From Emticicia aquatica (GTDB taxonomy: Bacteria > Bacteroidota > Bacteroidia > Cytophagales > Spirosomataceae), in NCBI RefSeq assembly GCF_923079645.1, contig NZ_CAKLPY010000001.1, positions 930,001-994,000 on the forward strand: 64,000 bases of DNA. Direction: 5' to 3'. The first letter of the stretch is position 1. The number at the start of each line of letters is the position of its first letter. Shown here in pieces: positions 1-64,000 of this stretch. A model generated the notes under the pieces. The model searched no databases. It saw only the letters and a program-made list of their open reading frames with translations, and was not told the origin of the DNA. Both the position numbers and the translations under genes were made by a program.

Positions 1-557
1 ATCGGATGAATTACTTTTAGAGCAATCTCTTCTTTTACTGCGTCCATTCCGCCAACATCCTTGAAAGCAATTTTAGGCTTTTCAAGGTCAGTATCAATAA
101 ACATTTGTTCAATTTCATCTACCCAATCATTGCTCAAAGCCAAACCTGATTCACGAATTTTCTTATTAAGAATATCTTCAAAATCAGCATCGTATAGATT
201 TGGATTTTCGTCCACAGCATTATCAAAAACTTGTTTTGCTTCTTTTAATTCATTGGTTTCTAATAAAACTTTAGCAAGAATGAGTGCTGCGTGAGCTTGA
301 TTGGGTTGATTGTCGAGTATTTCTTCGAGCAAAAATCTGGCAGTTGAGTAGTTTTTCAGGTGAAAAAAAGTATCTGCGAGGGAAATTTTTAACGCTATAT
401 TATCAGGTGAAAGTCGAATCGTTTCTTTGTATTCAGGTAAAGCTTCTTCGTAGCGAGCTAAATTAAATAATGAATCCGCAAGGAGTTTTCGTAGTGGTAA
501 ATTGTCAGGAGAAAATTTTAATGCCTCTCTAAAAGCATCAATTTGTTGTTGATTCAT
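1..557 (-). CDS. TPR-repeat AAA+ ATPase, N-terminal part (runs off left edge)
   Basis: Reading leftward from an ATG at 557, an open frame stays open to base 1, so only the first 185 codons are present. The start is MNQQQIDAFREALKFSP. The first ~120 residues are tetratricopeptide-like helical repeats (SPDN.PLR.LLADSLF..ARYEEAL, then a second and third copy). After a linker the frame enters IAFKDVGGMDAVKEEI near residues 163-178, the entry motif of Vps4/spastin-type AAA+ ATPases; the Walker motifs would lie outside the window. Known for the family: the AAA ring remodels or unfolds proteins and the TPRs recruit partners; substrates of this bacterial type are not established. A strong hairpin at 628-666 separates it from the SDR gene upstream. 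Confidence 0.8.
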   Translation of the reverse strand, partial: MNQQQIDAFREALKFSPDNLPLRKLLADSLFNLARYEEALPEYKETIRLSPDNIALKISLADTFFHLKNYSTARFLLEEILDNQPNQAHAALILAKVLLETNELKEAKQVFDNAVDENPNLYDADFEDILNKKIRESGLALSNDWVDEIEQMFIDTDLEKPKIAFKDVGGMDAVKEEIALKVIHP

Positions 558-627
558 TTTTTCGTTTTTGGATTTTTTTCAAAGATAAAAAAACGATTCA
601 TTAATGATTAGTTTTTTTGAATAAAAT

Positions 628-666
628 AAAGGCGTTCAAAATAAATCATTTATTTTGAACGCCTTT
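628..666 (-). terminator. Hairpin downstream of the SDR gene
   Basis: Perfect inverted repeat with 19-base arms (628-646 and 648-666) around one base, core GGCGTTCAAA/TTTGAACGCC. It lies 20 bases after the SDR stop codon and about 70 bases before the AAA+ gene start. Read leftward it ends in a T-rich run, so it probably ends the minus-strand operon coming from 6.5 kb. Confidence 0.8.
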
Positions 667-686
667 GCAAGAATAACTAAGTGATT

Positions 687-1448
687 CTATAAATTTATTC
701 CGCCAGATACTTCGATTCTTTGGCCGTTTACCCATCGACTTTGGTCAGAACATAAAAATGCAACAACACTTCCAATATCTTCGGCTTTGCCAACCCTTCC
801 CAACGCCGTTACAGAAGCTAAATAACCTTTTAGTTGAGCGTTATTTTTGATTCCTGCATTGTTAAAATCTGTTTCAATTGGGCCTGGAGCAACCACATTG
901 GCTCGAATTCCTCTTGGCCCCAACTCTTTGGCAATGTAACGAGTTAATGTTTCAACTGCACTTTTCATTGAGGCATAAATACTGTATCCAGGGTTTGCAA
1001 AACGCGTTGTCCCTGACGAAATATTGACTATCCCTCCACCATCATTCAGTAATGACAGCAGTTTTTGAGTTAGAAAATATACTCCCTTAAAATGTACATT
1101 AGTAAAATTATCAAAGTCAGCTTCGGTTGCATTGGCAAAGGAAATTGTAGCTCCCATTCCTGCATTATTGACTAAATAATCAATTTTTCTACCTTCAAAT
1201 GAGTTTAAAAGTGTTTCTGAAAGAGAGCTAACAAAATCATCAATACTACTAAAAATAGATAAATTTAGTTGAATTGCAACGGCTTTTCGCCCCATTGTTA
1301 CGATTTGAGCTACCACATCTTCGGCGTCAGAACTATTGTTGTTATAAGTAAGAATAATGTCTTTTCCTTGTTCGGCTAAACGTAAAACCATGTCTTTTCC
1401 TAATCCACGACTTCCGCCTGTAACTAATGCAATTTTTGTTATATCCAT
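687..1448 (-). CDS. SDR family NAD(P)-dependent oxidoreductase
   Basis: A 253-residue classical short-chain dehydrogenase/reductase, the usual length for the family. Visible motifs are the dinucleotide-binding TGGSRGLG (10-17), NNAG (94-97), the catalytic Ser near 144-145, and Tyr158-x3-Lys162 in YASMK, followed by the PGPIETDF loop. The glycine motif with a basic residue at 14 suggests NADP(H), but the substrate cannot be told. It is cytosolic and starts at an ATG 74 bases after the FUSC gene stop, on the same strand, so it may be the last gene of the upstream membrane-protein operon. Confidence 0.9.
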   Translation of the reverse strand: MDITKIALVTGGSRGLGKDMVLRLAEQGKDIILTYNNNSSDAEDVVAQIVTMGRKAVAIQLNLSIFSSIDDFVSSLSETLLNSFEGRKIDYLVNNAGMGATISFANATEADFDNFTNVHFKGVYFLTQKLLSLLNDGGGIVNISSGTTRFANPGYSIYASMKSAVETLTRYIAKELGPRGIRANVVAPGPIETDFNNAGIKNNAQLKGYLASVTALGRVGKAEDIGSVVAFLCSDQSRWVNGQRIEVSGGINL

Positions 1449-1522
1449 TGAATGTTTTGTTGAAAAATTTTCTTGGTTGAAATCTTTATCAAGAGAACTA
1501 CAATAAGTGTCTCTTAGTTTTT

Positions 1523-3709
1523 TTATAATTTGATTCGTTCAGAAATTTTACAAATATCATACGCTACTTTTTGGATATTCATAAATTGTTCGGGAATAAT
1601 AATCATATTTTCTTCGCTTTGTTCTTGGTTATTTTTATGCTTCAAAATCTGAATATTTTCTTTTGATATAAATGCACTTTTTTCAATAATTTTAATGCCT
1701 TCTTTGAGTAAATTTTCAGTATTCTGTGCTATATCTTGTAAGTTTTCAAAATCTGAAAGTTCTTCAAAATGCTCTCGCGAATACAAAGCAAGTGTAGCAA
1801 CATAAGAGGATAAAAGGTGATTCAAGACCGAAAATTTGTGTACTTCGTTGATACTTATTTGTTTATGTTTTGGTTCGGAAAACATCCTTTGAAAACTAGA
1901 AGCCAAGTTGGCACTTCTCACAAATACTTCTTTCCTAACTATTTTATAGGGAATTCGTTGATAATTTTCACCAAAATACATCTGAGAAACTTGATGATAA
2001 TAAGCCAAATTTGCCTCCAACATTTCAATTAGCGTTTTTTTAAGTTTTTCATGCTCCCAATTTGGCAACAAAACATAACTACCAATAAATGCAAGAACGC
2101 CACCAATTGCGGTGTCGTACACTCGTTCGATTAGCAATGCTCGACTTCCCATCCCCAAAAACTCGAAAAGTATCAGGATAAAAGGGGTCATAAAAACAAC
2201 GCTTATAAGATACGTTTTTCGTTGAAAACTATATGTTCCGAGCATACAAACCAATAAAATAGCAAATAACAAGCGATTATCGGTCACATAGTTGAGGATA
2301 ATCATACCGATGAAAGCACCTCCAATTGTGCCAATGAGCCTATCCAGATTGCGTTCTTTGGTGAGGCTGTAAGCGGGTTTCATAATGACCATGATTGTCA
2401 AAAGAATCCAGTTACTATGCAGAAGTTGAGTCGATTGAGCAATGATAAAACCAATCAGCATCATGCCAGAAACACGAAGAGCGTGTCTGAAATTTTCGGA
2501 TTTTAAGTTTAAATTTTCTAAAAAAGTATCTAAATCATATACTTGACTGTTGGTGAAAGCGGTCGTTTTTAAGTCATTTCTTGATAATTTTGCTTGTTCT
2601 TTTTCCTTAAAATAGCCATTTATTTTTTTGATTCGGAGAAGAATATTTTCAATATTAAACTCAATATTTTTTAATGCTTGTAAACCAATCACCGAAAAAG
2701 TTTCTTTGTTTGAAGGTTCATCATTTTGTTTGGAAAGCGTATCAATACTAAATTTAAGCGTTTGTAGTTTGCGATTTAGAAGAAGGTTGATTTCGGGTTT
2801 ACTGCCATCTTTGAGTGAAATACTAATGTATTCCATTTGTTCTGCCAAAAGATTAAGGATGTTTTCAAAATCAATCAAAATGCCAGTATGGTCAAATTGT
2901 TTATGCAGTTTTTGATAATTAAAAAACGTGGACATGATTTGTTCATACAAATCAACCATATCGACAAAAATAACCAGTAATAATCGTCCTTCCTGCGAAT
3001 TTTCTTGTACAATTTTTTGATTTTTAAAAAGCTGTTCACGCACCGCATCTAGCTTTTCATTGACAGTTATTTGGGCTTCTATGAGTTTTTTATAATTTTC
3101 ATCATAATCCATGTTTTCTTTATAAAAGCCCGCTTTTATTCGCATAAAACCTGCAATTTCCATCACTGATTCTGCTAAAGAAAGCCTTGCTAGTCGATAC
3201 GGCATAATCTGATAAATAGATAAACTCAGCAAAGAATACCAAAAACCACCGAGAAAAATATAAAGTGAATAAAACAAAATCTCATTCACAGGGCGAATAT
3301 CATCAATGCCAATTATCATCACCAATAAAGCAGCTACCCCCATCGAGGTGGCTCTTGTACCATAGACATAAAACATTGAAAAAATGAAACTTAGCACAAC
3401 AATCAATGCTCCTAAAAGGTAAATCGAGCCGCTACAAAGACTTGTTAGTAAAGATATAATTGTTACTAAAACCATTGTTAAAAACATGGCATTGCGTCTA
3501 TGAGTAATTGGCCCTGGCGTATCAGCAATACTCGTACAAACGGCTCCTAAAGACAAAGAAATGCCAATTTTAAGTAAACCAAATTGGGCAAGTACCAAAC
3601 TTGGGAAAACGACGCCAAAAGTTATCCGTAAGCCATCGCCGAAGTATTGGCTAAGAACGAAATTTTTGATTTCGCTAGGAATCTTTTTTGGAGAAAAATG
3701 TAGGTTCAT
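1523..3709 (-). CDS. FUSC family (YccS/aromatic acid exporter-like) inner membrane protein
   Basis: A 728-residue membrane protein with two clusters of transmembrane helices, about residues 20-175 and 405-550, each followed by a long soluble, helix-rich stretch. This twofold layout and the segment SNWILLTIMVIMKP followed by ERNLDRLIGT match the fusaric-acid-resistance/FUSC_2 superfamily (YccS, YhfK, AaeB). Family members are thought to export aromatic acids or small toxic compounds; substrate and direction are not shown here. The ATG is 9 bases from the end of the hemolysin III-like gene, so the two are co-transcribed. Confidence 0.8.
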   Translation of the reverse strand: MNLHFSPKKIPSEIKNFVLSQYFGDGLRITFGVVFPSLVLAQFGLLKIGISLSLGAVCTSIADTPGPITHRRNAMFLTMVLVTIISLLTSLCSGSIYLLGALIVVLSFIFSMFYVYGTRATSMGVAALLVMIIGIDDIRPVNEILFYSLYIFLGGFWYSLLSLSIYQIMPYRLARLSLAESVMEIAGFMRIKAGFYKENMDYDENYKKLIEAQITVNEKLDAVREQLFKNQKIVQENSQEGRLLLVIFVDMVDLYEQIMSTFFNYQKLHKQFDHTGILIDFENILNLLAEQMEYISISLKDGSKPEINLLLNRKLQTLKFSIDTLSKQNDEPSNKETFSVIGLQALKNIEFNIENILLRIKKINGYFKEKEQAKLSRNDLKTTAFTNSQVYDLDTFLENLNLKSENFRHALRVSGMMLIGFIIAQSTQLLHSNWILLTIMVIMKPAYSLTKERNLDRLIGTIGGAFIGMIILNYVTDNRLLFAILLVCMLGTYSFQRKTYLISVVFMTPFILILFEFLGMGSRALLIERVYDTAIGGVLAFIGSYVLLPNWEHEKLKKTLIEMLEANLAYYHQVSQMYFGENYQRIPYKIVRKEVFVRSANLASSFQRMFSEPKHKQISINEVHKFSVLNHLLSSYVATLALYSREHFEELSDFENLQDIAQNTENLLKEGIKIIEKSAFISKENIQILKHKNNQEQSEENMIIIPEQFMNIQKVAYDICKISERIKL

Positions 3710-3718
3710 GCGAAATAA

Positions 3719-4348
3719 TTAAATGGCTACCAAAATGCCAAAATAATGAAAAATTGCAGCAAAAAACACAAACAAATGCCAAATAAAATGATTGTATGGG
3801 ATTTTTTGGTTTTGATAGAAAATAACACCAATCAGATAACTTAAGCCTCCAGCAATAAGAAAATAGATAGATTTATTAGGTAGTTGCGTCCAAAAATCAG
3901 AATCGATGAAGAAAACTAAACAGCCAATAAATATATAAATTAAGGTAGATAATAAGCGAAATTTTCCAGTATAAAAAATCTTTTTTAAAACACCCAAAGC
4001 TATGAGAGACCATTGTATAATAAAAAACCAAAAGGCCGTATTTGAAGGTGTAAATAAGATAATAAATGGTGCGTATGTGCCACCAATTAAGAAAAAAATG
4101 CTGATATGGTCGAAAATTCGTAGCGTTTTTTTTACTAATGGGTTAGCAAATGCATGGTATAATGTTGAAAAAGTAAACATTAAAAGTAATGAAAAACAGT
4201 AAAATGCCACCGAAAAAGTAAGAATAGAATCAGATTTTTGCACAACTAATGCAATCAATATAGGTGAGGCAATAATTGTAAATAAAATACCTAAACCGTG
4301 AGAAATAGCGTTAGCCAATTCTGTTTTTATTTCCGAAGGTGTGTTCAT
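3719..4348 (-). CDS. trhA: Hemolysin III / TrhA family membrane protein (PAQR superfamily)
   Basis: A 209-residue protein with seven predicted transmembrane helices. The family signature is clear: NAISHGLG near the N-terminus (His17), S61-x3-H65 in STLYH, D80-H81 in FDHIS, GTYAPF, and the C-terminal His187, His191 and His201. These conserved His/Asp residues form the metal site seen in PAQR proteins. Bacterial relatives influence membrane fluidity or energy state; the old name hemolysin III does not prove haemolysis. It sits 18 bases after the upstream membrane-protein gene and 9 before the FUSC gene, inside one operon. Confidence 0.85.
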   Translation of the reverse strand: MNTPSEIKTELANAISHGLGILFTIIASPILIALVVQKSDSILTFSVAFYCFSLLLMFTFSTLYHAFANPLVKKTLRIFDHISIFFLIGGTYAPFIILFTPSNTAFWFFIIQWSLIALGVLKKIFYTGKFRLLSTLIYIFIGCLVFFIDSDFWTQLPNKSIYFLIAGGLSYLIGVIFYQNQKIPYNHFIWHLFVFFAAIFHYFGILVAI

Positions 4349-4366
4349 TTGATTGTTTTTATATTT

Positions 4367-5524
4367 TTAATACTTGCTTCCTGCACCGCCACCACCAAAA
4401 TCGCCTTTGCCAAATTGTGTTTTTTCAGAATGATTGGGTTGTTGAATTACTTGATTAATGATAAATGCTTCTAAATTTTGAAACTTGTTTGTATCATTTG
4501 GCTCGTAAGTTAGACCAAATTTGGGAAGTTTTAGTATTCTAATTGTTAAAACTGAAAACAAAATAAGTAATGTTCCGCCTATTGACAATGCCCATTCGAG
4601 TGGTAAAACTGAAAAATATTGTCGATATGTGAAAATAGAAAAAGCAAATGCTAATATTCCAACGATCAAGAGTTTTCTGTCATGTTTTTGTAAGCCACGT
4701 ACAATATAAAATAGAGGAATTGCCACCGAAAAAAAATAAAATAAGGGTGCAAAGTCAATTTGTACAGAAACTGATAAACCATTTAACGTCGCATTTCCTT
4801 CTCGAACTACCAAATAGTTACCACCTAAATAGAACGTCATTAAAGTCAAAATTTCTATAATGTCTTGACAGTCAGTATAATAAGATGAGTTTGTTCGCTT
4901 TCTCCAAATATGTATTAAAACATAACTTCCTATCGAAACAAGCATTATTATAAAGGGGATAATTACTTTGCCAATCGGAAATTTGGTTATGACTGAAAAC
5001 CATAATGCAACCCAAGTTAAATAAATGGCAATGGCCACTAGTGGGTCGGCATAACGAAGTAAAGATGGTAATAATATGACAAGACTAAAGGCTAGATAAG
5101 CCCAAAAAGGCAAATTAAATTCGGTTATTGCTACAAAAAAAGTAATCAACGCACAAAGCATTGCATAAAGTAAGGCATTATCTACTCCAGAGCGATAAAA
5201 ATTATTTTTTTTGATGAAAAATTCAAGAAAATAAAAGAAAATACCAGAATAAATGAGGCAAATTATTGCAAAATTTTGAGTCGATTCTGAAAAAAAACTT
5301 GCAAAAAAAATAGAAACAAAACCTATCCCTGCCGAAGCGACAATGTTTGTAAATAAAAATAATCCAACTTTTATAAAAATATTTGAACGATGAAATTCAA
5401 CTGGAAAAAGCGTTTGAGCAATCTCAAATTGTTCGTCATTCAACATTTTTTGTTTGTGCCAGTTTTTGATAAATACTTGATTATCAATATTTTCTACCCA
5501 AATTTCGTTGTATGCTTTTTTCAT
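4367..5524 (-). CDS. Multi-spanning membrane protein of unknown function
   Basis: A 385-residue protein with a soluble N-terminus of about 50 residues, then roughly ten to eleven hydrophobic helices, then a soluble tail ending in a glycine-rich GKGDFGGGGAG stretch. Its N-terminal helix-turn before the first membrane span resembles that of the adjacent upstream protein and DUF2157-type proteins, but I do not recognise it with confidence. The start overlaps the upstream stop by 4 bases (ATGA), a sign of translational coupling, so the two probably act together. Confidence 0.7.
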   Translation of the reverse strand: MKKAYNEIWVENIDNQVFIKNWHKQKMLNDEQFEIAQTLFPVEFHRSNIFIKVGLFLFTNIVASAGIGFVSIFFASFFSESTQNFAIICLIYSGIFFYFLEFFIKKNNFYRSGVDNALLYAMLCALITFFVAITEFNLPFWAYLAFSLVILLPSLLRYADPLVAIAIYLTWVALWFSVITKFPIGKVIIPFIIMLVSIGSYVLIHIWRKRTNSSYYTDCQDIIEILTLMTFYLGGNYLVVREGNATLNGLSVSVQIDFAPLFYFFSVAIPLFYIVRGLQKHDRKLLIVGILAFAFSIFTYRQYFSVLPLEWALSIGGTLLILFSVLTIRILKLPKFGLTYEPNDTNKFQNLEAFIINQVIQQPNHSEKTQFGKGDFGGGGAGSKY

Positions 5525-6489
5525 TTTTTTAGTCCGATGATTTTTTTGATTTTGATTAAAAATAAAACAACACCAGCTCCTGTCAACATAAAATACAGCA
5601 TAAACAAGAATGGGTCTAATTGCTCAGGAAGTATTTTGAAAGCAGCATATGTAAATGCAATGTATCCGTAAATAACGCCCATTAGTAGAAAAATATAGGA
5701 GTGCATTTGACGAGCGTAAATGATGCTCGCAAAAGTTAAAACTCCGACCGAAATGAAGTAAATGATTTTTAAATCGAATGAAAATAGCCCTGATAAAGCA
5801 GCCACAAATGCTAAATTACCACCTAAAAGAAAATAAGTAAAAGAGAAATGTTTTTTCAAATTTCGTTGTTCAGCAATCCAACCAAAAAAAAGGAGAAAAA
5901 CACCTAATAATAGAGCCGTTACAACTAGGTTTTGACTATTAAAATCGTTTGCTTCCCATAGTTTTACAGGGGTAATGCTGACTCCAACGCCCGATGCTAA
6001 GGCCGTAATAGCCATTGAAAGAACGCCTCGGTGGTCGAATCGGTATGCACAGACGAAAAACAAGATAGCTGGTAAAAACGCAGATAAACCATAGCGGTTG
6101 CCAAAAATAGAATATTGATATTGAAGATAACCTTCGAGCGTCAGAAACGTAAGGCAACCACCAACCAAAGCAAAATCTTCAAGGTTACTTGTTTCTGCGG
6201 CTTCCTGCCAATGAAAGGTCTTTCGGTGTAAAAAAGCATAATAAAAACAACCGAAGCAGACTAACGCAATCAGGCCAATAATAGCATTATGGCCAATTGT
6301 GTCAATATTTTTGTAAACCAATACCCCTAAACCAGTACTCAAAAACGTGATTCCCAAGTAAAGTAACGAGCGTAATTCCCAGTGAATGGAAAATAGTTTT
6401 GTGGTTTCAGTTGAATCGATCTGAGTAGCTTGTTTTTCTGAAATAATACCTTTTTCGGTCAATAAGCCAAGTAAATTTTGGTAGGTCAT
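5521..6489 (-). CDS. DUF2157-like multi-spanning membrane protein
   Basis: A 322-residue protein. Residues 1-40 are soluble (LLGLLTEKGIISEKQA, the type of short helical head seen in DUF2157 proteins), followed by about nine to ten hydrophobic segments to the end. No catalytic motif is visible. It is the first gene of the operon reading left through the 385-residue partner, TrhA-like, FUSC and possibly SDR genes; all but the last are within 18 bases of each other. A good Bacteroidota-type promoter lies about 40 bases upstream. Function unknown. Confidence 0.65.
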   Translation of the reverse strand: MTYQNLLGLLTEKGIISEKQATQIDSTETTKLFSIHWELRSLLYLGITFLSTGLGVLVYKNIDTIGHNAIIGLIALVCFGCFYYAFLHRKTFHWQEAAETSNLEDFALVGGCLTFLTLEGYLQYQYSIFGNRYGLSAFLPAILFFVCAYRFDHRGVLSMAITALASGVGVSITPVKLWEANDFNSQNLVVTALLLGVFLLFFGWIAEQRNLKKHFSFTYFLLGGNLAFVAALSGLFSFDLKIIYFISVGVLTFASIIYARQMHSYIFLLMGVIYGYIAFTYAAFKILPEQLDPFLFMLYFMLTGAGVVLFLIKIKKIIGLKK

Positions 6490-6529
6490 AAGTAGTTAAG
6501 GTTTTTTTTTCACCCTTGATAAAGATTAA

Positions 6530-6561
6530 TAAATGTACTAAATGTTTGTTCAAACGCAAAA
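6530..6561 (-). promoter_or_regulatory. Promoter of the membrane-protein operon (sigma-A type of Bacteroidota)
   Basis: On the minus strand TTTTG (6561-6557) is followed after exactly 19 bases by TACATTTA (6537-6530), one mismatch from the consensus TAnnTTTG. Transcription would begin near 6523, about 35 bases before the ATG at 6489. The spacer contains a small inverted repeat, GTTTG-TT-CAAAC (6544-6555). Confidence 0.55.
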
Positions 6562-6761
6562 TCTTGCCAACTCTAGCAAGCACTTTCGATAGCAACATTC
6601 AAAAACTTTTGAGAGTCATACAACCTTTTTTGATAATTTGGCATTAGATTGATAATTACATTTATTGTTGAAAATGTTTTATAAAATCATTGATTAAGAC
6701 AATTTGAATGCTGCTTTTTTATTAAAAATTTAGTTTTACTTTTATAATAACACACGAAAAC

Positions 6762-8063
6762 ATGAAAAATATAACTCTTTTAGTACTCGCAATTTTATTT
6801 TTAAATGGCTGTTCAAAAAAAATCGATGAAAACCCAACACCAATTTCGGGTGAAACTTTATTGACACAAAATGCAGCCGAACTCAATAAACTCATCGTTC
6901 CGATGCAGCATGAACCCTTAAATTTGAGTGATGCCGAATTAGCTTATTTTGATGATTTGAAATCAGCTCAAATTATTGGATTAGGAGAAGCTACGCATGG
7001 TTCAAAGGAGTTTTTTCAGATGAAACACCGACTTTTTAAATATTTTGTTGAGCATTTTAATCATAAAGTTTTTGCCTTTGAAATGGATTTTTCAGAATCA
7101 TTAATCTTTGATGAATACTTGCAAACTGGCAATGGTGATATTGAAAAGTTGATGAAAGAAAAAATGTATTTTTGGACTTGGAATACCTCTGAAGTGAAAG
7201 ATTTATTGGTCTGGATGAAAGATTATAACATCGGTAAATCCTCAAAAGAAAGGCTTCATATTTATGGTGTTGATTGCCAGACTTTCAGATATAATGTACC
7301 CGAACTGATAAAAAGAGTTTCAGTAATTGATGCAAAAATGGGACAAGAAATTTCAAATTTATTAACTGACTTAAATGTAGATAAATTTGAAGGAAAGAAG
7401 GCTAATATATTGTTAGTCAACGAATTAATTAAAAATAATAAGGCTAGTTTGACTCTTAAAAGTTCTTCAACCGAATACGATTTTATTGAGCATATTGCCG
7501 ATATTATTGTACAAACTGAAACAGATTTAACCAGTAATAACCAAGAAAACAGAGATTTGTTTATGGCTGAAAATACCATTTGGTTAAAAAAACATACAGC
7601 ATATCCGATGTCAGTTTGGGCTCATAATGCACACATTAAAAACACTGAAAGTTCGAACGCATCAGATAGAATGATGGGCTATCATATCAACAATAAACTA
7701 CAAGGTGGCTATAGCACGATTGGGTTTTCGTTTGCTGAAGGAAGTGTAACGGCAGTAGATTCTGAAAGTAACAAATTAGGGTATTATAATTTTGGTATAA
7801 ATTCTTTTACGGGATATTCAAACGAACTTTTATCAAAAGCAAAGACACCTAACTTTTTTTATAAAACAGCTATTGTTTATCGAAATGCTGGTTTGCATAC
7901 ATATTTTGACAATACACCTTTTTATCAAATTGGTGCGGTATTTTACGCAAAACCGATGACACCTGATGTCAAAGTTTACGTTCCATTATTGGAAGTTAAT
8001 TATAATTATGTGATTCACATTAATAAAACCACAAATTCGGATAATTACTGGCTCAGAAAATGA
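6762..8063 (+). CDS. Erythromycin esterase-like lipoprotein
   Basis: A 433-residue protein beginning with a lipoprotein signal (LAILFLNGC, lipidated Cys at 18), so it is probably anchored in a membrane facing the periplasm. The body matches the erythromycin-esterase/EreA-like superfamily: GLGEATHG with His79, Glu107 in AFEMDF, and WAHNAHI with His288 and His291, the residues around the metal-independent hydrolase centre. True Ere enzymes open the lactone of macrolides; most Bacteroidota relatives have no proven substrate, and being an exported lipoprotein makes a different ester substrate equally likely. It is convergent with the kinase-fold gene on its right. Confidence 0.8.
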   Translation: MKNITLLVLAILFLNGCSKKIDENPTPISGETLLTQNAAELNKLIVPMQHEPLNLSDAELAYFDDLKSAQIIGLGEATHGSKEFFQMKHRLFKYFVEHFNHKVFAFEMDFSESLIFDEYLQTGNGDIEKLMKEKMYFWTWNTSEVKDLLVWMKDYNIGKSSKERLHIYGVDCQTFRYNVPELIKRVSVIDAKMGQEISNLLTDLNVDKFEGKKANILLVNELIKNNKASLTLKSSSTEYDFIEHIADIIVQTETDLTSNNQENRDLFMAENTIWLKKHTAYPMSVWAHNAHIKNTESSNASDRMMGYHINNKLQGGYSTIGFSFAEGSVTAVDSESNKLGYYNFGINSFTGYSNELLSKAKTPNFFYKTAIVYRNAGLHTYFDNTPFYQIGAVFYAKPMTPDVKVYVPLLEVNYNYVIHINKTTNSDNYWLRK

Positions 8064-8089
8064 AGCTAAAACTTATCAATGCTTTTAAA

Positions 8090-9088
8090 TTAACCTAGTT
8101 TATTCAATTCAAAATATCTTTTTACGAGCAAATTAATAAATCTTTTTAAGTAAGTTTCGTTAAGAAATGTATTCGACCAATTGTCAAATCTTTGACATTG
8201 AATGCCGAGATAAAAGAAATACAAACTAACACCAAGCATCGGAATAATTCGTTTTTCTTCATCGGTTATTTTGGTTATTGATTCGTATCCATTAAGAAAA
8301 TTCTTGATTTTAGATTGACAAACAGCCTCGTCTTTTTCAGTACTATTTAGCTGCAAAATATAGTAGGCAATGTCCATGCAAAGCAGACCATTTCCGCAAA
8401 AATCAAAGTCGAAAATTGTAATTTTATTATCTTTTGTAATGTTGAGATTATCAAACCAAATATCTAAATGAACAGCTCCTTTTCTTACTAAATTAACATC
8501 AATTTTCGAAAACTCATCAATTAAATATTGTTGAGTTTTTTTCATGAAATCCATTTCTTCTGAATCATTTGGCAAGAAATTTTCAATGTAATTTAGAGAG
8601 TCAATGAGTAGAATTTGTGGAGAATATTGAACTCTTTCAAGATTGAATTGCAAAGTAATTTGGTGAATTTGGGCCATTAATTGACCTACTTTAAAGTGTG
8701 TTTCTTCTGAAAAATTAAGAAGTTTTTCACCTTTTGCAAACGAAAACATCAGCCCTAATCTTTCACCTTCAGGGGCGTTTATACTTTGAATATAGTTTTT
8801 GTTTTTGTCGAAAATTGGGTGAGAAATCGAAATTTCCTGAGCTTTTAAGGTATTTAAAAGCCTAATTTCTTCTAAAATCTCAACTTCTGTTCGCCAATTT
8901 AGGCTATAAACCCTAAATATAAATTTTTCTACACCACTTTGAACTAAATATGTATGGTTGATTCCTGTTTTTAGCAAATTACATTGTGTATTTCCGCTAA
9001 AACAATATTTTTCCTTCAGAAATGAAGCAAGATGAACCGTAGAAAGGTTTGAACTGATTACAGGAAAATGAGACATTTTATAAAACAA
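8090..9088 (-). CDS. APH-fold phosphotransferase (aminoglycoside phosphotransferase/ThrB-like family)
   Basis: A 332-residue soluble protein with the protein-kinase-like fold of the phosphotransferase enzyme family: an N-lobe (INHTYLVQ, then KFIFRVY) and the catalytic loop HLDIWFDN (His207, Asp209, Asn214), followed by the metal-binding IFDFDFCG (Asp227). This family includes aminoglycoside kinases, homoserine kinase type II, choline kinase and SrkA; nothing in the sequence selects one, and small-metabolite phosphorylation is the safest reading. It lies 57 bases upstream of the glgE stop codon side but is read in the same direction, after glgE. Confidence 0.8.
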   Translation of the reverse strand: MFYKMSHFPVISSNLSTVHLASFLKEKYCFSGNTQCNLLKTGINHTYLVQSGVEKFIFRVYSLNWRTEVEILEEIRLLNTLKAQEISISHPIFDKNKNYIQSINAPEGERLGLMFSFAKGEKLLNFSEETHFKVGQLMAQIHQITLQFNLERVQYSPQILLIDSLNYIENFLPNDSEEMDFMKKTQQYLIDEFSKIDVNLVRKGAVHLDIWFDNLNITKDNKITIFDFDFCGNGLLCMDIAYYILQLNSTEKDEAVCQSKIKNFLNGYESITKITDEEKRIIPMLGVSLYFFYLGIQCQRFDNWSNTFLNETYLKRFINLLVKRYFELNKLG

Positions 9089-9145
9089 TTCTCCGAATTA
9101 GGGTTAATAAATTTAACAATTCGAAGAATTGTTCTACAAAAAAAA

Positions 9146-11125
9146 CTAAATATCTTCAATTCTGAATAAATGGAACGGCAAGATATTAGGGTCGAGTTCA
9201 ACAAAATTGGTATCACCTTTCCAAATATATGTTGCTCCCGAAATTAAGTCGTGTACACGATAATTTTCCCATTCATTTTTGCCAATTTTCCAAAGTGGAA
9301 TCTTTACAAAACCGCCTTGTCGATTATAACCATCCAAACTTGTGATACACAAGATACGATTTCCATTACTTGCAGTTTTCAAATAAGCCAACAATTGGTC
9401 ATTGTCAATTTGGCAAAAATCAATATTATTGGTGCTATGGAAAGCGGTATTTTCCTTACGAATTTTGTTTACTTGCGTAATAATGTATGTTAATTTATTG
9501 CGGTGTTCCCAATTCCACCATTTGATTTCGTATTTTTCAGAGAAAGCATATTCTTCTTTGCCAGGATATGGTGCATGGTAGAGGTATTCGTATGTTGGCC
9601 CAAAAATTCCGTAATTTCCCACAAGTGTTGCGGCCATAAAATAACGAATCAAAAACAACGGTTCATGCCCAGTTTGGAGCATATAAGGGTCAATGTCATG
9701 CGTATTTGGCCAAAAATTTGGTCGAAAATAATCTTTCATTTCTCCCTTTGTCAATTCGGTCATGTACTGCGTTATTTCAGCTTTTGTGGTACGCCAAACG
9801 TAATAAGTATAAGATTGCGTATAGCCTAATTTAGCCAATTGTTGCATTACTTTTGGCTTAGTAAATGCTTCAGCCAAGAAAATCATATCAGGATAATCCT
9901 TTTTGATTTCGGCAATTACCCATTCCCAAAACACAAAAGATTTGGTATGCGGATTATCAACACGAATGATTTTTACACCCCATTCAGCCCAAGTTGTCAT
10001 TACTGATTTTAATTCTTGCCAGAGGTTTTTCCAATCTTCAGTTTCAAAATTTACTGGGTAAATATCTTGGTATTTTTTTGGCGGATTTTCCGCATATTTT
10101 ATTGTACCGTCTGGTAAAATTTTGAACCAATCGGGATGTTCTTTAACCCAAGGATGGTCAGGAGAACACTGGATTGCTAAATCCATGGCAATTTCGATGT
10201 CATATTCTTTACAGGCTTCAATCAAATGTTTGAAATCTGCTAAATTGCCTAATTCAGAATGTATAGCTGTGTGCCCGCCTTCTTCCGAACCAATGCCGTA
10301 AGGAACGCCAGCATCTCCTTCTTCAGCATTTACTGTATTATTTTTGCCTTTTCTGTGAGTTTTTCCAATTGGATGAACAGGAGGGAGGTAAAGCACATCA
10401 AAACCCATTTCGGCGATTCGAGGCAATAATACTTCCACATCTTTAAAAGTACCATGTTTACCAATTTCTCGTGAAGCCGAGCGTGGAAACATAGAATACC
10501 ATGCAGAAAAACCCGCTTTTTGACGGTCAACATAAAGTTTTAACTCTTGGTAACGAAAAGCCGATTGGCGTTCGGGATATTTAGTAAGCCATTCGAGCAT
10601 TTGGTCACTCATCGCAATTTGGATGGCTTCTTCGTAGCGGCTGTCATTTGGAAAATAACCAGCTTTCATGGCTTTTGCTGCTTCTTGAATGGCTTTTTTA
10701 TCATCGCCTTTTGCGAGTTTTGCCATATTATTCAAGAAAATTTCCCCTTGCATAATTTCTACTACAAGTCTTTGTCCATCACGAACTTTTAGTTCAACTT
10801 CATGTTGCCAACTTGCAATATGGTCAACCCAAGCTTCTACTGTATAAGTGTAAAAACCTTGTTTTTCGGCAAGAAAACGACCAACCCAACGGTCATTACC
10901 CATATCTGACATGATTACTTCACTCCAATTTTTATCAGATTCATGCTTAAAAAGTAACCGAGCTGCTAGATTGTCGTGACCATCAATAATGACGTCTGCT
11001 TCAACGGTAATAATTTCATTCACAATTGCTTTTGTAGCGAAGCGACCACCATCAATTTCGGGGCTAACACGCTCAACAATTGCACGACTTTGACCAGAAG
11101 TAGGAAAAGGGAAATGATTTTTCAT
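9146..11125 (-). CDS. glgE: Alpha-1,4-glucan:maltose-1-phosphate maltosyltransferase
   Basis: A 659-residue GH13 enzyme, full length for GlgE. The N-terminal region carries the DUF3416-type beta domain (residues 1-120) and the helical insertion (130-205), then the (beta/alpha)8 barrel. Asp390 in IIRVDNPHTK is the catalytic nucleophile, Glu419 in FLAEAF the acid/base, and Asp477 in NTHDID the transition-state stabiliser. GlgE adds maltose from maltose-1-phosphate to alpha-glucan, the last polymerising step of the trehalose-to-glycogen route. The usual partners treS, pep2 and glgB are not in this window. The ATG start at 11125 gives a normal N-terminus. Confidence 0.93.
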   Translation of the reverse strand: MKNHFPFPTSGQSRAIVERVSPEIDGGRFATKAIVNEIITVEADVIIDGHDNLAARLLFKHESDKNWSEVIMSDMGNDRWVGRFLAEKQGFYTYTVEAWVDHIASWQHEVELKVRDGQRLVVEIMQGEIFLNNMAKLAKGDDKKAIQEAAKAMKAGYFPNDSRYEEAIQIAMSDQMLEWLTKYPERQSAFRYQELKLYVDRQKAGFSAWYSMFPRSASREIGKHGTFKDVEVLLPRIAEMGFDVLYLPPVHPIGKTHRKGKNNTVNAEEGDAGVPYGIGSEEGGHTAIHSELGNLADFKHLIEACKEYDIEIAMDLAIQCSPDHPWVKEHPDWFKILPDGTIKYAENPPKKYQDIYPVNFETEDWKNLWQELKSVMTTWAEWGVKIIRVDNPHTKSFVFWEWVIAEIKKDYPDMIFLAEAFTKPKVMQQLAKLGYTQSYTYYVWRTTKAEITQYMTELTKGEMKDYFRPNFWPNTHDIDPYMLQTGHEPLFLIRYFMAATLVGNYGIFGPTYEYLYHAPYPGKEEYAFSEKYEIKWWNWEHRNKLTYIITQVNKIRKENTAFHSTNNIDFCQIDNDQLLAYLKTASNGNRILCITSLDGYNRQGGFVKIPLWKIGKNEWENYRVHDLISGATYIWKGDTNFVELDPNILPFHLFRIEDI

Positions 11126-11340
11126 AAATTAAAGTAAAAGTACTAATGAGGTCAGAAATGCCATTTTTAGGTATAAATAACTATATAAATGGTCATTTAT
11201 AGGCAAAACAAACTTCAATAGTTTCAATGATTCATCAATTAGGTTAAAGAAATATTCCTCAAATTTCTTTTTTTTTCTTCTAAGAAACAAGTTTAGCACG
11301 AAGTTTGCAAACACTCAATCATATTCAAATAAAAAAAAAC

Positions 11341-11892
11341 ATGAAAAAAGTATTGTTATCTGCAACTCTTACTGCTATTAGTTTAAGTTTTACTTTTGCT
11401 AATACTAACAAAGGTAATGTTGTTTCAACGGCAACACCTAAAGAAAAATCCGATAAAATTATCATTATTTCAAAATCCAACAATGAGCAATCTAACAATG
11501 TACAAACAAGTAAATCTCGTGTAATGATTGAGGAGATTGAAAACGATGATTTAGGTTTGGGCGGCACTTCAAGTACAAGAGAAATTGAAGTGGTGAGTAC
11601 AAAATTTAATGATGACAATTTTGTTTACGTGCGAGAGAAAAAAGATTTGATTGGGTACGCTTTGCAATTTGGCTCTTTTTCAGACCTAAAAACTGCCAAA
11701 GAATATGCCCTTAAAATTGCACAAAAAGGAGATGCCGAGAAAAAACAACTATTTATTTATACCGTAAATAATTCCGAAAAGGTTTTATACAAAGTATATT
11801 TTGGTTTGTTGAAATCAGATGAGTCGGCTCGTGAAAAGCAAAGAACTTTTCTTGCTTTAGGTTATTCACCTTTTGTCAAAGAATTTAGATAA
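11341..11892 (+). CDS. Secreted SPOR-domain protein (paralogue 1, without barrel domain)
   Basis: The reading frame opens at 11305, but the ATG at 11341 begins a proper signal peptide (MKKVLLSATLTAISLSFTFA), so I use it: 183 residues. After a low-complexity linker, the last ~80 residues (IGYALQFGSFSDL... to SPFVKEF) form a SPOR domain, which in other proteins binds glycan strands stripped of peptides at division sites. The linker motif RVMIEEIENDD resembles KVKVQEIQGDD of the next gene, and the two C-terminal domains align throughout, so these are tandem paralogues. This copy has no double-psi barrel remnant. Confidence 0.75.
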   Translation: MKKVLLSATLTAISLSFTFANTNKGNVVSTATPKEKSDKIIIISKSNNEQSNNVQTSKSRVMIEEIENDDLGLGGTSSTREIEVVSTKFNDDNFVYVREKKDLIGYALQFGSFSDLKTAKEYALKIAQKGDAEKKQLFIYTVNNSEKVLYKVYFGLLKSDESAREKQRTFLALGYSPFVKEFR

Positions 11893-11915
11893 AATATTTG
11901 TTTTTTTAATCTAAG

Positions 11916-11949
11916 AAAACTTACATATTGGTTTATGTGAGTTTTTTTT
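11916..11949 (+). terminator. Rho-independent terminator after SPOR paralogue 1
   Basis: Hairpin AAAACTTACATA (11916-11927) with TATGTGAGTTTT (11934-11945), one G-U pair, six-base loop, then a T run to 11949. It starts 24 bases after the stop codon and separates the two SPOR paralogues into different transcripts. Confidence 0.75.
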
Positions 11950-12033
11950 GTTAATAGAATCTTTTGGCACGCTATTTGAGGAAAGTTATTTAGAATGAAA
12001 GAAATTATAAATAACTCATAAAGTAACAATCCT

Positions 12034-12780
12034 ATGAAAGCACATTTTACTCATTTATTTGGAGCCATTTTGACAATTTTGGCTCTTGAAAGTCAGGCAC
12101 AAGATATTACAGCGAGTTTATCAGATGACCTTGGAATTGGTGAAGTTTCGGCAATGAAAGATTCAAAAACAGCTATATCGTTTAATAAAAAAGTAAAATT
12201 AACAAATACGGAAAACGGAAAATCTGTTGTAGTCAGAATCAATGACCGTGTAAAAAGCACAGAAAATAATTCACTCGCAAGCATTACAAAAAGTACGATG
12301 GATGAAATTGGAGTTAAGTCCAATAAGACCAAAGTTAAAGTACAAGAGATTCAAGGCGATGATGAAATTGAGCGTTTTTGGGCAACCGCAGATGCTTCAA
12401 CATCTAAATCAATAACTGCCGCTCCAACAGCATTCAAAAAGATAGTTAAGGAAAAAGAAGTTGAAGTAGAAACAAGTAAATTGGAAGGCTTTGATATTAA
12501 TCATGTTTATGACCTCAATGGTAAAATAAAAGATTTATCAGGGTTTGGTTTACAAATTGCAGCATTTAGCCAACTGAAAGCTGCTAAAGATTTTGCAACC
12601 AAATTGACTAAAAATGGGGAAGCTGAAATTGAGAAAATATTTATTCAGGTAAGTAAATCGGCTGATAAACCAATGGTCTATCGTGTGGTTTACGGATTAT
12701 TTGAAGATGAAGCCAATGCAAAGGATTCTCAAAAGAAAATGGAGAATCTTGGTTATAATTCATTTGTGAAAGGGTTCTAA
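12034..12780 (+). CDS. RlpA-like protein: degenerate double-psi beta-barrel plus SPOR domain
   Basis: A 248-residue exported protein (signal peptide about residues 1-22). Residues ~35-105 contain KVKLTNTENGKSVVVRINDR followed by a segment ending KTKVKVQEI, which match the second half of the RlpA double-psi barrel. The usual first half, with the GxASYY and TANGE-type motifs and catalytic Asp, is missing or unrecognisable, and the canonical GPF after NDR is replaced by VKS. Residues ~168-248 are a SPOR domain. RlpA is a lytic transglycosylase acting on naked glycan at septa in some bacteria; this copy is more likely a binding or structural protein. It is a tandem paralogue of the preceding gene. 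Confidence 0.75.
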   Translation: MKAHFTHLFGAILTILALESQAQDITASLSDDLGIGEVSAMKDSKTAISFNKKVKLTNTENGKSVVVRINDRVKSTENNSLASITKSTMDEIGVKSNKTKVKVQEIQGDDEIERFWATADASTSKSITAAPTAFKKIVKEKEVEVETSKLEGFDINHVYDLNGKIKDLSGFGLQIAAFSQLKAAKDFATKLTKNGEAEIEKIFIQVSKSADKPMVYRVVYGLFEDEANAKDSQKKMENLGYNSFVKGF

Positions 12781-12894
12781 TCTAAATTTGTCAGGAAAGA
12801 CGAATTTCACAATGTTTTCTTTTATTGGTTAATTAATTTTAACGGATAATTGAAGACCAATTGAAAAGTCATAAATTGGCGGATTTATGACTTG

Positions 12895-12920
12895 CTCCCC
12901 TCGAAAGAGGGGAGTTTTTT
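12895..12920 (+). terminator. Rho-independent terminator after the RlpA-like gene
   Basis: Perfect GC-rich stem CTCCCCTC/GAGGGGAG (12895-12902 and 12907-12914) with a GAAA tetraloop, followed by TTTTTT. It is the strongest intrinsic terminator in the window and lies about 115 bases after the stop codon. Confidence 0.9.
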
Positions 12921-12990
12921 GGTTTATGGTGCAATCTTTTTCTGCCCAACTTCGTCTAATATGTATTTACTATTCAAGTAATATTCACAG

Positions 12991-14244
12991 ATGCGTTTCA
13001 TTGTAATTATTAGTTTTTATTTAATATTTCAAAATGTGGCATTTTCGCAAGAATCTTTGCCAGGAACTCCTGTTATTTGTCATTTTTCAGAAGAAAATAG
13101 TTTTACTCAAATTCTACCCGAAGATTTTACGACAGGAAATGCTCGTTTGACAGCAACATCAAATATTGAAGTTACCTACATTGATTTTCCTGAACAAGCT
13201 AAAATAGCCTTTGAAAAAGCAGTTTCAAATTGGGAAAAATATTTAATTTCTTCCCAAACAATTCGTCTTAAAGCTACTTGGTCAACAAATCTTACTTCGA
13301 CTACATTGGCGTCAACTGGTGCAACTCGAATCTATAAGAATTTCACAAATGCTCCTTATTCAAACGTTTGGTATCCTGTTCCATTAGCTGAAGCTTTGTC
13401 TGGGAAAGAACTCAATGCTGGTGAATATGACATAGATTTGTCAATCAATAGTAAAATTAATTGGTATTATGGGGTTGATGCAAAGGCCCAAACTGGTAAA
13501 TACGACTTGGTTACGGTTTTGATGCACGAAATTGCTCATGGATTAGGATTTTCTTCGTCGATGAGCATTGTCAATAATGATACACAAGGGCAATATGGGC
13601 AGTCAGGAAGTGCCTTTGTATTTGATGTTTTTATGCAAGATTCAGGAAAAGTAAAATTAACAAATACTGGTATTTACGGTAATCCCTCATTAGACCTGAA
13701 AAAAACTTTAACTAGCAATGCTCTCTACTTTGGAGCCAAAAATCCTAAATTAGCTAATGCTTTACCACGTCTTTATGCACCATCGCCATTTAAAGATGGG
13801 TCAAGTTTTTCACATTTTGATGAAAGTACTTATCCAGCAGGCACCGCAAATTCGCTGATGTCACCAAGTATTAGAGCGGCAGAGGTAAACCAAAACCCTG
13901 GTGATTTATTACTTAATTGTCTCAATGAAATGGGTTGGCAAATCAATGGATTGAAGGGATATGTTGTAACTGATACAGAAATCATTACAGAAGAAAACTA
14001 TGATATAAAAGTGTTTCCTAATCCTTTTGAAGGACTTCTCAATATCACAATTCCCGACCAAAATCAACCGAGAGTAGTAAAAGTAGAATTGCTAAATAAT
14101 TTGGGTCAAATAGTGCAAACAGCTGAAAATCAAGATATTACAGTTGGAACAACAATACTTAATGTAAATGATTTACCAGGTGGAATTTATTTCTTACGGA
14201 TTTTAGACAATAGTAAAGTGACAGTAAAGAAATTAGTAAAATAA
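12991..14244 (+). CDS. Secreted zinc metalloprotease with type IX secretion C-terminal sorting domain
   Basis: A 417-residue protein with an N-terminal signal peptide (FYLIFQNVAFSQ), a catalytic domain carrying the zincin motif HEIAHGLGF (His179, Glu180, His183, Gly186), and a last ~80 residues typical of a type A T9SS sorting domain (VFPNPFEG, NNLGQIVQ, LPGGIYFLRI, KKLVK). So it is exported by Sec, moved across the outer membrane by the T9SS, and released or attached at the surface. The third zinc ligand is not obvious after the motif. Substrate unknown. It is convergent with the acyltransferase gene, with only 2 bases between stops. Confidence 0.85.
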   Translation: MRFIVIISFYLIFQNVAFSQESLPGTPVICHFSEENSFTQILPEDFTTGNARLTATSNIEVTYIDFPEQAKIAFEKAVSNWEKYLISSQTIRLKATWSTNLTSTTLASTGATRIYKNFTNAPYSNVWYPVPLAEALSGKELNAGEYDIDLSINSKINWYYGVDAKAQTGKYDLVTVLMHEIAHGLGFSSSMSIVNNDTQGQYGQSGSAFVFDVFMQDSGKVKLTNTGIYGNPSLDLKKTLTSNALYFGAKNPKLANALPRLYAPSPFKDGSSFSHFDESTYPAGTANSLMSPSIRAAEVNQNPGDLLLNCLNEMGWQINGLKGYVVTDTEIITEENYDIKVFPNPFEGLLNITIPDQNQPRVVKVELLNNLGQIVQTAENQDITVGTTILNVNDLPGGIYFLRILDNSKVTVKKLVK

Positions 14245-14246
14245 GT

Positions 14247-15347
14247 TTAATAACTAAATTTATCTTTCCATTTATTGATTGGTTTTTCAATCAAATACCA
14301 CGAAATACTTGCGACAGCAATCGTAATTAGGTAGAGAAAAATAATTTTTAAAGTCATATTTCCGTCAATCGTAGGTAATTTATTGAGCAATTTAATGACG
14401 GGGTTAGAAGGTGAATTATGATAATGATTATAGATAAATTTGTGGTAAATATAAATTCCGTAGCTAATTCGTCCGAGATAAACACTGATATTGTTTTCTA
14501 ACAAAGTCTTCGTAACGCCACCAAATCCATAAACGGCATTTCCGACCAAAAAAAGTGAGAATAAAGACTCAAAAAGTCGTAGAAAAACTACTGTGATAAT
14601 ATTATGCCCTTCGGGAAATTGTTTTCCCCAAATCACAATTCCAATGTATAATATTAAGCTCAATGCTAGCAAAAATTTATTTGTAATGAATGTTTTTACT
14701 TGCTCGTTTTTATTGAAATAGAAATATGCAAGCAAACCTCCCATTCCGAAAGCATCTAAGCAAGTGGGCATTAATACATACGGAGTCATCCATTCTGTAC
14801 CATTCAAATAGAAAAATAATCGTAATGCAACTGAAAAAATGATAAAACCAATTAATATTTTGGTCAAATAGCGTTTCGGTACAAAGAAAATAATGAAAGG
14901 GAAAAACAAGTAAAATTGCTCTTCTACTGCTAATGACCATAGATGGTCGCTCGAACCAAGCCAAGTTTGTTTAATTGCAATATAAATATTGGTAGAATAG
15001 GTTAGATACCACCAAATTTTTTCTCGGACAGGCTCAACATTCAAGATAAATAAAACCAGAATAGTCAGGTAATAAATTGGGAAAATTCTGACTGTTCGAC
15101 GAATAAAAAACTGTTTTAGTGAAAATTTATGTGACCGTTGTAGGTTGGAATCTTTTTCTTTGGCTTGCAATAAAATTCGGGTAATGAGAAACCCACTTAA
15201 AACGAAAAACATACAAACACCTAAATAACTTATTGGAAATTGGAGTGCATCGCCTGACCAATGGTCAACTAAAACCATCGAAACGGCAATAAATCGTAGG
15301 CCATCCAATTGCCTTAAATAAGAAGTGTTGGGTATGTTTTGTGTCAT
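14247..15347 (-). CDS. Acyltransferase 3 family (OafA/YrhL-like) membrane protein
   Basis: The frame opens at a TTG at 15401, but the ATG at 15347 places the family's hallmark LRQLDGLRFIAVSMVLVDHW right at the N-terminus, as usual; 366 residues. About ten transmembrane helices follow, with GVCMFFVLSGFLIT, RRTVRIFPIYY and SLAVEEQFYLFFP, all conserved in acyltransferase-3 proteins. These enzymes O-acylate sugars of lipopolysaccharide, capsule or exported glycans at the cytoplasmic membrane. It directly follows a large membrane protein of glycan-related appearance, suggesting a shared surface-polysaccharide role. Confidence 0.88.
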   Translation of the reverse strand: MTQNIPNTSYLRQLDGLRFIAVSMVLVDHWSGDALQFPISYLGVCMFFVLSGFLITRILLQAKEKDSNLQRSHKFSLKQFFIRRTVRIFPIYYLTILVLFILNVEPVREKIWWYLTYSTNIYIAIKQTWLGSSDHLWSLAVEEQFYLFFPFIIFFVPKRYLTKILIGFIIFSVALRLFFYLNGTEWMTPYVLMPTCLDAFGMGGLLAYFYFNKNEQVKTFITNKFLLALSLILYIGIVIWGKQFPEGHNIITVVFLRLFESLFSLFLVGNAVYGFGGVTKTLLENNISVYLGRISYGIYIYHKFIYNHYHNSPSNPVIKLLNKLPTIDGNMTLKIIFLYLITIAVASISWYLIEKPINKWKDKFSY

Positions 15348-15404
15348 TATTATTGAAGATTTTCTTCTAAGAATAAAAAATTGAAATATAAAATCTTTCA
15401 ATTT

Positions 15405-17102
15405 TTACCAGTTTTGTTGTGTTTTTTCTTTTTTTAAGGCAACAATATCAATAACTTGGTTTGTCCAAGAAATAGTTTTTATGCCATTTTGAACTAATAC
15501 TTGTCCAATTCGGTATTTACCATCATTGAAATAGAATTTATCGATTTCAGCCGTAAAGTTATCAACTTTAAGTATATTATTAACTAAAAAATTGCGGTCT
15601 AAATAAGCTTTTTTTCCTAAACCACTAATTTTTGTTGGACATAAATATACATCTTTTGCAGATTTTAGAATAAAATATAATCCAGCTTCAGGCGAGGTCA
15701 GGTTGATTGAAAAATCAGTTTGTTTGTTATAAAGTTGATAGTTTGTTGGTTTATCTTTGATTCGTAAATTTATTTTTAATGTATCAATTGGGCGAGATAA
15801 GTCATTAATCAAGTTGTCAAAGAATGTTTTGTGTGGACGTTGTAATTTTGCCATAATACCTTGTGTTGGAAATGATTTCTCGCTCACTTGTTGTACAAAT
15901 TGCTCGCAAATTCGTTCTTGATTTAAGTATCTAATGTTCTGATAATCAGCAATATAAGTGTAAAAATTAAACAAAATACTTACTAAAACTGATAGAAGAA
16001 TAAAGTTGTTTCTATATTTTATTGAAAAAGAATTAACCGCTACAAAATAGAAAATAACTAAGGTCAAAATAGAGTATATTTTATATTTACTGGTCAATAA
16101 GATACCAATTCCGAACGAAATACGAGCCAATACGATTCCAACACAAGTTACGCCAATAAACATCAAACAAGAGAGTAAGAACAAATCGTTATTTTTTTGT
16201 TCAATGTTGTACTTTTTGAATATTACTTGATAAGCAAATAATACAATAAATAAAATCAAAAGTAAGCCTACAGCCATTGATAAATCAAGATGTTTATTCA
16301 AATCAATGAACGACGAATCAATGGCACTTCCAAAGGTAGCAAATAAGCCTTTTACCAATAAATTTACATCAGAAACATTCAGGCTTGCCGCTTTATCAGG
16401 GTTTTTCTCAAAGCCATAAAAAAAACTAACTAAAAATAAAATAGAACTACCTATCCAAATTAAAAAATGCTTTTTTTGCTTTTGAAATAGCAAAATTACA
16501 CAGCCTATTAGTGGAATAATGATACCATTACTACTTGTAAATATTCCTAAAAAACAAGAAAAAAGGGCAAAATATAAGTAATAATTATGTTTCTTTTCGA
16601 TAGAAAAAACGAGGAAATAAAATGTTAGAAAAGCGAAGAAAATTACGCCAAAATTTTGAATTGATGCCATCCCCCAAAACGTATTTTCAAATAAACCAAC
16701 ATTGAAAATAAGGAATGAAATAGGTGTAAAAGCAATAAGAGGAAATTTGTATTTTTTTGATAAATTATAAAAAAGAATATGAATGCCAATTAATGCCAAA
16801 ATACCCAGCACCATGAGTAATTTCAAATCTAAAGTTCCCTGTATTTGGTAAATAAACCAAGCGGATATCCTGGTTAAGAAAATTCGATGTTCGTTGTGTT
16901 GAGCAAATAAAATTTTTAATTTTTCACTCATTGAATCGGTTTGGAACATTTGAGCAAGAGAATTCCGAACCGCAAAATCGTCCCAATGAGGGATATTAAC
17001 TGCATATTTTTGAAATGATAGCCAGAAAATAAGTATTGGAGTAATAATTAAGCAAAAAGCAAATATATTTTTAAGAGAAAAAAAAAGCCTCAATTTGAGC
17101 AT
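15405..17102 (-). CDS. Large polytopic membrane protein, possibly a GT-C type glycosyltransferase
   Basis: A 565-residue protein with one N-terminal helix, a first extracytoplasmic loop holding PHWDDF and HNEHRIFLTR, about ten more helices to residue ~400, and a soluble C-terminal domain of ~150 residues. An acidic motif in the first loop next to an aromatic-basic motif is the layout of GT-C lipid-phosphosugar glycosyltransferases, but I do not recognise a named family, so this is an inference. It lies 57 bases before the acyltransferase gene on the same strand. Confidence 0.55.
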   Translation of the reverse strand: MLKLRLFFSLKNIFAFCLIITPILIFWLSFQKYAVNIPHWDDFAVRNSLAQMFQTDSMSEKLKILFAQHNEHRIFLTRISAWFIYQIQGTLDLKLLMVLGILALIGIHILFYNLSKKYKFPLIAFTPISFLIFNVGLFENTFWGMASIQNFGVIFFAFLTFYFLVFSIEKKHNYYLYFALFSCFLGIFTSSNGIIIPLIGCVILLFQKQKKHFLIWIGSSILFLVSFFYGFEKNPDKAASLNVSDVNLLVKGLFATFGSAIDSSFIDLNKHLDLSMAVGLLLILFIVLFAYQVIFKKYNIEQKNNDLFLLSCLMFIGVTCVGIVLARISFGIGILLTSKYKIYSILTLVIFYFVAVNSFSIKYRNNFILLSVLVSILFNFYTYIADYQNIRYLNQERICEQFVQQVSEKSFPTQGIMAKLQRPHKTFFDNLINDLSRPIDTLKINLRIKDKPTNYQLYNKQTDFSINLTSPEAGLYFILKSAKDVYLCPTKISGLGKKAYLDRNFLVNNILKVDNFTAEIDKFYFNDGKYRIGQVLVQNGIKTISWTNQVIDIVALKKEKTQQNW

Positions 17103-17153
17103 AAATTAAATAAATCTGATGATGTAAAAGAATGTTTGTTTGGCTTTTACGGC

Positions 17154-19250
17154 CTAAAGTTTCAAAATTGTAAACTCTACTCTTCTATTTTTTTTGCGAG
17201 TTTCTTCTGTTGCATTACTAGCAATTGGCTTTGATTGTCCCCAACCTTTGGTTTGAATACGTTTGGTATCAATTCCACCTTTTTCAACTAAATATTTTTT
17301 TACTTCATTGGCACGGTTTTGTGAAAGCTTCACATTGAGCATAATATTATCATCACTACCATCAGTATGTCCTTCAATAATAACTTCCATTGCAGGATAT
17401 TCTTGCATTAATTCAATAATTCTATTTAATTCAGGGAAAGAGGCGGGTAAAATATCAAACTTACTTTGATTGAAAAAGAGGTTGTTTAAAATCATTGTTT
17501 GCCCTTCTTTGACAGGAATCAAGTTGATATTTTTCTTTATTTCTCTAAATCTTTTTTCTTTGGTTAAGTCTAAAGTTTCGCTAATACTGACAAATCCTTT
17601 TTTTGAAGCATTCAAACTATAAGATTTTTTTAGCGGAACTACCATTTTATACTCGCCAGTTTCAGGGTCAAATTCGGCTACAATTTTGTCGTTTGAAATA
17701 TTTGTACTGTCATTCAATAGTTCCATAATAACATCAGCGGCAATCGGTTTTTTATCAAAAGCATTGACAACAGTTCCAGAAATAATTGCAACAGGTTCGG
17801 GTTTTATGGATGGGAAAAGTTTAATTCTAAAAATATCTTCCCATTTTCCACCCAAAGCATTTTCTTCGGAACTTAAATAGGCATATTCACCTGACGCCGA
17901 AATAGTAAAATATCCGTCCCACTTGGGTGTATTAATCAAATTACCAAGATTTTCGGGTTCACTCCAGTTTGTCCAAGTGCTATCTAATCGATGACTAAGA
18001 AAAATATCATTATCACCATAACCAGGAAAACCGGAAGTCGAAAAATAAATAGTTTTAGAATCAGCAGCAATGAAGGGAGTACTTTCTCTTTCGGCAGTAT
18101 TGATGGTTGCACCCATACTTTGTGGTTTTGACCAAATATCTCCGTCTTTCAGGAAAGAAACATATAAATCTTTGTCTCCACGAGAATCTTTTCGTTCACA
18201 GGCAATTATCATTACTTTTCCGTTCGGGGCTAATGAAAACTCGGTAAAATCACTTCGGTTATAATAATCAGTAATTTTAACTTCTTTAGGAAATTCCCAG
18301 CCTAAACGCGTTTTTTTAGATTTAGATAAACCAGGTCGATAAGTCCCGTCTGGATTATAAATATTGAGTATATAAATATTTTTACCATCAGCCGAAATAC
18401 TCGTTGCTGCATTATTTACATCAGTATTGATAGGCCCAGCAATATTTTCGGCTTCTCCCCAAATGCCATCAGGCTGCAATTTAGAAACCCACACATCTTG
18501 CCTTTTTTCTTTGCCAATGTTTAATTCGTGACCTTCTCTAGCAAAAATTAGGGTTTTTCCATCGGGAGTGACAATTGGAGCAACTTCTCTAAATTTAGAG
18601 TTTACACCTTTTCCTAAACTTTCTTTTAATATTTCTTTCGGAATATCTTTTACAAGATTGATTTTTGCTTCATAAGGAAGGTCAATTTCTGAAATTCCCA
18701 AAGCATCAATTTGATTATAACCAGGTATTTTTGCAGGAGCAAGAACAATTTTTATTGCATAAACTTTATACTGAGTTTGCGGAATGATAATGTTCCACAT
18801 TCGGCCAATTTCAGTTGGACCATCTTCCTTATTTTCGTGAATGATGTATTCTCGGTCGGTGGAATCATAAGCCAAAACCCTTAAAACAGCCCCTGGGTTG
18901 AAGTTTTCAGCGATACAAACCTGCTTTATTCTCACTGGATTTTCAAATCCTACTTTTATATATTCTTCGGCATAAGTATCCGCTCCAGATGATGACCAAG
19001 CACATTTACTATCGCCTTTTTGTGGTAGTTTATTTGGGTTACCTAAAATCTGAATAGCTCTATATTGCGGCCCTTGATAGATTGGGTCGGTTCGTTCTGA
19101 AGAAAATGCAAGAACTTTGTTTGCCCATTGTACTTTTTGTTGAGCAAAAACATGGACTATAGGAGTGAAAATCAATAAAAATGCACCTAATTGAATCAAT
19201 AAGGGAATATTGCAAGAGCTGGAAATTGATTTTTTGTGAGTGAAAAACAT
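17154..19250 (-). CDS. OmpA-family outer membrane protein with PD40 propeller repeats
   Basis: The frame opens with a GTG at 19268, but the ATG at 19250 gives a better signal peptide start; 698 residues. After the signal peptide (ends near VFAQQ) comes a discoidin-like beta region (~35-190), then PD40/WD40-like blades (TPDGKTLIFAREG, SADGKNIYILN, SGEYAYLS), a small carboxypeptidase-regulatory-like domain near 500-570, and a C-terminal OmpA peptidoglycan-binding domain (EGHTDGSDDN, LSQNRANEVKKYL, RRVEF). The propeller-CRD-OmpA order recalls the T9SS-associated PorE, but the N-terminal TPRs of PorE are replaced. Likely anchors the outer membrane to the cell wall. Confidence 0.82.
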   Translation of the reverse strand: MFFTHKKSISSSCNIPLLIQLGAFLLIFTPIVHVFAQQKVQWANKVLAFSSERTDPIYQGPQYRAIQILGNPNKLPQKGDSKCAWSSSGADTYAEEYIKVGFENPVRIKQVCIAENFNPGAVLRVLAYDSTDREYIIHENKEDGPTEIGRMWNIIIPQTQYKVYAIKIVLAPAKIPGYNQIDALGISEIDLPYEAKINLVKDIPKEILKESLGKGVNSKFREVAPIVTPDGKTLIFAREGHELNIGKEKRQDVWVSKLQPDGIWGEAENIAGPINTDVNNAATSISADGKNIYILNIYNPDGTYRPGLSKSKKTRLGWEFPKEVKITDYYNRSDFTEFSLAPNGKVMIIACERKDSRGDKDLYVSFLKDGDIWSKPQSMGATINTAERESTPFIAADSKTIYFSTSGFPGYGDNDIFLSHRLDSTWTNWSEPENLGNLINTPKWDGYFTISASGEYAYLSSEENALGGKWEDIFRIKLFPSIKPEPVAIISGTVVNAFDKKPIAADVIMELLNDSTNISNDKIVAEFDPETGEYKMVVPLKKSYSLNASKKGFVSISETLDLTKEKRFREIKKNINLIPVKEGQTMILNNLFFNQSKFDILPASFPELNRIIELMQEYPAMEVIIEGHTDGSDDNIMLNVKLSQNRANEVKKYLVEKGGIDTKRIQTKGWGQSKPIASNATEETRKKNRRVEFTILKL

Positions 19251-19308
19251 TTTTTTTAAAAGAATCACTGTTTTTTTCTCTAATTGGGTTTATTTTTTTG
19301 AAAGAAAG

Positions 19309-19340
19309 CGAAAGTATGCAATTTTATTAGACTATCAAAA
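19309..19340 (-). promoter_or_regulatory. Promoter of the OmpA/PD40 gene
   Basis: Minus-strand TTTTG (19340-19336), exactly 19 bases, then TACTTTCG (19316-19309), one mismatch from TAnnTTTG. Transcription would start near 19302, about 50 bases before the ATG at 19250. Confidence 0.55.
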
Positions 19341-19605
19341 TTAGGCTTATCTCTTATTTAATTTTGGAGCCATTATTTTTATTTTTTATACCTTGACTAA
19401 TCTATCATGCTTATTAACAACGTTTTGTGAGTCAAATTTGTGCATTTCTAAAATTCAAAAAGTAATATTTACGAGACTTAACTTTTCATTAACAAAATAT
19501 TCTTTTAAAAATTCAACAAATACTTTCATTCTTACGTTTTGTTTACGAATTTAGCGGAACAATTCGGAATTACGACTTTAATAATTTAATAAAGCTTATA
19601 GTAAA
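19341..19605. other. Divergent intergenic region between the OmpA/PD40 and cytochrome c genes
   Basis: About 265 bases of AT-rich sequence with no convincing gene. It must hold the cytochrome c promoter; TACGTTTTG near 19533-19541 is a near match to the -7 element but has one extra T and no clear -33 partner. Nothing else stands out. Confidence 0.5.
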
Positions 19606-19926
19606 ATGAAAAAATCACTCCTGACCATTGCGGTTGTACTTGGGATTGCCTCTGTGTCGAAAGCACAAACAAAAATTCCACCAGATATTGAGAAATTACT
19701 TCAAAAAAATACTTGTTTGGCTTGCCATAAAGTAGATACTCGTTTGGTAGGGCCAGCTTATATTGAAGTAAATAAAAAGAAAAAATATAAGCCTGAGCAA
19801 ATTGTAGAGTTGATTTACAAACCAAAACCATCAAACTGGGAAGGTTATCCTCCGATGGCTGCTTTGACAAATGTTCCAAAAGATGAAGCATTGAAAATTG
19901 CAAAATGGATTACAACTTTAAAGTAA
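19606..19926 (+). CDS. Periplasmic class I c-type cytochrome
   Basis: A 106-residue protein with a signal peptide (cleavage after SKA), one haem-binding CLACH motif (CxxCH) near residues 38-42, the early GPAY loop, and a Met ligand candidate in YPPMAAL. Size and motif order fit a monohaem class I cytochrome c of about 9 kDa once mature, carrying electrons in the periplasm. No oxidase or reductase genes adjoin it, so its partner is unknown. Confidence 0.9.
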   Translation: MKKSLLTIAVVLGIASVSKAQTKIPPDIEKLLQKNTCLACHKVDTRLVGPAYIEVNKKKKYKPEQIVELIYKPKPSNWEGYPPMAALTNVPKDEALKIAKWITTLK

Positions 19927-19937
19927 TCATCTTAAAC

Positions 19938-19974
19938 AAAAGACCTCTATTTGATTTTTCAATAGAGGTCTTTT
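19938..19974. terminator. Bidirectional terminator between cytochrome c and FtsB-like genes
   Basis: Perfect 14-base arms AAAAGACCTCTATT (19938-19951) and its complement (19961-19974), with A/T runs on both sides, between two convergent genes. It can serve both strands. Confidence 0.88.
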
Positions 19975-19987
19975 GCCACTTATTATT

Positions 19988-20314
19988 TTATTCTTCCTCT
20001 TTTTCAACCGATTTATTTTCTTCATCAACCACTACAAAAACGGTTTCTCCACTTTTTTTCATTAAGTACTTTTCACGAGCGAATTTCTCCATTGATTCTT
20101 GATTGCCCATAACTTCCTTTTCTTCTTCTTTTACTTTTTTGAGTTCTTCAACGTAGTATTCTTGTTGGTTTTCTAAATCGGAGAGCTTTTGCCAAAGTCT
20201 AAATTGAGCCACTAGATTGCTGCCATCAAAAAAGGTGACCCAAACCAAAAGGCCAACAAGCGTAAGCACATAAAAACGGTATTTATGTACAATTACAGGA
20301 ATATGAATTTTCAT
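19988..20314 (-). CDS. FtsB/DivIC family septum formation initiator
   Basis: A 108-residue bitopic protein: short cytoplasmic start, one transmembrane helix (~13-33), then a coiled coil rich in Glu and Lys (~38-75) and the FAREKYLMKKSGETVFVV motif typical of DivIC/FtsB proteins. It would belong to the FtsQLB-type divisome subcomplex that activates septal wall synthesis. The tail is acidic and likely disordered. It lies 125 bases downstream of eno, the order commonly seen for this family in many bacteria. Confidence 0.88.
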   Translation of the reverse strand: MKIHIPVIVHKYRFYVLTLVGLLVWVTFFDGSNLVAQFRLWQKLSDLENQQEYYVEELKKVKEEEKEVMGNQESMEKFAREKYLMKKSGETVFVVVDEENKSVEKEEE

Positions 20315-20374
20315 TGTAGGAAAGTTTTAAAGCACGATTGTACTTCAAAAATAGGTATTTCTGTTAAAAAAACA

Positions 20375-20412
20375 AAAAGCGTTGAATAATTTTAAAATCA
20401 TTCAACGCTTTT
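20375..20412 (-). terminator. Terminator after eno
   Basis: Perfect 13-base arms AAAAGCGTTGAAT (20375-20387) and ATTCAACGCTTTT (20400-20412). Read leftward it is followed by a T-rich run. It begins 28 bases after the enolase stop codon. Confidence 0.85.
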
Positions 20413-20439
20413 GTTATCACTCTTGAGAGCGAATAAAAT

Positions 20440-21738
<1,299 letters not shown>

Positions 21739-21793
21739 TTATAAAAAATATTGAAATCGTACAAAAGCACGATATTTTCTTTGGTAACTGCCG

Positions 21794-21825
21794 TAAAATT
21801 AGCTATTTTTTTGAGATTAGACAAA
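21794..21825 (-). promoter_or_regulatory. Probable eno promoter
   Basis: Minus-strand TTTG (21825-21822), 20 bases, then TAATTTTA (21801-21794), one mismatch from TAnnTTTG. Transcription would start near 21787, leaving a ~70-base leader that contains a small hairpin, ATCGT/ACGAT, at 21756-21773. Confidence 0.4.
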
Positions 21826-21851
21826 TTTTGTAAATACTTAGGAATGAATTC

Positions 21852-22736
21852 CTAAACAATATTCATGGTTTGCTCCTTGATTTTTTCTAACTCATCTTTC
21901 ATTTGAACAACTAATCTTTGAATAATCGAATCATTTGCTTTCGAGCCAATCGTATTGACTTCACGACCGATTTCTTGGGCAATAAAGTTAAGTTTCTTTC
22001 CATTAGAAGCAATTTTTAATTCTTGAATAAAATATTCTAAATGGTTTTTTAAACGAACTTTCTCTTCTGAAATATCAAACTTTTCTACATAATAAATCAA
22101 TTCTTGTTCAAAACGATTTTTGTCGAATGTTTCACTTGATGACCATTCGCCAACGGCTTTTTCGATGCGTTCACGAACCACTGGAATCCTTTTTGGGTCT
22201 TGTTCTTCGACCTGTGCAAGTAAATTACTGATACTTTGAATATATTCTTGAAATTTCAATGAAGTGTTTCCACCTTCTTGCGTACGAAATTCCTTACATT
22301 TTTTTATTGCTTGATTAATAGCACTTTTCATCAAATCCCATTCGGCTTTGGCATCAACTTCGCTCAAAGAATCATTATTATAAACATTTGGCATCATGGA
22401 AGCCATACGTAATAATTCGGTTGGACTTGGTTCAAAACCCAGTTCGTTGGCCGTGGCTTTTAGGTCTTTAAAATACGCTTTGATGAGTGGGCGATTAACT
22501 GTTGTGGAAGCTCCAGATTCATCTTTTGGAGTAACGTTCATCATGAATTCGACTTTACCACGCTCTAATTCTTGGGTAAGTAGATTTCTGATTTCAATTT
22601 CTCTTTCAGAATAGGTGCGTGGAATTCGGCAATAAATGTCAAAAAACTTAGAATTTAACGATTTTATTTCGACAGTTACAGAGATTTTAGCATTTTCGAC
22701 GGTTGCCGAGCCAAAACCAGTCATTGATTGTAGCAT
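21852..22736 (-). CDS. yicC: YicC family endoribonuclease
   Basis: A 294-residue protein starting MLQSMTGFGSA, the invariant opening of YicC proteins, and ending with the DUF1732 region (GKKLNFIAQEIGREVNTIGSKAND). Family members are hexameric RNases involved in small-RNA turnover and stationary-phase survival. It lies 134 bases upstream of eno, which seems to have its own promoter. Confidence 0.92.
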   Translation of the reverse strand: MLQSMTGFGSATVENAKISVTVEIKSLNSKFFDIYCRIPRTYSEREIEIRNLLTQELERGKVEFMMNVTPKDESGASTTVNRPLIKAYFKDLKATANELGFEPSPTELLRMASMMPNVYNNDSLSEVDAKAEWDLMKSAINQAIKKCKEFRTQEGGNTSLKFQEYIQSISNLLAQVEEQDPKRIPVVRERIEKAVGEWSSSETFDKNRFEQELIYYVEKFDISEEKVRLKNHLEYFIQELKIASNGKKLNFIAQEIGREVNTIGSKANDSIIQRLVVQMKDELEKIKEQTMNIV

Positions 22737-22943
22737 GTAATATTATATGAGTGAATAATAGAAATACACAGCTTTTTTGAAATAGAGAAGCTAGTTTTCT
22801 AAACAATTAAAACTATGACAAATAACGTCAAAATATAGGATATTTTTGAAAAAATATGAATGAATTTTGAGAAAAGCTTATTTTTATTTGCCATTTGCTA
22901 AACAATGATAATCGAATGTTAATAAAACCGAACTATAATAAAT

Positions 22944-22983
22944 AAAAACGGGTACAAATCAGCTTCGATTTGTACCCGTTTTT
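22944..22983 (-). terminator. Terminator of the ABC exporter operon
   Basis: Perfect 17-base arms (22944-22960 and 22967-22983), core ACGGGTACAAATC, six-base loop, and a T run on the minus strand. It starts 17 bases after the permease stop codon. Confidence 0.9.
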
Positions 22984-22999
22984 GTAACAAATAAGATGT

Positions 23000-24337
23000 T
23001 TATCCTTTATAAAATAACCATTTGCCAATTTCTTTGAATGACGGTTTTTTTCCATACATCAAGATTCCAACACGGTAGATTTTAGCGGCTAGCCAAACCA
23101 TTCCAATGGTGCTAATAACGAGTAACGTCATTGACAGAATTAATTCCCATGGTTCAACACCAAATGGCAAGCGAGCCATCATTGTGATTGGAGCTGTAAA
23201 TGGAATAATTGATGCCCAAAATAATAATTTATTATCGGCTTGTCCTGCCGTCATCAGACCGATTAAATAACCAGCCAAAAGCGGTAGCATTATCGGAAAC
23301 ATAAATTGTTGGGTGTCGGTCTCGTTGTCAACTGCCGAGCCAATTGCTCCGTAAACTGATGCATAAAATAAGTAACCAAATAAGAAATAAAATAAGAAAC
23401 AGCCAATTATTAATGGAATATTGAGGCTTTTGGCACTTTTCAAGAAACCCATTACTTTTCCTGCATCGGAAGGAGTTTCAGTTACTTTTTTGGCAATTTT
23501 ATCTTTGTCTTTTTGTGGCATTTCTGACATTTGTTGTTGTGCCGCTTTCTTGATTTGATTAGCAGGCAATAACGATGAGCTGACGGTCGTTAAGGCAAAG
23601 GTTAAGGTTATCCACAGAGCAAATTGGGTAAGTCCAACCATGCCAACGCCTAATATTTTCCCCATCATCAACTGAAAAGGTTTAACCGATGAAATAATTA
23701 CTTCAATTATTCGATTAGTTTTTTCTTCAATAACACCTCTCATTACTTGTACACCGAAGCCAACAACAGTCGAAAACATCAAAATAACCGTTATTGTGCC
23801 TAAAATTGTTGAAGCAAGTGTATTTTGTTCTTTTTGTTCACCTTCTTTACTCACAACTACAACTTTAGATGAAACATTTACATCAGCTTCTTCTAAAATT
23901 TTCTGGTCGATACCCGCTTTTGCCAACTTAACATTACGAATTTCGTTTTGAATGATGTTTTCGATTTTGTTTTGGATTTCAAAACCGACCCCTTTTCCAG
24001 TATAAATGCGTAAGCTACTAGGGTCATCCATGATATTTTGAGGAATTACCGCTACAATATCTGTTTGCTTTTGATTTAGCCGACTAATGGCCGAATCTAG
24101 TGGTAATTTGAGGTATTCAAATTTAACTTTTTCAGAATTTTTAAATTTTTGGGTAAAAGCACCGCTTTCATCAATAATCGAAACCTTTTGCTGTTCTTGT
24201 GAATTAAAAACGCCCCAAAAAAGTAAAGCGTAAAAACCTGAAATTAAAATGGGCATCAAGAGTGTCATTACCCAAAAGGATTTTTTCTTGATTCTGACCA
24301 AATATTCTCGACGAAGGATAAGTAGTATATTTTTCAT
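23000..24337 (-). CDS. ABC-2 type transporter permease (NatB-like)
   Basis: A 445-residue permease: one N-terminal membrane helix (~20-42), a large extracytoplasmic domain (~45-185), then about five or six helices to the end. The start ILRREYLVRIKKKSFWVMTLLMPILI and VIEEKTNRIIEVIISSVKPFQLMMGKI are characteristic of NatB/DUF3526-type ABC-2 exporters. With the ATPase gene 71 bases upstream it would form an exporter; NatAB moves sodium, but relatives export lipids, drugs or peptides, so the substrate is open. Confidence 0.88.
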   Translation of the reverse strand: MKNILLILRREYLVRIKKKSFWVMTLLMPILISGFYALLFWGVFNSQEQQKVSIIDESGAFTQKFKNSEKVKFEYLKLPLDSAISRLNQKQTDIVAVIPQNIMDDPSSLRIYTGKGVGFEIQNKIENIIQNEIRNVKLAKAGIDQKILEEADVNVSSKVVVVSKEGEQKEQNTLASTILGTITVILMFSTVVGFGVQVMRGVIEEKTNRIIEVIISSVKPFQLMMGKILGVGMVGLTQFALWITLTFALTTVSSSLLPANQIKKAAQQQMSEMPQKDKDKIAKKVTETPSDAGKVMGFLKSAKSLNIPLIIGCFLFYFLFGYLFYASVYGAIGSAVDNETDTQQFMFPIMLPLLAGYLIGLMTAGQADNKLLFWASIIPFTAPITMMARLPFGVEPWELILSMTLLVISTIGMVWLAAKIYRVGILMYGKKPSFKEIGKWLFYKG

Positions 24338-24408
24338 GTTTTATTTTTTATTTGTAGAACAAATATTCAACTTTTGCGTAAAGACAATTGAATACTTGAT
24401 TCATTTAA

Positions 24409-25323
24409 TTAATCAATTGTTTCGTTGACAACCATTTTGAAAATATCATTCATTGAAGGAATGTTTTCTCCAAATGAACGAAGCTCGACTTGGTCTATTA
24501 AAAGTCTAACTAATTGATTTACAGGAATATCTGGTTGAATTTTGATGGTTGCAGCAGAGAAGTTGTCTTCAATTTTTTCGGTTTTTACAATTTCAAATCC
24601 ATTGCCGATTTCGCCTAAGTTTCCTGCATACTCAACATTATAAGTATGTGTTTTAAAACGTTCTTTGATTTCGGATTTTGCTCCATCCAGTACTTTTTCT
24701 GATTTATTTATCAAAGCGATATGGTCGCACAATTCCTCAACTGATTCCATGCGGTGAGTTGAGAAAATAATCGTTGAACCTTTTTCTTTGAGTTCAAGGA
24801 TTTCGTTTTTAATCAAATCAGCATTAATTGGGTCAAATCCCGAAAAAGGTTCATCCAAAATAATCAGTTGTGGTTCGTGAAGAACAGTGGCAACAAACTG
24901 AATTTTTTGCTGCATTCCTTTCGATAAATCTTCAACATTTTTTGTCCACCACGTTTTAATATCAAATTTAATGAACCAAGCTTTCAACTTTTCGAGGGCT
25001 TCTTTTTCTGAAAGTCCTTTGAGTTGAGCCAAATAAAGTAATTGCTCGCCAACTTTCATTTTCTTGTAAAGTCCACGCTCTTCGGGCAAATACCCAATTT
25101 CTTTAATGTGCTGTTGATTTAGTTTTTTACCATCAAACATCACATAACCTTCATCTGGGCCAGTAATTTGATTAATAATACGAATGAGTGACGTTTTGCC
25201 AGCACCATTTGGACCTAAAAGTCCGAAAATTACTCCTTTTGGAATATTAAGGCTGACATTGTTGAGGGCTGTGTGTTGCGAATATCGCTTCACAACATTG
25301 TGAACTTCTAGAATATTATTCAC
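24409..25323 (-). CDS. ABC transporter ATP-binding protein (NatA-like)
   Basis: A 304-residue ATPase. Walker A GPNGAGKT (37-44), a Q-loop region, signature LSKGMQQ (133-139, Lys instead of the usual Gly/second residue), Walker B LIILDEP (153-159) and the switch His in FSTHRMES. The ~85-residue C-terminal extension is typical of NatA/DUF4162 ATPases. It energises the permease encoded next. Confidence 0.93.
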   Translation of the reverse strand: MNNILEVHNVVKRYSQHTALNNVSLNIPKGVIFGLLGPNGAGKTSLIRIINQITGPDEGYVMFDGKKLNQQHIKEIGYLPEERGLYKKMKVGEQLLYLAQLKGLSEKEALEKLKAWFIKFDIKTWWTKNVEDLSKGMQQKIQFVATVLHEPQLIILDEPFSGFDPINADLIKNEILELKEKGSTIIFSTHRMESVEELCDHIALINKSEKVLDGAKSEIKERFKTHTYNVEYAGNLGEIGNGFEIVKTEKIEDNFSAATIKIQPDIPVNQLVRLLIDQVELRSFGENIPSMNDIFKMVVNETID

Positions 25324-25351
25324 GGTTGGTTATTGTTTTGGTTTAGTGGCT

Positions 25352-25382
25352 CAAATATAAGTTACTCGTCAGAATTAATAAA
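25352..25382 (-). promoter_or_regulatory. Promoter of the ABC exporter operon
   Basis: Minus-strand TTTA (25382-25379), exactly 19 bases, then TATATTTG (25359-25352), a perfect TAnnTTTG. Transcription would start near 25346, about 22 bases before the start codon. Confidence 0.6.
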
Positions 25383-25555
25383 GAAATATATACAAATGGA
25401 TTTTTTCTTAAATAAAAGGTAGGAAGGAAGGTTTTGTTTAATGTAGTTTTTGATTGTTGTGCTTTTAGAATTGTATTCTTGGAATAAAAATGTGTAGCTA
25501 ATTTTAGCTAAATATGAGTTTTTTTTTAAAATAGAAGCAGAAATTATGTCAAAGG

Positions 25556-25984
25556 TTATTTATAAAATTCTCTTACTTGAAACAAAAAAAAGCCACTTAT
25601 AAGAAATGTAAAAGCTGCATCAATGAAGTGAAAGTGGAGCAAATCACTGATGAAAAACAATATGAAAGCATAATAAGACCAAACCCAACCTGCTCTTTTG
25701 CGGTCGATTAATCCTTTGATTGCTATTAAACTACAAATCAAACTAACCATGGTAGTAATCGTCGCAATGCTCCACATTGGATTGAGAGAAATTGTACTAA
25801 AAATAGATAAAATGGCAGTTATACCAATTGCAAAAACTGTGAGCGGAACCAAAATTAACATAATTAAAGGACTGATTTTCACGATAAACTCTTTCCATTC
25901 GGCAGGTAATTGAAATGGAGCCTTATTTGTAAAAAGAGGTAAAAGTTCTTTTTCGAAAGGTTTGTCAGCTATGATTGTAGCCAT
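25556..25984 (-). CDS. Small membrane protein of unknown function
   Basis: A 142-residue protein with four hydrophobic helices (about 34-60, 70-92, 98-115 and 118-136) after a soluble N-terminus. A KGLIDRKRAGW motif sits in the loop between helices two and three. I do not recognise the family. It stands alone between the ABC operon and the divergent penicillin-binding protein gene. Confidence 0.65.
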   Translation of the reverse strand: MATIIADKPFEKELLPLFTNKAPFQLPAEWKEFIVKISPLIMLILVPLTVFAIGITAILSIFSTISLNPMWSIATITTMVSLICSLIAIKGLIDRKRAGWVWSYYAFILFFISDLLHFHFIDAAFTFLISGFFLFQVREFYK

Positions 25985-26190
25985 TATTGAAATAAGGTTT
26001 AAGAGTAGAAGAATAAGTTATTTCTAATAAAAATAGTGCTACTATTCTGAAAATCAAACTATTATGAGAGATTGTTTGGAATATTTTACTAAATGGCAAA
26101 GTATTTTTTGAATAATCCTTTTAATTTATTTTGATAATTTTAACTAGAATCATTTCTTTGTCAAAGCATTTTTCAAAACTTTAATGTTTC

Positions 26191-26221
26191 TTTGTAGTTC
26201 AAATGGTAAAATTTATGTTTG
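26191..26221 (+). promoter_or_regulatory. Promoter of the penicillin-binding protein 1A gene
   Basis: TTTG (26191-26194), exactly 19 bases, then TATGTTTG (26214-26221): a perfect match to the Bacteroidota consensus. Transcription would start near 26228, giving a leader of about 52 bases. Confidence 0.72.
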
Positions 26222-26279
26222 TTGGTGGAAAGGTCGTTTGAACCAACTTTCATGTAGATAATTTTTATGTACTCAACCT

Positions 26280-28862
26280 ATGTTAGATAAAATTAAAAAT
26301 ATTTTGACAATTATTCAGCAAGTTTGGTCAAATATTAGTACCAAAGTGAACGCAGTATGGTGGTTGACTTTGGACAAAATATACCTTTTATTGTGTAAAA
26401 TATTTGGTGAAGAGAAAGTTGAAAAAGCTTTTGCTCTTTTTCACACAAAAAAGGATGAAACCAAAGCCTACCTTAAATCAAAATTTGATACCGAAGGAAA
26501 CTATTTTCCCGTTATTGAAAAGGTTTATAAATTTACTTTGAAAACTGTGCTTGTCGGATTGGTTTATTTGTTTTGTATTGAGACAAATTTTTTGTGGTTG
26601 TGTGGCAGAATGCCAAGTATTGAACAACTGACTAATCCTAAGATTTCTCAATCATCAACAATTTTTACGGCAGATGGAGTAGAAATTGGTAAGTTTTTCA
26701 CCGAAAATAGAAAAACAATTGACTCTGCCCAAATGTCACCGTGGCTTTTTAAAGCACTAATAGCAACTGAAGATAAACGTTTTTATGAGCATTCGGGTAT
26801 TGATTTGCAATCAATGGTTGGTGTGGCTGCTGGTATTTTTAAAGGTGGCGAACGTGGAGGTGGAAGTACCGTTTCGCAGCAATTAGCAAAAAATTTATAC
26901 AGTACGCGTAAAAGTGAAATGAGAGGACTTTTGTACTACATTCCGCTTGTAAAAACACTTGTTTATAAGACCAAGGAGTGGTTGACGGCTATCAGACTTG
27001 AAAGAAACTTCACAAAAGGAGAAATCCTAACTATGTATTTGAACACCGTAGATTATGGGAATAATGCTTACGGTATCCGAACAGCTTCACAGACGTATTT
27101 CAATAAAGAGCCAAAAATGTTAGCCGTTGAAGAAGCCGCAATTTTGGTGGGATTACAAAAAGGAACAACACTTTATAATCCAATTAGAAACCCCAAAAAT
27201 GCCCTAAAAAGACGAAATACTGTCTTGCAATTAATGGCTAAAAACGGCGATTTGAAACAAGAAGAAGCTGATAAACTTTGTAAGACCGAAATAAAATTGG
27301 AAGTAAATATTGAAGATGCATACGAAGGTCAAGGTAGTTATTTCAAAGTTGCATTGTCGAGATTTGTTGAAAATTGGGCTAAAAAGAATGAAATAGACAT
27401 TGATTTATACCGTGATGGATTAAAAATTTATACGACAATTGATTCGAGAATGCAAACGCATGCCGAAAATGCTGTTTCGAGCCACATGAAACGTTTACAA
27501 AAGATTTTTGACCAAGAATGGAAAGGGAAAAATCCGTGGACGTATGAAAATGGACAAGAAATTCCAGGATTTATTGATACTGTCGCTAAACGAACACCGA
27601 TTTATAAACGACTCGTAAAAAAATATAAAAACCAACCTGATTCGGTACATTATTATATGTACGAAAAAAAGAAAAATATAAAAGTATTTACTTGGGAAGG
27701 AGAAAAAGAAATGTTGTTGAGTCCTGTCGATTCAATTATTCATTATAAGCGTTTTTTGCAAACTGGAATGATGGCAATGGACCCATTCAATGGTTTTATA
27801 AAAGCATGGGTTGGTGGAATTGACTACGATTATTTTAAATATGACCACGTAAAACAAGGTCGTCGTCAGCCAGGTTCAACTTTTAAACCAATTCTTTATA
27901 CTGCCGCGATTGATGGGCCATTAAACTTATCACCTTGTGATAAACGAACAGATGAACCTTTCAAAAAAGAATGGCAAGAAAATGGCGTAACGAAAACATG
28001 GGAACCTAAAAATGCTGATGGCGTGTTTACACATGCGAGTATGACGTTACGAAGAGCGATTGCACGCTCTGTTAACTCAGTAGCCGCTCAACTTTCGGAT
28101 GAGGTAGGTCCACGTACCATTATCAACTATGCTCAAAAAATGGGTATTACCTCACCGCTAGAACCAGTATTATCACTTGGAATTGGTACTTCCGATGTAT
28201 CGCTTTATGAAATGGTAGCTGCTTATGGAATATTCGTAAATCAAGGAGAATATACAGAACCGATGCTGGTTTTTAAGATAGAAGACTCTAAAGGAAAAGT
28301 TTTGTTTGAATTTGAAACAAAAAAACGAGAAGCAATAAAGCCAGAATCTGCATTTTTGATGCAATATATGCTTAGAGGAGGTGTTGAAGAACCTGGTGGA
28401 ACTTCACAAGGTTTGTTTGAATATTGTAGTGCTTTATTTGGAAATGGCGGACAAGCAGCAGGAAAAACAGGAACAACTTCTAATTATTCTGATTCATGGT
28501 ACATGGGCTTTACCAAAGACTTAGTGTGTGGTGTTTGGGTTGGGGGAGATGACCGAAGTATTCATTTCCGTTCTCGAATGGGCGAAGGCTCAAGGTCGGC
28601 ATTACCAATTTTCGGAAAATTTATGCAAAGTGTTTATACCGACTCAAAATTAGGGTATAGTCCAGGAGCGTTTCCAAAACCAAATATTACAATTACAAAA
28701 GATTATCAAGGTTGTGTTTCAACAGGTGGTATTGAAGCTGTTTCAGATTCAACTGCTCAAGAATCAGACTCAACAACAAATGGTGAAGCCGAAGAAAACC
28801 AACGATTGCCTTCAATTGAACCAATTAAACGAGATACAACAATTAGTAGAGATAATAAATAA
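26280..28862 (+). CDS. Class A penicillin-binding protein 1A
   Basis: An 860-residue bifunctional wall synthase. After a cytoplasmic head of ~85 residues and one membrane helix (~88-108) comes the GT51 glycosyltransferase (catalytic Glu164 in ATEDKRFYEH, then GGGSTVSQQLAKNL). The transpeptidase domain has Ser533-x2-Lys536 (STFK), SVN at 597-599 and KTGTT at 729-733. All catalytic motifs are intact. It polymerises and cross-links peptidoglycan in the periplasm. The long cytoplasmic head, unusual compared with E. coli, is common in Bacteroidota. Monocistronic, with its own promoter and terminator. Confidence 0.95.
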   Translation: MLDKIKNILTIIQQVWSNISTKVNAVWWLTLDKIYLLLCKIFGEEKVEKAFALFHTKKDETKAYLKSKFDTEGNYFPVIEKVYKFTLKTVLVGLVYLFCIETNFLWLCGRMPSIEQLTNPKISQSSTIFTADGVEIGKFFTENRKTIDSAQMSPWLFKALIATEDKRFYEHSGIDLQSMVGVAAGIFKGGERGGGSTVSQQLAKNLYSTRKSEMRGLLYYIPLVKTLVYKTKEWLTAIRLERNFTKGEILTMYLNTVDYGNNAYGIRTASQTYFNKEPKMLAVEEAAILVGLQKGTTLYNPIRNPKNALKRRNTVLQLMAKNGDLKQEEADKLCKTEIKLEVNIEDAYEGQGSYFKVALSRFVENWAKKNEIDIDLYRDGLKIYTTIDSRMQTHAENAVSSHMKRLQKIFDQEWKGKNPWTYENGQEIPGFIDTVAKRTPIYKRLVKKYKNQPDSVHYYMYEKKKNIKVFTWEGEKEMLLSPVDSIIHYKRFLQTGMMAMDPFNGFIKAWVGGIDYDYFKYDHVKQGRRQPGSTFKPILYTAAIDGPLNLSPCDKRTDEPFKKEWQENGVTKTWEPKNADGVFTHASMTLRRAIARSVNSVAAQLSDEVGPRTIINYAQKMGITSPLEPVLSLGIGTSDVSLYEMVAAYGIFVNQGEYTEPMLVFKIEDSKGKVLFEFETKKREAIKPESAFLMQYMLRGGVEEPGGTSQGLFEYCSALFGNGGQAAGKTGTTSNYSDSWYMGFTKDLVCGVWVGGDDRSIHFRSRMGEGSRSALPIFGKFMQSVYTDSKLGYSPGAFPKPNITITKDYQGCVSTGGIEAVSDSTAQESDSTTNGEAEENQRLPSIEPIKRDTTISRDNK

Positions 28863-28908
28863 CCATTAAATAAAATAATTTAAGAGTTATATTACTTCAT
28901 AATTTGAT

Positions 28909-28979
28909 AAGTGGCTTATTATTAGATAGTTATAGTTTATTCATAACTAGAATATTAATAATAAGCCATTTATTTTTTT
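28909..28979 (+). terminator. Large hairpin terminator after the PBP1A gene
   Basis: Outer arms 28909-28924 (AAGTGGCTTATTATTA) and 28956-28971 pair over 16 bases with one G-U, and an inner stem TAGTTAT/ATAACTA (28927-28933 and 28943-28949) stacks on it; a TATTTTTTT run follows. It starts about 47 bases after the stop codon. Confidence 0.75.
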
Positions 28980-29057
28980 GTTATATTACAACCTTTTCAT
29001 AGGATTTTGAGTCATTAGAAATAAATAACCATATTATTTTTAAACGACTTTCTTATT

Positions 29058-29408
29058 ATGAAATTAACTTTACCCATCCGCACCTCATCAATTAGATTAA
29101 CTGGTAAGAAGAAAGTAAATCCTGCACAGGTAATTTTTCTGAAGGCAGACATCAACTACACAGAGGTTTTTTTACAAGGAGGCGAAACACTTATCGTTTC
29201 CAAAACTTTAAAAGAACTTGAAAAACGCTTTATTCCGTTTGATTTTTTTAGAACCCACAAATCTTTCATGGTAAATCTAAACCACGTAACTGGCTATCAA
29301 ATTCACGAAGGATTATTGGTCAAACTAGAAGAACAATATCTAGTTAACCTTTCAAGAAGAAGGAAAGAAGACTTTTTGAAGTCTTTCCATAATTTCCCTA
29401 AAAATTAA
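29058..29408 (+). CDS. Stand-alone LytTR DNA-binding protein
   Basis: A 116-residue protein consisting almost only of a LytTR domain (~20-113): IFLKADINYTEVFL, SKTLKELEKRF, FFRTHKSFMVNL and the closing LVNLSRRRKEDFLK. No receiver domain precedes it, so it is not a conventional response regulator; single-domain LytTR proteins may be controlled by their own level, by a partner membrane protein or by redox. No partner is adjacent. It is convergent with the next gene, 5 bases between stops. Confidence 0.85.
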   Translation: MKLTLPIRTSSIRLTGKKKVNPAQVIFLKADINYTEVFLQGGETLIVSKTLKELEKRFIPFDFFRTHKSFMVNLNHVTGYQIHEGLLVKLEEQYLVNLSRRRKEDFLKSFHNFPKN

Positions 29409-29413
29409 TTTTT

Positions 29414-29845
29414 TTAACTGGTATGGTCTGAAACAATGAGCCATTTACCAGCAATTTTCTTTATTACTAAAGTAAAATAACCACCAATATCGCCTTTTTC
29501 TGGGCGAGTCAAATGCCATTTGCCTAAAATCCAACAAGTGGTTTTTGACTGAAAATCGGTTTTTAAAATATCAAATTTTAGCGTACCCATTGTTGCACGG
29601 TCTGGATAGCTCTTATAGTATCTATCTAAAGTTGCTTTCCAGCCGTAAACAACACCGTTTTTACCGATAAACATCAATGAATCGGACTTCCAGTAATCTT
29701 CCATAAAAGCGTCAATGTTTCCCGAGTTCCAATTTGTATTTTGCCGAGATAATACTTCTAAAACAGCTTCTTTGTCGGTCATTTTTTGAGCCTTGCTGAC
29801 GAAGCCAAGTGTCAGAAAGAAAACAATAAGTAGATTTTTTTTCAT
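29414..29845 (-). CDS. Secreted SnoaL/DUF4440-like (NTF2-fold) protein
   Basis: The frame opens at 29950, but that start would run into the divergent kinase gene; the ATG at 29845 begins a signal peptide (MKKNLLIVFFLTLGFVSKA), giving 143 residues. The mature part resembles the NTF2-like DUF4440 family: AVLEVLSRQNTNWNSGNIDAFMEDYW, then a four-strand curved sheet ending in KKIAGKWLIVSDHTS. Such proteins bind small molecules or are enzymes of unknown reaction. Exported, function unknown. Confidence 0.75.
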   Translation of the reverse strand: MKKNLLIVFFLTLGFVSKAQKMTDKEAVLEVLSRQNTNWNSGNIDAFMEDYWKSDSLMFIGKNGVVYGWKATLDRYYKSYPDRATMGTLKFDILKTDFQSKTTCWILGKWHLTRPEKGDIGGYFTLVIKKIAGKWLIVSDHTS

Positions 29846-29898
29846 TGATGAAAAGTAATTAAATGTTGGAAATGCTATAAATTCTTTTAAATCGGATT

Positions 29899-29906
29899 TA
29901 TCTTTG
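29899..29906 (+). promoter_or_regulatory. -7 element before the lipid kinase gene
   Basis: TATCTTTG is a perfect TAnnTTTG. No TTTG is found at the right distance upstream, so only the -7 half is supported. Transcription would start near 29912, about 22 bases before the GTG start. Confidence 0.4.
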
Positions 29907-29934
29907 CACGAAAGCATAAATCTATTAAATTTTC

Positions 29935-30804
29935 GTGAATAAACAAGCAATTTGGTTTATTGTAAATCCTATTTCTGGAAGTAAAAATAAGTCTAAAAAT
30001 ATCGTTCAACTAATTGATAATCAATTAGATAAAGATAAATATTTGCCAGAAATTTATTATACAAAATACGCTGGACATGCAACCGAGATAGCTGCTGAGG
30101 CTGTTAAAAAGAATATCCCGATTGTTGTTGCCATTGGTGGCGATGGTACTGTAAACGAAATAGGAAAAGCTTTGATTAATACAAAAACTGCTTTGGGAAT
30201 TATTCCAACAGGTTCGGGTAATGGTTTAGCTAGAGAATTGGAAATTCCGATGAAACCTACCAAAGCTATTGAATCCTTAAATACGCCATTAAATAAACAA
30301 ATTGATGTTTGTTTCATGAATGAAGTGCCGTTTTTTTGTACAGCTGGAATTGGCTTTGATGCCCATTGTGCGGAAATTTTTTCCAAAAAGAAAGGACGTG
30401 GTTTAATGAATTATATAAAGGTTGGATTTACCGAATTTTGGAAATTTAAACCATTAAAATGTGTTTTTGGTGGCAATAACTATGATATTTTTAGTATTAC
30501 TTTTGGTAATGCCAGCCAATTTGGAAATAATGCTTACATCACTCCAACAGCAATCATTGACGATGGACTAATTGATTGTACGATTATCAATCCGCCATCA
30601 GCTTTGCAGGCGATTCAGATGATTGCTCAATTATTTAATGGAAATATTCATTCTTCAAATCTTTCCGAAAATTATCGAGGAACAAAATTTATCGTTAAAA
30701 ATGAACAAAATTTCTTGATACATTATGACGGTGAACCATTACAAACTACAGCTAATGAGCTGATAATCAGTATTTCAGAGAAAAGCTTAAGAGTAATTAT
30801 ATGA
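29935..30804 (+). CDS. YegS/DgkB-type lipid kinase
   Basis: A 289-residue diacylglycerol-kinase-catalytic-domain protein: WFIVNPISGS at the start, GGDGT (68-72) for nucleotide binding, and GSGNGLAR (93-100). Known enzymes phosphorylate diacylglycerol, sphingosine-like lipids or phosphatidylglycerol using ATP at the membrane surface. The start is GTG, since no in-frame ATG lies near. Its stop overlaps the start of the next gene by 4 bases (ATGA). Confidence 0.9.
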   Translation: MNKQAIWFIVNPISGSKNKSKNIVQLIDNQLDKDKYLPEIYYTKYAGHATEIAAEAVKKNIPIVVAIGGDGTVNEIGKALINTKTALGIIPTGSGNGLARELEIPMKPTKAIESLNTPLNKQIDVCFMNEVPFFCTAGIGFDAHCAEIFSKKKGRGLMNYIKVGFTEFWKFKPLKCVFGGNNYDIFSITFGNASQFGNNAYITPTAIIDDGLIDCTIINPPSALQAIQMIAQLFNGNIHSSNLSENYRGTKFIVKNEQNFLIHYDGEPLQTTANELIISISEKSLRVII

Positions 30805-31139
30805 AAAATAAAAAACTTCGTGAAGGTGTAGTTTATTCAACTAATCCCGATTTTGAATTTAATTTTGGTCAAGATGAAGAGGTTGAAACACTACCATCGC
30901 AACAGCAAAATCTTAAGATTTGGTTGGATAGAAAAGGTGGAAATAAAATTGTTAGTAGGGTAGATGGCTTTGTTGGAAAAGACGAAGATTTACAAATTTT
31001 AAGAAAAAAGCTGCAAAATCTTTGCGGTAGTGGAGGAACAGCAAAAGAAGGTGAAATTTTACTTCAAGGCGACCATCGAGACAAAATTTTAGGATTTTTA
31101 TTGAAAGAGGGTTTCAAAGCAAAAAAAGCAGGAGGATGA
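30801..31139 (+). CDS. SUI1/eIF1-like translation factor (YciH family)
   Basis: A 112-residue protein whose last ~75 residues are a SUI1 domain: LKIWLDRKGGNKIVSRVDGF, LQILRKKLQNLCGSGGTAKEGEILLQGDHRDKI split over two strands and helices, in the order found in eIF1 and E. coli YciH. It probably binds the 30S subunit near the P site and affects start-site fidelity. Coupled to the lipid kinase gene by a 4-base overlap, an unexpected pairing with no known functional link. Confidence 0.9.
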   Translation: MKNKKLREGVVYSTNPDFEFNFGQDEEVETLPSQQQNLKIWLDRKGGNKIVSRVDGFVGKDEDLQILRKKLQNLCGSGGTAKEGEILLQGDHRDKILGFLLKEGFKAKKAGG

Positions 31140-31207
31140 TTTTTTGTATAGGAAAACATACATTTTTCAGCAATCCAACTTTTATATTTTAATAAGTAAA
31201 ATTTAGT

Positions 31208-31861
31208 ATGCAAGAGCATCAAATAAAAGTCGAAAGAACCACAAGATATTATACTTTAGGTGAACTGAATGAAAATACCAAAACGATTTGGTTTGTTGTG
31301 CATGGTTATGGACAACTTTCACAGTTTTTTATCAAGAAATTTGTGCAAATTGTTGATAATGAGACTTTTATCGTTGCCCCAGAAGCTGTTTCAAGATTTT
31401 ATTTAGATGAAAAATTTAGTCGAGTTGGTGCATCTTGGATGACACGTGAATTGCGTCAGTCGGAAATTGATGAAAATAATGACTATTTGAATTCGCTTTA
31501 CAGCAGTTTATTAACTAACTATGATTTATCAAAGGTTGAAATCAATATTTTAGGTTTTTCACAGGGTTGTGCCACCGTTTGCCGTTGGATTGATAGTGGT
31601 AAAGTCAAATGTAATCGATTATTATTATGGGCTGGTTTTTTTAGCAATGGTATCAGAGAAGTAATTGCCCCCCAAAAGCTCAAAAATATTGATACATATT
31701 ATGTTTATGGCGATAAAGATGAGTTTTTGGTGGCTTATCCTGAAGTTTCAGAGAAGTTTAGAGCAGGAATGATGGAAGAAATTGACCTCAAAATTGTTTC
31801 TTTTGATGGAAAACATACCGTTGATGAGAAAACACTAAAAGAAATAATTGCCACATTTTAA
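31208..31861 (+). CDS. Alpha/beta hydrolase (phospholipase/carboxylesterase-like)
   Basis: A 217-residue hydrolase with the oxyanion motif VVHGYG, nucleophile elbow GFSQG (Ser118), Asp171 in YGDKDEF and His203 in DGKHTV, a complete catalytic triad in the order of the YpfH/carboxylesterase family. Soluble and cytosolic, acting on small esters or acyl groups; the natural substrate is unknown. It overlaps the convergent MOSC gene by 4 bases at the stops. Confidence 0.88.
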   Translation: MQEHQIKVERTTRYYTLGELNENTKTIWFVVHGYGQLSQFFIKKFVQIVDNETFIVAPEAVSRFYLDEKFSRVGASWMTRELRQSEIDENNDYLNSLYSSLLTNYDLSKVEINILGFSQGCATVCRWIDSGKVKCNRLLLWAGFFSNGIREVIAPQKLKNIDTYYVYGDKDEFLVAYPEVSEKFRAGMMEEIDLKIVSFDGKHTVDEKTLKEIIATF

Positions 31862-32337
31862 GCCAATTTTACGGAATCACCTATTTGGATTTTTCCACCT
31901 TTAATAACCATACAAGTGATACCTCCGTGGCCTCGCATGGCATTATAGCCGCCAATCCCTAGATTTTGTTCCATTCGACTACATGGATGACAATAACCCG
32001 TCATTTTCAAGGTAACTTCTCCAATAGAAAATTCTAAATCATTCAATGCTAATAAATTAATGCCAGAGACGACAATGTTTCTTCGCAAAAGAATTGGGTC
32101 GATTTTGTCTTTTTGAAGTAATTTACTCACAGCCTCAATATGCTCGGATTGAATAAGGGTTACTTGACGTTTACGATTTTTTCCATTGTAGCGGTCGCCT
32201 ACAATTCCATCTTCTTCGGTTAATGTAATTTCATCGGTAACGTTAATTTTTCCTCGAGAACTTGGTCCAGGGCGGTAACTTATCCATTCTACTTTACCTT
32301 GATGAGCAAAAGTTTGCATTAATTCTTTTAATTCCAT
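31858..32337 (-). CDS. MOSC domain protein
   Basis: A 159-residue single MOSC domain with GDRYNGKNRKRQVTLI near the start, RRNIVVSGINL in the middle, and CHPCSRMEQNLGIGGYNAMRG. MOSC domains bind sulfurated molybdenum cofactor and use conserved Cys for sulfur transfer or N-reduction. Here it stands apart from the nitrate reductase 14 kb away, which uses a different cofactor form (bis-MGD), so no direct link is claimed. It lies 8 bases downstream of nth on the same strand. Confidence 0.85.
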   Translation of the reverse strand: MELKELMQTFAHQGKVEWISYRPGPSSRGKINVTDEITLTEEDGIVGDRYNGKNRKRQVTLIQSEHIEAVSKLLQKDKIDPILLRRNIVVSGINLLALNDLEFSIGEVTLKMTGYCHPCSRMEQNLGIGGYNAMRGHGGITCMVIKGGKIQIGDSVKLA

Positions 32338-32345
32338 GAATTTTA

Positions 32346-33005
32346 TTATAAGTGAGGCGTGTCAAATTTTTGTTTTTCAAAAGCTAGACAAAATGATTTT
32401 AGTTTACATTCATCACATTTTGGGGTTCGTGCAACGCAAACGTAACGTCCGTGTAGAATAAGCCAGTGATGAGCAACCGCAATCTTGTCTTTAGGAATAA
32501 ATTTAATTAGCTCTTTTTCAACTAAAAGAGGTGTTTTAGCCGTTTTTGGAACTAATCCCAGGCGATGCGAAGTACGAAAAACGTGTGTATCAACCGCCAT
32601 GGCTGGCTGATTAAATATGACTGAAACGATAACATTTGCAGTTTTTCGACCAACACCAGGCATTTTTTGCAAATCTTCAATTGTATTTGGTACTTCCGAA
32701 TTAAAATCATTCACCAAAATACGAGCCATTCCGACCAAGTGTTTGGCTTTATTATTTGGATAACTCACACTTCTGATATACTCAAAAACTTCGTCAGCAG
32801 TGGCATTTGCTAAACTTTCAGGTGTTGGAAAACGAGGAAATAGTTTTTGTGTAACAATATTTACTCGTTTATCTGTACATTGGGCTGAAAGAATAACTGC
32901 AACCAACAGTTCATAAGGATTGGTATAAACTAACTCAGTTTCAGCTTCTGGATAATTTTCGCTAAAATATTCTACTAAGGCTTTATAGCGGTCTTTTTTT
33001 TGCAT
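32346..33005 (-). CDS. nth: Endonuclease III
   Basis: A 219-residue DNA glycosylase/AP lyase for oxidised pyrimidines. The helix-hairpin-helix MPGVGRKTA holds catalytic Lys121, Asp139 follows in VDTHVFR, and the [4Fe-4S] loop is Cys190-x6-Cys197-x2-Cys200-x5-Cys206. All are intact, and the length is standard. It is 6 bases from the VWA gene stop and 8 from the MOSC gene start, forming a three-gene minus-strand cluster. Confidence 0.96.
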   Translation of the reverse strand: MQKKDRYKALVEYFSENYPEAETELVYTNPYELLVAVILSAQCTDKRVNIVTQKLFPRFPTPESLANATADEVFEYIRSVSYPNNKAKHLVGMARILVNDFNSEVPNTIEDLQKMPGVGRKTANVIVSVIFNQPAMAVDTHVFRTSHRLGLVPKTAKTPLLVEKELIKFIPKDKIAVAHHWLILHGRYVCVARTPKCDECKLKSFCLAFEKQKFDTPHL

Positions 33006-33011
33006 TTTATT

Positions 33012-34112
33012 TTACTTAACATTTTTTCTGCGATTGCGTTGAAAGTCTTCCAAAACGAAACCTCCCAAACCGTTCAATCCACTGTAATAAGCTCTACCAT
33101 TATTTACTTGGGTGAATTGCTGCACAAATTGCTTTAAATACGAATCTGTTGCAATCATAAAGGTAGTTATCGGAATTTCTAATCGGCGGGCTTGTGCTGC
33201 AATTGTGAGCGTTTTATTGACAATTTTTCGGTCAAGTCCAAAGCTATTTTTATAGTAATTGATTCCTTCTTTCAAGCACGTTGGCTTTCCATCTGTAATC
33301 ATAAAAATTTGCTTATTTTTGGTTTTTCTTCTACGTAATAAATCCATTGCTAACTCCAAACCTGCCACGGTGTTGGTATGATATGGACCAACCTCTAAAT
33401 ATGGAATGTCTTTTAACTGAATTTGCCACGCATCATTACCAAAAACCAAAATATCGAGTGTGTCTTTTGGGTACTTAGTCCGAATCAATTCGGCCAAAGC
33501 TAATGCTACTTTTTTGGCTGGTGTAATTCTATCTTCTCCGTAAAGAATCATTGAGTGTGAAATATCAATCATTAAAACGGTTGAAGTTTGGATTTTCGAT
33601 TCTCGGTCAACTACTTCCAAATCGCTTTCTAAAAGCATAAAGTCATCAATTCCACCATTTATTTGGGCATTTTTTAATGATTCCGTCATAGATATTTGGT
33701 CAAGCGTATCTCCAAATTGAAAAGCACGAATATCACTGCTAAGTTCGTCGCCCGTTCCTGTATAAGGTGTGTGATGACTGCCACTTGATTTGGTTCTTTT
33801 GAGTTTTCCAAAGATTTCATCGAGCGATTGTTTCCTGATGCTTTGCTCACTTTTGGCAGTCATTTTGAATTCGCCTTCTTGATTTTCTTCGGTTATATAG
33901 CCTTTTTTCTTTAAATCATCAATAAAATTCGCCATTCCATACGCATCATTGGTGAGTTGGTATTGGCGGTCGAGATCGCTCATGTAAGCGAGAGCTTGAC
34001 TCACATCACCTGCTGTGATGAGTAACAATTGTTGAAAAATATTAAGTAATTGCTCAAATTTATTTTCACCCTTCATTTCGGGTTTGAACGCTGAAAATCG
34101 GAAACCTTTCAT
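33012..34112 (-). CDS. VWA domain protein (CoxE/YehP-like)
   Basis: A 366-residue soluble protein. Residues 1-150 are helical and charged; from ~176 a von Willebrand A domain follows with the MIDAS motif DISHS (Asp183, Ser185, Ser187), a Thr in DTLDILVF/TNTVAG region and TDGKPT with the distal Asp. Such proteins usually pair with a MoxR-type AAA+ ATPase for metal-dependent assembly of other proteins, but none is adjacent. First gene of the cluster with nth and the MOSC gene. Confidence 0.82.
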   Translation of the reverse strand: MKGFRFSAFKPEMKGENKFEQLLNIFQQLLLITAGDVSQALAYMSDLDRQYQLTNDAYGMANFIDDLKKKGYITEENQEGEFKMTAKSEQSIRKQSLDEIFGKLKRTKSSGSHHTPYTGTGDELSSDIRAFQFGDTLDQISMTESLKNAQINGGIDDFMLLESDLEVVDRESKIQTSTVLMIDISHSMILYGEDRITPAKKVALALAELIRTKYPKDTLDILVFGNDAWQIQLKDIPYLEVGPYHTNTVAGLELAMDLLRRRKTKNKQIFMITDGKPTCLKEGINYYKNSFGLDRKIVNKTLTIAAQARRLEIPITTFMIATDSYLKQFVQQFTQVNNGRAYYSGLNGLGGFVLEDFQRNRRKNVK

Positions 34113-34203
34113 ATAATTTTCTGAATGAATAAACGAGTGAATAAAGCTGCTTTTTTGATAACGATATTTGATGCTTTAAAGTTTTCAAAAAAAGTCAAAC
34201 ATA

Positions 34204-34235
34204 AAAAAAGACTCTTTGAATTACAAAGAGTCTTT
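34204..34235 (-). terminator. Terminator of the nirBD operon
   Basis: Perfect 12-base arms AAAGACTCTTTG (34207-34218) and CAAAGAGTCTTT (34224-34235), followed on the minus strand by TTTTTTT. It starts 24 bases after the nirD stop codon. Confidence 0.9.
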
Positions 34236-34258
34236 CCGAATATTTTTATTGATAATTG

Positions 34259-34603
34259 TTAAATGCTTATAAATACCATTTCATCTTCAATTTTTATTGG
34301 GTAAGTCTTGATTTCATAATCGTCTCCGCTGAGGCATTTGCCATTTTCGAGCGAGAAAGTTTTTTTATGAAATGGACAAGCTACTTTTGGTTCATCACCC
34401 GAAGAGCCAATCATTCCTCTCGAAAGCACCATTTGCTGTTTGTGCGGACAAAGATTTTGAGTTGCAAACCATTCGCCTCTGCGAGTAAAATTGAAAATAG
34501 CGATTTGCTGGTCATTTATTAGGACACATGCTCCGCCATTTTCGGGTATTTGCGTGGTAGAACACGCCAAAATCCATGTTTCGGTTGTAGTTTGTATTGT
34601 CAT
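34259..34603 (-). CDS. nirD: Nitrite reductase (NADH) small subunit, Rieske type
   Basis: A 114-residue Rieske-fold protein with both cluster-binding boxes: Cys52-Pro-His54 and Cys76-x2-His79 (CPH and CPFH). E. coli NirD has lost these ligands, so this copy probably carries a real [2Fe-2S] centre and could add an electron-transfer step. It partners NirB in reducing nitrite to ammonium in the cytoplasm. It is 50 bases after nirB; a hairpin with loop TGGGGG ends 4 bases before its start codon and could control translation. Confidence 0.93.
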   Translation of the reverse strand: MTIQTTTETWILACSTTQIPENGGACVLINDQQIAIFNFTRRGEWFATQNLCPHKQQMVLSRGMIGSSGDEPKVACPFHKKTFSLENGKCLSGDDYEIKTYPIKIEDEMVFISI

Positions 34604-34607
34604 AATG

Positions 34608-34625
34608 TCTCTTCCCCCAAAGAGA
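34608..34625 (-). promoter_or_regulatory. UGGGGG-hexaloop hairpin at the nirD start
   Basis: On the minus strand TCTCTT-TGGGGG-AAGAGA forms a perfect 6-bp stem with a six-base loop. It lies in the nirB-nirD spacer and ends only 4 bases before the nirD ATG, covering the ribosome-binding region. The loop is identical to those in the nrt leader near 41.1-41.3 kb. Confidence 0.6.
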
Positions 34626-34653
34626 ATATTTATTAAATTTGCTATTTATTTAG

Positions 34654-37188
34654 TTATTTGCTCCATTCTAATGCTCTTTTTTGCTCTCTCAAAGGACTAA
34701 AAGTGACGCTTGGGTCTTTGACTTCGGGAGCGTTTACGAAATGTGTAAATCTTTGACGGATATTATCATTTTCAATGGCTTCTTTCCATTCACACTTGTA
34801 GTTATTTATTAAACCAGCCATTTCTTGCTCTAATTCTTCAGCAATTCCTAAACTGTTGTTAACAACTACATCCTTTAAATAGGCAATTCCACCATCCATT
34901 TTATTGAGCCAAGTAGCAGTTCGAGTGAGTGGTTCGGCCGTTTTTATATAAAACATTAAAAATCTATCGAGGTATTTCACGCAATCCTCTTTTGAAATAT
35001 CACCAGCAATTAATTGGGCATGTTGTGGTTTTGCACCGCCATTGCCACAAACGTACAGATTCCAACCTTTTTCAGTAGCAATAATACCAAAATCTTTTGC
35101 TTGTGCTTCGGCACACTCACGCACGCAACCAGATACGCCGCCTTTGAATTTATGTGGAGCTCTAATACCTTTATAGCGGTTTTCTATTTCAACTGCAAAA
35201 GTGACAGAATCGTGCAAACCAAAACGACACCAAGTTGAACCTACGCATGATTTAACAGTACGAAGTGCTTTTCCATAAGCGTGGCCAGATTCAAAACCAG
35301 CTTCGATTAATTCTTCCCAAATGGCTGGTAAATCGTTAAGGTGAGCCCCAAACATATCGATTCTTTGTCCGCCTGTGATTTTGGTATAAAGACCATATTT
35401 TTGAGCAACTGTGCCTATTACTATCAATTTTTCAGGAGTAATTTCGCCGCCAGCAATTCTTGGAACGACTGAATAGGTTCCGCCTTTTTGGATATTTGCT
35501 AAGAATCTATCATTTGAATCTTGGGCGATGTCGTTGCCTTTGGCAAGAATCATTTCGTTCCATAAACTAGCTAAAATTGATGAAACGGCAGGTTTGCATA
35601 CTTCACAGCCATCACCGTGACCAAATTTGTCTAATACACCCTCATAGCTTTTGATTTCATTGATTTTTACTAAATCGAAAAGTTCTTGGCGAGTGTAATC
35701 AAAATGTTCACAAACAATATTTCTGACATAAATTCCTTGGGCTTTCATTGTACCAAGCATTAAATCCTTCACCATGGGCACGCAACCACCGCAACCAGTA
35801 CCAGCTTTTGTACATTTTTTTAAGTCATCAACAGTATGTATTTTGTTTTCTGAAACTTCATGGCAAATTTGTCCTTTTGTAACAGATTCACATGAACAAA
35901 TCAGAGCATCATCAGGTAAACTTAAAACGCCTACACCGTTATCTTCGGCACCACCTCTGGCCCCTAAAATTAAATTTTCTGGGTCTTTTGGTAATACTAT
36001 TTTATTATTAACGGTTTGTAACAACATATTATACTGCTCGGCATCTCCTACCAATATCCCACCCAAAAGAAATTGGCCATCGTTTGAAATATTAATGCGT
36101 TTATAAATACCTTTAGACTTGTTTTCATACACAATTGTTTGACAGTCAGGCTCTTCAATAAAAGCATTACCGAAACTTGCAACGTCAACGCCAATCAATT
36201 TTAGTTTGGTTGACATATCGAAGGCCTTAAATTCTTTGGTTCCATTACACAAATTAGTTGCTACAATATCAGCCATTTCATAACCTGGTGCAACCAAACC
36301 ATAAATCATGTGGTCATGTAAAGCACATTCGCCAATTGCAAAAATATTTGGGTCGGAGGTTTGGAGTTTATCATTGACAATAATTCCGCCGCGAGAACCA
36401 ACCTCTAGGCCCGAAAGTCGTGCAATTTCGTCACGAGGTTTAATTCCTGCCGAAATAACCAACATATCGACATCCAATTTTGAACCATCTACGAAATGCA
36501 TAGCGTTAATGATTCCTTCGCCTGCTATTTCTTGTGTATTTTTATTGAGATGTATTTTTAAACCAAGGGTTTCTAGTTTTGCTTTTAAAATATCAGAACC
36601 AGCTTGGTCAATTTGGCGAGGCATGAGCCTTGGTGCAAACTCAACAACGTGTGTTTCTTCTAAACCTAAATCCAAAAGTGCTTTTGCTGCTTCTAATCCA
36701 AGTAAACCACCACCAATTACTGCTCCTTTTTTTGCTTTTTTTGCATGAGATTGCATCAAATCAAGGTCTTCGATAGTGCGATATACAAACACTCCATCTT
36801 TTTCAACACCAGGAATAGGAGGAACAAATGCAGATGAACCCGTGGCTAAAACCAAATAGTCATAAGAAATTGTAAGCCCATGATGAGATGAAACCGTTTT
36901 GTTTGCTCGGTTAATGTTGGTGATTGGGTCGGAGAGATAAATTTTGATGCCGTTATTGAAGTACCAGTCTAGTGGTGCAATTGTGAGGTCGTCGGCAGTT
37001 TTTCCAGCGAAATATTCGCTCAAATGAACTCGGTCATAGGCTGGGCGAGATTCTTCGCCAAAAACTATAATTTCGAAGTTTTCCTTAGCTTTAGCTATGA
37101 GTTTTTCGCAAAACTTATAGCCAACCATACCGTTGCCCACCACAACGACACGGCTTGCGGGCTGTTGCCCGATAGTTCCGTTTTCCAT
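34654..37188 (-). CDS. nirB: Nitrite reductase (NADH) large subunit
   Basis: An 844-residue siroheme enzyme reducing nitrite to ammonium. Domains in order: FAD/NAD oxidoreductase (VVVVGNGMVG at 14-23, VIGGGLLGLEAA near 157-168), BFD-like [2Fe-2S] (Cys431, 433, 466, 469), a second cysteine pair segment (CEVC, 528-531), ferredoxin-like half domains, and the siroheme/[4Fe-4S] ligands Cys648, Cys654, Cys688 and Cys692. All ligands are present. First gene of nirBD, preceded by a promoter and a conserved leader. CobA across the divide supplies the siroheme precursor. Confidence 0.96.
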   Translation of the reverse strand: MENGTIGQQPASRVVVVGNGMVGYKFCEKLIAKAKENFEIIVFGEESRPAYDRVHLSEYFAGKTADDLTIAPLDWYFNNGIKIYLSDPITNINRANKTVSSHHGLTISYDYLVLATGSSAFVPPIPGVEKDGVFVYRTIEDLDLMQSHAKKAKKGAVIGGGLLGLEAAKALLDLGLEETHVVEFAPRLMPRQIDQAGSDILKAKLETLGLKIHLNKNTQEIAGEGIINAMHFVDGSKLDVDMLVISAGIKPRDEIARLSGLEVGSRGGIIVNDKLQTSDPNIFAIGECALHDHMIYGLVAPGYEMADIVATNLCNGTKEFKAFDMSTKLKLIGVDVASFGNAFIEEPDCQTIVYENKSKGIYKRINISNDGQFLLGGILVGDAEQYNMLLQTVNNKIVLPKDPENLILGARGGAEDNGVGVLSLPDDALICSCESVTKGQICHEVSENKIHTVDDLKKCTKAGTGCGGCVPMVKDLMLGTMKAQGIYVRNIVCEHFDYTRQELFDLVKINEIKSYEGVLDKFGHGDGCEVCKPAVSSILASLWNEMILAKGNDIAQDSNDRFLANIQKGGTYSVVPRIAGGEITPEKLIVIGTVAQKYGLYTKITGGQRIDMFGAHLNDLPAIWEELIEAGFESGHAYGKALRTVKSCVGSTWCRFGLHDSVTFAVEIENRYKGIRAPHKFKGGVSGCVRECAEAQAKDFGIIATEKGWNLYVCGNGGAKPQHAQLIAGDISKEDCVKYLDRFLMFYIKTAEPLTRTATWLNKMDGGIAYLKDVVVNNSLGIAEELEQEMAGLINNYKCEWKEAIENDNIRQRFTHFVNAPEVKDPSVTFSPLREQKRALEWSK

Positions 37189-37204
37189 TTTGAATAATGA
37201 TTTT

Positions 37205-37260
37205 CCTACGTTTGCAGTATTGATTAGGCCAGTACGTTTCCCCCATTCTGGTCTAAAAAA
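37205..37260 (-). ncRNA. nirB leader element with blocks shared with the nrt leader
   Basis: On the minus strand the 5' untranslated region contains, in order, ATGGGGG (37246-37240), CTAA (37227-37224) and ACGTAGG (37211-37205). The same three blocks occur in the same order in the leader of the nrt operon (41263-41303); the first two are 12 bases apart in both. The G-run sits in the loop of a hairpin with arms TAGACCAG and CTGGCCTA (one A-C mismatch). An RNA role is inferred because the element lies downstream of the predicted transcription start. Confidence 0.55.
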
Positions 37261-37307
37261 TACTTGAATTTGATTATTTGAAATAAGTATAAATACTCAT
37301 TTTCATT

Positions 37308-37338
37308 CAAATGTATGTTTTGTTTTTTTGATTTGCAA
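37308..37338 (-). promoter_or_regulatory. nirB promoter
   Basis: Minus-strand TACATTTG (37315-37308) is a perfect TAnnTTTG, with CTTG 20 bases upstream (37339-37336). The same octamer followed by AAT is used at the nrt promoter. Transcription would start near 37301, leaving a leader of about 113 bases. A small inverted repeat AGTAT-AA-ATACT lies at 37286-37297, just downstream of the start. Confidence 0.6.
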
Positions 37339-37428
37339 GTTTTTATTTGGTAAAAACCAATATTTGTAGTTTATATTTTGGTAAATAGTACTTTTTACAG
37401 AATAAATATAAAAGAACAGATTTTGAGT

Positions 37429-38082
37429 TTACTCAACTGCCAAACGTACCAACTCGGCCGTATTTTTTACATTGGTTTTTCTCAGAATATTTGCTCTATG
37501 ATTAGAAACAGTTCGAACACTCAATGAAAGTTTTTCGGCAACTTCTTGACTACTTAAACCTTCGGTGATGTATTTTAAGATTTCTCTTTCTTTCTTTGAG
37601 ATTTTTGCAAATACGCTTGTATTTTTGAGTTTAGGCGTTGTTTTTTGTTTTCTTTGTGCCAAAAGTCCGTCGATAATCATGGCAGAAACAGTTGGAGGAA
37701 AATATTTATTTCCAGCAGAAACACTGTCTAATGCTTTCAAAATTTCTTCTTTACTGGTATCCTTTAACAAATAACCCATTGCACCGTTTTCAACCGAAGT
37801 AACCATATATTCGGGGTTATTGTGCATTGAAAAAATGAGAGATTTTATTGAAGGATATTTTTCAGAAATAAACTTTGCTACTTCAAAACCTGACATTTGA
37901 GGCATAGTAAGGTCGAGCAAAACAATATTTGGTTTCAAGAGTTTTATCTTTTCTAGAGCTTCTAAACCGTCGGATGCTTCTCCCACTATTTCAATATTTG
38001 GCTCATCTTCGAGCAAGTTTTGAATGCCTTTTCGCACTACGGCGTGGTCATCCACAATGAGTAACTTAATTTTATTTGTCAT
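37429..38082 (-). CDS. NarL/FixJ-type response regulator
   Basis: A 217-residue two-domain regulator. The receiver (1-120) has Asp11/Asp12 and the phosphoacceptor Asp57 in VLLDLTMP; the C-terminal LuxR-type HTH (~150-212) contains EREILKYITEGLSSQEVAEKLSLSVRTVSNH. It is encoded 60 bases after the histidine kinase with a nitrate-sensor-like domain, and next to nirB, so it is the likely nitrate/nitrite transcription factor of this island. Its binding sites are not proven. Confidence 0.92.
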   Translation of the reverse strand: MTNKIKLLIVDDHAVVRKGIQNLLEDEPNIEIVGEASDGLEALEKIKLLKPNIVLLDLTMPQMSGFEVAKFISEKYPSIKSLIFSMHNNPEYMVTSVENGAMGYLLKDTSKEEILKALDSVSAGNKYFPPTVSAMIIDGLLAQRKQKTTPKLKNTSVFAKISKKEREILKYITEGLSSQEVAEKLSLSVRTVSNHRANILRKTNVKNTAELVRLAVE

Positions 38083-38142
38083 TTTAATACATGTTTTATT
38101 TAGTGTTGATGTTATCGATTAAAGAATTGGAAATTTTAAAAC

Positions 38143-39612
38143 TTATTCATTACGTCGATTAGTTCGTAAATCGTCAATAGCAAGCGGAATTTTAACAAAT
38201 ATACTTGTTCCTTTGTTCATTTCTGAGTCAATTTTAATAGTTCCATTTAGCAACCTTACTCGTGTTTGTAAATTGCCCAAACCATTGCCATTTATTTTAT
38301 TTTTTCTCGGTTTTTTCAAATCAAATCCTTTGCCGTCATCTATGATTGAAAGTGTAATAAATCTATTTTTATCATTAGCCAAATTTATTGATACTTTTTG
38401 GGCTTTAGCGTGTTTTACAATATTATTGAGAGCTTCTTGCGTAATGCGGTAAAGATTGTTCTCGATTTTGTTTGGAATATTAATATTATCTGTAAAATCG
38501 TTGAATATTGCTTGAATATTTACACCTTTTGCAGTTCGTTCGGTTAAAAGCCTGATGGCTGATGCCAAACCAAAATCGGTCAAAACTGAAGGCATTAAAT
38601 TGAATGAAACTGTTCGAGTGGCTTCAATAGTTTCATCAATCAGTTTTTGATGTTCTTCAAATGACTTTCGCTGTTTTTCATTAATAAAAGGCAAACTTTT
38701 GAGTTGTTCACTATCAAGTTTTAGTCCAGTAAGCATTTGTCCGATACCATCATGTAGCTCACGAGCCAATCTTTTTCTTTCTTCTTCTTGTCCTTCTATA
38801 AGCGATGTTGAGCGTACATTATCTTCTTGTCGGAGTAAAGCATATTTTTCTTCTGTTGTTTTTAGTAAATCTTTTTGTGTAGAAACGAGTTGTTCATTTG
38901 TTTCATTAAGTTGTTGGTTTTTCGATTGTAGTTCTGCTTCTGATTCTGTAATTCTAAGAATAATTTCTTTGACATATCTAACCAAAGGAGTAAAAATCAA
39001 TAAAGCTTCGAGAATCAAAATAAAAATGGTTAGTCCAAATAAAATCAATTCGATTCGTTTCACGTTACTAACTCTATCTTGGGCTTCGGTGTCATATTGA
39101 GAAACAATTTTATCCATTAATTTTAAAAACTGTCTTTCATTTACGAGCATATTTTTTAAAAGCATTCGCCCATCATTTTGTTGCTTTTCTTGGCCAATAA
39201 TACTGGCATTGGCACTGATTATTTCAAAGGCAGGTTCTATTTCATTGAATATTTGTTGAATTTTGGCACTATTTTTTACGATATAAGTTTTATCTAAAAC
39301 AAGCTTTCCATTTTTCAAACCAAAATGACATTTAACCCATAATTTCAGCACTTCGACAAAATCCTGTTGGTAGAAAGTAGCCTCTTCTGCAAACTGTTTT
39401 TGGTTGGTCAAAATAATGGCCATTTTGCATAATCTTTGGCTTAACATTCGTTGACGACCAGCTAAGTTGACTACGTGAGCATCATCACTAGATTCGTTAA
39501 GTGACCTTTGAATCAGTAATTGCCCAAATAGCGATAACAGTGCCACAACCGTAAGAGCCGCCAAGTAAAGGCGGGTTAATCGCTGAGAAACTTGTTTGTC
39601 TAAATTTTGCAT
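38143..39612 (-). CDS. NarX-like sensor histidine kinase with PilJ-type sensing domain
   Basis: A 489-residue membrane kinase. TM1 (17-35) is followed by a PilJ/NarX-type periplasmic four-helix domain with the P-box-like motif VVNLAGRQRMLSQRL (48-61), a known nitrate/nitrite-binding region in NarX/NarQ. TM2 (188-208) leads straight into a coiled coil without an obvious HAMP domain, then HisKA_3 with His287 in ARELHDGIGQ and a HATPase domain (GNGLGNLQTR). Expected to sense periplasmic nitrate or nitrite and phosphorylate the neighbouring NarL-like regulator. Divergent from cobA across a region with a 22-base palindrome. Confidence 0.9.
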   Translation of the reverse strand: MQNLDKQVSQRLTRLYLAALTVVALLSLFGQLLIQRSLNESSDDAHVVNLAGRQRMLSQRLCKMAIILTNQKQFAEEATFYQQDFVEVLKLWVKCHFGLKNGKLVLDKTYIVKNSAKIQQIFNEIEPAFEIISANASIIGQEKQQNDGRMLLKNMLVNERQFLKLMDKIVSQYDTEAQDRVSNVKRIELILFGLTIFILILEALLIFTPLVRYVKEIILRITESEAELQSKNQQLNETNEQLVSTQKDLLKTTEEKYALLRQEDNVRSTSLIEGQEEERKRLARELHDGIGQMLTGLKLDSEQLKSLPFINEKQRKSFEEHQKLIDETIEATRTVSFNLMPSVLTDFGLASAIRLLTERTAKGVNIQAIFNDFTDNINIPNKIENNLYRITQEALNNIVKHAKAQKVSINLANDKNRFITLSIIDDGKGFDLKKPRKNKINGNGLGNLQTRVRLLNGTIKIDSEMNKGTSIFVKIPLAIDDLRTNRRNE

Positions 39613-39705
39613 TCTGAAAAATTAAAGCATTTTTTTTGAACTAACAAATAGCCATTTAAAGTTCTTTATTATATTAAAGTTTTTGTTTCTTTTGTACTAT
39701 TTGTT

Positions 39706-39727
39706 AATTGAGTAATTTTACTCAATT
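39706..39727. promoter_or_regulatory. Perfect 22-base palindrome between the sensor kinase and cobA
   Basis: AATTGAGTAA-TT-TTACTCAATT is a perfect inverted repeat with 10-base arms and a 2-base centre in the 308-base divergent intergenic region. It contains TTGAGTA-N4-TACTCAA. It lacks a T run after a hairpin, so it reads as a dimeric protein-binding site rather than a terminator. The candidate binder is the NarL-like regulator encoded 1.6 kb away, or a Crp/Fnr-family protein. Confidence 0.5.
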
Positions 39728-39920
39728 TGCATTTTGTTAATAAATATTTGTTCAAAATAAATTATTTTAAAATTTTCTTTGGTAAATTTATTGTTTAGGC
39801 AAATAATGAGTTTATTTTTATGTCTTAATATTATTCGGTAAAAACAAGTAATATTTTATTTTAGGGTTTACATCTACTGAATCCACCCTTTTATAAGCTA
39901 AACATTAATACTCAAATCTT

Positions 39921-40673
39921 ATGTACTCCAAGCTAACACTCGTGGGAGCAGGTCCGGGCGACAGCGAACTCATCACATTAAAAGGTATCAGAGCATTGCA
40001 AATTGCAGATGTGGTATTATATGATGCCTTGGCGAATGATTCTTTGCTTGATTATGCACCCCAAAATGCGGTAAAAATGAATGTTGGGAAAAGAAAAGGT
40101 CAACATTCTTTTAAGCAAGAAGAAATTAATGATTTGATTGTATCGGCTGCTTTAGAATATGGTCATGTGGTACGCCTAAAGGGTGGAGACCCATTCGTGT
40201 TTGGTCGGGGTTATGAAGAATTGGAGTATGCAAAAACATTTGGCATCGAGACTGAAGTTATTCCTGGTGTATCAAGTTCGATTGGTGTAGCTGCTGCTGT
40301 TCAGATTCCAATTACACACCGAGATATTGCCCGAAGTTTTTGGGTTGTAACGGGGCATACGAGTGAAGGAACTTTGCCTAAAGACCTAGAGTTGGCCGCT
40401 CAATCGTCGGCAACGGTGGTGATATTAATGGGGATGAGTAAATTAGAAGAAATTGCTGCAATTTTTACAAAATATGGAAAATCGGAAATACCCATTGCAA
40501 TTATTCAAAGTGGTACAACTGGAAATCAGAAATCTGTTTTTGGACAAGTACAAGATATTGTGCTTAAAGTGAATGAATCAAAAGTGACAAATCCAGCGGT
40601 TATTATCATTGGTGAAGTTGTGCGTTTACATCCTGAATATATTGAAGCGTATGTTGCCGAAATGAAGTTTTAA
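39921..40673 (+). CDS. cobA: Uroporphyrinogen-III C-methyltransferase
   Basis: A 250-residue SAM-dependent methyltransferase: LTLVGAGPGDSELITLKGI at the start, VVLYDAL, GDPFVFGRG, EVIPGVSSSIG and TGH; complete for the SUMT family. It makes precorrin-2, the precursor of siroheme. No CysG-type oxidase/ferrochelatase domain is fused. Its position in the island shows it supplies siroheme for NirB. It ends at its own terminator, so it is probably monocistronic and divergent from the sensor kinase. Confidence 0.95.
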   Translation: MYSKLTLVGAGPGDSELITLKGIRALQIADVVLYDALANDSLLDYAPQNAVKMNVGKRKGQHSFKQEEINDLIVSAALEYGHVVRLKGGDPFVFGRGYEELEYAKTFGIETEVIPGVSSSIGVAAAVQIPITHRDIARSFWVVTGHTSEGTLPKDLELAAQSSATVVILMGMSKLEEIAAIFTKYGKSEIPIAIIQSGTTGNQKSVFGQVQDIVLKVNESKVTNPAVIIIGEVVRLHPEYIEAYVAEMKF

Positions 40674-40697
40674 GAAAAATACCTAGTTGATATGTTT

Positions 40698-40736
40698 TGC
40701 CATACTTTATATAATTTATAATGTATGGCATTTTTT
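40698..40736 (+). terminator. Terminator after cobA
   Basis: Arms TGCCATAC (40698-40705) and GTATGGCA (40723-40730) with an AT-rich loop that can pair further, followed by TTTTTT. It starts 25 bases after the cobA stop codon. Confidence 0.82.
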
Positions 40737-41020
40737 ATGTTTGGTGGTCAACAAAATTTTGAAGTTTACGCAAACTGATGATAAAATTTTTATTTGGAAA
40801 TAACGGAATTTGGAGAAAGATGTAAATGAGTGTTTATAATTATATTTTTCAAAGAATAGAATTGTTGTAAGTGGTTTTTGAAATTTAACAAAAATGAAAA
40901 TATAGGTTTCAAAAAATGGGTTTTTAGAAAAATAAAATTGTATTTTTCTAAAAACAAGTTTCAGATTTAAAAGAATTTTCAATAAAAATGACAAAAATGA
41001 CTAAAATAAGTTGGAAACCA
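40737..41020. other. AT-rich gap between cobA and the nrt promoter
   Basis: About 280 bases with no convincing gene. An open frame on the minus strand (40716-40994) is composed of low-complexity Phe/Lys/Leu codons, runs into the cobA terminator, and I reject it. Upstream regulatory sites for the nrt operon could lie here, but I see no clear repeat. Confidence 0.45.
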
Positions 41021-41052
41021 TTTTGAGTATAAAATATTATTTTTTACATTTG
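41021..41052 (+). promoter_or_regulatory. Promoter of the porin/nrt/nas operon
   Basis: TTTTG (41021-41025), exactly 19 bases, then TACATTTG (41045-41052), a perfect TAnnTTTG. The octamer and following AAT are the same as at the nirB promoter. Transcription would start near 41059, giving an unusually long leader of about 270 bases. Confidence 0.72.
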
Positions 41053-41058
41053 AATAAG

Positions 41059-41331
41059 CAAAGAAATTAAAGAAATAATAAGTACAAATAACCAAAGAAA
41101 ATTTCGATAGTGGGGGCTATCGGAAAATTAATTAAAAGTCTCAATTATTGTATTTTTTCTAAAAACTATAAAGTATGATAAGAAAATAACATTAAAAAGC
41201 TTAAAAATCGGAGATAGTCGGAGTGGGGGCTTCGCCTTGAACCAAACAAAAACCGACTTGACATGGGGGTGTCAAAGTCGGCTAACGAATCGCAGAACGT
41301 AGGTATTTATTCACAATTCAATTCAAAACAA
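41059..41331 (+). ncRNA. Structured nrt leader RNA with three UGGGGG-hexaloop hairpins
   Basis: Between promoter and start codon three hairpins each display the same six-base loop TGGGGG. Hairpin 1, 41102-41125: nine pairs including one G-U, loop 41111-41116. Hairpin 2, 41219-41234: five pairs including one G-U, loop 41224-41229. Hairpin 3, 41253-41281: eleven pairs with one bulged A (41276), loop 41264-41269. After hairpin 3 come CTAA (41282-41285) and ACGTAGG (41297-41303), which are also in the nirB leader. No T run follows hairpin 3, so it is not itself a terminator. Identity of the ligand or binding protein is unknown. Confidence 0.6.
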
Positions 41332-42885
41332 ATGAAAAAAAATCTATTTAGCAAGTTTGTACTTGCAATTTTCTTCACAATCGCTTTTTTTCAAGCATCA
41401 TTTTCACAATTTTCATTACTAGGACAAGTCAGAACTCGCACAGAAGTACGTGATGGTTTGGCTAATCTCGCACCACTCGGAACGAAGTATTCGGCTTTTA
41501 CTTCACAGCGTACACGACTTACATTTGGCTACAAGTGGGATAGAGTAACATTTGGTATGTCGGTTCAAGATGTAAGAGTTTGGGGGCAAGATGCTTCATC
41601 AATTTCAAATGCTGATGGTGGAAAATTTGGAGTACATGAAGCTTGGGCAGAAATTGTTTTGGCCAATTCGGCTGATACAACGGTAAAATTTAAGCCGATT
41701 CAAAATCTTTCATTAAAAATTGGTCGTCAAGAGCTTGTTTATGACGATGTTCGTTTACTCGGAAACCTTGATTGGTTGCAACAAGGCCGCCGCTTTGATG
41801 CCGCAATTTTCAAGGCACAACATTTAGGTTGGGCATTAGATTTTGGCGGTGGTTTCAATCAAAATGCTGATGCTTTTGGTACAAACGGAACATACTATGT
41901 TGGTGGAAATGCTCCAGTTTCAGCACTTTCAAATAAAAACGTTACACTGGCGATTCCAACTGGATTTTTGCCAACAGCTACGAAAGGAGGAACGCCTGTT
42001 TTAGCAAATGCCGCTAGCACAAATGGCCAAAACCAAATGTTTAAGTCTTTCCAAATGGCTTATTTGAGTCATAAATTTAAACAGACTAAGTTGGCTGTTT
42101 TATTTTTCAAAGACGATTTCTCAAAGTTTCGTATAGATAGTATCGGTAATGCATCTGCTGGCTACGTATATGGAAGACGTTACGACCAAACGGGAGTTAA
42201 TTCTCGCTTAACTTATGGAGCAATGCTTACTGGGCAATTTGGAAATGCGTCGTCTAAATTAGGTAAAATTCAGTGGCAAGCATTCGGATATGCACAATCT
42301 GGCAAAGATCGTGATGGTTTGAGCATTAGCAAAGCGTATCATTATGGAGCTAATTTTATGGTTCAAAAAGGTTTACTCAGTTTTGGCCCAGGTTACGAAG
42401 TATTATCTGGTAATGATGGATTTAATTTAAAAACAGGTGAAACCCATCGTTTTGACCCACTTTATGGCACTCCGCACAAACATTGGGGTTATATGGACTA
42501 TTTTTATGTGGGGACTGGTTCGCCAGCAGGAGGCTTGCAAGATGCTTTCTTCAAAGTAAAACACGCGGCAAGTCGCCTGACAACTACATTTGATGTACAC
42601 TATTTTGCATTGGCAGCTGCTACGCCAAATAAAACAAAAGATGCACCCGCAAATGCTAAAATATCACCAAAATTAGGCATGGAATACGATTTAGTTTTGA
42701 ATTATTCCCTAAATAAATTTACTGCTGTTGAGTTAGGGTATTCTGTAATGAAAGGCAATAATAGCCTCGAATACGTCAAACAAAATTCGATGGATAAAAC
42801 ACGCAAAACTGGCCAATGGTGCTATTTAATGCTCAATATTCGTCCAGACTTTTTCTATGCAAAACCTGTGGCAATCAAGCAATAA
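41332..42885 (+). CDS. Outer membrane beta-barrel of the alginate export (porin) family
   Basis: I use the ATG at 41332, which begins a clean signal peptide (KFVLAIFFTIAFFQASFSQ), rather than an in-frame ATG at 41263 that lies inside a hairpin; 517 residues. The mature protein has alternating beta strands rich in aromatic residues (RTRLTFGYKWDRVTFGMSVQ, LSLKIGRQELVYDD) ending in an aromatic-rich strand, as in alginate-export/OprD-like barrels. First gene of the nitrate uptake operon, so it probably lets nitrate or nitrite pass the outer membrane; the name alginate reflects the fold only. Confidence 0.82.
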   Translation: MKKNLFSKFVLAIFFTIAFFQASFSQFSLLGQVRTRTEVRDGLANLAPLGTKYSAFTSQRTRLTFGYKWDRVTFGMSVQDVRVWGQDASSISNADGGKFGVHEAWAEIVLANSADTTVKFKPIQNLSLKIGRQELVYDDVRLLGNLDWLQQGRRFDAAIFKAQHLGWALDFGGGFNQNADAFGTNGTYYVGGNAPVSALSNKNVTLAIPTGFLPTATKGGTPVLANAASTNGQNQMFKSFQMAYLSHKFKQTKLAVLFFKDDFSKFRIDSIGNASAGYVYGRRYDQTGVNSRLTYGAMLTGQFGNASSKLGKIQWQAFGYAQSGKDRDGLSISKAYHYGANFMVQKGLLSFGPGYEVLSGNDGFNLKTGETHRFDPLYGTPHKHWGYMDYFYVGTGSPAGGLQDAFFKVKHAASRLTTTFDVHYFALAAATPNKTKDAPANAKISPKLGMEYDLVLNYSLNKFTAVELGYSVMKGNNSLEYVKQNSMDKTRKTGQWCYLMLNIRPDFFYAKPVAIKQ

Positions 42886-42954
42886 TCAATTAGAAATTAA
42901 GCAATAAAAAGGCTTTTATAAAGATTAATAGGACTTTACCATTCCAAAGAAAAT

Positions 42955-44157
42955 ATGAAAAACATAAGAAAAAATTTACTACTCGTATCAGCTATTTTAT
43001 TTATGGCTACAATTTCAGCATTCAAATATCCTGCTGCCGAAGTTATAAAATTAGGATTTATCCCATTGACAGACTGTGCTCCATTGGTAGCTGCAAAAGA
43101 GTTGGGTTTATTTGCCAAATATGGAGTAAATGTAGAATTAAGCAAAGAGGCATCTTGGGCAAATATCCGTGATAAAGTACTAAATGGAGAATTGGACGGT
43201 GCCCATTGTTTGTATTCAATGCCTATGTCGGTTTACACGGGAATCGGCGGAAAGGCAGGTTCAGAAATGAAAATTGCCATGACTTTGAACAATAATGGGC
43301 AAGCGATAACACTTTCTAAAGATTTTTGTGGATTGGTTGGTTTCAAAGATTTGAAAAAAGTAAACGGAGCAATTGCAGAAATCAAGAAACGTAAAGAAGT
43401 AACATTTGCCATGACTTTCCCAGGAGGAACGCATGATATTTGGTTGAGAAATTGGATGGCAGCATCTGGTGTAAATCAAAAATCGGTTGGTATCATCACG
43501 ATTCCACCACCGCAAATGGTTGCCAATATGAAAGTTGACAATATGGAAGGTTTTTGCGTGGGCGAGCCTTGGAATGGAGTAGCAGTTGCTCAAAATGTTG
43601 GTTTTACCCACATTGCAAGTCAAGATATTTGGAAAAACCATCCCGAAAAAGCATTGGTTGTAAACAAAGATTTTGCGACAAATAAGAAAGAAGATTTGAA
43701 GAAAGTAATGAAAGCCATCATTGAAGCACAAAGATGGTTAGATAATATGAGTAACCGAAAAAAGGCAGCAGCTTGGTTATCAAAGCCATATTATGTCAAT
43801 GCTCCAGTATCTGTTTTGGAAGCTCGTTTGTTAGGTTCTAATGATTTAGGTTGCGATTTAGGTGTTCAGAAATACAAAGATGACTACATGACATTTTACA
43901 ATAATGGAATCGTAGCAACGCCCAAAAAATCTTATGTTATGTGGTTTTTAGCTCAATATGTTCGTTTTGGGATGTTAAAATCAGCTCCTGATTATAAAGG
44001 AATTTCCGAAAAATTAGTCTTAGATGATTTGTTTGCTGAAGTGGCAAAAGAAATGAGCGTACCAGTTCAGCCTGATATGCAAGCATTTAAAACAACACTT
44101 GATGTAAACTTTGACCCTAATAATATTGCAGGATATTTATCGACAACAAAGAAGTAA
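42955..44157 (+). CDS. nrtA: Nitrate ABC transporter substrate-binding protein (NrtA/CmpA family)
   Basis: A 400-residue periplasmic binding protein with a signal peptide (1-22) and the family's opening VIKLGFIPLTDCAPLVAAKELGLF split by a short turn, then GELDGAHCLYSMPMSVYTG, FPGGTHDIWLRNWM and the NrtA-specific GEPWNGVAV. The Cys, Trp and His-lined site fits nitrate (or bicarbonate in CmpA); the gene neighbours favour nitrate. No lipidation Cys is visible at the signal cleavage site. It is 69 bases after the porin gene. Confidence 0.93.
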   Translation: MKNIRKNLLLVSAILFMATISAFKYPAAEVIKLGFIPLTDCAPLVAAKELGLFAKYGVNVELSKEASWANIRDKVLNGELDGAHCLYSMPMSVYTGIGGKAGSEMKIAMTLNNNGQAITLSKDFCGLVGFKDLKKVNGAIAEIKKRKEVTFAMTFPGGTHDIWLRNWMAASGVNQKSVGIITIPPPQMVANMKVDNMEGFCVGEPWNGVAVAQNVGFTHIASQDIWKNHPEKALVVNKDFATNKKEDLKKVMKAIIEAQRWLDNMSNRKKAAAWLSKPYYVNAPVSVLEARLLGSNDLGCDLGVQKYKDDYMTFYNNGIVATPKKSYVMWFLAQYVRFGMLKSAPDYKGISEKLVLDDLFAEVAKEMSVPVQPDMQAFKTTLDVNFDPNNIAGYLSTTKK

Positions 44158-44167
44158 TATCATACAG

Positions 44168-44195
44168 TTTCCCCCGCTTTTTGCAGCTGGGGAAA
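44168..44195 (+). promoter_or_regulatory. Hairpin in the nrtA-nrtB spacer
   Basis: TTTCCCC (44168-44174) pairs with GGGGAAA (44189-44195), with a further GC/GC pairing inside. No T run follows. It may stabilise the nrtA message or tune nrtB expression. Its C-run could in principle pair with the UGGGGG loops of the same transcript; that is speculation. Confidence 0.45.
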
Positions 44196-44223
44196 TGAAA
44201 TTTGAACTTTAAATAGATTAAAA

Positions 44224-45012
44224 ATGAAAAATATTCTTTCAAAATATTCTCCAGCAGGGACATTATACTTCATCGGAAGTATGCTAATCCTCTTAGCGAT
44301 TTGGCAACTGGTCACTTTCGTTACAAAAGCTGAAATTCCAGGCCCATTAGCAACTTGGGCAGTTTTTTCGGAAATGCTTGCCGACCCATTTTATGATTAT
44401 GGCCCAAATGATAAAGGAATTGGGATTCAACTTTGGAGTTCATTGAAGCGAGTTTTTATTGGTTTCTCACTAGGAAGTTTAGTCGCAATTCCTTTAGGAT
44501 TAATCATGGGTTCATCAAAAATTGGCATGAAATTATTGAATCCAATCGTTCAAATTTTGCGTCCTGTTTCTCCATTAGCTTGGTTTCCATTAGGTTTATT
44601 GGCCTTCAAAGCTTCCGACCAAGCAACGATTTTTATCATCATGATTACTTCACTTTGGCCAACCTTAATCAACACCGCATTTGGCGTTTCAACGATTCCT
44701 GCTGACCATAAAAACGTAGGAAAAGCATTTGGTTTTTCTCGATGGAAATACATTACTAAAATCCTGATTCCGTTTTCATTACCACATATCATAACTGGAC
44801 TTCGTTTGTCGATTGGTATTGCTTGGGTAGTAATTGTGGCTGGTGAAATGCTTTCTGGCGGTGTTGGAATTGGTTTTTTTGTTTGGGATTCTTGGAATGG
44901 TTTAAGTCTTGAAAAAATACTTTCTGCCATCCTGATTATTGGAATCGTAGGATTATTGTTTGACAAAATTTTTAATGTACTTCAAAAAACATTCAGCTAT
45001 GAAAGCAAATAA
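44224..45012 (+). CDS. nrtB: Nitrate ABC transporter permease
   Basis: A 262-residue BPD-type permease with six membrane helices and the ATPase-contact EAA-like loop near KAFGFSRWKYITKILIPFSLPHI. SLKRVFIGFSLGSLVAIPLGLIMG and RPVSPLAWFPLGLLAF are typical of the NrtB/SsuC/TauC family. It forms the membrane channel of the nitrate importer with NrtA and NrtD. It overlaps the next gene by 14 bases. Confidence 0.93.
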   Translation: MKNILSKYSPAGTLYFIGSMLILLAIWQLVTFVTKAEIPGPLATWAVFSEMLADPFYDYGPNDKGIGIQLWSSLKRVFIGFSLGSLVAIPLGLIMGSSKIGMKLLNPIVQILRPVSPLAWFPLGLLAFKASDQATIFIIMITSLWPTLINTAFGVSTIPADHKNVGKAFGFSRWKYITKILIPFSLPHIITGLRLSIGIAWVVIVAGEMLSGGVGIGFFVWDSWNGLSLEKILSAILIIGIVGLLFDKIFNVLQKTFSYESK

Positions 45013-45850
45013 TGAACTTCTAATTGATGATTCGTCATCATTTCATAAAATAGTTACTGAGAAAAGTATCGACATCAAGAATGTAACAGTTTCATTCAAA
45101 TCAAAAGGAAAGGGTGTTTTTACAGCTGTAAAAGATATTAATCTTGAAATTGGAAAAGGCGAAATTGTTAGCATTATTGGTCACTCTGGTTGTGGAAAAT
45201 CAACGTTGATGAATACAATTTCAGGAATGGTTTCACCGTCATCGGGCGAAGTAATTGCTAACAATAAAGTCGTTACAGGACCAGGCCCCGACCGTGGAAT
45301 TGTTTTTCAAAATTACTCTTTACTGCCTTGGTTAACGGTTTATAAAAATGTTTTTGAGGCGGTTGATTCTGTTTTACCACATTTGAGCAAAGCTGAAAAA
45401 ATCGAATTGGTTGAGAAAAATCTCAATATGGTAAATTTGTGGGAGCATAAAGATAAGCTTCCGAGCCAATTATCAGGCGGTATGAAACAACGAGTTGCTA
45501 TCGCACGTGCCTTTTCAATTAATCCAAGTATTTTATTGTTAGATGAACCCTTTGGTGCTTTAGACGCACTCACAAAAGGCTCAATGCACATCGAATTGCT
45601 CAAACTTTGGAATTTGGACAACAGAAACAAAACCATCGTAATGGTTACACATGACATCGAAGAAGCAATTTTCTTATCAGATAGAGTGGTTGTCATGAAT
45701 AACGGTCCAGCGGCAACAATCAAAGAAATTGTTGATATTCCGTTGGCTCGCCCTCGAAATAAAAAAGACATAATTCATTTGCCAGAATACATCGAAGTTC
45801 ACGACAGATTATTGAATTTATTATTTGATAAATTCTCAATTGAAGATTAA
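44999..45850 (+). CDS. nrtD: Nitrate ABC transporter ATP-binding protein
   Basis: The frame opens at 44960, but the ATG at 44999 avoids most of the overlap with nrtB and gives a normal N-terminus; 283 residues. Walker A GHSGCGKST, signature LSGGMKQRVAIARAF, Walker B LLLDEPFGALDALTKG and switch His in VTHDIEEA are intact. Matches the NrtD/SsuB family. Unlike cyanobacterial systems there is no NrtC-type fusion with a second solute-binding domain. Confidence 0.93.
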   Translation: MKANNELLIDDSSSFHKIVTEKSIDIKNVTVSFKSKGKGVFTAVKDINLEIGKGEIVSIIGHSGCGKSTLMNTISGMVSPSSGEVIANNKVVTGPGPDRGIVFQNYSLLPWLTVYKNVFEAVDSVLPHLSKAEKIELVEKNLNMVNLWEHKDKLPSQLSGGMKQRVAIARAFSINPSILLLDEPFGALDALTKGSMHIELLKLWNLDNRNKTIVMVTHDIEEAIFLSDRVVVMNNGPAATIKEIVDIPLARPRNKKDIIHLPEYIEVHDRLLNLLFDKFSIED

Positions 45851-45897
45851 TCGTGTCAACACTTGAAAACCTGTGCTTCTCCAAGCCTAAAAATTAA

Positions 45898-48800
45898 ATG
45901 AAAGAGGCAAAAAAATATAAAACCACTTGTTGCTATTGTGGCGTTGGGTGCGGAATTGTAGCAACGGATTTAGGAAATGGGAAAATCCATGTGGAAGGAG
46001 ACAAAGAGCATCCTGTAAACAAGGGGATGCTCTGCTCGAAAGGGATGAATTTGCATTATACTGTCAATGATAAATCTGACCGTTTATTATATCCACAGAT
46101 GCGAATGAATCGAAGTATGCCTATGCAACGTAGCACTTGGGATGAGACTTTGGATCGAACTGCCGCTATTTTCAAGACATTTATCAATAAATATGGACCC
46201 GATTCAGTTGGCTTTTATGTATCAGGACAATGTCTTACCGAGGAATATTATCTTTGGAATAAATTGATGAAAGGCTTCATTGGCTCAAATAATATTGATA
46301 CCAATTCTCGTTTGTGCATGTCTTCGGCAGTAGTTGGGTACAAGCTTTCTTTAGGCGAGGATTCAGTGCCAGTTTGCTATGATGATATCGAAGAATCGGA
46401 TTGTATTTTGGTAGAAGGAGCAAACCCCGCTTGGTGTCATCCAATTATTTGGCGAAGAGTAGAAGCCCACAAAGCAGCTAGTCCGAATGTTAAAATAATT
46501 ACAGTTGACCCACGTCGTACGCAAACAGCGAGTGCATCAGACGTACATCTGCAAATAAATCCTGGCTCAGATGTTACACTCAACCATGCCATTGGGCGAA
46601 TTTTAATCGAAAATGATTGGCTTGACAATGATTTCCTGAAAAATCATACTGATGGTTTTGAAGAATATCGCACAAAAGTTTTTGAAAAAACACTGACAGA
46701 ATCGGCAGAAATATGTGGTGTTGATGAAAAATCAATTTTGAAAACTGCAAAGTTAATTGCAAATGCAAAAGGTTTTCTATCAATGTGGACGATGGGTCTC
46801 AACCAATCTGTGATTGGTGTAAACAAAAATCTTTCACTCATCAATCTTAGTTTGATTACAGGGAAAATTGGAAAAGCTGGAAATGGACCTTTTTCACTCA
46901 CTGGCCAACCCAATGCAATGGGTGGGCGTGAAGTTGGCGGTTTGGCAAATATGTTGGCATCTCATCGAGAAATTGCGAATCCACAGCACAGAACCGAAAT
47001 GGAAGAATTTTGGGGAGGAAACAAAATCTCTGATAAAATAGGTTTAACTGCAACCGAAATGTTTAAAAGTTTGGAAGAAGGAAAACTCAAAGCGATTTGG
47101 ATTGTTTGTACCAATCCGATGGTGAGCTTGCCCGATTCTCGAATGGCTGAGTTGGCTATGAAAAATGCTAAATTTGTTGTCGTACAGGATATTTCTAATC
47201 GTGCTGACACAATAAAATTTGCTGATGTAGTACTTCCTGCCGCTGCTTGGGCAGAAAAAGAAGGCACCATGACCAATGCTGAAAGACGAATTTCATACTT
47301 AAATAAAATCGTTGATGCTCCAGGAGAAGCTCTTCCAGATGCTGAAATTATTTGTCGATTTGCCAAAAAAATGGGTTGGGGAGCAAAATTTACTTATGAA
47401 AATTTTAGCGAAATCTATCATGAGTTTACTCAAACTACCAAAGGTACAAACATTGATATTACAGGCGTTAGCTACGAATTGTTGAAAGAAAAAACCATTC
47501 AATGGCCGTATACAAATGCTGAAGAGAAAGTTAAGTCGAGTATCGGTACTAAGCGTCTTTTCCAGAATGGCGAGTTTTATACGCCCAACAAACGAGCTAA
47601 AATTCATGCTGTTCCTGACGAAAATCTTTCTGAAAAATTGAGTCAAGATTTTCCATTAATTTTGCTTACTGGGCGAATTCGTGACCAATGGCACACAATG
47701 ACAAAAACGGCACGAGTCAACAAATTGAATCAACATTTGCCGATTCCGTATGTAGAAATTCATCCGAATGACGCTAAAAAACGCAATATTTTAGAAGAAG
47801 AAATTGTTGAAATTAAAGGAAAAAGAGGCGATGTAAAGGTAAAAGCAAAAATTACTGATGAAGTAAAACAAGGAACTTGTTTTTTGCCGATGCACTGGGG
47901 TAGAGTTTTGGGAAATGATTTTGGAAGAGCCAACAATCTAACGAGTAATTTAGTGGATGCTCGTTCAAAAGAACCAGATTTTAAATTTTCAGCGGTAGAA
48001 GTTACAAAATATGTCAAGTCAAAAGAGAAAATCATTGTTATCGGGGCTGGTTCTGCTGGCTTGGGTTTTATTTCTGCATATAGAAAGCTCAATCAAACCG
48101 ATGATATAGAAGTTTTTTCAAAAGAAATTTATCCTTTCTATAACCGTGTTATGCTGCCCGATTATATCAGTGGTACGCAATCGTGGGAGCAATTAGTAAA
48201 ACTTCGTGAAGACCAGTTTATCGAAAATAATATTAGAGTTCACAAAGCCATTTGTATAAATCATATCGACAGAAAAAATAAAGTTGTAGTAGATGATTTG
48301 GGCAACGAACACAGGTACGATAAGCTTTTTTTAGGTATGGGAAGTCAAGCTTTTATGCCAAAAAATTTCCCTAAAATGGCTGGAATTTTTAATATGCGTA
48401 GCAGATTAGATGCGGATACTTTACAGCCTTTTTTGAAAAAAAATAGAAATGTAGTCATTGTAGGTGGTGGTCTTTTAGGGCTTGAAATGGCGGCTTCATT
48501 GCGAGAAATTAATATAAATGTAACTGTTGTACAACGAATCGGTCGATTTATGGATAGACAACTCGACCCACTTGGTAGCGATATTTTGCACGAAGAAATA
48601 GTGGCTCGTGGCATAGAAGTTTATTTCAATGATGAAGTTGAACAGTTCTATGGAACAGAAAAAATAACAGGCGTTCGTCTTAAGTCTGGTCAAAAACTAG
48701 ATTGTGATGCCATAATTGTTGCAGCTGGGACTGTACCAACAATTCAATTGGCTCGTGATGCTGGCTTAGCTTGTAATCGAGGAGTGGAAGTAAACAATTA

Positions 48801-49419
48801 TTTGCAAACTTCAGACCCAGATATTTTTGCTTGTGGCGAAATTGCCGAATGGAAAAAGCAAATGTGGGGCATTACGGCCGCGGCCGAGCAACAAGCGGAA
48901 ATTGTAGCAAAATTCTTGGCTGGCGATTTATCTACACCTTATAAAGGAAGTCTTTCAATGAACCTTCTGAAAATGCACGGACTCAATCTTTGTTCATTAG
49001 GAATCATCGAAATTCCTGCTGGAAGTGCTGATTATGAGGAAGTTACATTTATTGATAAAGCTAAGCATTACTATAAAAAATGTATTATTTATAACGACAG
49101 ACTCGTTGGTGCAATCCTTATTGGTGATAAATCAGAGTTTTTAGAATTTAGAGATTTGATTGCTAACGGTATCGAATTATCCGAAAAACGCTTGGCATTA
49201 TTGCGTTCGGGAAAAATTTCAGAACCAGTTTTAGGTAAATTAGTTTGTTCATGCAACAATGTTGGGAAAGGAAATTTGGAAAAAGCCATTAAAGAGGGTT
49301 GTACAGATTTTGCTCAAATTTGCCTAAAAACAGGGGCGGGAACAGGTTGCGGAAGTTGCCGACCCGAAGTTAGAATGATTTTGGAAAACATTGGAAAGGA
49401 TACTTTGGTGGCGGTTTAG
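45898..49419 (+). CDS. nasA: Assimilatory nitrate reductase fused to an FAD/[2Fe-2S] electron-input module
   Basis: A 1173-residue fusion. Residues 1-~700 form the molybdopterin catalytic unit: [4Fe-4S] ligands Cys11, Cys14, Cys18 and Cys46, molybdenum ligand Cys140 in RLCMSSAVVGY, and the dinucleotide-binding domain with LTGRIRDQWHT. From ~711 a NirB-like FAD/NAD oxidoreductase begins (IIVIGAGSAGLG; IVGGGLLGLEMA), and residues ~1117-1155 are a BFD-like [2Fe-2S] domain (CSCNNVG, GAGTGCGSC). It should reduce nitrate to nitrite in the cytoplasm using NAD(P)H directly, combining NasC/NasB functions. No twin-arginine signal, consistent with assimilation. Confidence 0.93.
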   Translation: MKEAKKYKTTCCYCGVGCGIVATDLGNGKIHVEGDKEHPVNKGMLCSKGMNLHYTVNDKSDRLLYPQMRMNRSMPMQRSTWDETLDRTAAIFKTFINKYGPDSVGFYVSGQCLTEEYYLWNKLMKGFIGSNNIDTNSRLCMSSAVVGYKLSLGEDSVPVCYDDIEESDCILVEGANPAWCHPIIWRRVEAHKAASPNVKIITVDPRRTQTASASDVHLQINPGSDVTLNHAIGRILIENDWLDNDFLKNHTDGFEEYRTKVFEKTLTESAEICGVDEKSILKTAKLIANAKGFLSMWTMGLNQSVIGVNKNLSLINLSLITGKIGKAGNGPFSLTGQPNAMGGREVGGLANMLASHREIANPQHRTEMEEFWGGNKISDKIGLTATEMFKSLEEGKLKAIWIVCTNPMVSLPDSRMAELAMKNAKFVVVQDISNRADTIKFADVVLPAAAWAEKEGTMTNAERRISYLNKIVDAPGEALPDAEIICRFAKKMGWGAKFTYENFSEIYHEFTQTTKGTNIDITGVSYELLKEKTIQWPYTNAEEKVKSSIGTKRLFQNGEFYTPNKRAKIHAVPDENLSEKLSQDFPLILLTGRIRDQWHTMTKTARVNKLNQHLPIPYVEIHPNDAKKRNILEEEIVEIKGKRGDVKVKAKITDEVKQGTCFLPMHWGRVLGNDFGRANNLTSNLVDARSKEPDFKFSAVEVTKYVKSKEKIIVIGAGSAGLGFISAYRKLNQTDDIEVFSKEIYPFYNRVMLPDYISGTQSWEQLVKLREDQFIENNIRVHKAICINHIDRKNKVVVDDLGNEHRYDKLFLGMGSQAFMPKNFPKMAGIFNMRSRLDADTLQPFLKKNRNVVIVGGGLLGLEMAASLREININVTVVQRIGRFMDRQLDPLGSDILHEEIVARGIEVYFNDEVEQFYGTEKITGVRLKSGQKLDCDAIIVAAGTVPTIQLARDAGLACNRGVEVNNYLQTSDPDIFACGEIAEWKKQMWGITAAAEQQAEIVAKFLAGDLSTPYKGSLSMNLLKMHGLNLCSLGIIEIPAGSADYEEVTFIDKAKHYYKKCIIYNDRLVGAILIGDKSEFLEFRDLIANGIELSEKRLALLRSGKISEPVLGKLVCSCNNVGKGNLEKAIKEGCTDFAQICLKTGAGTGCGSCRPEVRMILENIGKDTLVAV

Positions 49420-49444
49420 ATATTATCATTAAAAAAATGAGAAC

Positions 49445-50917
49445 ATGAAAGATTTTTACACCATTCGAGTAAATTTCAAGGGCGGTATTGCCTCGCCTGG
49501 TGAATTAAAAAATATTTTGTTAGCGGCTCAAGAATCACAAGTTCATGAAGTTCGTTTTGGGCTTCGTCAACAGTTAATTCTACATTTACTGCATCCTTTT
49601 GCCCGAACTTTCGAGCAAAAAATGATTTTGCAAAGTATTGATTTTCAATCAGATAGTAACGAATTTCCAAACATTATTAGTTCGTATGTTGCAGAGGAGG
49701 TTTTTCAAAAAGGCAACTGGCTTACAGAAGGTATTTATAAAGATATTCTTGATTTATTCGACTATAAATCTTTGCTAAAAATTAATCTTTCAGATAATCA
49801 ACAGAGTTTTACACCTTATTTTTCAGGACACCTCAACTTTATAGCTTCAGAAAATCCAAATTTTTGGTATTTATATATCAGGTTACCAAAAACTAACAAA
49901 GTCTTTAGTTTTGACAAGCTTATTTTTTCAAATGAAATACCGAAGCTTTGCAAGCAACTCGAAGAACGGATTTTAAGCAATGAAAATCCGTATTTGGAAG
50001 ACATCGAACAGTTGTTTTTAACAGTTCCAACATTAATTTCATTACCCAAAGAAAACGAACTCGAACCTGCCAATTTTACGTTGCCTTATTACGAAGGTTT
50101 TAATCGTTACGGTAAAAAAACTTGGCTCGGAATTTATCGTAGAAATGAGTTTTTTTCTGTGAAATTTTTGATAAAACTATGTGAATTATGTCAAGAAACT
50201 AAAATTGGTGAAATTTGTCTAACACCTTTTAAATCATTGATAATCAAAGGTATTGATGAAGTAAATAGAGGAAAGTGGAGCAACATTTTGTCCGAATTCA
50301 ATATCAATGTACGTCACGCTGCCAATGAATTAAACTGGCAAGTTGAAGATGATTCTGATGAAGCCTTACAACTAAAACTAAGCTTAGTTGAAGCTTTTGA
50401 CAAACAAGATTTACGAACTTTTGGACTTTGTTTTGGCATAAAAACTCGTCCAAAAACGGAAGTTTATGCGTCAATTATGGTTCAAAGAAGACGTTTTAAA
50501 TTGTTTAATTTTATTCCTTTTTATTTTGTTTATGATATTTCTTATACCGAAGATTTTAATCCGAACGGTCGAACCAAAAAATACTTTGAGAAGAGTATTT
50601 TACGATTTAATTTGGCTGAACAATTACGCCGAAATGTATTGAAATACAACAAAATGATTGCCGAAAATGCCATTAAAACAGCAGGTTTACGTGATGACCA
50701 TAAAGAAACAGAAGTAGAGCGTCCGAGTACTAAAAAAGTACATCAATGCAAACACTGCTTTACCATTTATGATGCTGACTTTGGCGATTTAGTTAATAAT
50801 ATTCCTGCGGGAATACCTTTTTCAAAGCTTCCAACAAGTTATATTTGCCCAACTTGCGAAGCAGAGAAAAAAGATTTTAAAGCCATTGAAGTGAAAATTG
50901 AATGGATGAATATGTAA
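49445..50917 (+). CDS. Rubredoxin fused to a degenerate sulfite/nitrite-reductase-like fold
   Basis: A 490-residue protein 25 bases after the nitrate reductase gene. The C-terminal ~60 residues are a rubredoxin with Cys435-x2-Cys438 and Cys468-x2-Cys471 (CKHC, CPTC). The first ~400 residues look like a duplicated ferredoxin-like half-domain arrangement of siroheme reductases: FYTIRVNFKGGIASPGELKN with LRQQLILHL at the start, and a second copy near 220-300 (TWLGIYRRNEFF, LTPFKSLIIKGI). The Cys ligands for siroheme/[4Fe-4S] are absent. It likely transfers electrons or assists maturation of the nitrate reductase. The fold call is an inference; the rubredoxin is certain. Confidence 0.75.
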   Translation: MKDFYTIRVNFKGGIASPGELKNILLAAQESQVHEVRFGLRQQLILHLLHPFARTFEQKMILQSIDFQSDSNEFPNIISSYVAEEVFQKGNWLTEGIYKDILDLFDYKSLLKINLSDNQQSFTPYFSGHLNFIASENPNFWYLYIRLPKTNKVFSFDKLIFSNEIPKLCKQLEERILSNENPYLEDIEQLFLTVPTLISLPKENELEPANFTLPYYEGFNRYGKKTWLGIYRRNEFFSVKFLIKLCELCQETKIGEICLTPFKSLIIKGIDEVNRGKWSNILSEFNINVRHAANELNWQVEDDSDEALQLKLSLVEAFDKQDLRTFGLCFGIKTRPKTEVYASIMVQRRRFKLFNFIPFYFVYDISYTEDFNPNGRTKKYFEKSILRFNLAEQLRRNVLKYNKMIAENAIKTAGLRDDHKETEVERPSTKKVHQCKHCFTIYDADFGDLVNNIPAGIPFSKLPTSYICPTCEAEKKDFKAIEVKIEWMNM

Positions 50918-50937
50918 TTATTATTGCTGATTAAATC

Positions 50938-50974
50938 AATCCTGTAAGGTTTTTGTATCCCTGTAGGATTTTTC
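50938..50974 (+). terminator. Weak terminator after the nitrate operon
   Basis: AATCCT (50938-50943) can pair with AGGATT (50965-50970), followed by a short T run. The two halves also repeat the word CCTGTA. It lies about 20 bases after the rubredoxin gene stop. Weak stem, so tentative. Confidence 0.35.
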
Positions 50975-51040
50975 GTTTTAAATTAATAATCAAGCACAGA
51001 TTTTCGTTAGTTTTGTAAGCGATAATTAATAAACAAAACT

Positions 51041-52297
51041 ATGTTGAAGCATTTCTTATTTTTATTTCTTTTTCCAGTCTTTTCTTTTGCACAAACAATT
51101 GCTTTTTCAAAGCCCGATAGTTCGGATATATTTATTCAATATGGCGATGAAGAAATAATTCAGAAAGCTAATGATCTAATACAAAAACCCGAAAGCCAAG
51201 TTTTTTTGACGGAATTTAACAAAAAATTTCCTAATACTTTCGAGAAAGAAATTCGCTATAAACAGCTATTAACTGCTAATGTCGATGATTGGGAAATACA
51301 ATTGTATGACGAACGTAAAAATCAATTGAATTTTCTTAAAAACTATACAAATCTTTCACCCGAATTTCAAAAGTTAGTAGAAAGTAATATTCGATGGAAT
51401 TATTGGCATTTGTTACTTTCATACGCAATCATTCGCAGCAACCTCGATACCAAACTTACTAGAGTAGTATCACTTCCAGCAGTAATGACCGAAGAAATAG
51501 ACCCTACAAAAGTAAATGATGAAACTGCCTTATTATCAGAAAGTTATCGTAATTTTTTACCTTTTTTTGTAACATATTTTAATTCACAAGACCAAAAATT
51601 TGTAAAATATGCAGACCAAGTAAAAGCAATTACTGATAAAGGTAATATAGCCCAAAAATATTTAAAAGGTAAAGTTTTAGATTACACATTAACAAAACTA
51701 ATTCACGATAATTGTGAGAGACTTTCTGCATCGTCAGCCAAATTTTGGATAAGTCAAATTGCTGCGGATAGTTACCGCAAAATGCTGTTGTTACATTGCA
51801 AAGAAACGCTTAATAAAAAAGAAGAAATTGCCAAAAAGAAAGATGACAATAAAGATAAACTACCGCTTGGCTCAGGCGATTATCCTGTTTTATATGGACT
51901 TGATGGTAAACAATTTAATTTTGCCAAATACAAAGGCAAAGTAATTTATGTTGATTTTTGGGCAAGCTGGTGCGGGCCATGTCGTCAGGAATTTCCTTTT
52001 TCTAAGAAAATGCACGATGGTTTTACAGAAAAACAAAAGAAAAATATAGTTTTTTTGTATGTTTCTATTGATGAAGACCCAAATAACTGGAAAAATGCAG
52101 TTGATAATTTAAAATTGAACAATGGCGACCATGGGATTTCAAATGGTGGATTTGGCTCTGGTGTTAGTCAAAAATACCAAATCAATAGTATTCCTCGTTA
52201 CATGATTATTGATAAAAACGGCACAATTGTTCGTCCAGATGCTCCTCGTCCCAGTAATCCTGAAACCTTAGATTTATTATTTAAATTGATTGAATAA
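51041..52297 (+). CDS. Secreted TlpA/thioredoxin-like protein
   Basis: A 418-residue exported protein (signal peptide ending near FAQT). Residues 20-270 are an uncharacterised helical region; a thioredoxin domain of the TlpA/ResA type fills the rest, with Cys311-Gly-Pro-Cys314 in FWASWCGPCRQEF and the cis-Pro segment SIPRYMIID. Such proteins reduce disulfides in the periplasm, for example in cytochrome c maturation. A -7 element TAGTTTTG lies at 51008-51015. Monocistronic or leading a short operon. Confidence 0.88.
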   Translation: MLKHFLFLFLFPVFSFAQTIAFSKPDSSDIFIQYGDEEIIQKANDLIQKPESQVFLTEFNKKFPNTFEKEIRYKQLLTANVDDWEIQLYDERKNQLNFLKNYTNLSPEFQKLVESNIRWNYWHLLLSYAIIRSNLDTKLTRVVSLPAVMTEEIDPTKVNDETALLSESYRNFLPFFVTYFNSQDQKFVKYADQVKAITDKGNIAQKYLKGKVLDYTLTKLIHDNCERLSASSAKFWISQIAADSYRKMLLLHCKETLNKKEEIAKKKDDNKDKLPLGSGDYPVLYGLDGKQFNFAKYKGKVIYVDFWASWCGPCRQEFPFSKKMHDGFTEKQKKNIVFLYVSIDEDPNNWKNAVDNLKLNNGDHGISNGGFGSGVSQKYQINSIPRYMIIDKNGTIVRPDAPRPSNPETLDLLFKLIE

Positions 52298-52325
52298 TTG
52301 GTTGAATTTTATTTTTAAAATTTTG

Positions 52326-52356
52326 TTTATAGTATTGATACAAAAAGATAAATTTG
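52326..52356 (+). promoter_or_regulatory. Promoter of the DUF4834-doxX-hdac-deoC operon
   Basis: TTTA (52326-52329), 19 bases, then TAAATTTG (52349-52356), a perfect TAnnTTTG. Transcription would start near 52362, about 38 bases before the ATG at 52400. Confidence 0.5.
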
Positions 52357-52399
52357 TGTTAATTTTTACGTTTTAAAACTCCCTTTGGGATAAAATACC

Positions 52400-52636
52400 A
52401 TGTTTAAATACATTCTGATAATATTTCTTTTAATAGCTTTTGTGCCAGCTATCCGTACTTTTTTGTTTAATATTTTGGTAGGAAATCAAATAGCAAAACA
52501 GCAAAAACGCTACAATGACTTCATGGAAAAAGAGCGTGGAAAAGAAGGTGAGATAAAAGTTAAAACCACTAAAACAAGTAATAAAAATACTGGATTTGAT
52601 AGTGGTCAATATGTTGATTATGAGGAAGTTAAATGA
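52400..52636 (+). CDS. DUF4834 family small membrane protein
   Basis: A 78-residue protein with one N-terminal membrane helix (MFKYILIIFLLIAFVPAIRTFLF in outline) and a charged tail containing QQKRYNDF and ending in GQYVDYEEVK, the features of the DUF4834 family restricted to Bacteroidota. Function unknown. It is 18 bases before doxX and probably co-transcribed with it. Confidence 0.8.
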   Translation: MFKYILIIFLLIAFVPAIRTFLFNILVGNQIAKQQKRYNDFMEKERGKEGEIKVKTTKTSNKNTGFDSGQYVDYEEVK

Positions 52637-52654
52637 TTTTTTGAGCGATAACTT

Positions 52655-53065
52655 ATGTTAAAAAAATATTTAATTCCAGCCTATCATTCAAGTCAAGTAA
52701 GTATCGCAATTTTAGTTTTACGACTTGGTTTAGCCTTCTTGATGATACCACACGGCTTTGATAAACTCCAAGAGTTTTTAGCAGGAAATCATGATTTCCC
52801 TGACCCGTTACACGTTTCACCAATCATTTCACACGGATTAACCATTTTTGCAGAATTATTCTGCTCAATTTTGCTACTTTTAGGCTTGTTTACTCGACCA
52901 GCTTTGATTATTCTGATTGGCTGCACGACAATTATCGCTTTCTCAATTCATGGTCAAGACCCTTTAAGTGACAAAGAACACGCACTTTTGTATCTGTTTG
53001 CATATATTGCCATTTTTCTAACTGGAGCGGGCAGATATTCGGTTGATGCTCGTCTTTTTAGATAA
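52655..53065 (+). CDS. DoxX family membrane protein
   Basis: A 136-residue protein with four membrane helices. VLRLGLAFLMIPHGFDKLQ at the first helix and the central ELFCSILLLLGLFTRPA are typical of DoxX proteins. Relatives are linked to thiosulfate oxidation or to redox stress complexes, but most are uncharacterised. It lies 6 bases before the HDAC-like gene. Confidence 0.88.
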   Translation: MLKKYLIPAYHSSQVSIAILVLRLGLAFLMIPHGFDKLQEFLAGNHDFPDPLHVSPIISHGLTIFAELFCSILLLLGLFTRPALIILIGCTTIIAFSIHGQDPLSDKEHALLYLFAYIAIFLTGAGRYSVDARLFR

Positions 53066-53071
53066 ACATTT

Positions 53072-53974
53072 ATGCTAAAAATAGCCTTCAATCAAATCTA
53101 TAAACATCCACTTCCCGAAGGTCATCGTTTTCCGATGCTGAAATATGAGTTAATTCCTGAACAATTATTGTACGAAGGAACTTGTACTCCTGACAATTTT
53201 TTTTCGCCAGGTATTGTTGAAGAACATTGGGCGTTAGGGGTACATGAACACCAGTATTTCCACGATTTATTAAAGCTCAGTATTGACCCAAAAATGGAAC
53301 GCCGCATTGGTTTTCCAATCTCAGAAATGCTCGTGAAGCGTGAACTGATTATTACTCAAGGAACAATTGATTGTAGTATTTTTGCTTTAGAATATGGCAT
53401 TTCAATGAATATTGCAGGAGGAACCCACCACGCTTATGCCGATAAAGGTGAAGGTTTCTGTTTATTGAATGATGTGGCGGTTGCTTCATATTATTTGCTT
53501 GAAAATCAGCTAGTTAATAAGATTTTAGTGGTTGATTTAGATGTTCATCAAGGTAATGGGACAGCCGTTATTTTTAAGGATGAACGGCGAGTTTTTACTT
53601 TTTCGATGCACGGAAAGGAAAATTATCCATTGAAAAAAGAAGCCTCAGATTTAGATATTGAACTTCCAACCAATTGTGGTGATGAGTATTATTTGAGTTT
53701 ACTTTATGAAAATTTACCTCGATTAATTGAACGAGAAAAACCGCAATTTATCTTTTATATTTCAGGCGTTGATATTCTTGCTTCGGATAAATTAGGTAAA
53801 CTAAATATTTCAATGGAAGCTTGCCGTCGTCGTGATGAATTTGTTTTTGAACAGGCTATTAAATATAAAATTTCAGTAGTAGTTGTAATGGGAGGGGGCT
53901 ATTCTCCCCGCATCGCTGACATCGTTGAAGCCCATTGTAATACTTTTCGTTTGGCAGAAAAAATGTACTTTTAA
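53072..53974 (+). CDS. Histone deacetylase/acetoin-utilisation family zinc hydrolase
   Basis: A 300-residue arginase/deacetylase-fold enzyme. The catalytic His pair is His119-His120 in GGTHHA, Zn ligands are Asp157 and His159 in DLDVHQGNGT, and the third Zn Asp lies in SGVDILASDKLG. Bacterial members deacetylate acetyl-lysine, acetylpolyamines or other amides; the substrate is unknown. It lies between doxX and deoC with gaps of 6 and 10 bases. Confidence 0.9.
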   Translation: MLKIAFNQIYKHPLPEGHRFPMLKYELIPEQLLYEGTCTPDNFFSPGIVEEHWALGVHEHQYFHDLLKLSIDPKMERRIGFPISEMLVKRELIITQGTIDCSIFALEYGISMNIAGGTHHAYADKGEGFCLLNDVAVASYYLLENQLVNKILVVDLDVHQGNGTAVIFKDERRVFTFSMHGKENYPLKKEASDLDIELPTNCGDEYYLSLLYENLPRLIEREKPQFIFYISGVDILASDKLGKLNISMEACRRRDEFVFEQAIKYKISVVVVMGGGYSPRIADIVEAHCNTFRLAEKMYF

Positions 53975-53984
53975 TTAAAAAAAC

Positions 53985-54656
53985 ATGATTAATTTATCAA
54001 AATATATTGACCATACACTTCTAAAACCGACTGCAACTGAAATGGATTTTAGAAAACTATGCGAAGAAATTTATCAAAATAGTTTCTATTCTGCTTGTGT
54101 ACCGCCTTATTATGTCGCTTTTGTTAAAGAGTTATTGGCTTATAGCGATGCAAAAGTTTGTACAGTTATTGGTTTCCCTTTGGGATTCCAAACAGCAGAA
54201 GTGAAAATGGCAGAATGCCAAAATGCCCTAAAAGATGGAGCAGATGAGTTAGATGTTGTCATGAATATAAGTGCTTTTAAATCAATGGCTTATGAAACTG
54301 TTAAGAATGAAATAAGCAATTTGGTAAATCTGGCACACAATCAAAATGCTTTGTTGAAAGTCATTATTGAAACGGCTTATTTAGATATTTTTGATATTCG
54401 CATTGCTTGCGAAATATGTGTAGAAGCTGGTATAGATTTTGTGAAAACTTCTACTGGTTTTGCTACAAAAGGTGCAGATTTGGAACAAGTAAAATTGATG
54501 CGAGAAATTTTGCCAAACAATATTCAAATCAAAGCATCGGGAGGAATTCAGACTTACGAGCAAGCAATTTCATTGATTGAAGCTGGAGCAACACGAATTG
54601 GAACTTCCTCAGGCGTGTCAATTGTAAGTGGGGGAGTTGGATACAGTGCTTATTAG
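53985..54656 (+). CDS. deoC: Deoxyribose-phosphate aldolase
   Basis: A 223-residue class I aldolase splitting 2-deoxyribose-5-phosphate into acetaldehyde and glyceraldehyde-3-phosphate. Schiff-base Lys154 in FVKTSTGF, Asp90 in ELDVVMNI and Lys183 in IKASGGI form the active site. Starts at IDHTLLKP, typical of DeoC. Last gene of its operon, before a strong terminator. Confidence 0.95.
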   Translation: MINLSKYIDHTLLKPTATEMDFRKLCEEIYQNSFYSACVPPYYVAFVKELLAYSDAKVCTVIGFPLGFQTAEVKMAECQNALKDGADELDVVMNISAFKSMAYETVKNEISNLVNLAHNQNALLKVIIETAYLDIFDIRIACEICVEAGIDFVKTSTGFATKGADLEQVKLMREILPNNIQIKASGGIQTYEQAISLIEAGATRIGTSSGVSIVSGGVGYSAY

Positions 54657-54664
54657 TGTTCAAT

Positions 54665-54702
54665 AAAAAAGGTTTTATGAAATTATTCATAAAACCTTTT
54701 TT
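54665..54702. terminator. Bidirectional terminator between deoC and sufD
   Basis: Perfect 17-base arms (54665-54681 and 54686-54702), core GGTTTTATGAA/TTCATAAAACC, 4-base loop, flanked by A and T runs. It serves both convergent genes. Confidence 0.9.
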
Positions 54703-54722
54703 TACCAAATTAAATTTAAAAA

Positions 54723-56048
54723 TCAAGCTGCTTCTAATTTTTCAAGAATCAACGCTTCAATATATTCCCTAATTGAATCAATTTTGATTTGAGTGACAAC
54801 ATCTTGGGCAAATGCCAAAAGTTGTAAGCGAATCGCTTCTTTTTTCGGAATTCCTCGTGATTGCATATAAAATATTGCTTCGTCGTTGAGTTGACCTGTT
54901 GTTGTTCCATGAGAACATTTTACGTCATCTGCCCAAATTTCCAATTGCGGTTTTGTATTCATAGTAGCTTCGTCAGACGTAACTACATTTCTACAATTTT
55001 GATAAGCATTTGTTTTTTGAGCATCTTCTCTTACGAAAATTTTGCCATTGAAAACACCAGTGGATTTATCCATCAAGATACCTTTATAGAGCTCGTTGCT
55101 TTCGCAATTTGGTTTTTGATGGTCAACTAAAGTATGATTATCAATGTGTTGTTTGCCATTTGGTACGTATAAACCATACAAATGGCTTTCTATATGTTCG
55201 CCATCTAAAACTACATTGAGGTTGTTTCTAACAAACCCACCATTCAAAGTGGCGGTTGCTGCATAAAAGTAGCTACGCCCCTTTTGATAAACTTGTGTTG
55301 TTCCGATATGGTATGATTTATCACTCTCATTTTGTACTTTATAATAATCAACCATTGCCGATTCTCCAACGATGATTTCAGTAACAGTATTTACAAAAGC
55401 TGCTTCATCGCCAACGGTACGATACGCTTCAGCAATTTTTACTTGAGAGTTTTTACCAACAATAATCAGGTTTCGAGGCTGTGAACCCACATTTGCCACA
55501 CGAGCATCTGAAATAAAACGAATTATAATTGGCTCTTCAACTACTTTATTATCAGCTACTTGTACAACTACACCATCATTTGAAAGGGCGGTGTTGAGAG
55601 CTGTGAAAGCATCTGTTTGGTAGTTAGCATATTTTCCGAAATAACCTTCAATAAGCTCTGGTTGTTGTGCAAGAGCTTCAGAAAAAGGAATTACTTTAAG
55701 TTTATCTTCAGGAGTGGAAATTTCTGAAATCTCAGCATTATAAACTCCATTGATAAAATACAAAACATTGCCATTGAGGTGTGGTAATGGAATTTGTTCG
55801 AGGTCAGATTTATTAAAATCGGTTTTTGTATGAAAATCGAATGTTTGTTTAATTAAATTACTCACATTCGAGTACTTCCATTCTTCGTGGCGAATGGTTG
55901 GAAAACCCAATTTATCGAAGTTTTTCATGGCTTCACTACGCACTTGATGAATGGGCATAGTGCTTTTTCCATTCAAAATTGCCTGTGATAACTGAAAATC
56001 AGCTATTAAATGTGCTTTTAAACTATCTTTATTTTCTATGGAATTCAT
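54723..56048 (-). CDS. sufD: Fe-S cluster assembly protein SufD
   Basis: A 441-residue SUF-scaffold component. The N-terminal helical part (GFPTIRHEEWKYSNV) is followed by the right-handed beta-helix core (residues ~170-400) with IDNHTLVDH, FNGKIFVREDAQKTNAYQ and KCSHGTTTGQLNDEAIFYMQSRG, conserved in SufB/SufD proteins. With SufB and SufC it builds Fe-S clusters in the cytoplasm. Separated from sufC here by a RidA-family gene. Confidence 0.94.
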   Translation of the reverse strand: MNSIENKDSLKAHLIADFQLSQAILNGKSTMPIHQVRSEAMKNFDKLGFPTIRHEEWKYSNVSNLIKQTFDFHTKTDFNKSDLEQIPLPHLNGNVLYFINGVYNAEISEISTPEDKLKVIPFSEALAQQPELIEGYFGKYANYQTDAFTALNTALSNDGVVVQVADNKVVEEPIIIRFISDARVANVGSQPRNLIIVGKNSQVKIAEAYRTVGDEAAFVNTVTEIIVGESAMVDYYKVQNESDKSYHIGTTQVYQKGRSYFYAATATLNGGFVRNNLNVVLDGEHIESHLYGLYVPNGKQHIDNHTLVDHQKPNCESNELYKGILMDKSTGVFNGKIFVREDAQKTNAYQNCRNVVTSDEATMNTKPQLEIWADDVKCSHGTTTGQLNDEAIFYMQSRGIPKKEAIRLQLLAFAQDVVTQIKIDSIREYIEALILEKLEAA

Positions 56049-56090
56049 TACTCAAAATTATCTATAATCTTTTTTTGAAAAGTTTATTGG

Positions 56091-56477
56091 CTATTTCGGA
56101 ACTTCCGCAATGGCTTCTAACTCTATTTTGTACCCAAAATGTAATTCATTGACTGGTATTATTGAACGTGCTGGTCGGTGTTCACCAAAAAAAGCAGCAT
56201 AAAGTTCATTGACAATGCCCCAATATTCTCCGCTTGAAATGTAAACGGTTGTTTTTACAACATGATTAGCGTCTAAACCTATTTCTTGTAAAATCTGCGT
56301 TAAATTATCAAAAACTACTGCCAATTGTTGTTCAATACTTGATTCAATCGGTAGTTTTTCTGATGATTTGATTTTTATTGGTAAAATCCCAGAAGTAAAC
56401 AAAAATCCATTACTAACAATTGCTTGCGAGTAATGCCCAACAGGTTTTGGACTATCAGAAACTTGGATTTTATTCAT
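56091..56477 (-). CDS. RidA family protein
   Basis: A 128-residue YjgF/YER057c/UK114 protein with the family's PVGHYSQAIVSNGFLFTSG, VKTTVYIS and the active-site-like region EHRPARSIIPV with its Arg. RidA deaminates reactive enamine/imine intermediates from PLP enzymes. It sits between sufC and sufD (21 and 42 bases), so it is co-expressed with Fe-S assembly; that link is positional only. Confidence 0.9.
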   Translation of the reverse strand: MNKIQVSDSPKPVGHYSQAIVSNGFLFTSGILPIKIKSSEKLPIESSIEQQLAVVFDNLTQILQEIGLDANHVVKTTVYISSGEYWGIVNELYAAFFGEHRPARSIIPVNELHFGYKIELEAIAEVPK

Positions 56478-56498
56478 ATCACAACAGCATTAAAAAAC

Positions 56499-57263
56499 TT
56501 AGGCTACTTCTAAAGCATCCACTTCATTTTTAATCCAATCGTAGCCTTTTTCTTCCAGTTCAAGAGCCAATTCTTTTGTGCCAGATTTTACGATACGACC
56601 TTTATAAAGTACGTGAACAAAGTCTGGAACGATGTAATCTAATAAACGCTGATAGTGAGTTACGACGATGAAAGAACGATTTTCGTTACGCAATTGGTTT
56701 ACACCTTCAGCCACAATGCGAAGAGCATCAATATCAAGGCCAGAGTCAGTTTCGTCTAATATTCCTAAACTTGGCTCAAGCATTGCCATTTGAAAAATTT
56801 CATTGCGTTTTTTTTCTCCACCCGAAAAACCTTCATTGAGAGAGCGTTTCAGAAGAGCATCATCAATTTTTACTAATTTTGCTTTTTCTCTCATTCTTTT
56901 CAAAAATTGAGCGGCATCAAGTGGTTCTTGACCGTGGTATTTTCTGATTTCATTGAGAGCAGTTTTTAAGAAGTTAATGGTAGTTACTCCTGGAATTTCA
57001 ACTGGGTATTGAAATGCTAAGAAAATTCCTTCAGCAGCACGTTTTTCAGGAGCTAAATCAAGTAAATCTTTACCATTGAATGTAACAGAACCATCGGTAA
57101 CTTCGTAGTCTTCACGACCAGCCAAGACCGATGCTAAGGTGCTTTTTCCAGAACCATTTGGACCCATAATTGCGTGAACTTCACCTGGTTTTATCTCTAA
57201 ATTGATTCCACGTAATATTTCTTTTTCCTCTATTCTGGCGTGTAAATTACTGATAGTAAGCAT
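56499..57263 (-). CDS. sufC: Fe-S cluster assembly ATPase SufC
   Basis: A 254-residue ABC ATPase. Walker A GPNGSGKST, signature FSGGEKKRNEIFQM and Walker B LGILDETDSGLDIDAL are the exact SufC variants. It drives the SufBCD scaffold. sufB, normally directly before sufC, and sufS are absent from both sides here, so they must be encoded elsewhere. Confidence 0.96.
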   Translation of the reverse strand: MLTISNLHARIEEKEILRGINLEIKPGEVHAIMGPNGSGKSTLASVLAGREDYEVTDGSVTFNGKDLLDLAPEKRAAEGIFLAFQYPVEIPGVTTINFLKTALNEIRKYHGQEPLDAAQFLKRMREKAKLVKIDDALLKRSLNEGFSGGEKKRNEIFQMAMLEPSLGILDETDSGLDIDALRIVAEGVNQLRNENRSFIVVTHYQRLLDYIVPDFVHVLYKGRIVKSGTKELALELEEKGYDWIKNEVDALEVA

Positions 57264-57299
57264 TTTATTCTTTTGCGTGTTATAAACTGTTTAGCGACT

Positions 57300-57317
57300 C
57301 ACGAAAGGGTTTTCGTG
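57300..57317. promoter_or_regulatory. Inverted repeat in the sufC leader
   Basis: CACGAAA-GGGT-TTTCGTG is a perfect inverted repeat with 7-base arms and a 4-base centre. It lies between the predicted transcription start (~57326) and the sufC ATG, so it could be a repressor site or a leader hairpin. Confidence 0.45.
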
Positions 57318-57331
57318 TTGTAATTAATTTA

Positions 57332-57339
57332 CAAAGATA
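57332..57339 (-). promoter_or_regulatory. sufC -7 promoter element
   Basis: Minus-strand TATCTTTG (57339-57332) is a perfect TAnnTTTG. No TTTG is found 19-20 bases upstream, which fits a promoter needing an activator. Start would be near 57326. Confidence 0.45.
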
Positions 57340-57440
57340 CAATCAAAATAGCCAAGATGCTATTCTTTATCTATAATAACTCTAAATAATGATTAGTTGT
57401 TCCGCGTTTGTAAGAAAAACTGTATTTTTTTTGTACTTTT

Positions 57441-58487
57441 CTAAGAAACTACTTCATAAACCTTAACTGCAAGTGCCTTATTTTTGAGATTTATCTCGCC
57501 AACTTCTTGACAAGTAAATGATTCTTTAACAATCATGTAGGCTTCTTCGCTCAGTAGAATTTGGCTTGGTTTGGCCGCAGATTGAAGTCTTTGGGCTGTA
57601 TTTACAACATCCCCGATAACGGTATAATCTAGTCGTCTGAGTGAAGCCGAACCAATATTTCCAGAAATGACTTCTCCTGTATTAATTCCGATAGAAACTT
57701 TTGGTAAATATGTAATATGACTTGGTAAACTTTCTTCGATTGAATCTATTTTTGTTCTTACTGCTAAGGCAGCTTCAATGGCACGGTCGAGATGATATTC
57801 ACCTTTAAAAACAGCCATTACTGCATCGCCCATAAATTTATCAATGTGTCCGCCTTGCTCCATAATTTCTTTGACCATTGCATCAAAATATTTGTTAATT
57901 AAGTTGACAACAGTGTCAGGAGCTTCTTTTTCGGAAATAGACGTAAAGCCACAAATATCAATAAAAACAATGGTTGCTTCAATCGTTTCGTTAGCTGTAA
58001 GCGATGATTCAAATTCATGGCTGCCCATAAACTTTAGAACGTTTTCATCGACATACATTTTCAAAATATTATTTTCTTTGATTGCCTGCAAAGTTTCTCG
58101 AATCTGAATCACGTGCCTGAGCGTTTTCTCGACTGTCAATTCTAAATCCTCAAAATTGATTGGTTTGCACAGAAAATCAAATGCCCCACGATTCATTGCC
58201 AAACGAATATTATCCATATCACCATACGCAGAAACTATCACTGATTTGAGCAAAGGATTTTGTTCAGAAAGTTTAGTTAGTAGCGTCAATCCATCCATTT
58301 CTGGCATGTTGATGTCGCTCAAAACCATATCAATATCAGGGCTATTGTGCAGCAAACGTAGGGCTTCAGCTCCGTTTTGAGCGAAGCAAAATTCGTAAGT
58401 TTTTTCTCGTATTTGTCGGCGGAATTTTTGTTTGATGAGGATTTCTAAATCAGCCTCATCATCAACAACCATTATTTTGGCGTTCAT
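57441..58487 (-). CDS. Response regulator with class III adenylate cyclase output domain
   Basis: A 348-residue protein. Receiver domain 1-125 (phosphoacceptor Asp58 in VLSDINMP), then a short helix, then a class III cyclase from ~165. Metal-binding Asp177 and Asp221, substrate-specifying Lys217 and Thr289, and transition-state Asn296 and Arg300 are all present; the Lys/Thr pair predicts ATP rather than GTP as substrate. So a phosphorelay would set cAMP production. Its start overlaps the stop of the receiver-only gene by 4 bases. Confidence 0.93.
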
Positions 58488-58858
58488 AAAGAGCTTTTGA
58501 GTTTTTGTTTGAGTTCAGTAAAATCTAACGGTTTTGTCAAGAAATCATTTGCTCCTAAATTCATGGCTTGGTCATGACTTTCCACGTCGCCATAAGCTGT
58601 TATCATCATAATAGTTGGAGGTGAAGAAGGAGATTTTGAACGAATTTGTTTCAAAAGTTCGATACCACTCATACCTGGCATATTGATGTCTGATAAAATC
58701 AAAATCGCTTCTAAATTCTGACCTTTAAGGTATTCAAGTGCTTCTTCCCCCGAACCGCTAAATGCAAAATCAAATTCACCCGCTTTTATTTCTCTACGGA
58801 AGCGTTGTTCAAATAAGGTTCTTACATCTTCTTCATCATCTACAACTAATATTTTCAT
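58484..58858 (-). CDS. Single-domain response regulator
   Basis: A 124-residue receiver with Asp7/Asp8, phosphoacceptor Asp57 in LSDINMPG, Thr/Ala switch in MITAYG and Lys in TKPLDF. No output domain. Its sequence resembles the receiver of the next gene (both contain the [18 protein letters not shown] type helix), suggesting duplication; it may act as a phosphate sink or relay. Translationally coupled to the cyclase gene. Confidence 0.92.
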
Positions 58859-58908
58859 TGGAAATATTTTTGGGGTTACTAATTTTTAAACATTTATCAA
58901 ATCATTTT

Positions 58909-58916
58909 CAAATATA
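58909..58916 (-). promoter_or_regulatory. -7 element before the receiver/cyclase pair
   Basis: Minus-strand TATATTTG (58916-58909) is a perfect TAnnTTTG. No good -33 partner is seen. Transcription would start near 58903, about 45 bases before the ATG at 58858, suggesting that these two genes can be transcribed apart from the kinases upstream. Confidence 0.4.
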
Positions 58917-58987
58917 AGGTAATTTAATTACAATTTTTTATACCTTAAGTTTGGTCCAGTCTTAATTAATGTGGCATTTGTTGTTAA

Positions 58988-59791
58988 TCAGAAATTAGGT
59001 TCGCCAAATGGTGGACAACTTAGTTTTGGTTCATTCTGACTATCCATTCCATCAAAAGTTGAGAAAATACTTGTTGACAAAGTATTTGTTTCTGAATTGA
59101 CTCCACGAAAAATCAAATGAAAACAATTGTAGTCATTAGGCGAAACCGCTTTCATAAAACCATACGTTATTCTTAATTTATCACAACCCTGATTTTCCAA
59201 AATAATTAAATCGTCTAGTACTTTTTCTAGTCGCATATATGTGCCAAAAATAATGAGATGATTGTCATAAAGTGGCTTAAATGTTTCTTTGAAATGGCTT
59301 CTCATTTTATTGAGTTGGGCTTTGGTTTCAATATTATTATCCAAAGAAGCATTTTTACCAGAAAAAACATGAGGAGAAACCCTGAGTGGTTTATCTTGAA
59401 GATTTGCAGTGGCCGAATGGTCAAGTCTTACACCCCACATCGAAAGGTCAAAGTTATGTTTATTGCCAATTGTTTCAAGGCCATAAAAAACACCTAAATG
59501 CGTCAGTTTTCTTCCGCCACTTTCTTGATTAATAAATTGGGAAATATTGTTTTTTGCCTCTGAAATAGGCAAAATAATGGTTTTAAAAGTAGTATTTGTT
59601 CTTGTTGCTTCAGTTGCCAACATCTTTTCTACATTGGTAAGCTTATCCTGCGTGATTGGAAAAATTCCGTCTTTTTCTCGGAGGCTTTCTCGTAGATTAG
59701 CAATATTTAAACTCGATTGGGCAAGAGAAGTATAAGAAATAACTAAAAAAACTAAAACAGTCTGTATGATTCTGATTTTAAAATTAGGCAT
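58988..59791 (-). CDS. Secreted protein of unknown function
   Basis: A 267-residue protein with a signal peptide (FLVISYTSLAQ) and no domain I recognise. Visible features are a coiled N-terminal segment, a YDNHLIIFGTYMRLEKVLDDL stretch in two turns, and two cysteines near the C-terminus (CDKLRITYGF, NCFHLIF) that might form a disulfide. It lies between the TPR kinase and the receiver genes on the same strand, so it may be a periplasmic input or output of that signalling cluster. Confidence 0.6.
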   Translation of the reverse strand: MPNFKIRIIQTVLVFLVISYTSLAQSSLNIANLRESLREKDGIFPITQDKLTNVEKMLATEATRTNTTFKTIILPISEAKNNISQFINQESGGRKLTHLGVFYGLETIGNKHNFDLSMWGVRLDHSATANLQDKPLRVSPHVFSGKNASLDNNIETKAQLNKMRSHFKETFKPLYDNHLIIFGTYMRLEKVLDDLIILENQGCDKLRITYGFMKAVSPNDYNCFHLIFRGVNSETNTLSTSIFSTFDGMDSQNEPKLSCPPFGEPNF

Positions 59792-59848
59792 TTCCTTTTA
59801 TGAGATTTAAAGGTTTATAAGCAATGAAATAAAGTTTTTACAAAACGA

Positions 59849-61852
59849 CTATATTGTGATAATAAACGTAGTTCCTTGACCCTCAGTGCTTTCCACTTCA
59901 ATTGTTCCACCATGCCCTTTCGTAATTATATCATAAGCCAAACTTAGACCTAAACCTGTTCCCTCTCCAGCGGGTTTAGTGGTAAAAAAAGGTTGAAATA
60001 TTTTTGCTTTAATGGCCGAAGACATGCCTGTGCCATTGTCGGTAATTCGGATTTCGACCTTTGGTGAGGGATTTGTCAAATAACGCGTACTTACGGTTAC
60101 TTTTGGTTTAAAATTTTCTTGATTTTTGAGCGAAGCCGACGCATAAAACGCATTATTAAATAAATTCAATAAGACACGGCCAATTTCTTGCGGAATGACT
60201 TCGATTTTTGGTAAATTTTCATCGAAATCAGTCTTAAAATCGGCGTTAAAAGTTTTATCTTTTGCTCTTAAACCGTGAAAACTCAATCGGATGTATTCAT
60301 CGGCGAGTGCATTTATATCAGTCAATTCTTTTTCTCCAGCACTCGTGCGTGAATGTTGTAACATTCCTTTTACAATACTACTTGCTCGCTTACCATGATG
60401 ATTGATTTTTTCTTGATTTTGGGTCAAATCACCAATAATTTCATCTATATATACTTTATCTTTTTCAGGAATTTCGAGTTTTTCGATTTCTTCTTTCAAT
60501 TCTTTTGCAATGTCAATGCTTAATTCTGAGAAATTATTCACAAAATTTAATGGATTCTGAATTTCATGGGCAATTCCAGCGGTGAGTTCGCCTAAACTAG
60601 CGAGTTTTTCAGATTGAATTAATTGCACTTGCGTAGTTTTTAGGTCGTGAAGTGCTTTTTCTGCTTTATCTCTTTGCGTATCAATTTCTTCCTTTTGAAT
60701 ATGCAATAAATGATTTGCACGATGCTTGTTTTTATTGTTTCGATAAAGGAAAAATACCACAATCAAAACCATAATGAGTAGCACCAAAAGTGCGTAAATT
60801 TTTATTTCACTTTCCAACGCTTTTTGATGCACTTCAACTTTACGTTGCACTTGTGACTCTCTTTCTTGTTCTTCATAAGCCAAACGCTCAATTTGTCGCA
60901 CCTGTTCTTGACTAAAAAGGCTATCTTTATCTGCTGTTGTAATTTTATAGTAATGCAATGATTCTTTCAAATCATTCTTTTTTTCATAAATTTCAGAAAG
61001 CAGTTGAGCCGAAAAGATAGCTGTTTGAAGATGGTTATTTTGGTGTGAATGAATTAAAGCTTTTTTTGCGTAAAAGATGGAAGAATCTGTTTGATTAGTA
61101 GCTTTAAAAATAGATGCTAGGCCATAAAATACTCGACCTTCATTAAATGCTGCTTTTAAAGAAAGACTTTTTCGAAAATAAAATAATGCCGAATCCTTTT
61201 GTTTTAATTCCCAAAATGAGCTGCCAATGTAATAAGTAATCGTTGGTAATTGAAATGTCAAATTGTTTTTGAGCGAATATTTATAAGCATTTTTGAAAAA
61301 ATAAAGTGCTGAATCATTTTTTTTCATGTCTTTATACACAAAACCCGAAGTCAGATTCAATGGCATTTCACTAGCTGAAATATGCAATGAATCTTGAATT
61401 TTCTTAGCTTTTGATAAATATTCTAAGGCAGTTTTGAATTGTTTTCGATTCGTATAAAGTAAAGCAAATTTTAAGTTGATAGTTGTTAATTCTTTTGGCA
61501 TATTATTTTTTTCACTCAAAAACTTCGCTTCAGTAAGTTTAAAAAGTGCTTCAGAATAATCAGAAGTGCCAAGCATAATTTGAGCTGATGAAATGGCAGA
61601 AAGAATTTTTCCTTTGTCGTACCGTAGTTTACTAGCGAGTATCCACGCATCACGGCCATAGCGAAGTGCCAAAATTGGATTAATATTTGTATAAAATCCA
61701 GTCAATTTTTCCAAAATCAAAACTTTGGTCGTATCATTTGCTTGCTTGCTCAAAACTCGCTTTAAGCTATCGCCAACGGTTGGGTTTGACGGTTGAGCAA
61801 AAGCTATTTTTGTTGCCAATGATATGAAAAATATGTACAAAAATCTTTGCAT
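59849..61852 (-). CDS. TPR-containing sensor histidine kinase
   Basis: A 667-residue kinase with a signal peptide, TPR repeats over ~30-340 (LEYLSKAKKIQDSL, ALYFFKNAYKYSL, ALFYFRKSLSLKA), one membrane helix at ~352-370, a coiled coil, and a HisKA/HATPase core: His429 in AGIAHEIQNPLNFVNNFSE, N box LLNLFNNAFYA, G boxes ITDNGTGM and GTGLGLSL. The TPR part would be periplasmic, an input layout common in Bacteroidota. Its kinase core is strikingly similar to that of the adjacent kinase. 8 bases separate the two genes. Confidence 0.93.
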   Translation of the reverse strand: MQRFLYIFFISLATKIAFAQPSNPTVGDSLKRVLSKQANDTTKVLILEKLTGFYTNINPILALRYGRDAWILASKLRYDKGKILSAISSAQIMLGTSDYSEALFKLTEAKFLSEKNNMPKELTTINLKFALLYTNRKQFKTALEYLSKAKKIQDSLHISASEMPLNLTSGFVYKDMKKNDSALYFFKNAYKYSLKNNLTFQLPTITYYIGSSFWELKQKDSALFYFRKSLSLKAAFNEGRVFYGLASIFKATNQTDSSIFYAKKALIHSHQNNHLQTAIFSAQLLSEIYEKKNDLKESLHYYKITTADKDSLFSQEQVRQIERLAYEEQERESQVQRKVEVHQKALESEIKIYALLVLLIMVLIVVFFLYRNNKNKHRANHLLHIQKEEIDTQRDKAEKALHDLKTTQVQLIQSEKLASLGELTAGIAHEIQNPLNFVNNFSELSIDIAKELKEEIEKLEIPEKDKVYIDEIIGDLTQNQEKINHHGKRASSIVKGMLQHSRTSAGEKELTDINALADEYIRLSFHGLRAKDKTFNADFKTDFDENLPKIEVIPQEIGRVLLNLFNNAFYASASLKNQENFKPKVTVSTRYLTNPSPKVEIRITDNGTGMSSAIKAKIFQPFFTTKPAGEGTGLGLSLAYDIITKGHGGTIEVESTEGQGTTFIITI

Positions 61853-61860
61853 ATTTTATG

Positions 61861-63231
61861 TTATTTAAGGGGAAGTTTTATTGTGAAAGTAGTGCTTTCG
61901 CCTTCAATACTTTCGACTTCGATTGTGCCACCGTGGCCTTTGGTTATAATATCATAGCTCATAGAAAGTCCCAAACCTGTTCCTTGACCCGTCGGTTTTG
62001 TGGTAAAAAATGGCTGGAAAATTTTTAATTTCACATTTTCAGGCATTCCACTACCGTTGTCTTGAATCTTAATAATGAGTTCATTATCAATTTTTTCTGT
62101 AATAATTATAACCGTAGGTTTGTAGTTCTGAATATTTAATTTAATTTTTTGTTGCACAGCATAAAACGCATTATTGATTATATTAAGCAATACTCTTCCA
62201 AAATCTTGAGGAATCACTTCTACTTTTGGTAAATTTGTATCTAAATTTGTTTTGAAATCTGCATTGAAAGTTTTGTCTTTTGCACGAAGGCCGTGATAGG
62301 ACAATCTTAAATATTCATCAACCAAAGCATTTATATCAATTAATTCTTTTTGCCCTGAACTTGTGCGAGAATGTTGTAACATCCCTTTTACAATGCTTGC
62401 TGCACGTTGTCCATGATGCGTAATTTTTTGTTGATTCTGACTTAAATCTGTTAAAATTTCAATGATATAATTTTTGTCGAAATTGTCTTTTTCGAGTTCT
62501 TCTGTAATTTCTTGACAAAGTTCAACCGAAACCTCCGAAAAGTTATTGACAAAATTCAAAGGATTCTGAATCTCATGGGCAATTCCTGCGGTGAGTTCGC
62601 CCAAAGAAGCCATTTTTTCAGACTGAATTAACTGTGTTTGAGTAGTTTTTAATTCTACAAGAGCTTCTTCTAAAGATTCTTTTTGTTTGGTAAGTTCGGC
62701 AGTACGTTCGGCAACTTGGTATTCGAGTTCTTGTTTTTTTGCTTCCAGTAAACGTCTTTCTTCTTCTTCTTTTTGTTTTTCAAGGCGTTCTCTTTTTCCT
62801 TGTCTTTGGGCGTAGAAACTAAAACCAATTACCCAAAAAATGGCAAAACTTCGTATTGGGTCAAAAAAATACAAGTTGTTTTTGTGAAAATTTGGTGTGA
62901 GAAGGTGAAAAAAATCGTAAATAAATAATACAGCTGCTAAGGGAATAAATGCTATTTCCATCATTCTACGAGCTACGGGTAATTCTTTTGCTAAGAAAAG
63001 TATATAAAGCACCACAATCGTGATGAGTTCGTAGAAATAATCTTTGAAAAATGAAAAATTTAGTAATTCTCCCAGTAATAATACCATGAATGTCCATAGC
63101 CAAGAAAATTTCAATACACGAAATACTTTCGGATGTCGAGTTTGTATTTCTAAATAACGCCCTAGAAACTGCATCAAAAAATGAGCGATAACCACTGAGG
63201 GCATTATATCGGTGTAATCTATATTCATCAT
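61861..63231 (-). CDS. Multi-spanning membrane sensor histidine kinase
   Basis: A 456-residue kinase. Residues 1-155 hold about five or six hydrophobic helices with no recognised sensing domain; a basic coiled coil (~155-215) leads to His219 in AGIAHEIQNPLNFVNNFSE, then N box LLNIINNAFYA and G boxes IQDNGSGM and GTGLGLSM. The core is a near copy of the neighbouring kinase, so the pair arose by duplication and exchanged sensor parts. Probable partners are the receivers at 57.4-58.9 kb. Confidence 0.92.
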   Translation of the reverse strand: MMNIDYTDIMPSVVIAHFLMQFLGRYLEIQTRHPKVFRVLKFSWLWTFMVLLLGELLNFSFFKDYFYELITIVVLYILFLAKELPVARRMMEIAFIPLAAVLFIYDFFHLLTPNFHKNNLYFFDPIRSFAIFWVIGFSFYAQRQGKRERLEKQKEEEERRLLEAKKQELEYQVAERTAELTKQKESLEEALVELKTTQTQLIQSEKMASLGELTAGIAHEIQNPLNFVNNFSEVSVELCQEITEELEKDNFDKNYIIEILTDLSQNQQKITHHGQRAASIVKGMLQHSRTSSGQKELIDINALVDEYLRLSYHGLRAKDKTFNADFKTNLDTNLPKVEVIPQDFGRVLLNIINNAFYAVQQKIKLNIQNYKPTVIIITEKIDNELIIKIQDNGSGMPENVKLKIFQPFFTTKPTGQGTGLGLSMSYDIITKGHGGTIEVESIEGESTTFTIKLPLK

Positions 63232-63262
63232 AATCTTTAGCTTGGTTTTATAAGCATGATTT

Positions 63263-64000
63263 TTAACTCAATCCACGTATTTTATCATTTTGAGAGCGAA
63301 TTCTTTGGCACAAAATTCTCAATACACTTCGAAGCAATTCGTTGCGTTCTTCCATCAAATCAAAGAAATCTTCTTGGTCAATTCTGAAAAGCAGCACATC
63401 ATTTTTTGCAATAGCTGACGCTGAACGAGGTTCTGCGTCCAAAAGGGCCAATTCGCCAAAAACATCTCCTTTCATAAATGTAGCTAACAGTGTTTCATGG
63501 TCATATATATCGATTTCTCCTGCATAAATAATGTACATACAATTGCCAATTTCGCCTTTTTTGAAAATAATCTTTTCTTCATTGAAAGAAATTTCTTTCA
63601 TAATTGGAACAATCGAAGTCAATACATTTTCGGGCGTTTCGGCAAAAAGTTGTGTATTTTTCAATACAATTACTCGTTCGAGTTCGGAGATTGACGCTAT
63701 TTCGTGCGAGTGACTCATATCAGTTTTGTTAAAATATTTTTCAAATTCAGGTTGTTGTTTAAAGAAGGCATTAGTTAAAATTGCTTGATGAGCTGCTTCT
63801 TTTAATATTTTTTTAGGATGATTGAGGTAGCTTTCAAAAAGTTTGATTTCATGTAAAGAAAATTTACTTTTGGCAGGTTTCCATGCTTGTATAGCTTGTG
63901 CAATTGTCCAACAGCCAAAAGCGGTTTCTCCTTTTTCTAAAATCAAATGTACGATTGGTTTTACTTTTACGTCTTTACCTAAATATGCTTTAAAAATGAC
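63263..64000 (-). CDS. Cyclic nucleotide-binding domain protein, C-terminal part (runs off right edge)
   Basis: The frame remains open to base 64000, so the TTG at 63946 is not a real start and the gene continues outside. The visible ~245 residues begin with HEAT-like helices (LFESYLNHPKKILKEAAHQAI) and end in a cyclic-nucleotide-binding fold: EKIIFKKGEIGNCMYIIYAGEI, the phosphate-binding cassette GELALLDAEPRSASA, then a C-helix ending DKIRGL. No DNA-binding domain follows. The intact PBC Arg suggests cAMP can bind. It lies upstream of the kinases and an adenylate cyclase. Confidence 0.88.
   Translation of the reverse strand, partial: VIFKAYLGKDVKVKPIVHLILEKGETAFGCWTIAQAIQAWKPAKSKFSLHEIKLFESYLNHPKKILKEAAHQAILTNAFFKQQPEFEKYFNKTDMSHSHEIASISELERVIVLKNTQLFAETPENVLTSIVPIMKEISFNEEKIIFKKGEIGNCMYIIYAGEIDIYDHETLLATFMKGDVFGELALLDAEPRSASAIAKNDVLLFRIDQEDFFDLMEERNELLRSVLRILCQRIRSQNDKIRGLS

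Follow-up and report, generated by a model that had tools for sequence, protein, structure and literature searches.

Six-base-loop hairpins in the nitrate assimilation leaders of Emticicia and related Bacteroidota

The nitrate assimilation locus and its leader

The window, the whole stretch of 64,000 nucleotides from Emticicia aquatica that was analysed, carries on its plus strand an operon in which the porin gene at 41332 is followed by nrtA, nrtB, nrtC, nas and a nasD-like gene, and on its minus strand a nirB-nirD pair together with a two-component system composed of a PilJ-HisKA_3 kinase and a receiver-GerE regulator (Table 1). NrtA of the window is 90% identical to that of Emticicia aquatilis, the closest named relative. 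The two-component system, present in Emticicia and Spirosoma-type clusters and absent from some of the fetched loci, resembles a pair acting through DNA binding and may contribute control at the promoter. The consensus promoter claimed for the operon in a preliminary description of this DNA, made from the letters alone, can be upheld as a putative one, and the ATG at 41332 is more likely to be the porin start than an in-frame ATG at 41263, which lies within hairpin 3.

Table 1. Positions of genes, hairpins and candidate elements of the nitrate assimilation locus in the window
Feature	Position	Strand	Remarks
Promoter-like TTTG - 19 nt - TACATTTG	41022..41052	+	TTTG 41022-41025 and TACATTTG 41045-41052, by eye; presumed fit to the Bacteroidota promoter consensus
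Hairpin 1	41102..41125	+	9-bp stem; loop TGGGGG 41111-41116; present in E. aquatilis and G002
Candidate mini-ORF ATG ATA AGA AAA TAA	41175..41189	+	Start 58 nt past the hairpin 1 loop
Hairpin 2	41219..41234	+	5-bp stem; loop TGGGGG 41224-41229
Hairpin 3	41253..41281	+	11 bp, one 3' bulge; loop TGGGGG 41264-41269
Outer-membrane porin, Alginate_exp-type	41332..42885	+	First gene of the operon
Fourth hairpin, tctctt-TGGGGG-aagaga	34608..34625	-	nirB-nirD gap; loop 10 nt and hairpin end ~4 nt before the nirD-like ATG
TGGGGG in nirB leader, candidate	37240..37245	-	51 nt upstream of the nirB ATG; only loose pairing of the flanks

The leader of the porin-nrt-nas operon contains three hairpins with the loop UGGGGG, all of them at the positions where they had been described. 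The term hexaloop here denotes the six bases within the outer pair, because RNAfold shows GGGG closed by a U-G pair. Folded alone, hairpin 1 (-11.3 kcal/mol, z -5.5) and hairpin 3 (-16.3 kcal/mol, z -4.6; 62 nt from loop to porin ATG) are strong, whereas hairpin 2, whose short stem includes one G-U pair and whose loop lies 40 nt upstream of the hairpin 3 loop, is weak, its stretch folding no better than its own shuffles (z +0.44). The whole leader folds with a z of -2.3, and three hexaloop hairpins sharing one loop arose in 0/5000 dinucleotide shuffles of 41059-41330, two such hairpins in 53/5000 (stems of at least 4 bp). The stems had been expected to change in compensation around a constant loop, and between Emticicia species they do so in hairpins 1 and 3: with pairs read by eye, hairpin 1 differs by C-G to U-A, and hairpin 3, between the window and G002, by U-A to C-G and C-G to U-A, the loop being kept. 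Pairs are broken at two places of hairpin 3 in E. aquatilis and at one of hairpin 1 in G002, likewise by eye. Neither the window nor 20 related loci matched an Rfam family at the gathering cut-off, and a lax search with the leader returned two chance-level matches.

Loop variants and distribution among relatives

Loci of relatives were gathered through NrtA, which was found at E<=1e-30 in 42 of 148 related genomes; 37 loci were taken and 80 more were added via a contig search. Upstream of the porin, hairpins with the loop TGGGGG and unrelated stems occur in the other Emticicia (L031, G002), as well as in many genera of the family. UGGGGG is, however, only one variant of a lineage-specific loop. 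In Runella-, Xanthocytophaga- and Bernardetiaceae-type loci the loop is TGGCGG or TGGCAG and is often present twice, and the same arrangement recurs in porin leaders of a further family and of the order, mostly with TGGCAG. In other Cytophagales and in Sphingobacteriales/Chitinophagales-type leaders a hairpin occupies the same place, usually with the loop N-[U/G]-G-[G/C]-N-N, further porin-leader loops being GUGGAA, UUGGCG and GUCGCA, the last of these in Mucilaginibacter-type leaders. The porin leaders L061, L063 and L093 present CUGCCA, the exact reverse complement of the UGGCAG found at the same place in other genera. In a set of 23 representative hexaloops the second base is G or U throughout, while 19 have G as the third base and 22 have G or C as the fourth. 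After removal of identical leaders and of four incomplete ones (L046, L060, L087, L205), the best hairpin was scored in 103 leaders. An N[TG]G[GC]NN hexaloop was found in 47 of them, 41 of these 47 lying at -68 to -42; a filter for position and A-run was passed by 54 of the 103, reduced to 53 when L049 was dropped by eye.

The element had been described as one of this leader, where it does occur, but it is not confined there: several nitrate and nitrite genes are marked, with hairpin-bearing gaps between nirB and nirD in the window and at narK, porin, nrtA and nas in relatives. In the 15 Flavobacterium loci with nrtABC such a hairpin was absent up to a distance of 450 nt from the porin, although one of them has the loop letters without a stem. 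Several Flavobacterium leaders contain AT-rich palindromes such as TACGTAAGTA, and in the leaders L088-L109 palindromes like TACGTAAGTATAAGTACTTACGTA lie close to where the porin begins and may be the site bound by a NarL-like regulator encoded nearby.

Association of the loop with stems

Hairpins chosen for pairing cannot prove that they pair, and pair counts of the selected hairpins were left unused as circular. The association was counted without selection for stems, at distinct places in 120 sources after every ATG-started ORF had been masked over its full length, a flanking stem of at least 4 bp being scored. Within the nitrate loci of relatives, 36 of 50 non-coding sense occurrences of TGGGGG sit in such a stem, as do 59 of 124 occurrences of TGG[GC][AG]G; the same loop on the antisense strand does so at 7 of 88 places, and other GC-rich hexamers (a 30% sample) at 104 of 4818. 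A laxer earlier version, which still counted the cobA-start sites masked in the stricter one, gave 42/56 for TGGGGG, 68/142 for TGG[GC][AG]G, 6/83 for the antisense strand and 52/2457 for other hexamers. The cobA-start sites form a separate observation: ACTCGTGGGGGCGGGT, a hairpin-like TGGGGG in the coding start of cobA (e.g. L031:2976-2991, L239:5933-5948), is identical in 13 of the 120 sources, across AT-rich and GC-rich genera, and absent from the cobA of the window.

In a tally of all non-coding hexaloops on stems of at least 5 bp, TGGGGG came first with 18 loci, followed by the AT-rich ATAAAT and TAAGTA with 17 each. Swapping arms among 27 representatives lowered the score from 23.9 to 8.4, a contrast inflated by the picking of the natives as best folds. 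RNAalifold kept only five pairs of the lower P1, two of them covarying, from an alignment in which MAFFT had misplaced the variable loops. Since the stems vary while the loop stays, both within the leader and between genera, the loop appears to be what is read, and the argument for a loop-recognised RNA first made for the three hairpins of this leader extends to the relatives. These associations also bear on the suggestion, a very improbable one in our estimation, that the hairpins serve to terminate antisense transcripts or merely to stabilise the mRNA, without a loop reader. In its favour are the A-run before most proximal hairpins, a T-run on the opposite strand, and a terminator-like site predicted for the minus strand at hairpin 1, but such roles need no loop kept over unrelated stems and the association is found on the sense strand and nearly absent from the antisense strand.

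Genes marked by the hairpins

A covariance model (R1) was built from 31 of 33 TGGGGG hairpins, L031 and L048 (cobA start) being left out. It gave 31 matches at E<=5 in ten genomes, with at most 150 candidates scored per genome. Within this scope, the matches at E<=1 outside the nitrate cluster numbered three and all lay in long ORFs, and because of this the gene set is, as far as R1 can tell, that of nitrate and nitrite assimilation. Five matches were weaker, four in ORFs and one non-coding (G000). A second model (R2, TGGC[AG]G) found most leaders of 12 genomes and was less clean than R1; in G803 three other places outscored the genome's own leader, and among 16 inspected places of 38 two non-coding matches lay outside the cluster (G140 C54 and G803 C348).

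Two hairpins elsewhere may be due to chance. One, in the window's own genome (L151, G000 C3:297439), is a TGGGGG hairpin ~16 nt before a trpF-like ATG with an E of 2.4; the other (L236, G140 C54:86438) is a TGGCGG hairpin in non-coding DNA, a short distance upstream of a gene that we take to be sufD-like.

Distance to start codons

The distance from the end of the proximal loop to the ATG is 44-70 nt in porin leaders, the values clustering at 54-62 nt around a mode of 58, and a second hairpin, where present, often lies ~40 nt further upstream. The spacing is 65 and 30 nt for narK, ~40 nt for nrtA and 10 nt for nirD, and over narK, nrtA, nas and the upstream tandem hairpins it varies from 10 to several hundred nt. 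All 13 Spirosoma-type genomes (loci L034, L037, L048, L181-L188, L190, L192, L195, L196) have a five-codon mini-ORF that starts 57-61 nt after the loop and is always closed by a stop, its codons varying but mostly reading ATG AAA AAA/AAT/AAG N N stop. The porin start follows 120-214 nt further downstream, across a C/T-rich, A-poor stretch (C 27-37%, G 16-25%), an arrangement for which leader-peptide or Rho attenuation is possible. As the 57-61 nt are kept to the mini-ORF and not to the porin, it is a start codon, and not the porin gene, to which the hairpin is tied. The candidate mini-ORF of the window, likened by analogy to those of the Spirosoma-type genomes, is a weak one, because its letters and spacing are not conserved in the other two Emticicia.

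An additional stem ('P2') in the interval from hairpin to start codon looked convincing by eye in several leaders but was rejected as a general feature when RNAfold gave a mean z of 0.08 over 48 unique intervals, and no structure hiding the start codon was supported in these intervals. A TYGC..AAC box, noticed post hoc, lies between hairpin and ATG in 18 of the 48 unique intervals against 2.2 expected from shuffles.

Candidate readers and modes of action

The observed structure, its loop constraint, gene set and spacing describe an RNA element that is real, widespread and undescribed, a search of the PMC open set having found no prior report. Several known types of RNA-binding protein were considered as its reader. 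The preliminary description had noted that no ANTAR protein is encoded here, and ANTAR (PF03861) was likewise over cut-off in none of 58 relatives and none of 21 further genomes, the majority of which carry the hairpin, with weak sub-threshold matches in two and three genomes, respectively; 0 of 14 control genomes matched, so that these counts carry no measure of sensitivity. With A at position 1 in 1 of the 23 hexaloops, and no overlapping sense terminator in the window leader, regulation by an ANTAR protein is not supported. CsrA (PF02599) was over cut-off in 0 of 22 genomes, against three of the seven controls that gave a match, E. coli among the seven, and with loops that do not follow the hexaloop ANGGAN a CsrA-bound leader is not supported either. 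An RRM_1 protein occurs in 12 of 14 genomes and was set aside as not common to all carriers, being missing from G014 and G112. Seven carriers (G000, G004, G002, G015, G014, G140, G112) have a single NusG gene and therefore no LoaP/UpxY-type paralogue, which removes a specialised NusG from the candidates there. By eye, no obvious RNA-binding gene lay near the cluster among the ORFs of eight loci and the further clusters viewed.

The reading that we favour, as somewhat more likely than not, is that a loop-reading factor, probably a protein, controls the nitrate mRNAs, most likely at translation initiation. Short hairpins would mark nitrate and nitrite assimilation mRNAs in many Bacteroidota, each presenting on a variable stem a six-base loop (UGGGGG in Emticicia, generally N-[U/G]-G-[G/C]-N-N) to a trans-acting factor, most likely an RNA-binding protein, which may bind neighbouring hairpins together. 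With the proximal hairpin ~58 nt upstream of a start codon, and this distance being kept, a bound factor would most likely govern translation initiation at that codon; it is chiefly this conserved distance that leads us to place the action there. In this way the nitrogen status of the cell, presumably through nitrate or ammonium, would set the fate of the operon mRNA, by activation or by repression.

An unlikely alternative is that the loops are read on the nascent RNA and alter transcription elongation, by antitermination or relief from Rho, rather than translation. The location of the hairpins, in leaders and also between genes of long operons, would suit such a mode, and the C/T-rich, A-poor 120-214 nt after the mini-ORF in the 13 Spirosoma-type genomes could load Rho; antitermination is used by ANTAR nitrate leaders in other phyla, according to a published account (PMC3369936). 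Against it stand the absence of an intrinsic terminator from the sense strand of the window leader, where the single sense call lies inside the porin gene, the ANTAR and NusG counts given above, and the 58-nt tie to a start codon, which would not be expected of it.

A small RNA pairing with the loops, as a kissing partner or through a seed, and co-evolving with them seems to us improbable. The loop sequence does switch by lineage, GC-rich six-base loops suit kissing, and the CTGCCA loop of L061, L063 and L093 is the reverse complement of the TGGCAG of others; the changes in the loop are, however, position-specific and not free, a pattern more in line with a protein than with an antisense RNA free to co-evolve. 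R1, run on both strands of the ten genomes (at most 150 candidates each), found no CCCCCA-loop hairpin outside genes at E<=1. Paired CCCCCA motifs are scarce in three Emticicia genomes (1, 3 and 1), and 9 of 10 inspected paired-CCCCCA loci lie in long ORFs, which concerns a tandem anti-loop and not a single unstructured seed; a tandem anti-loop small RNA was accordingly not found in the three genomes. The lineage loops GUCGCA and CUGCCA, in turn, mean that a single conserved protein is not an easy explanation for the favoured reading.

A wider proposal, to which we give slightly less than even odds, is that of a new class of cis-regulatory RNA for nitrogen assimilation, in which loop-coded hairpins run across the mRNAs of a pathway, keep a set spacing to start codons and are read by an RNA-binding protein of a type new to bacteria (not ANTAR, CsrA, RRM or NusG-type), with action through a leader ORF of five codons, followed by a C/T-rich tract, in Spirosoma-type genomes and a reader specificity that drifts with the loops by lineage. 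Little post-transcriptional control has been charted in Bacteroidota, and knowledge of nitrate leaders in other groups comes mainly from ANTAR proteins. If the proposal is true, it would offer a compact gene set, a simple six-base code and natural variants in many genera, and pull-down with the loop as bait would be a direct route to a new RNA-binding regulator.

Comparison with known loop-read leaders

Iron-responsive elements, read by IRP/aconitase, present the loop CAGUGN. Compared by sequence alone, they share with the hairpins described here a short upper stem, a single-base bulge, a lower stem, a hexaloop and position-dependent control of translation, but here the loop differs from CAGUGN, the bulge lies in the 3' arm and no link to iron was seen. 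LoaP-type NusG paralogues read a hairpin in the leader of long operons, a likeness opposed by the single NusG gene of the seven carriers. CsrA/RsmE hairpins resemble those described here in their variable stems, in a conserved G-rich hexaloop and in having several sites near start codons; they differ in that G3-G4-A5 occurs in few of the loops here, A1 in one of 23, and no CsrA gene was over cut-off.

The closest likeness in pathway is with the leaders read by NasR/NasT ANTAR proteins, which also precede nitrate assimilation genes, have hexanucleotide loops on variable stems and often come as two hairpins. In the published descriptions, ANTAR-read nitrate leaders carry a hexaloop with A1 and G4, and the second of two hairpins overlaps an intrinsic terminator (PMC3369936, PMC3369931). 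The loops here lack A1 and often G4 (present in 12 of 23), a difference which the preliminary description had pointed out for this leader; no overlapping terminator was seen when the window leader was scanned; and the tandem loops are ~40 nt apart and also occur inside operons. The element works like a loop-read leader, by the logic of ANTAR or CsrA systems, yet it is found with neither protein over cut-off and with the loop of neither. If the loop is read as proposed, these hairpins would have evolved independently to meet the task that ANTAR nitrate leaders perform.
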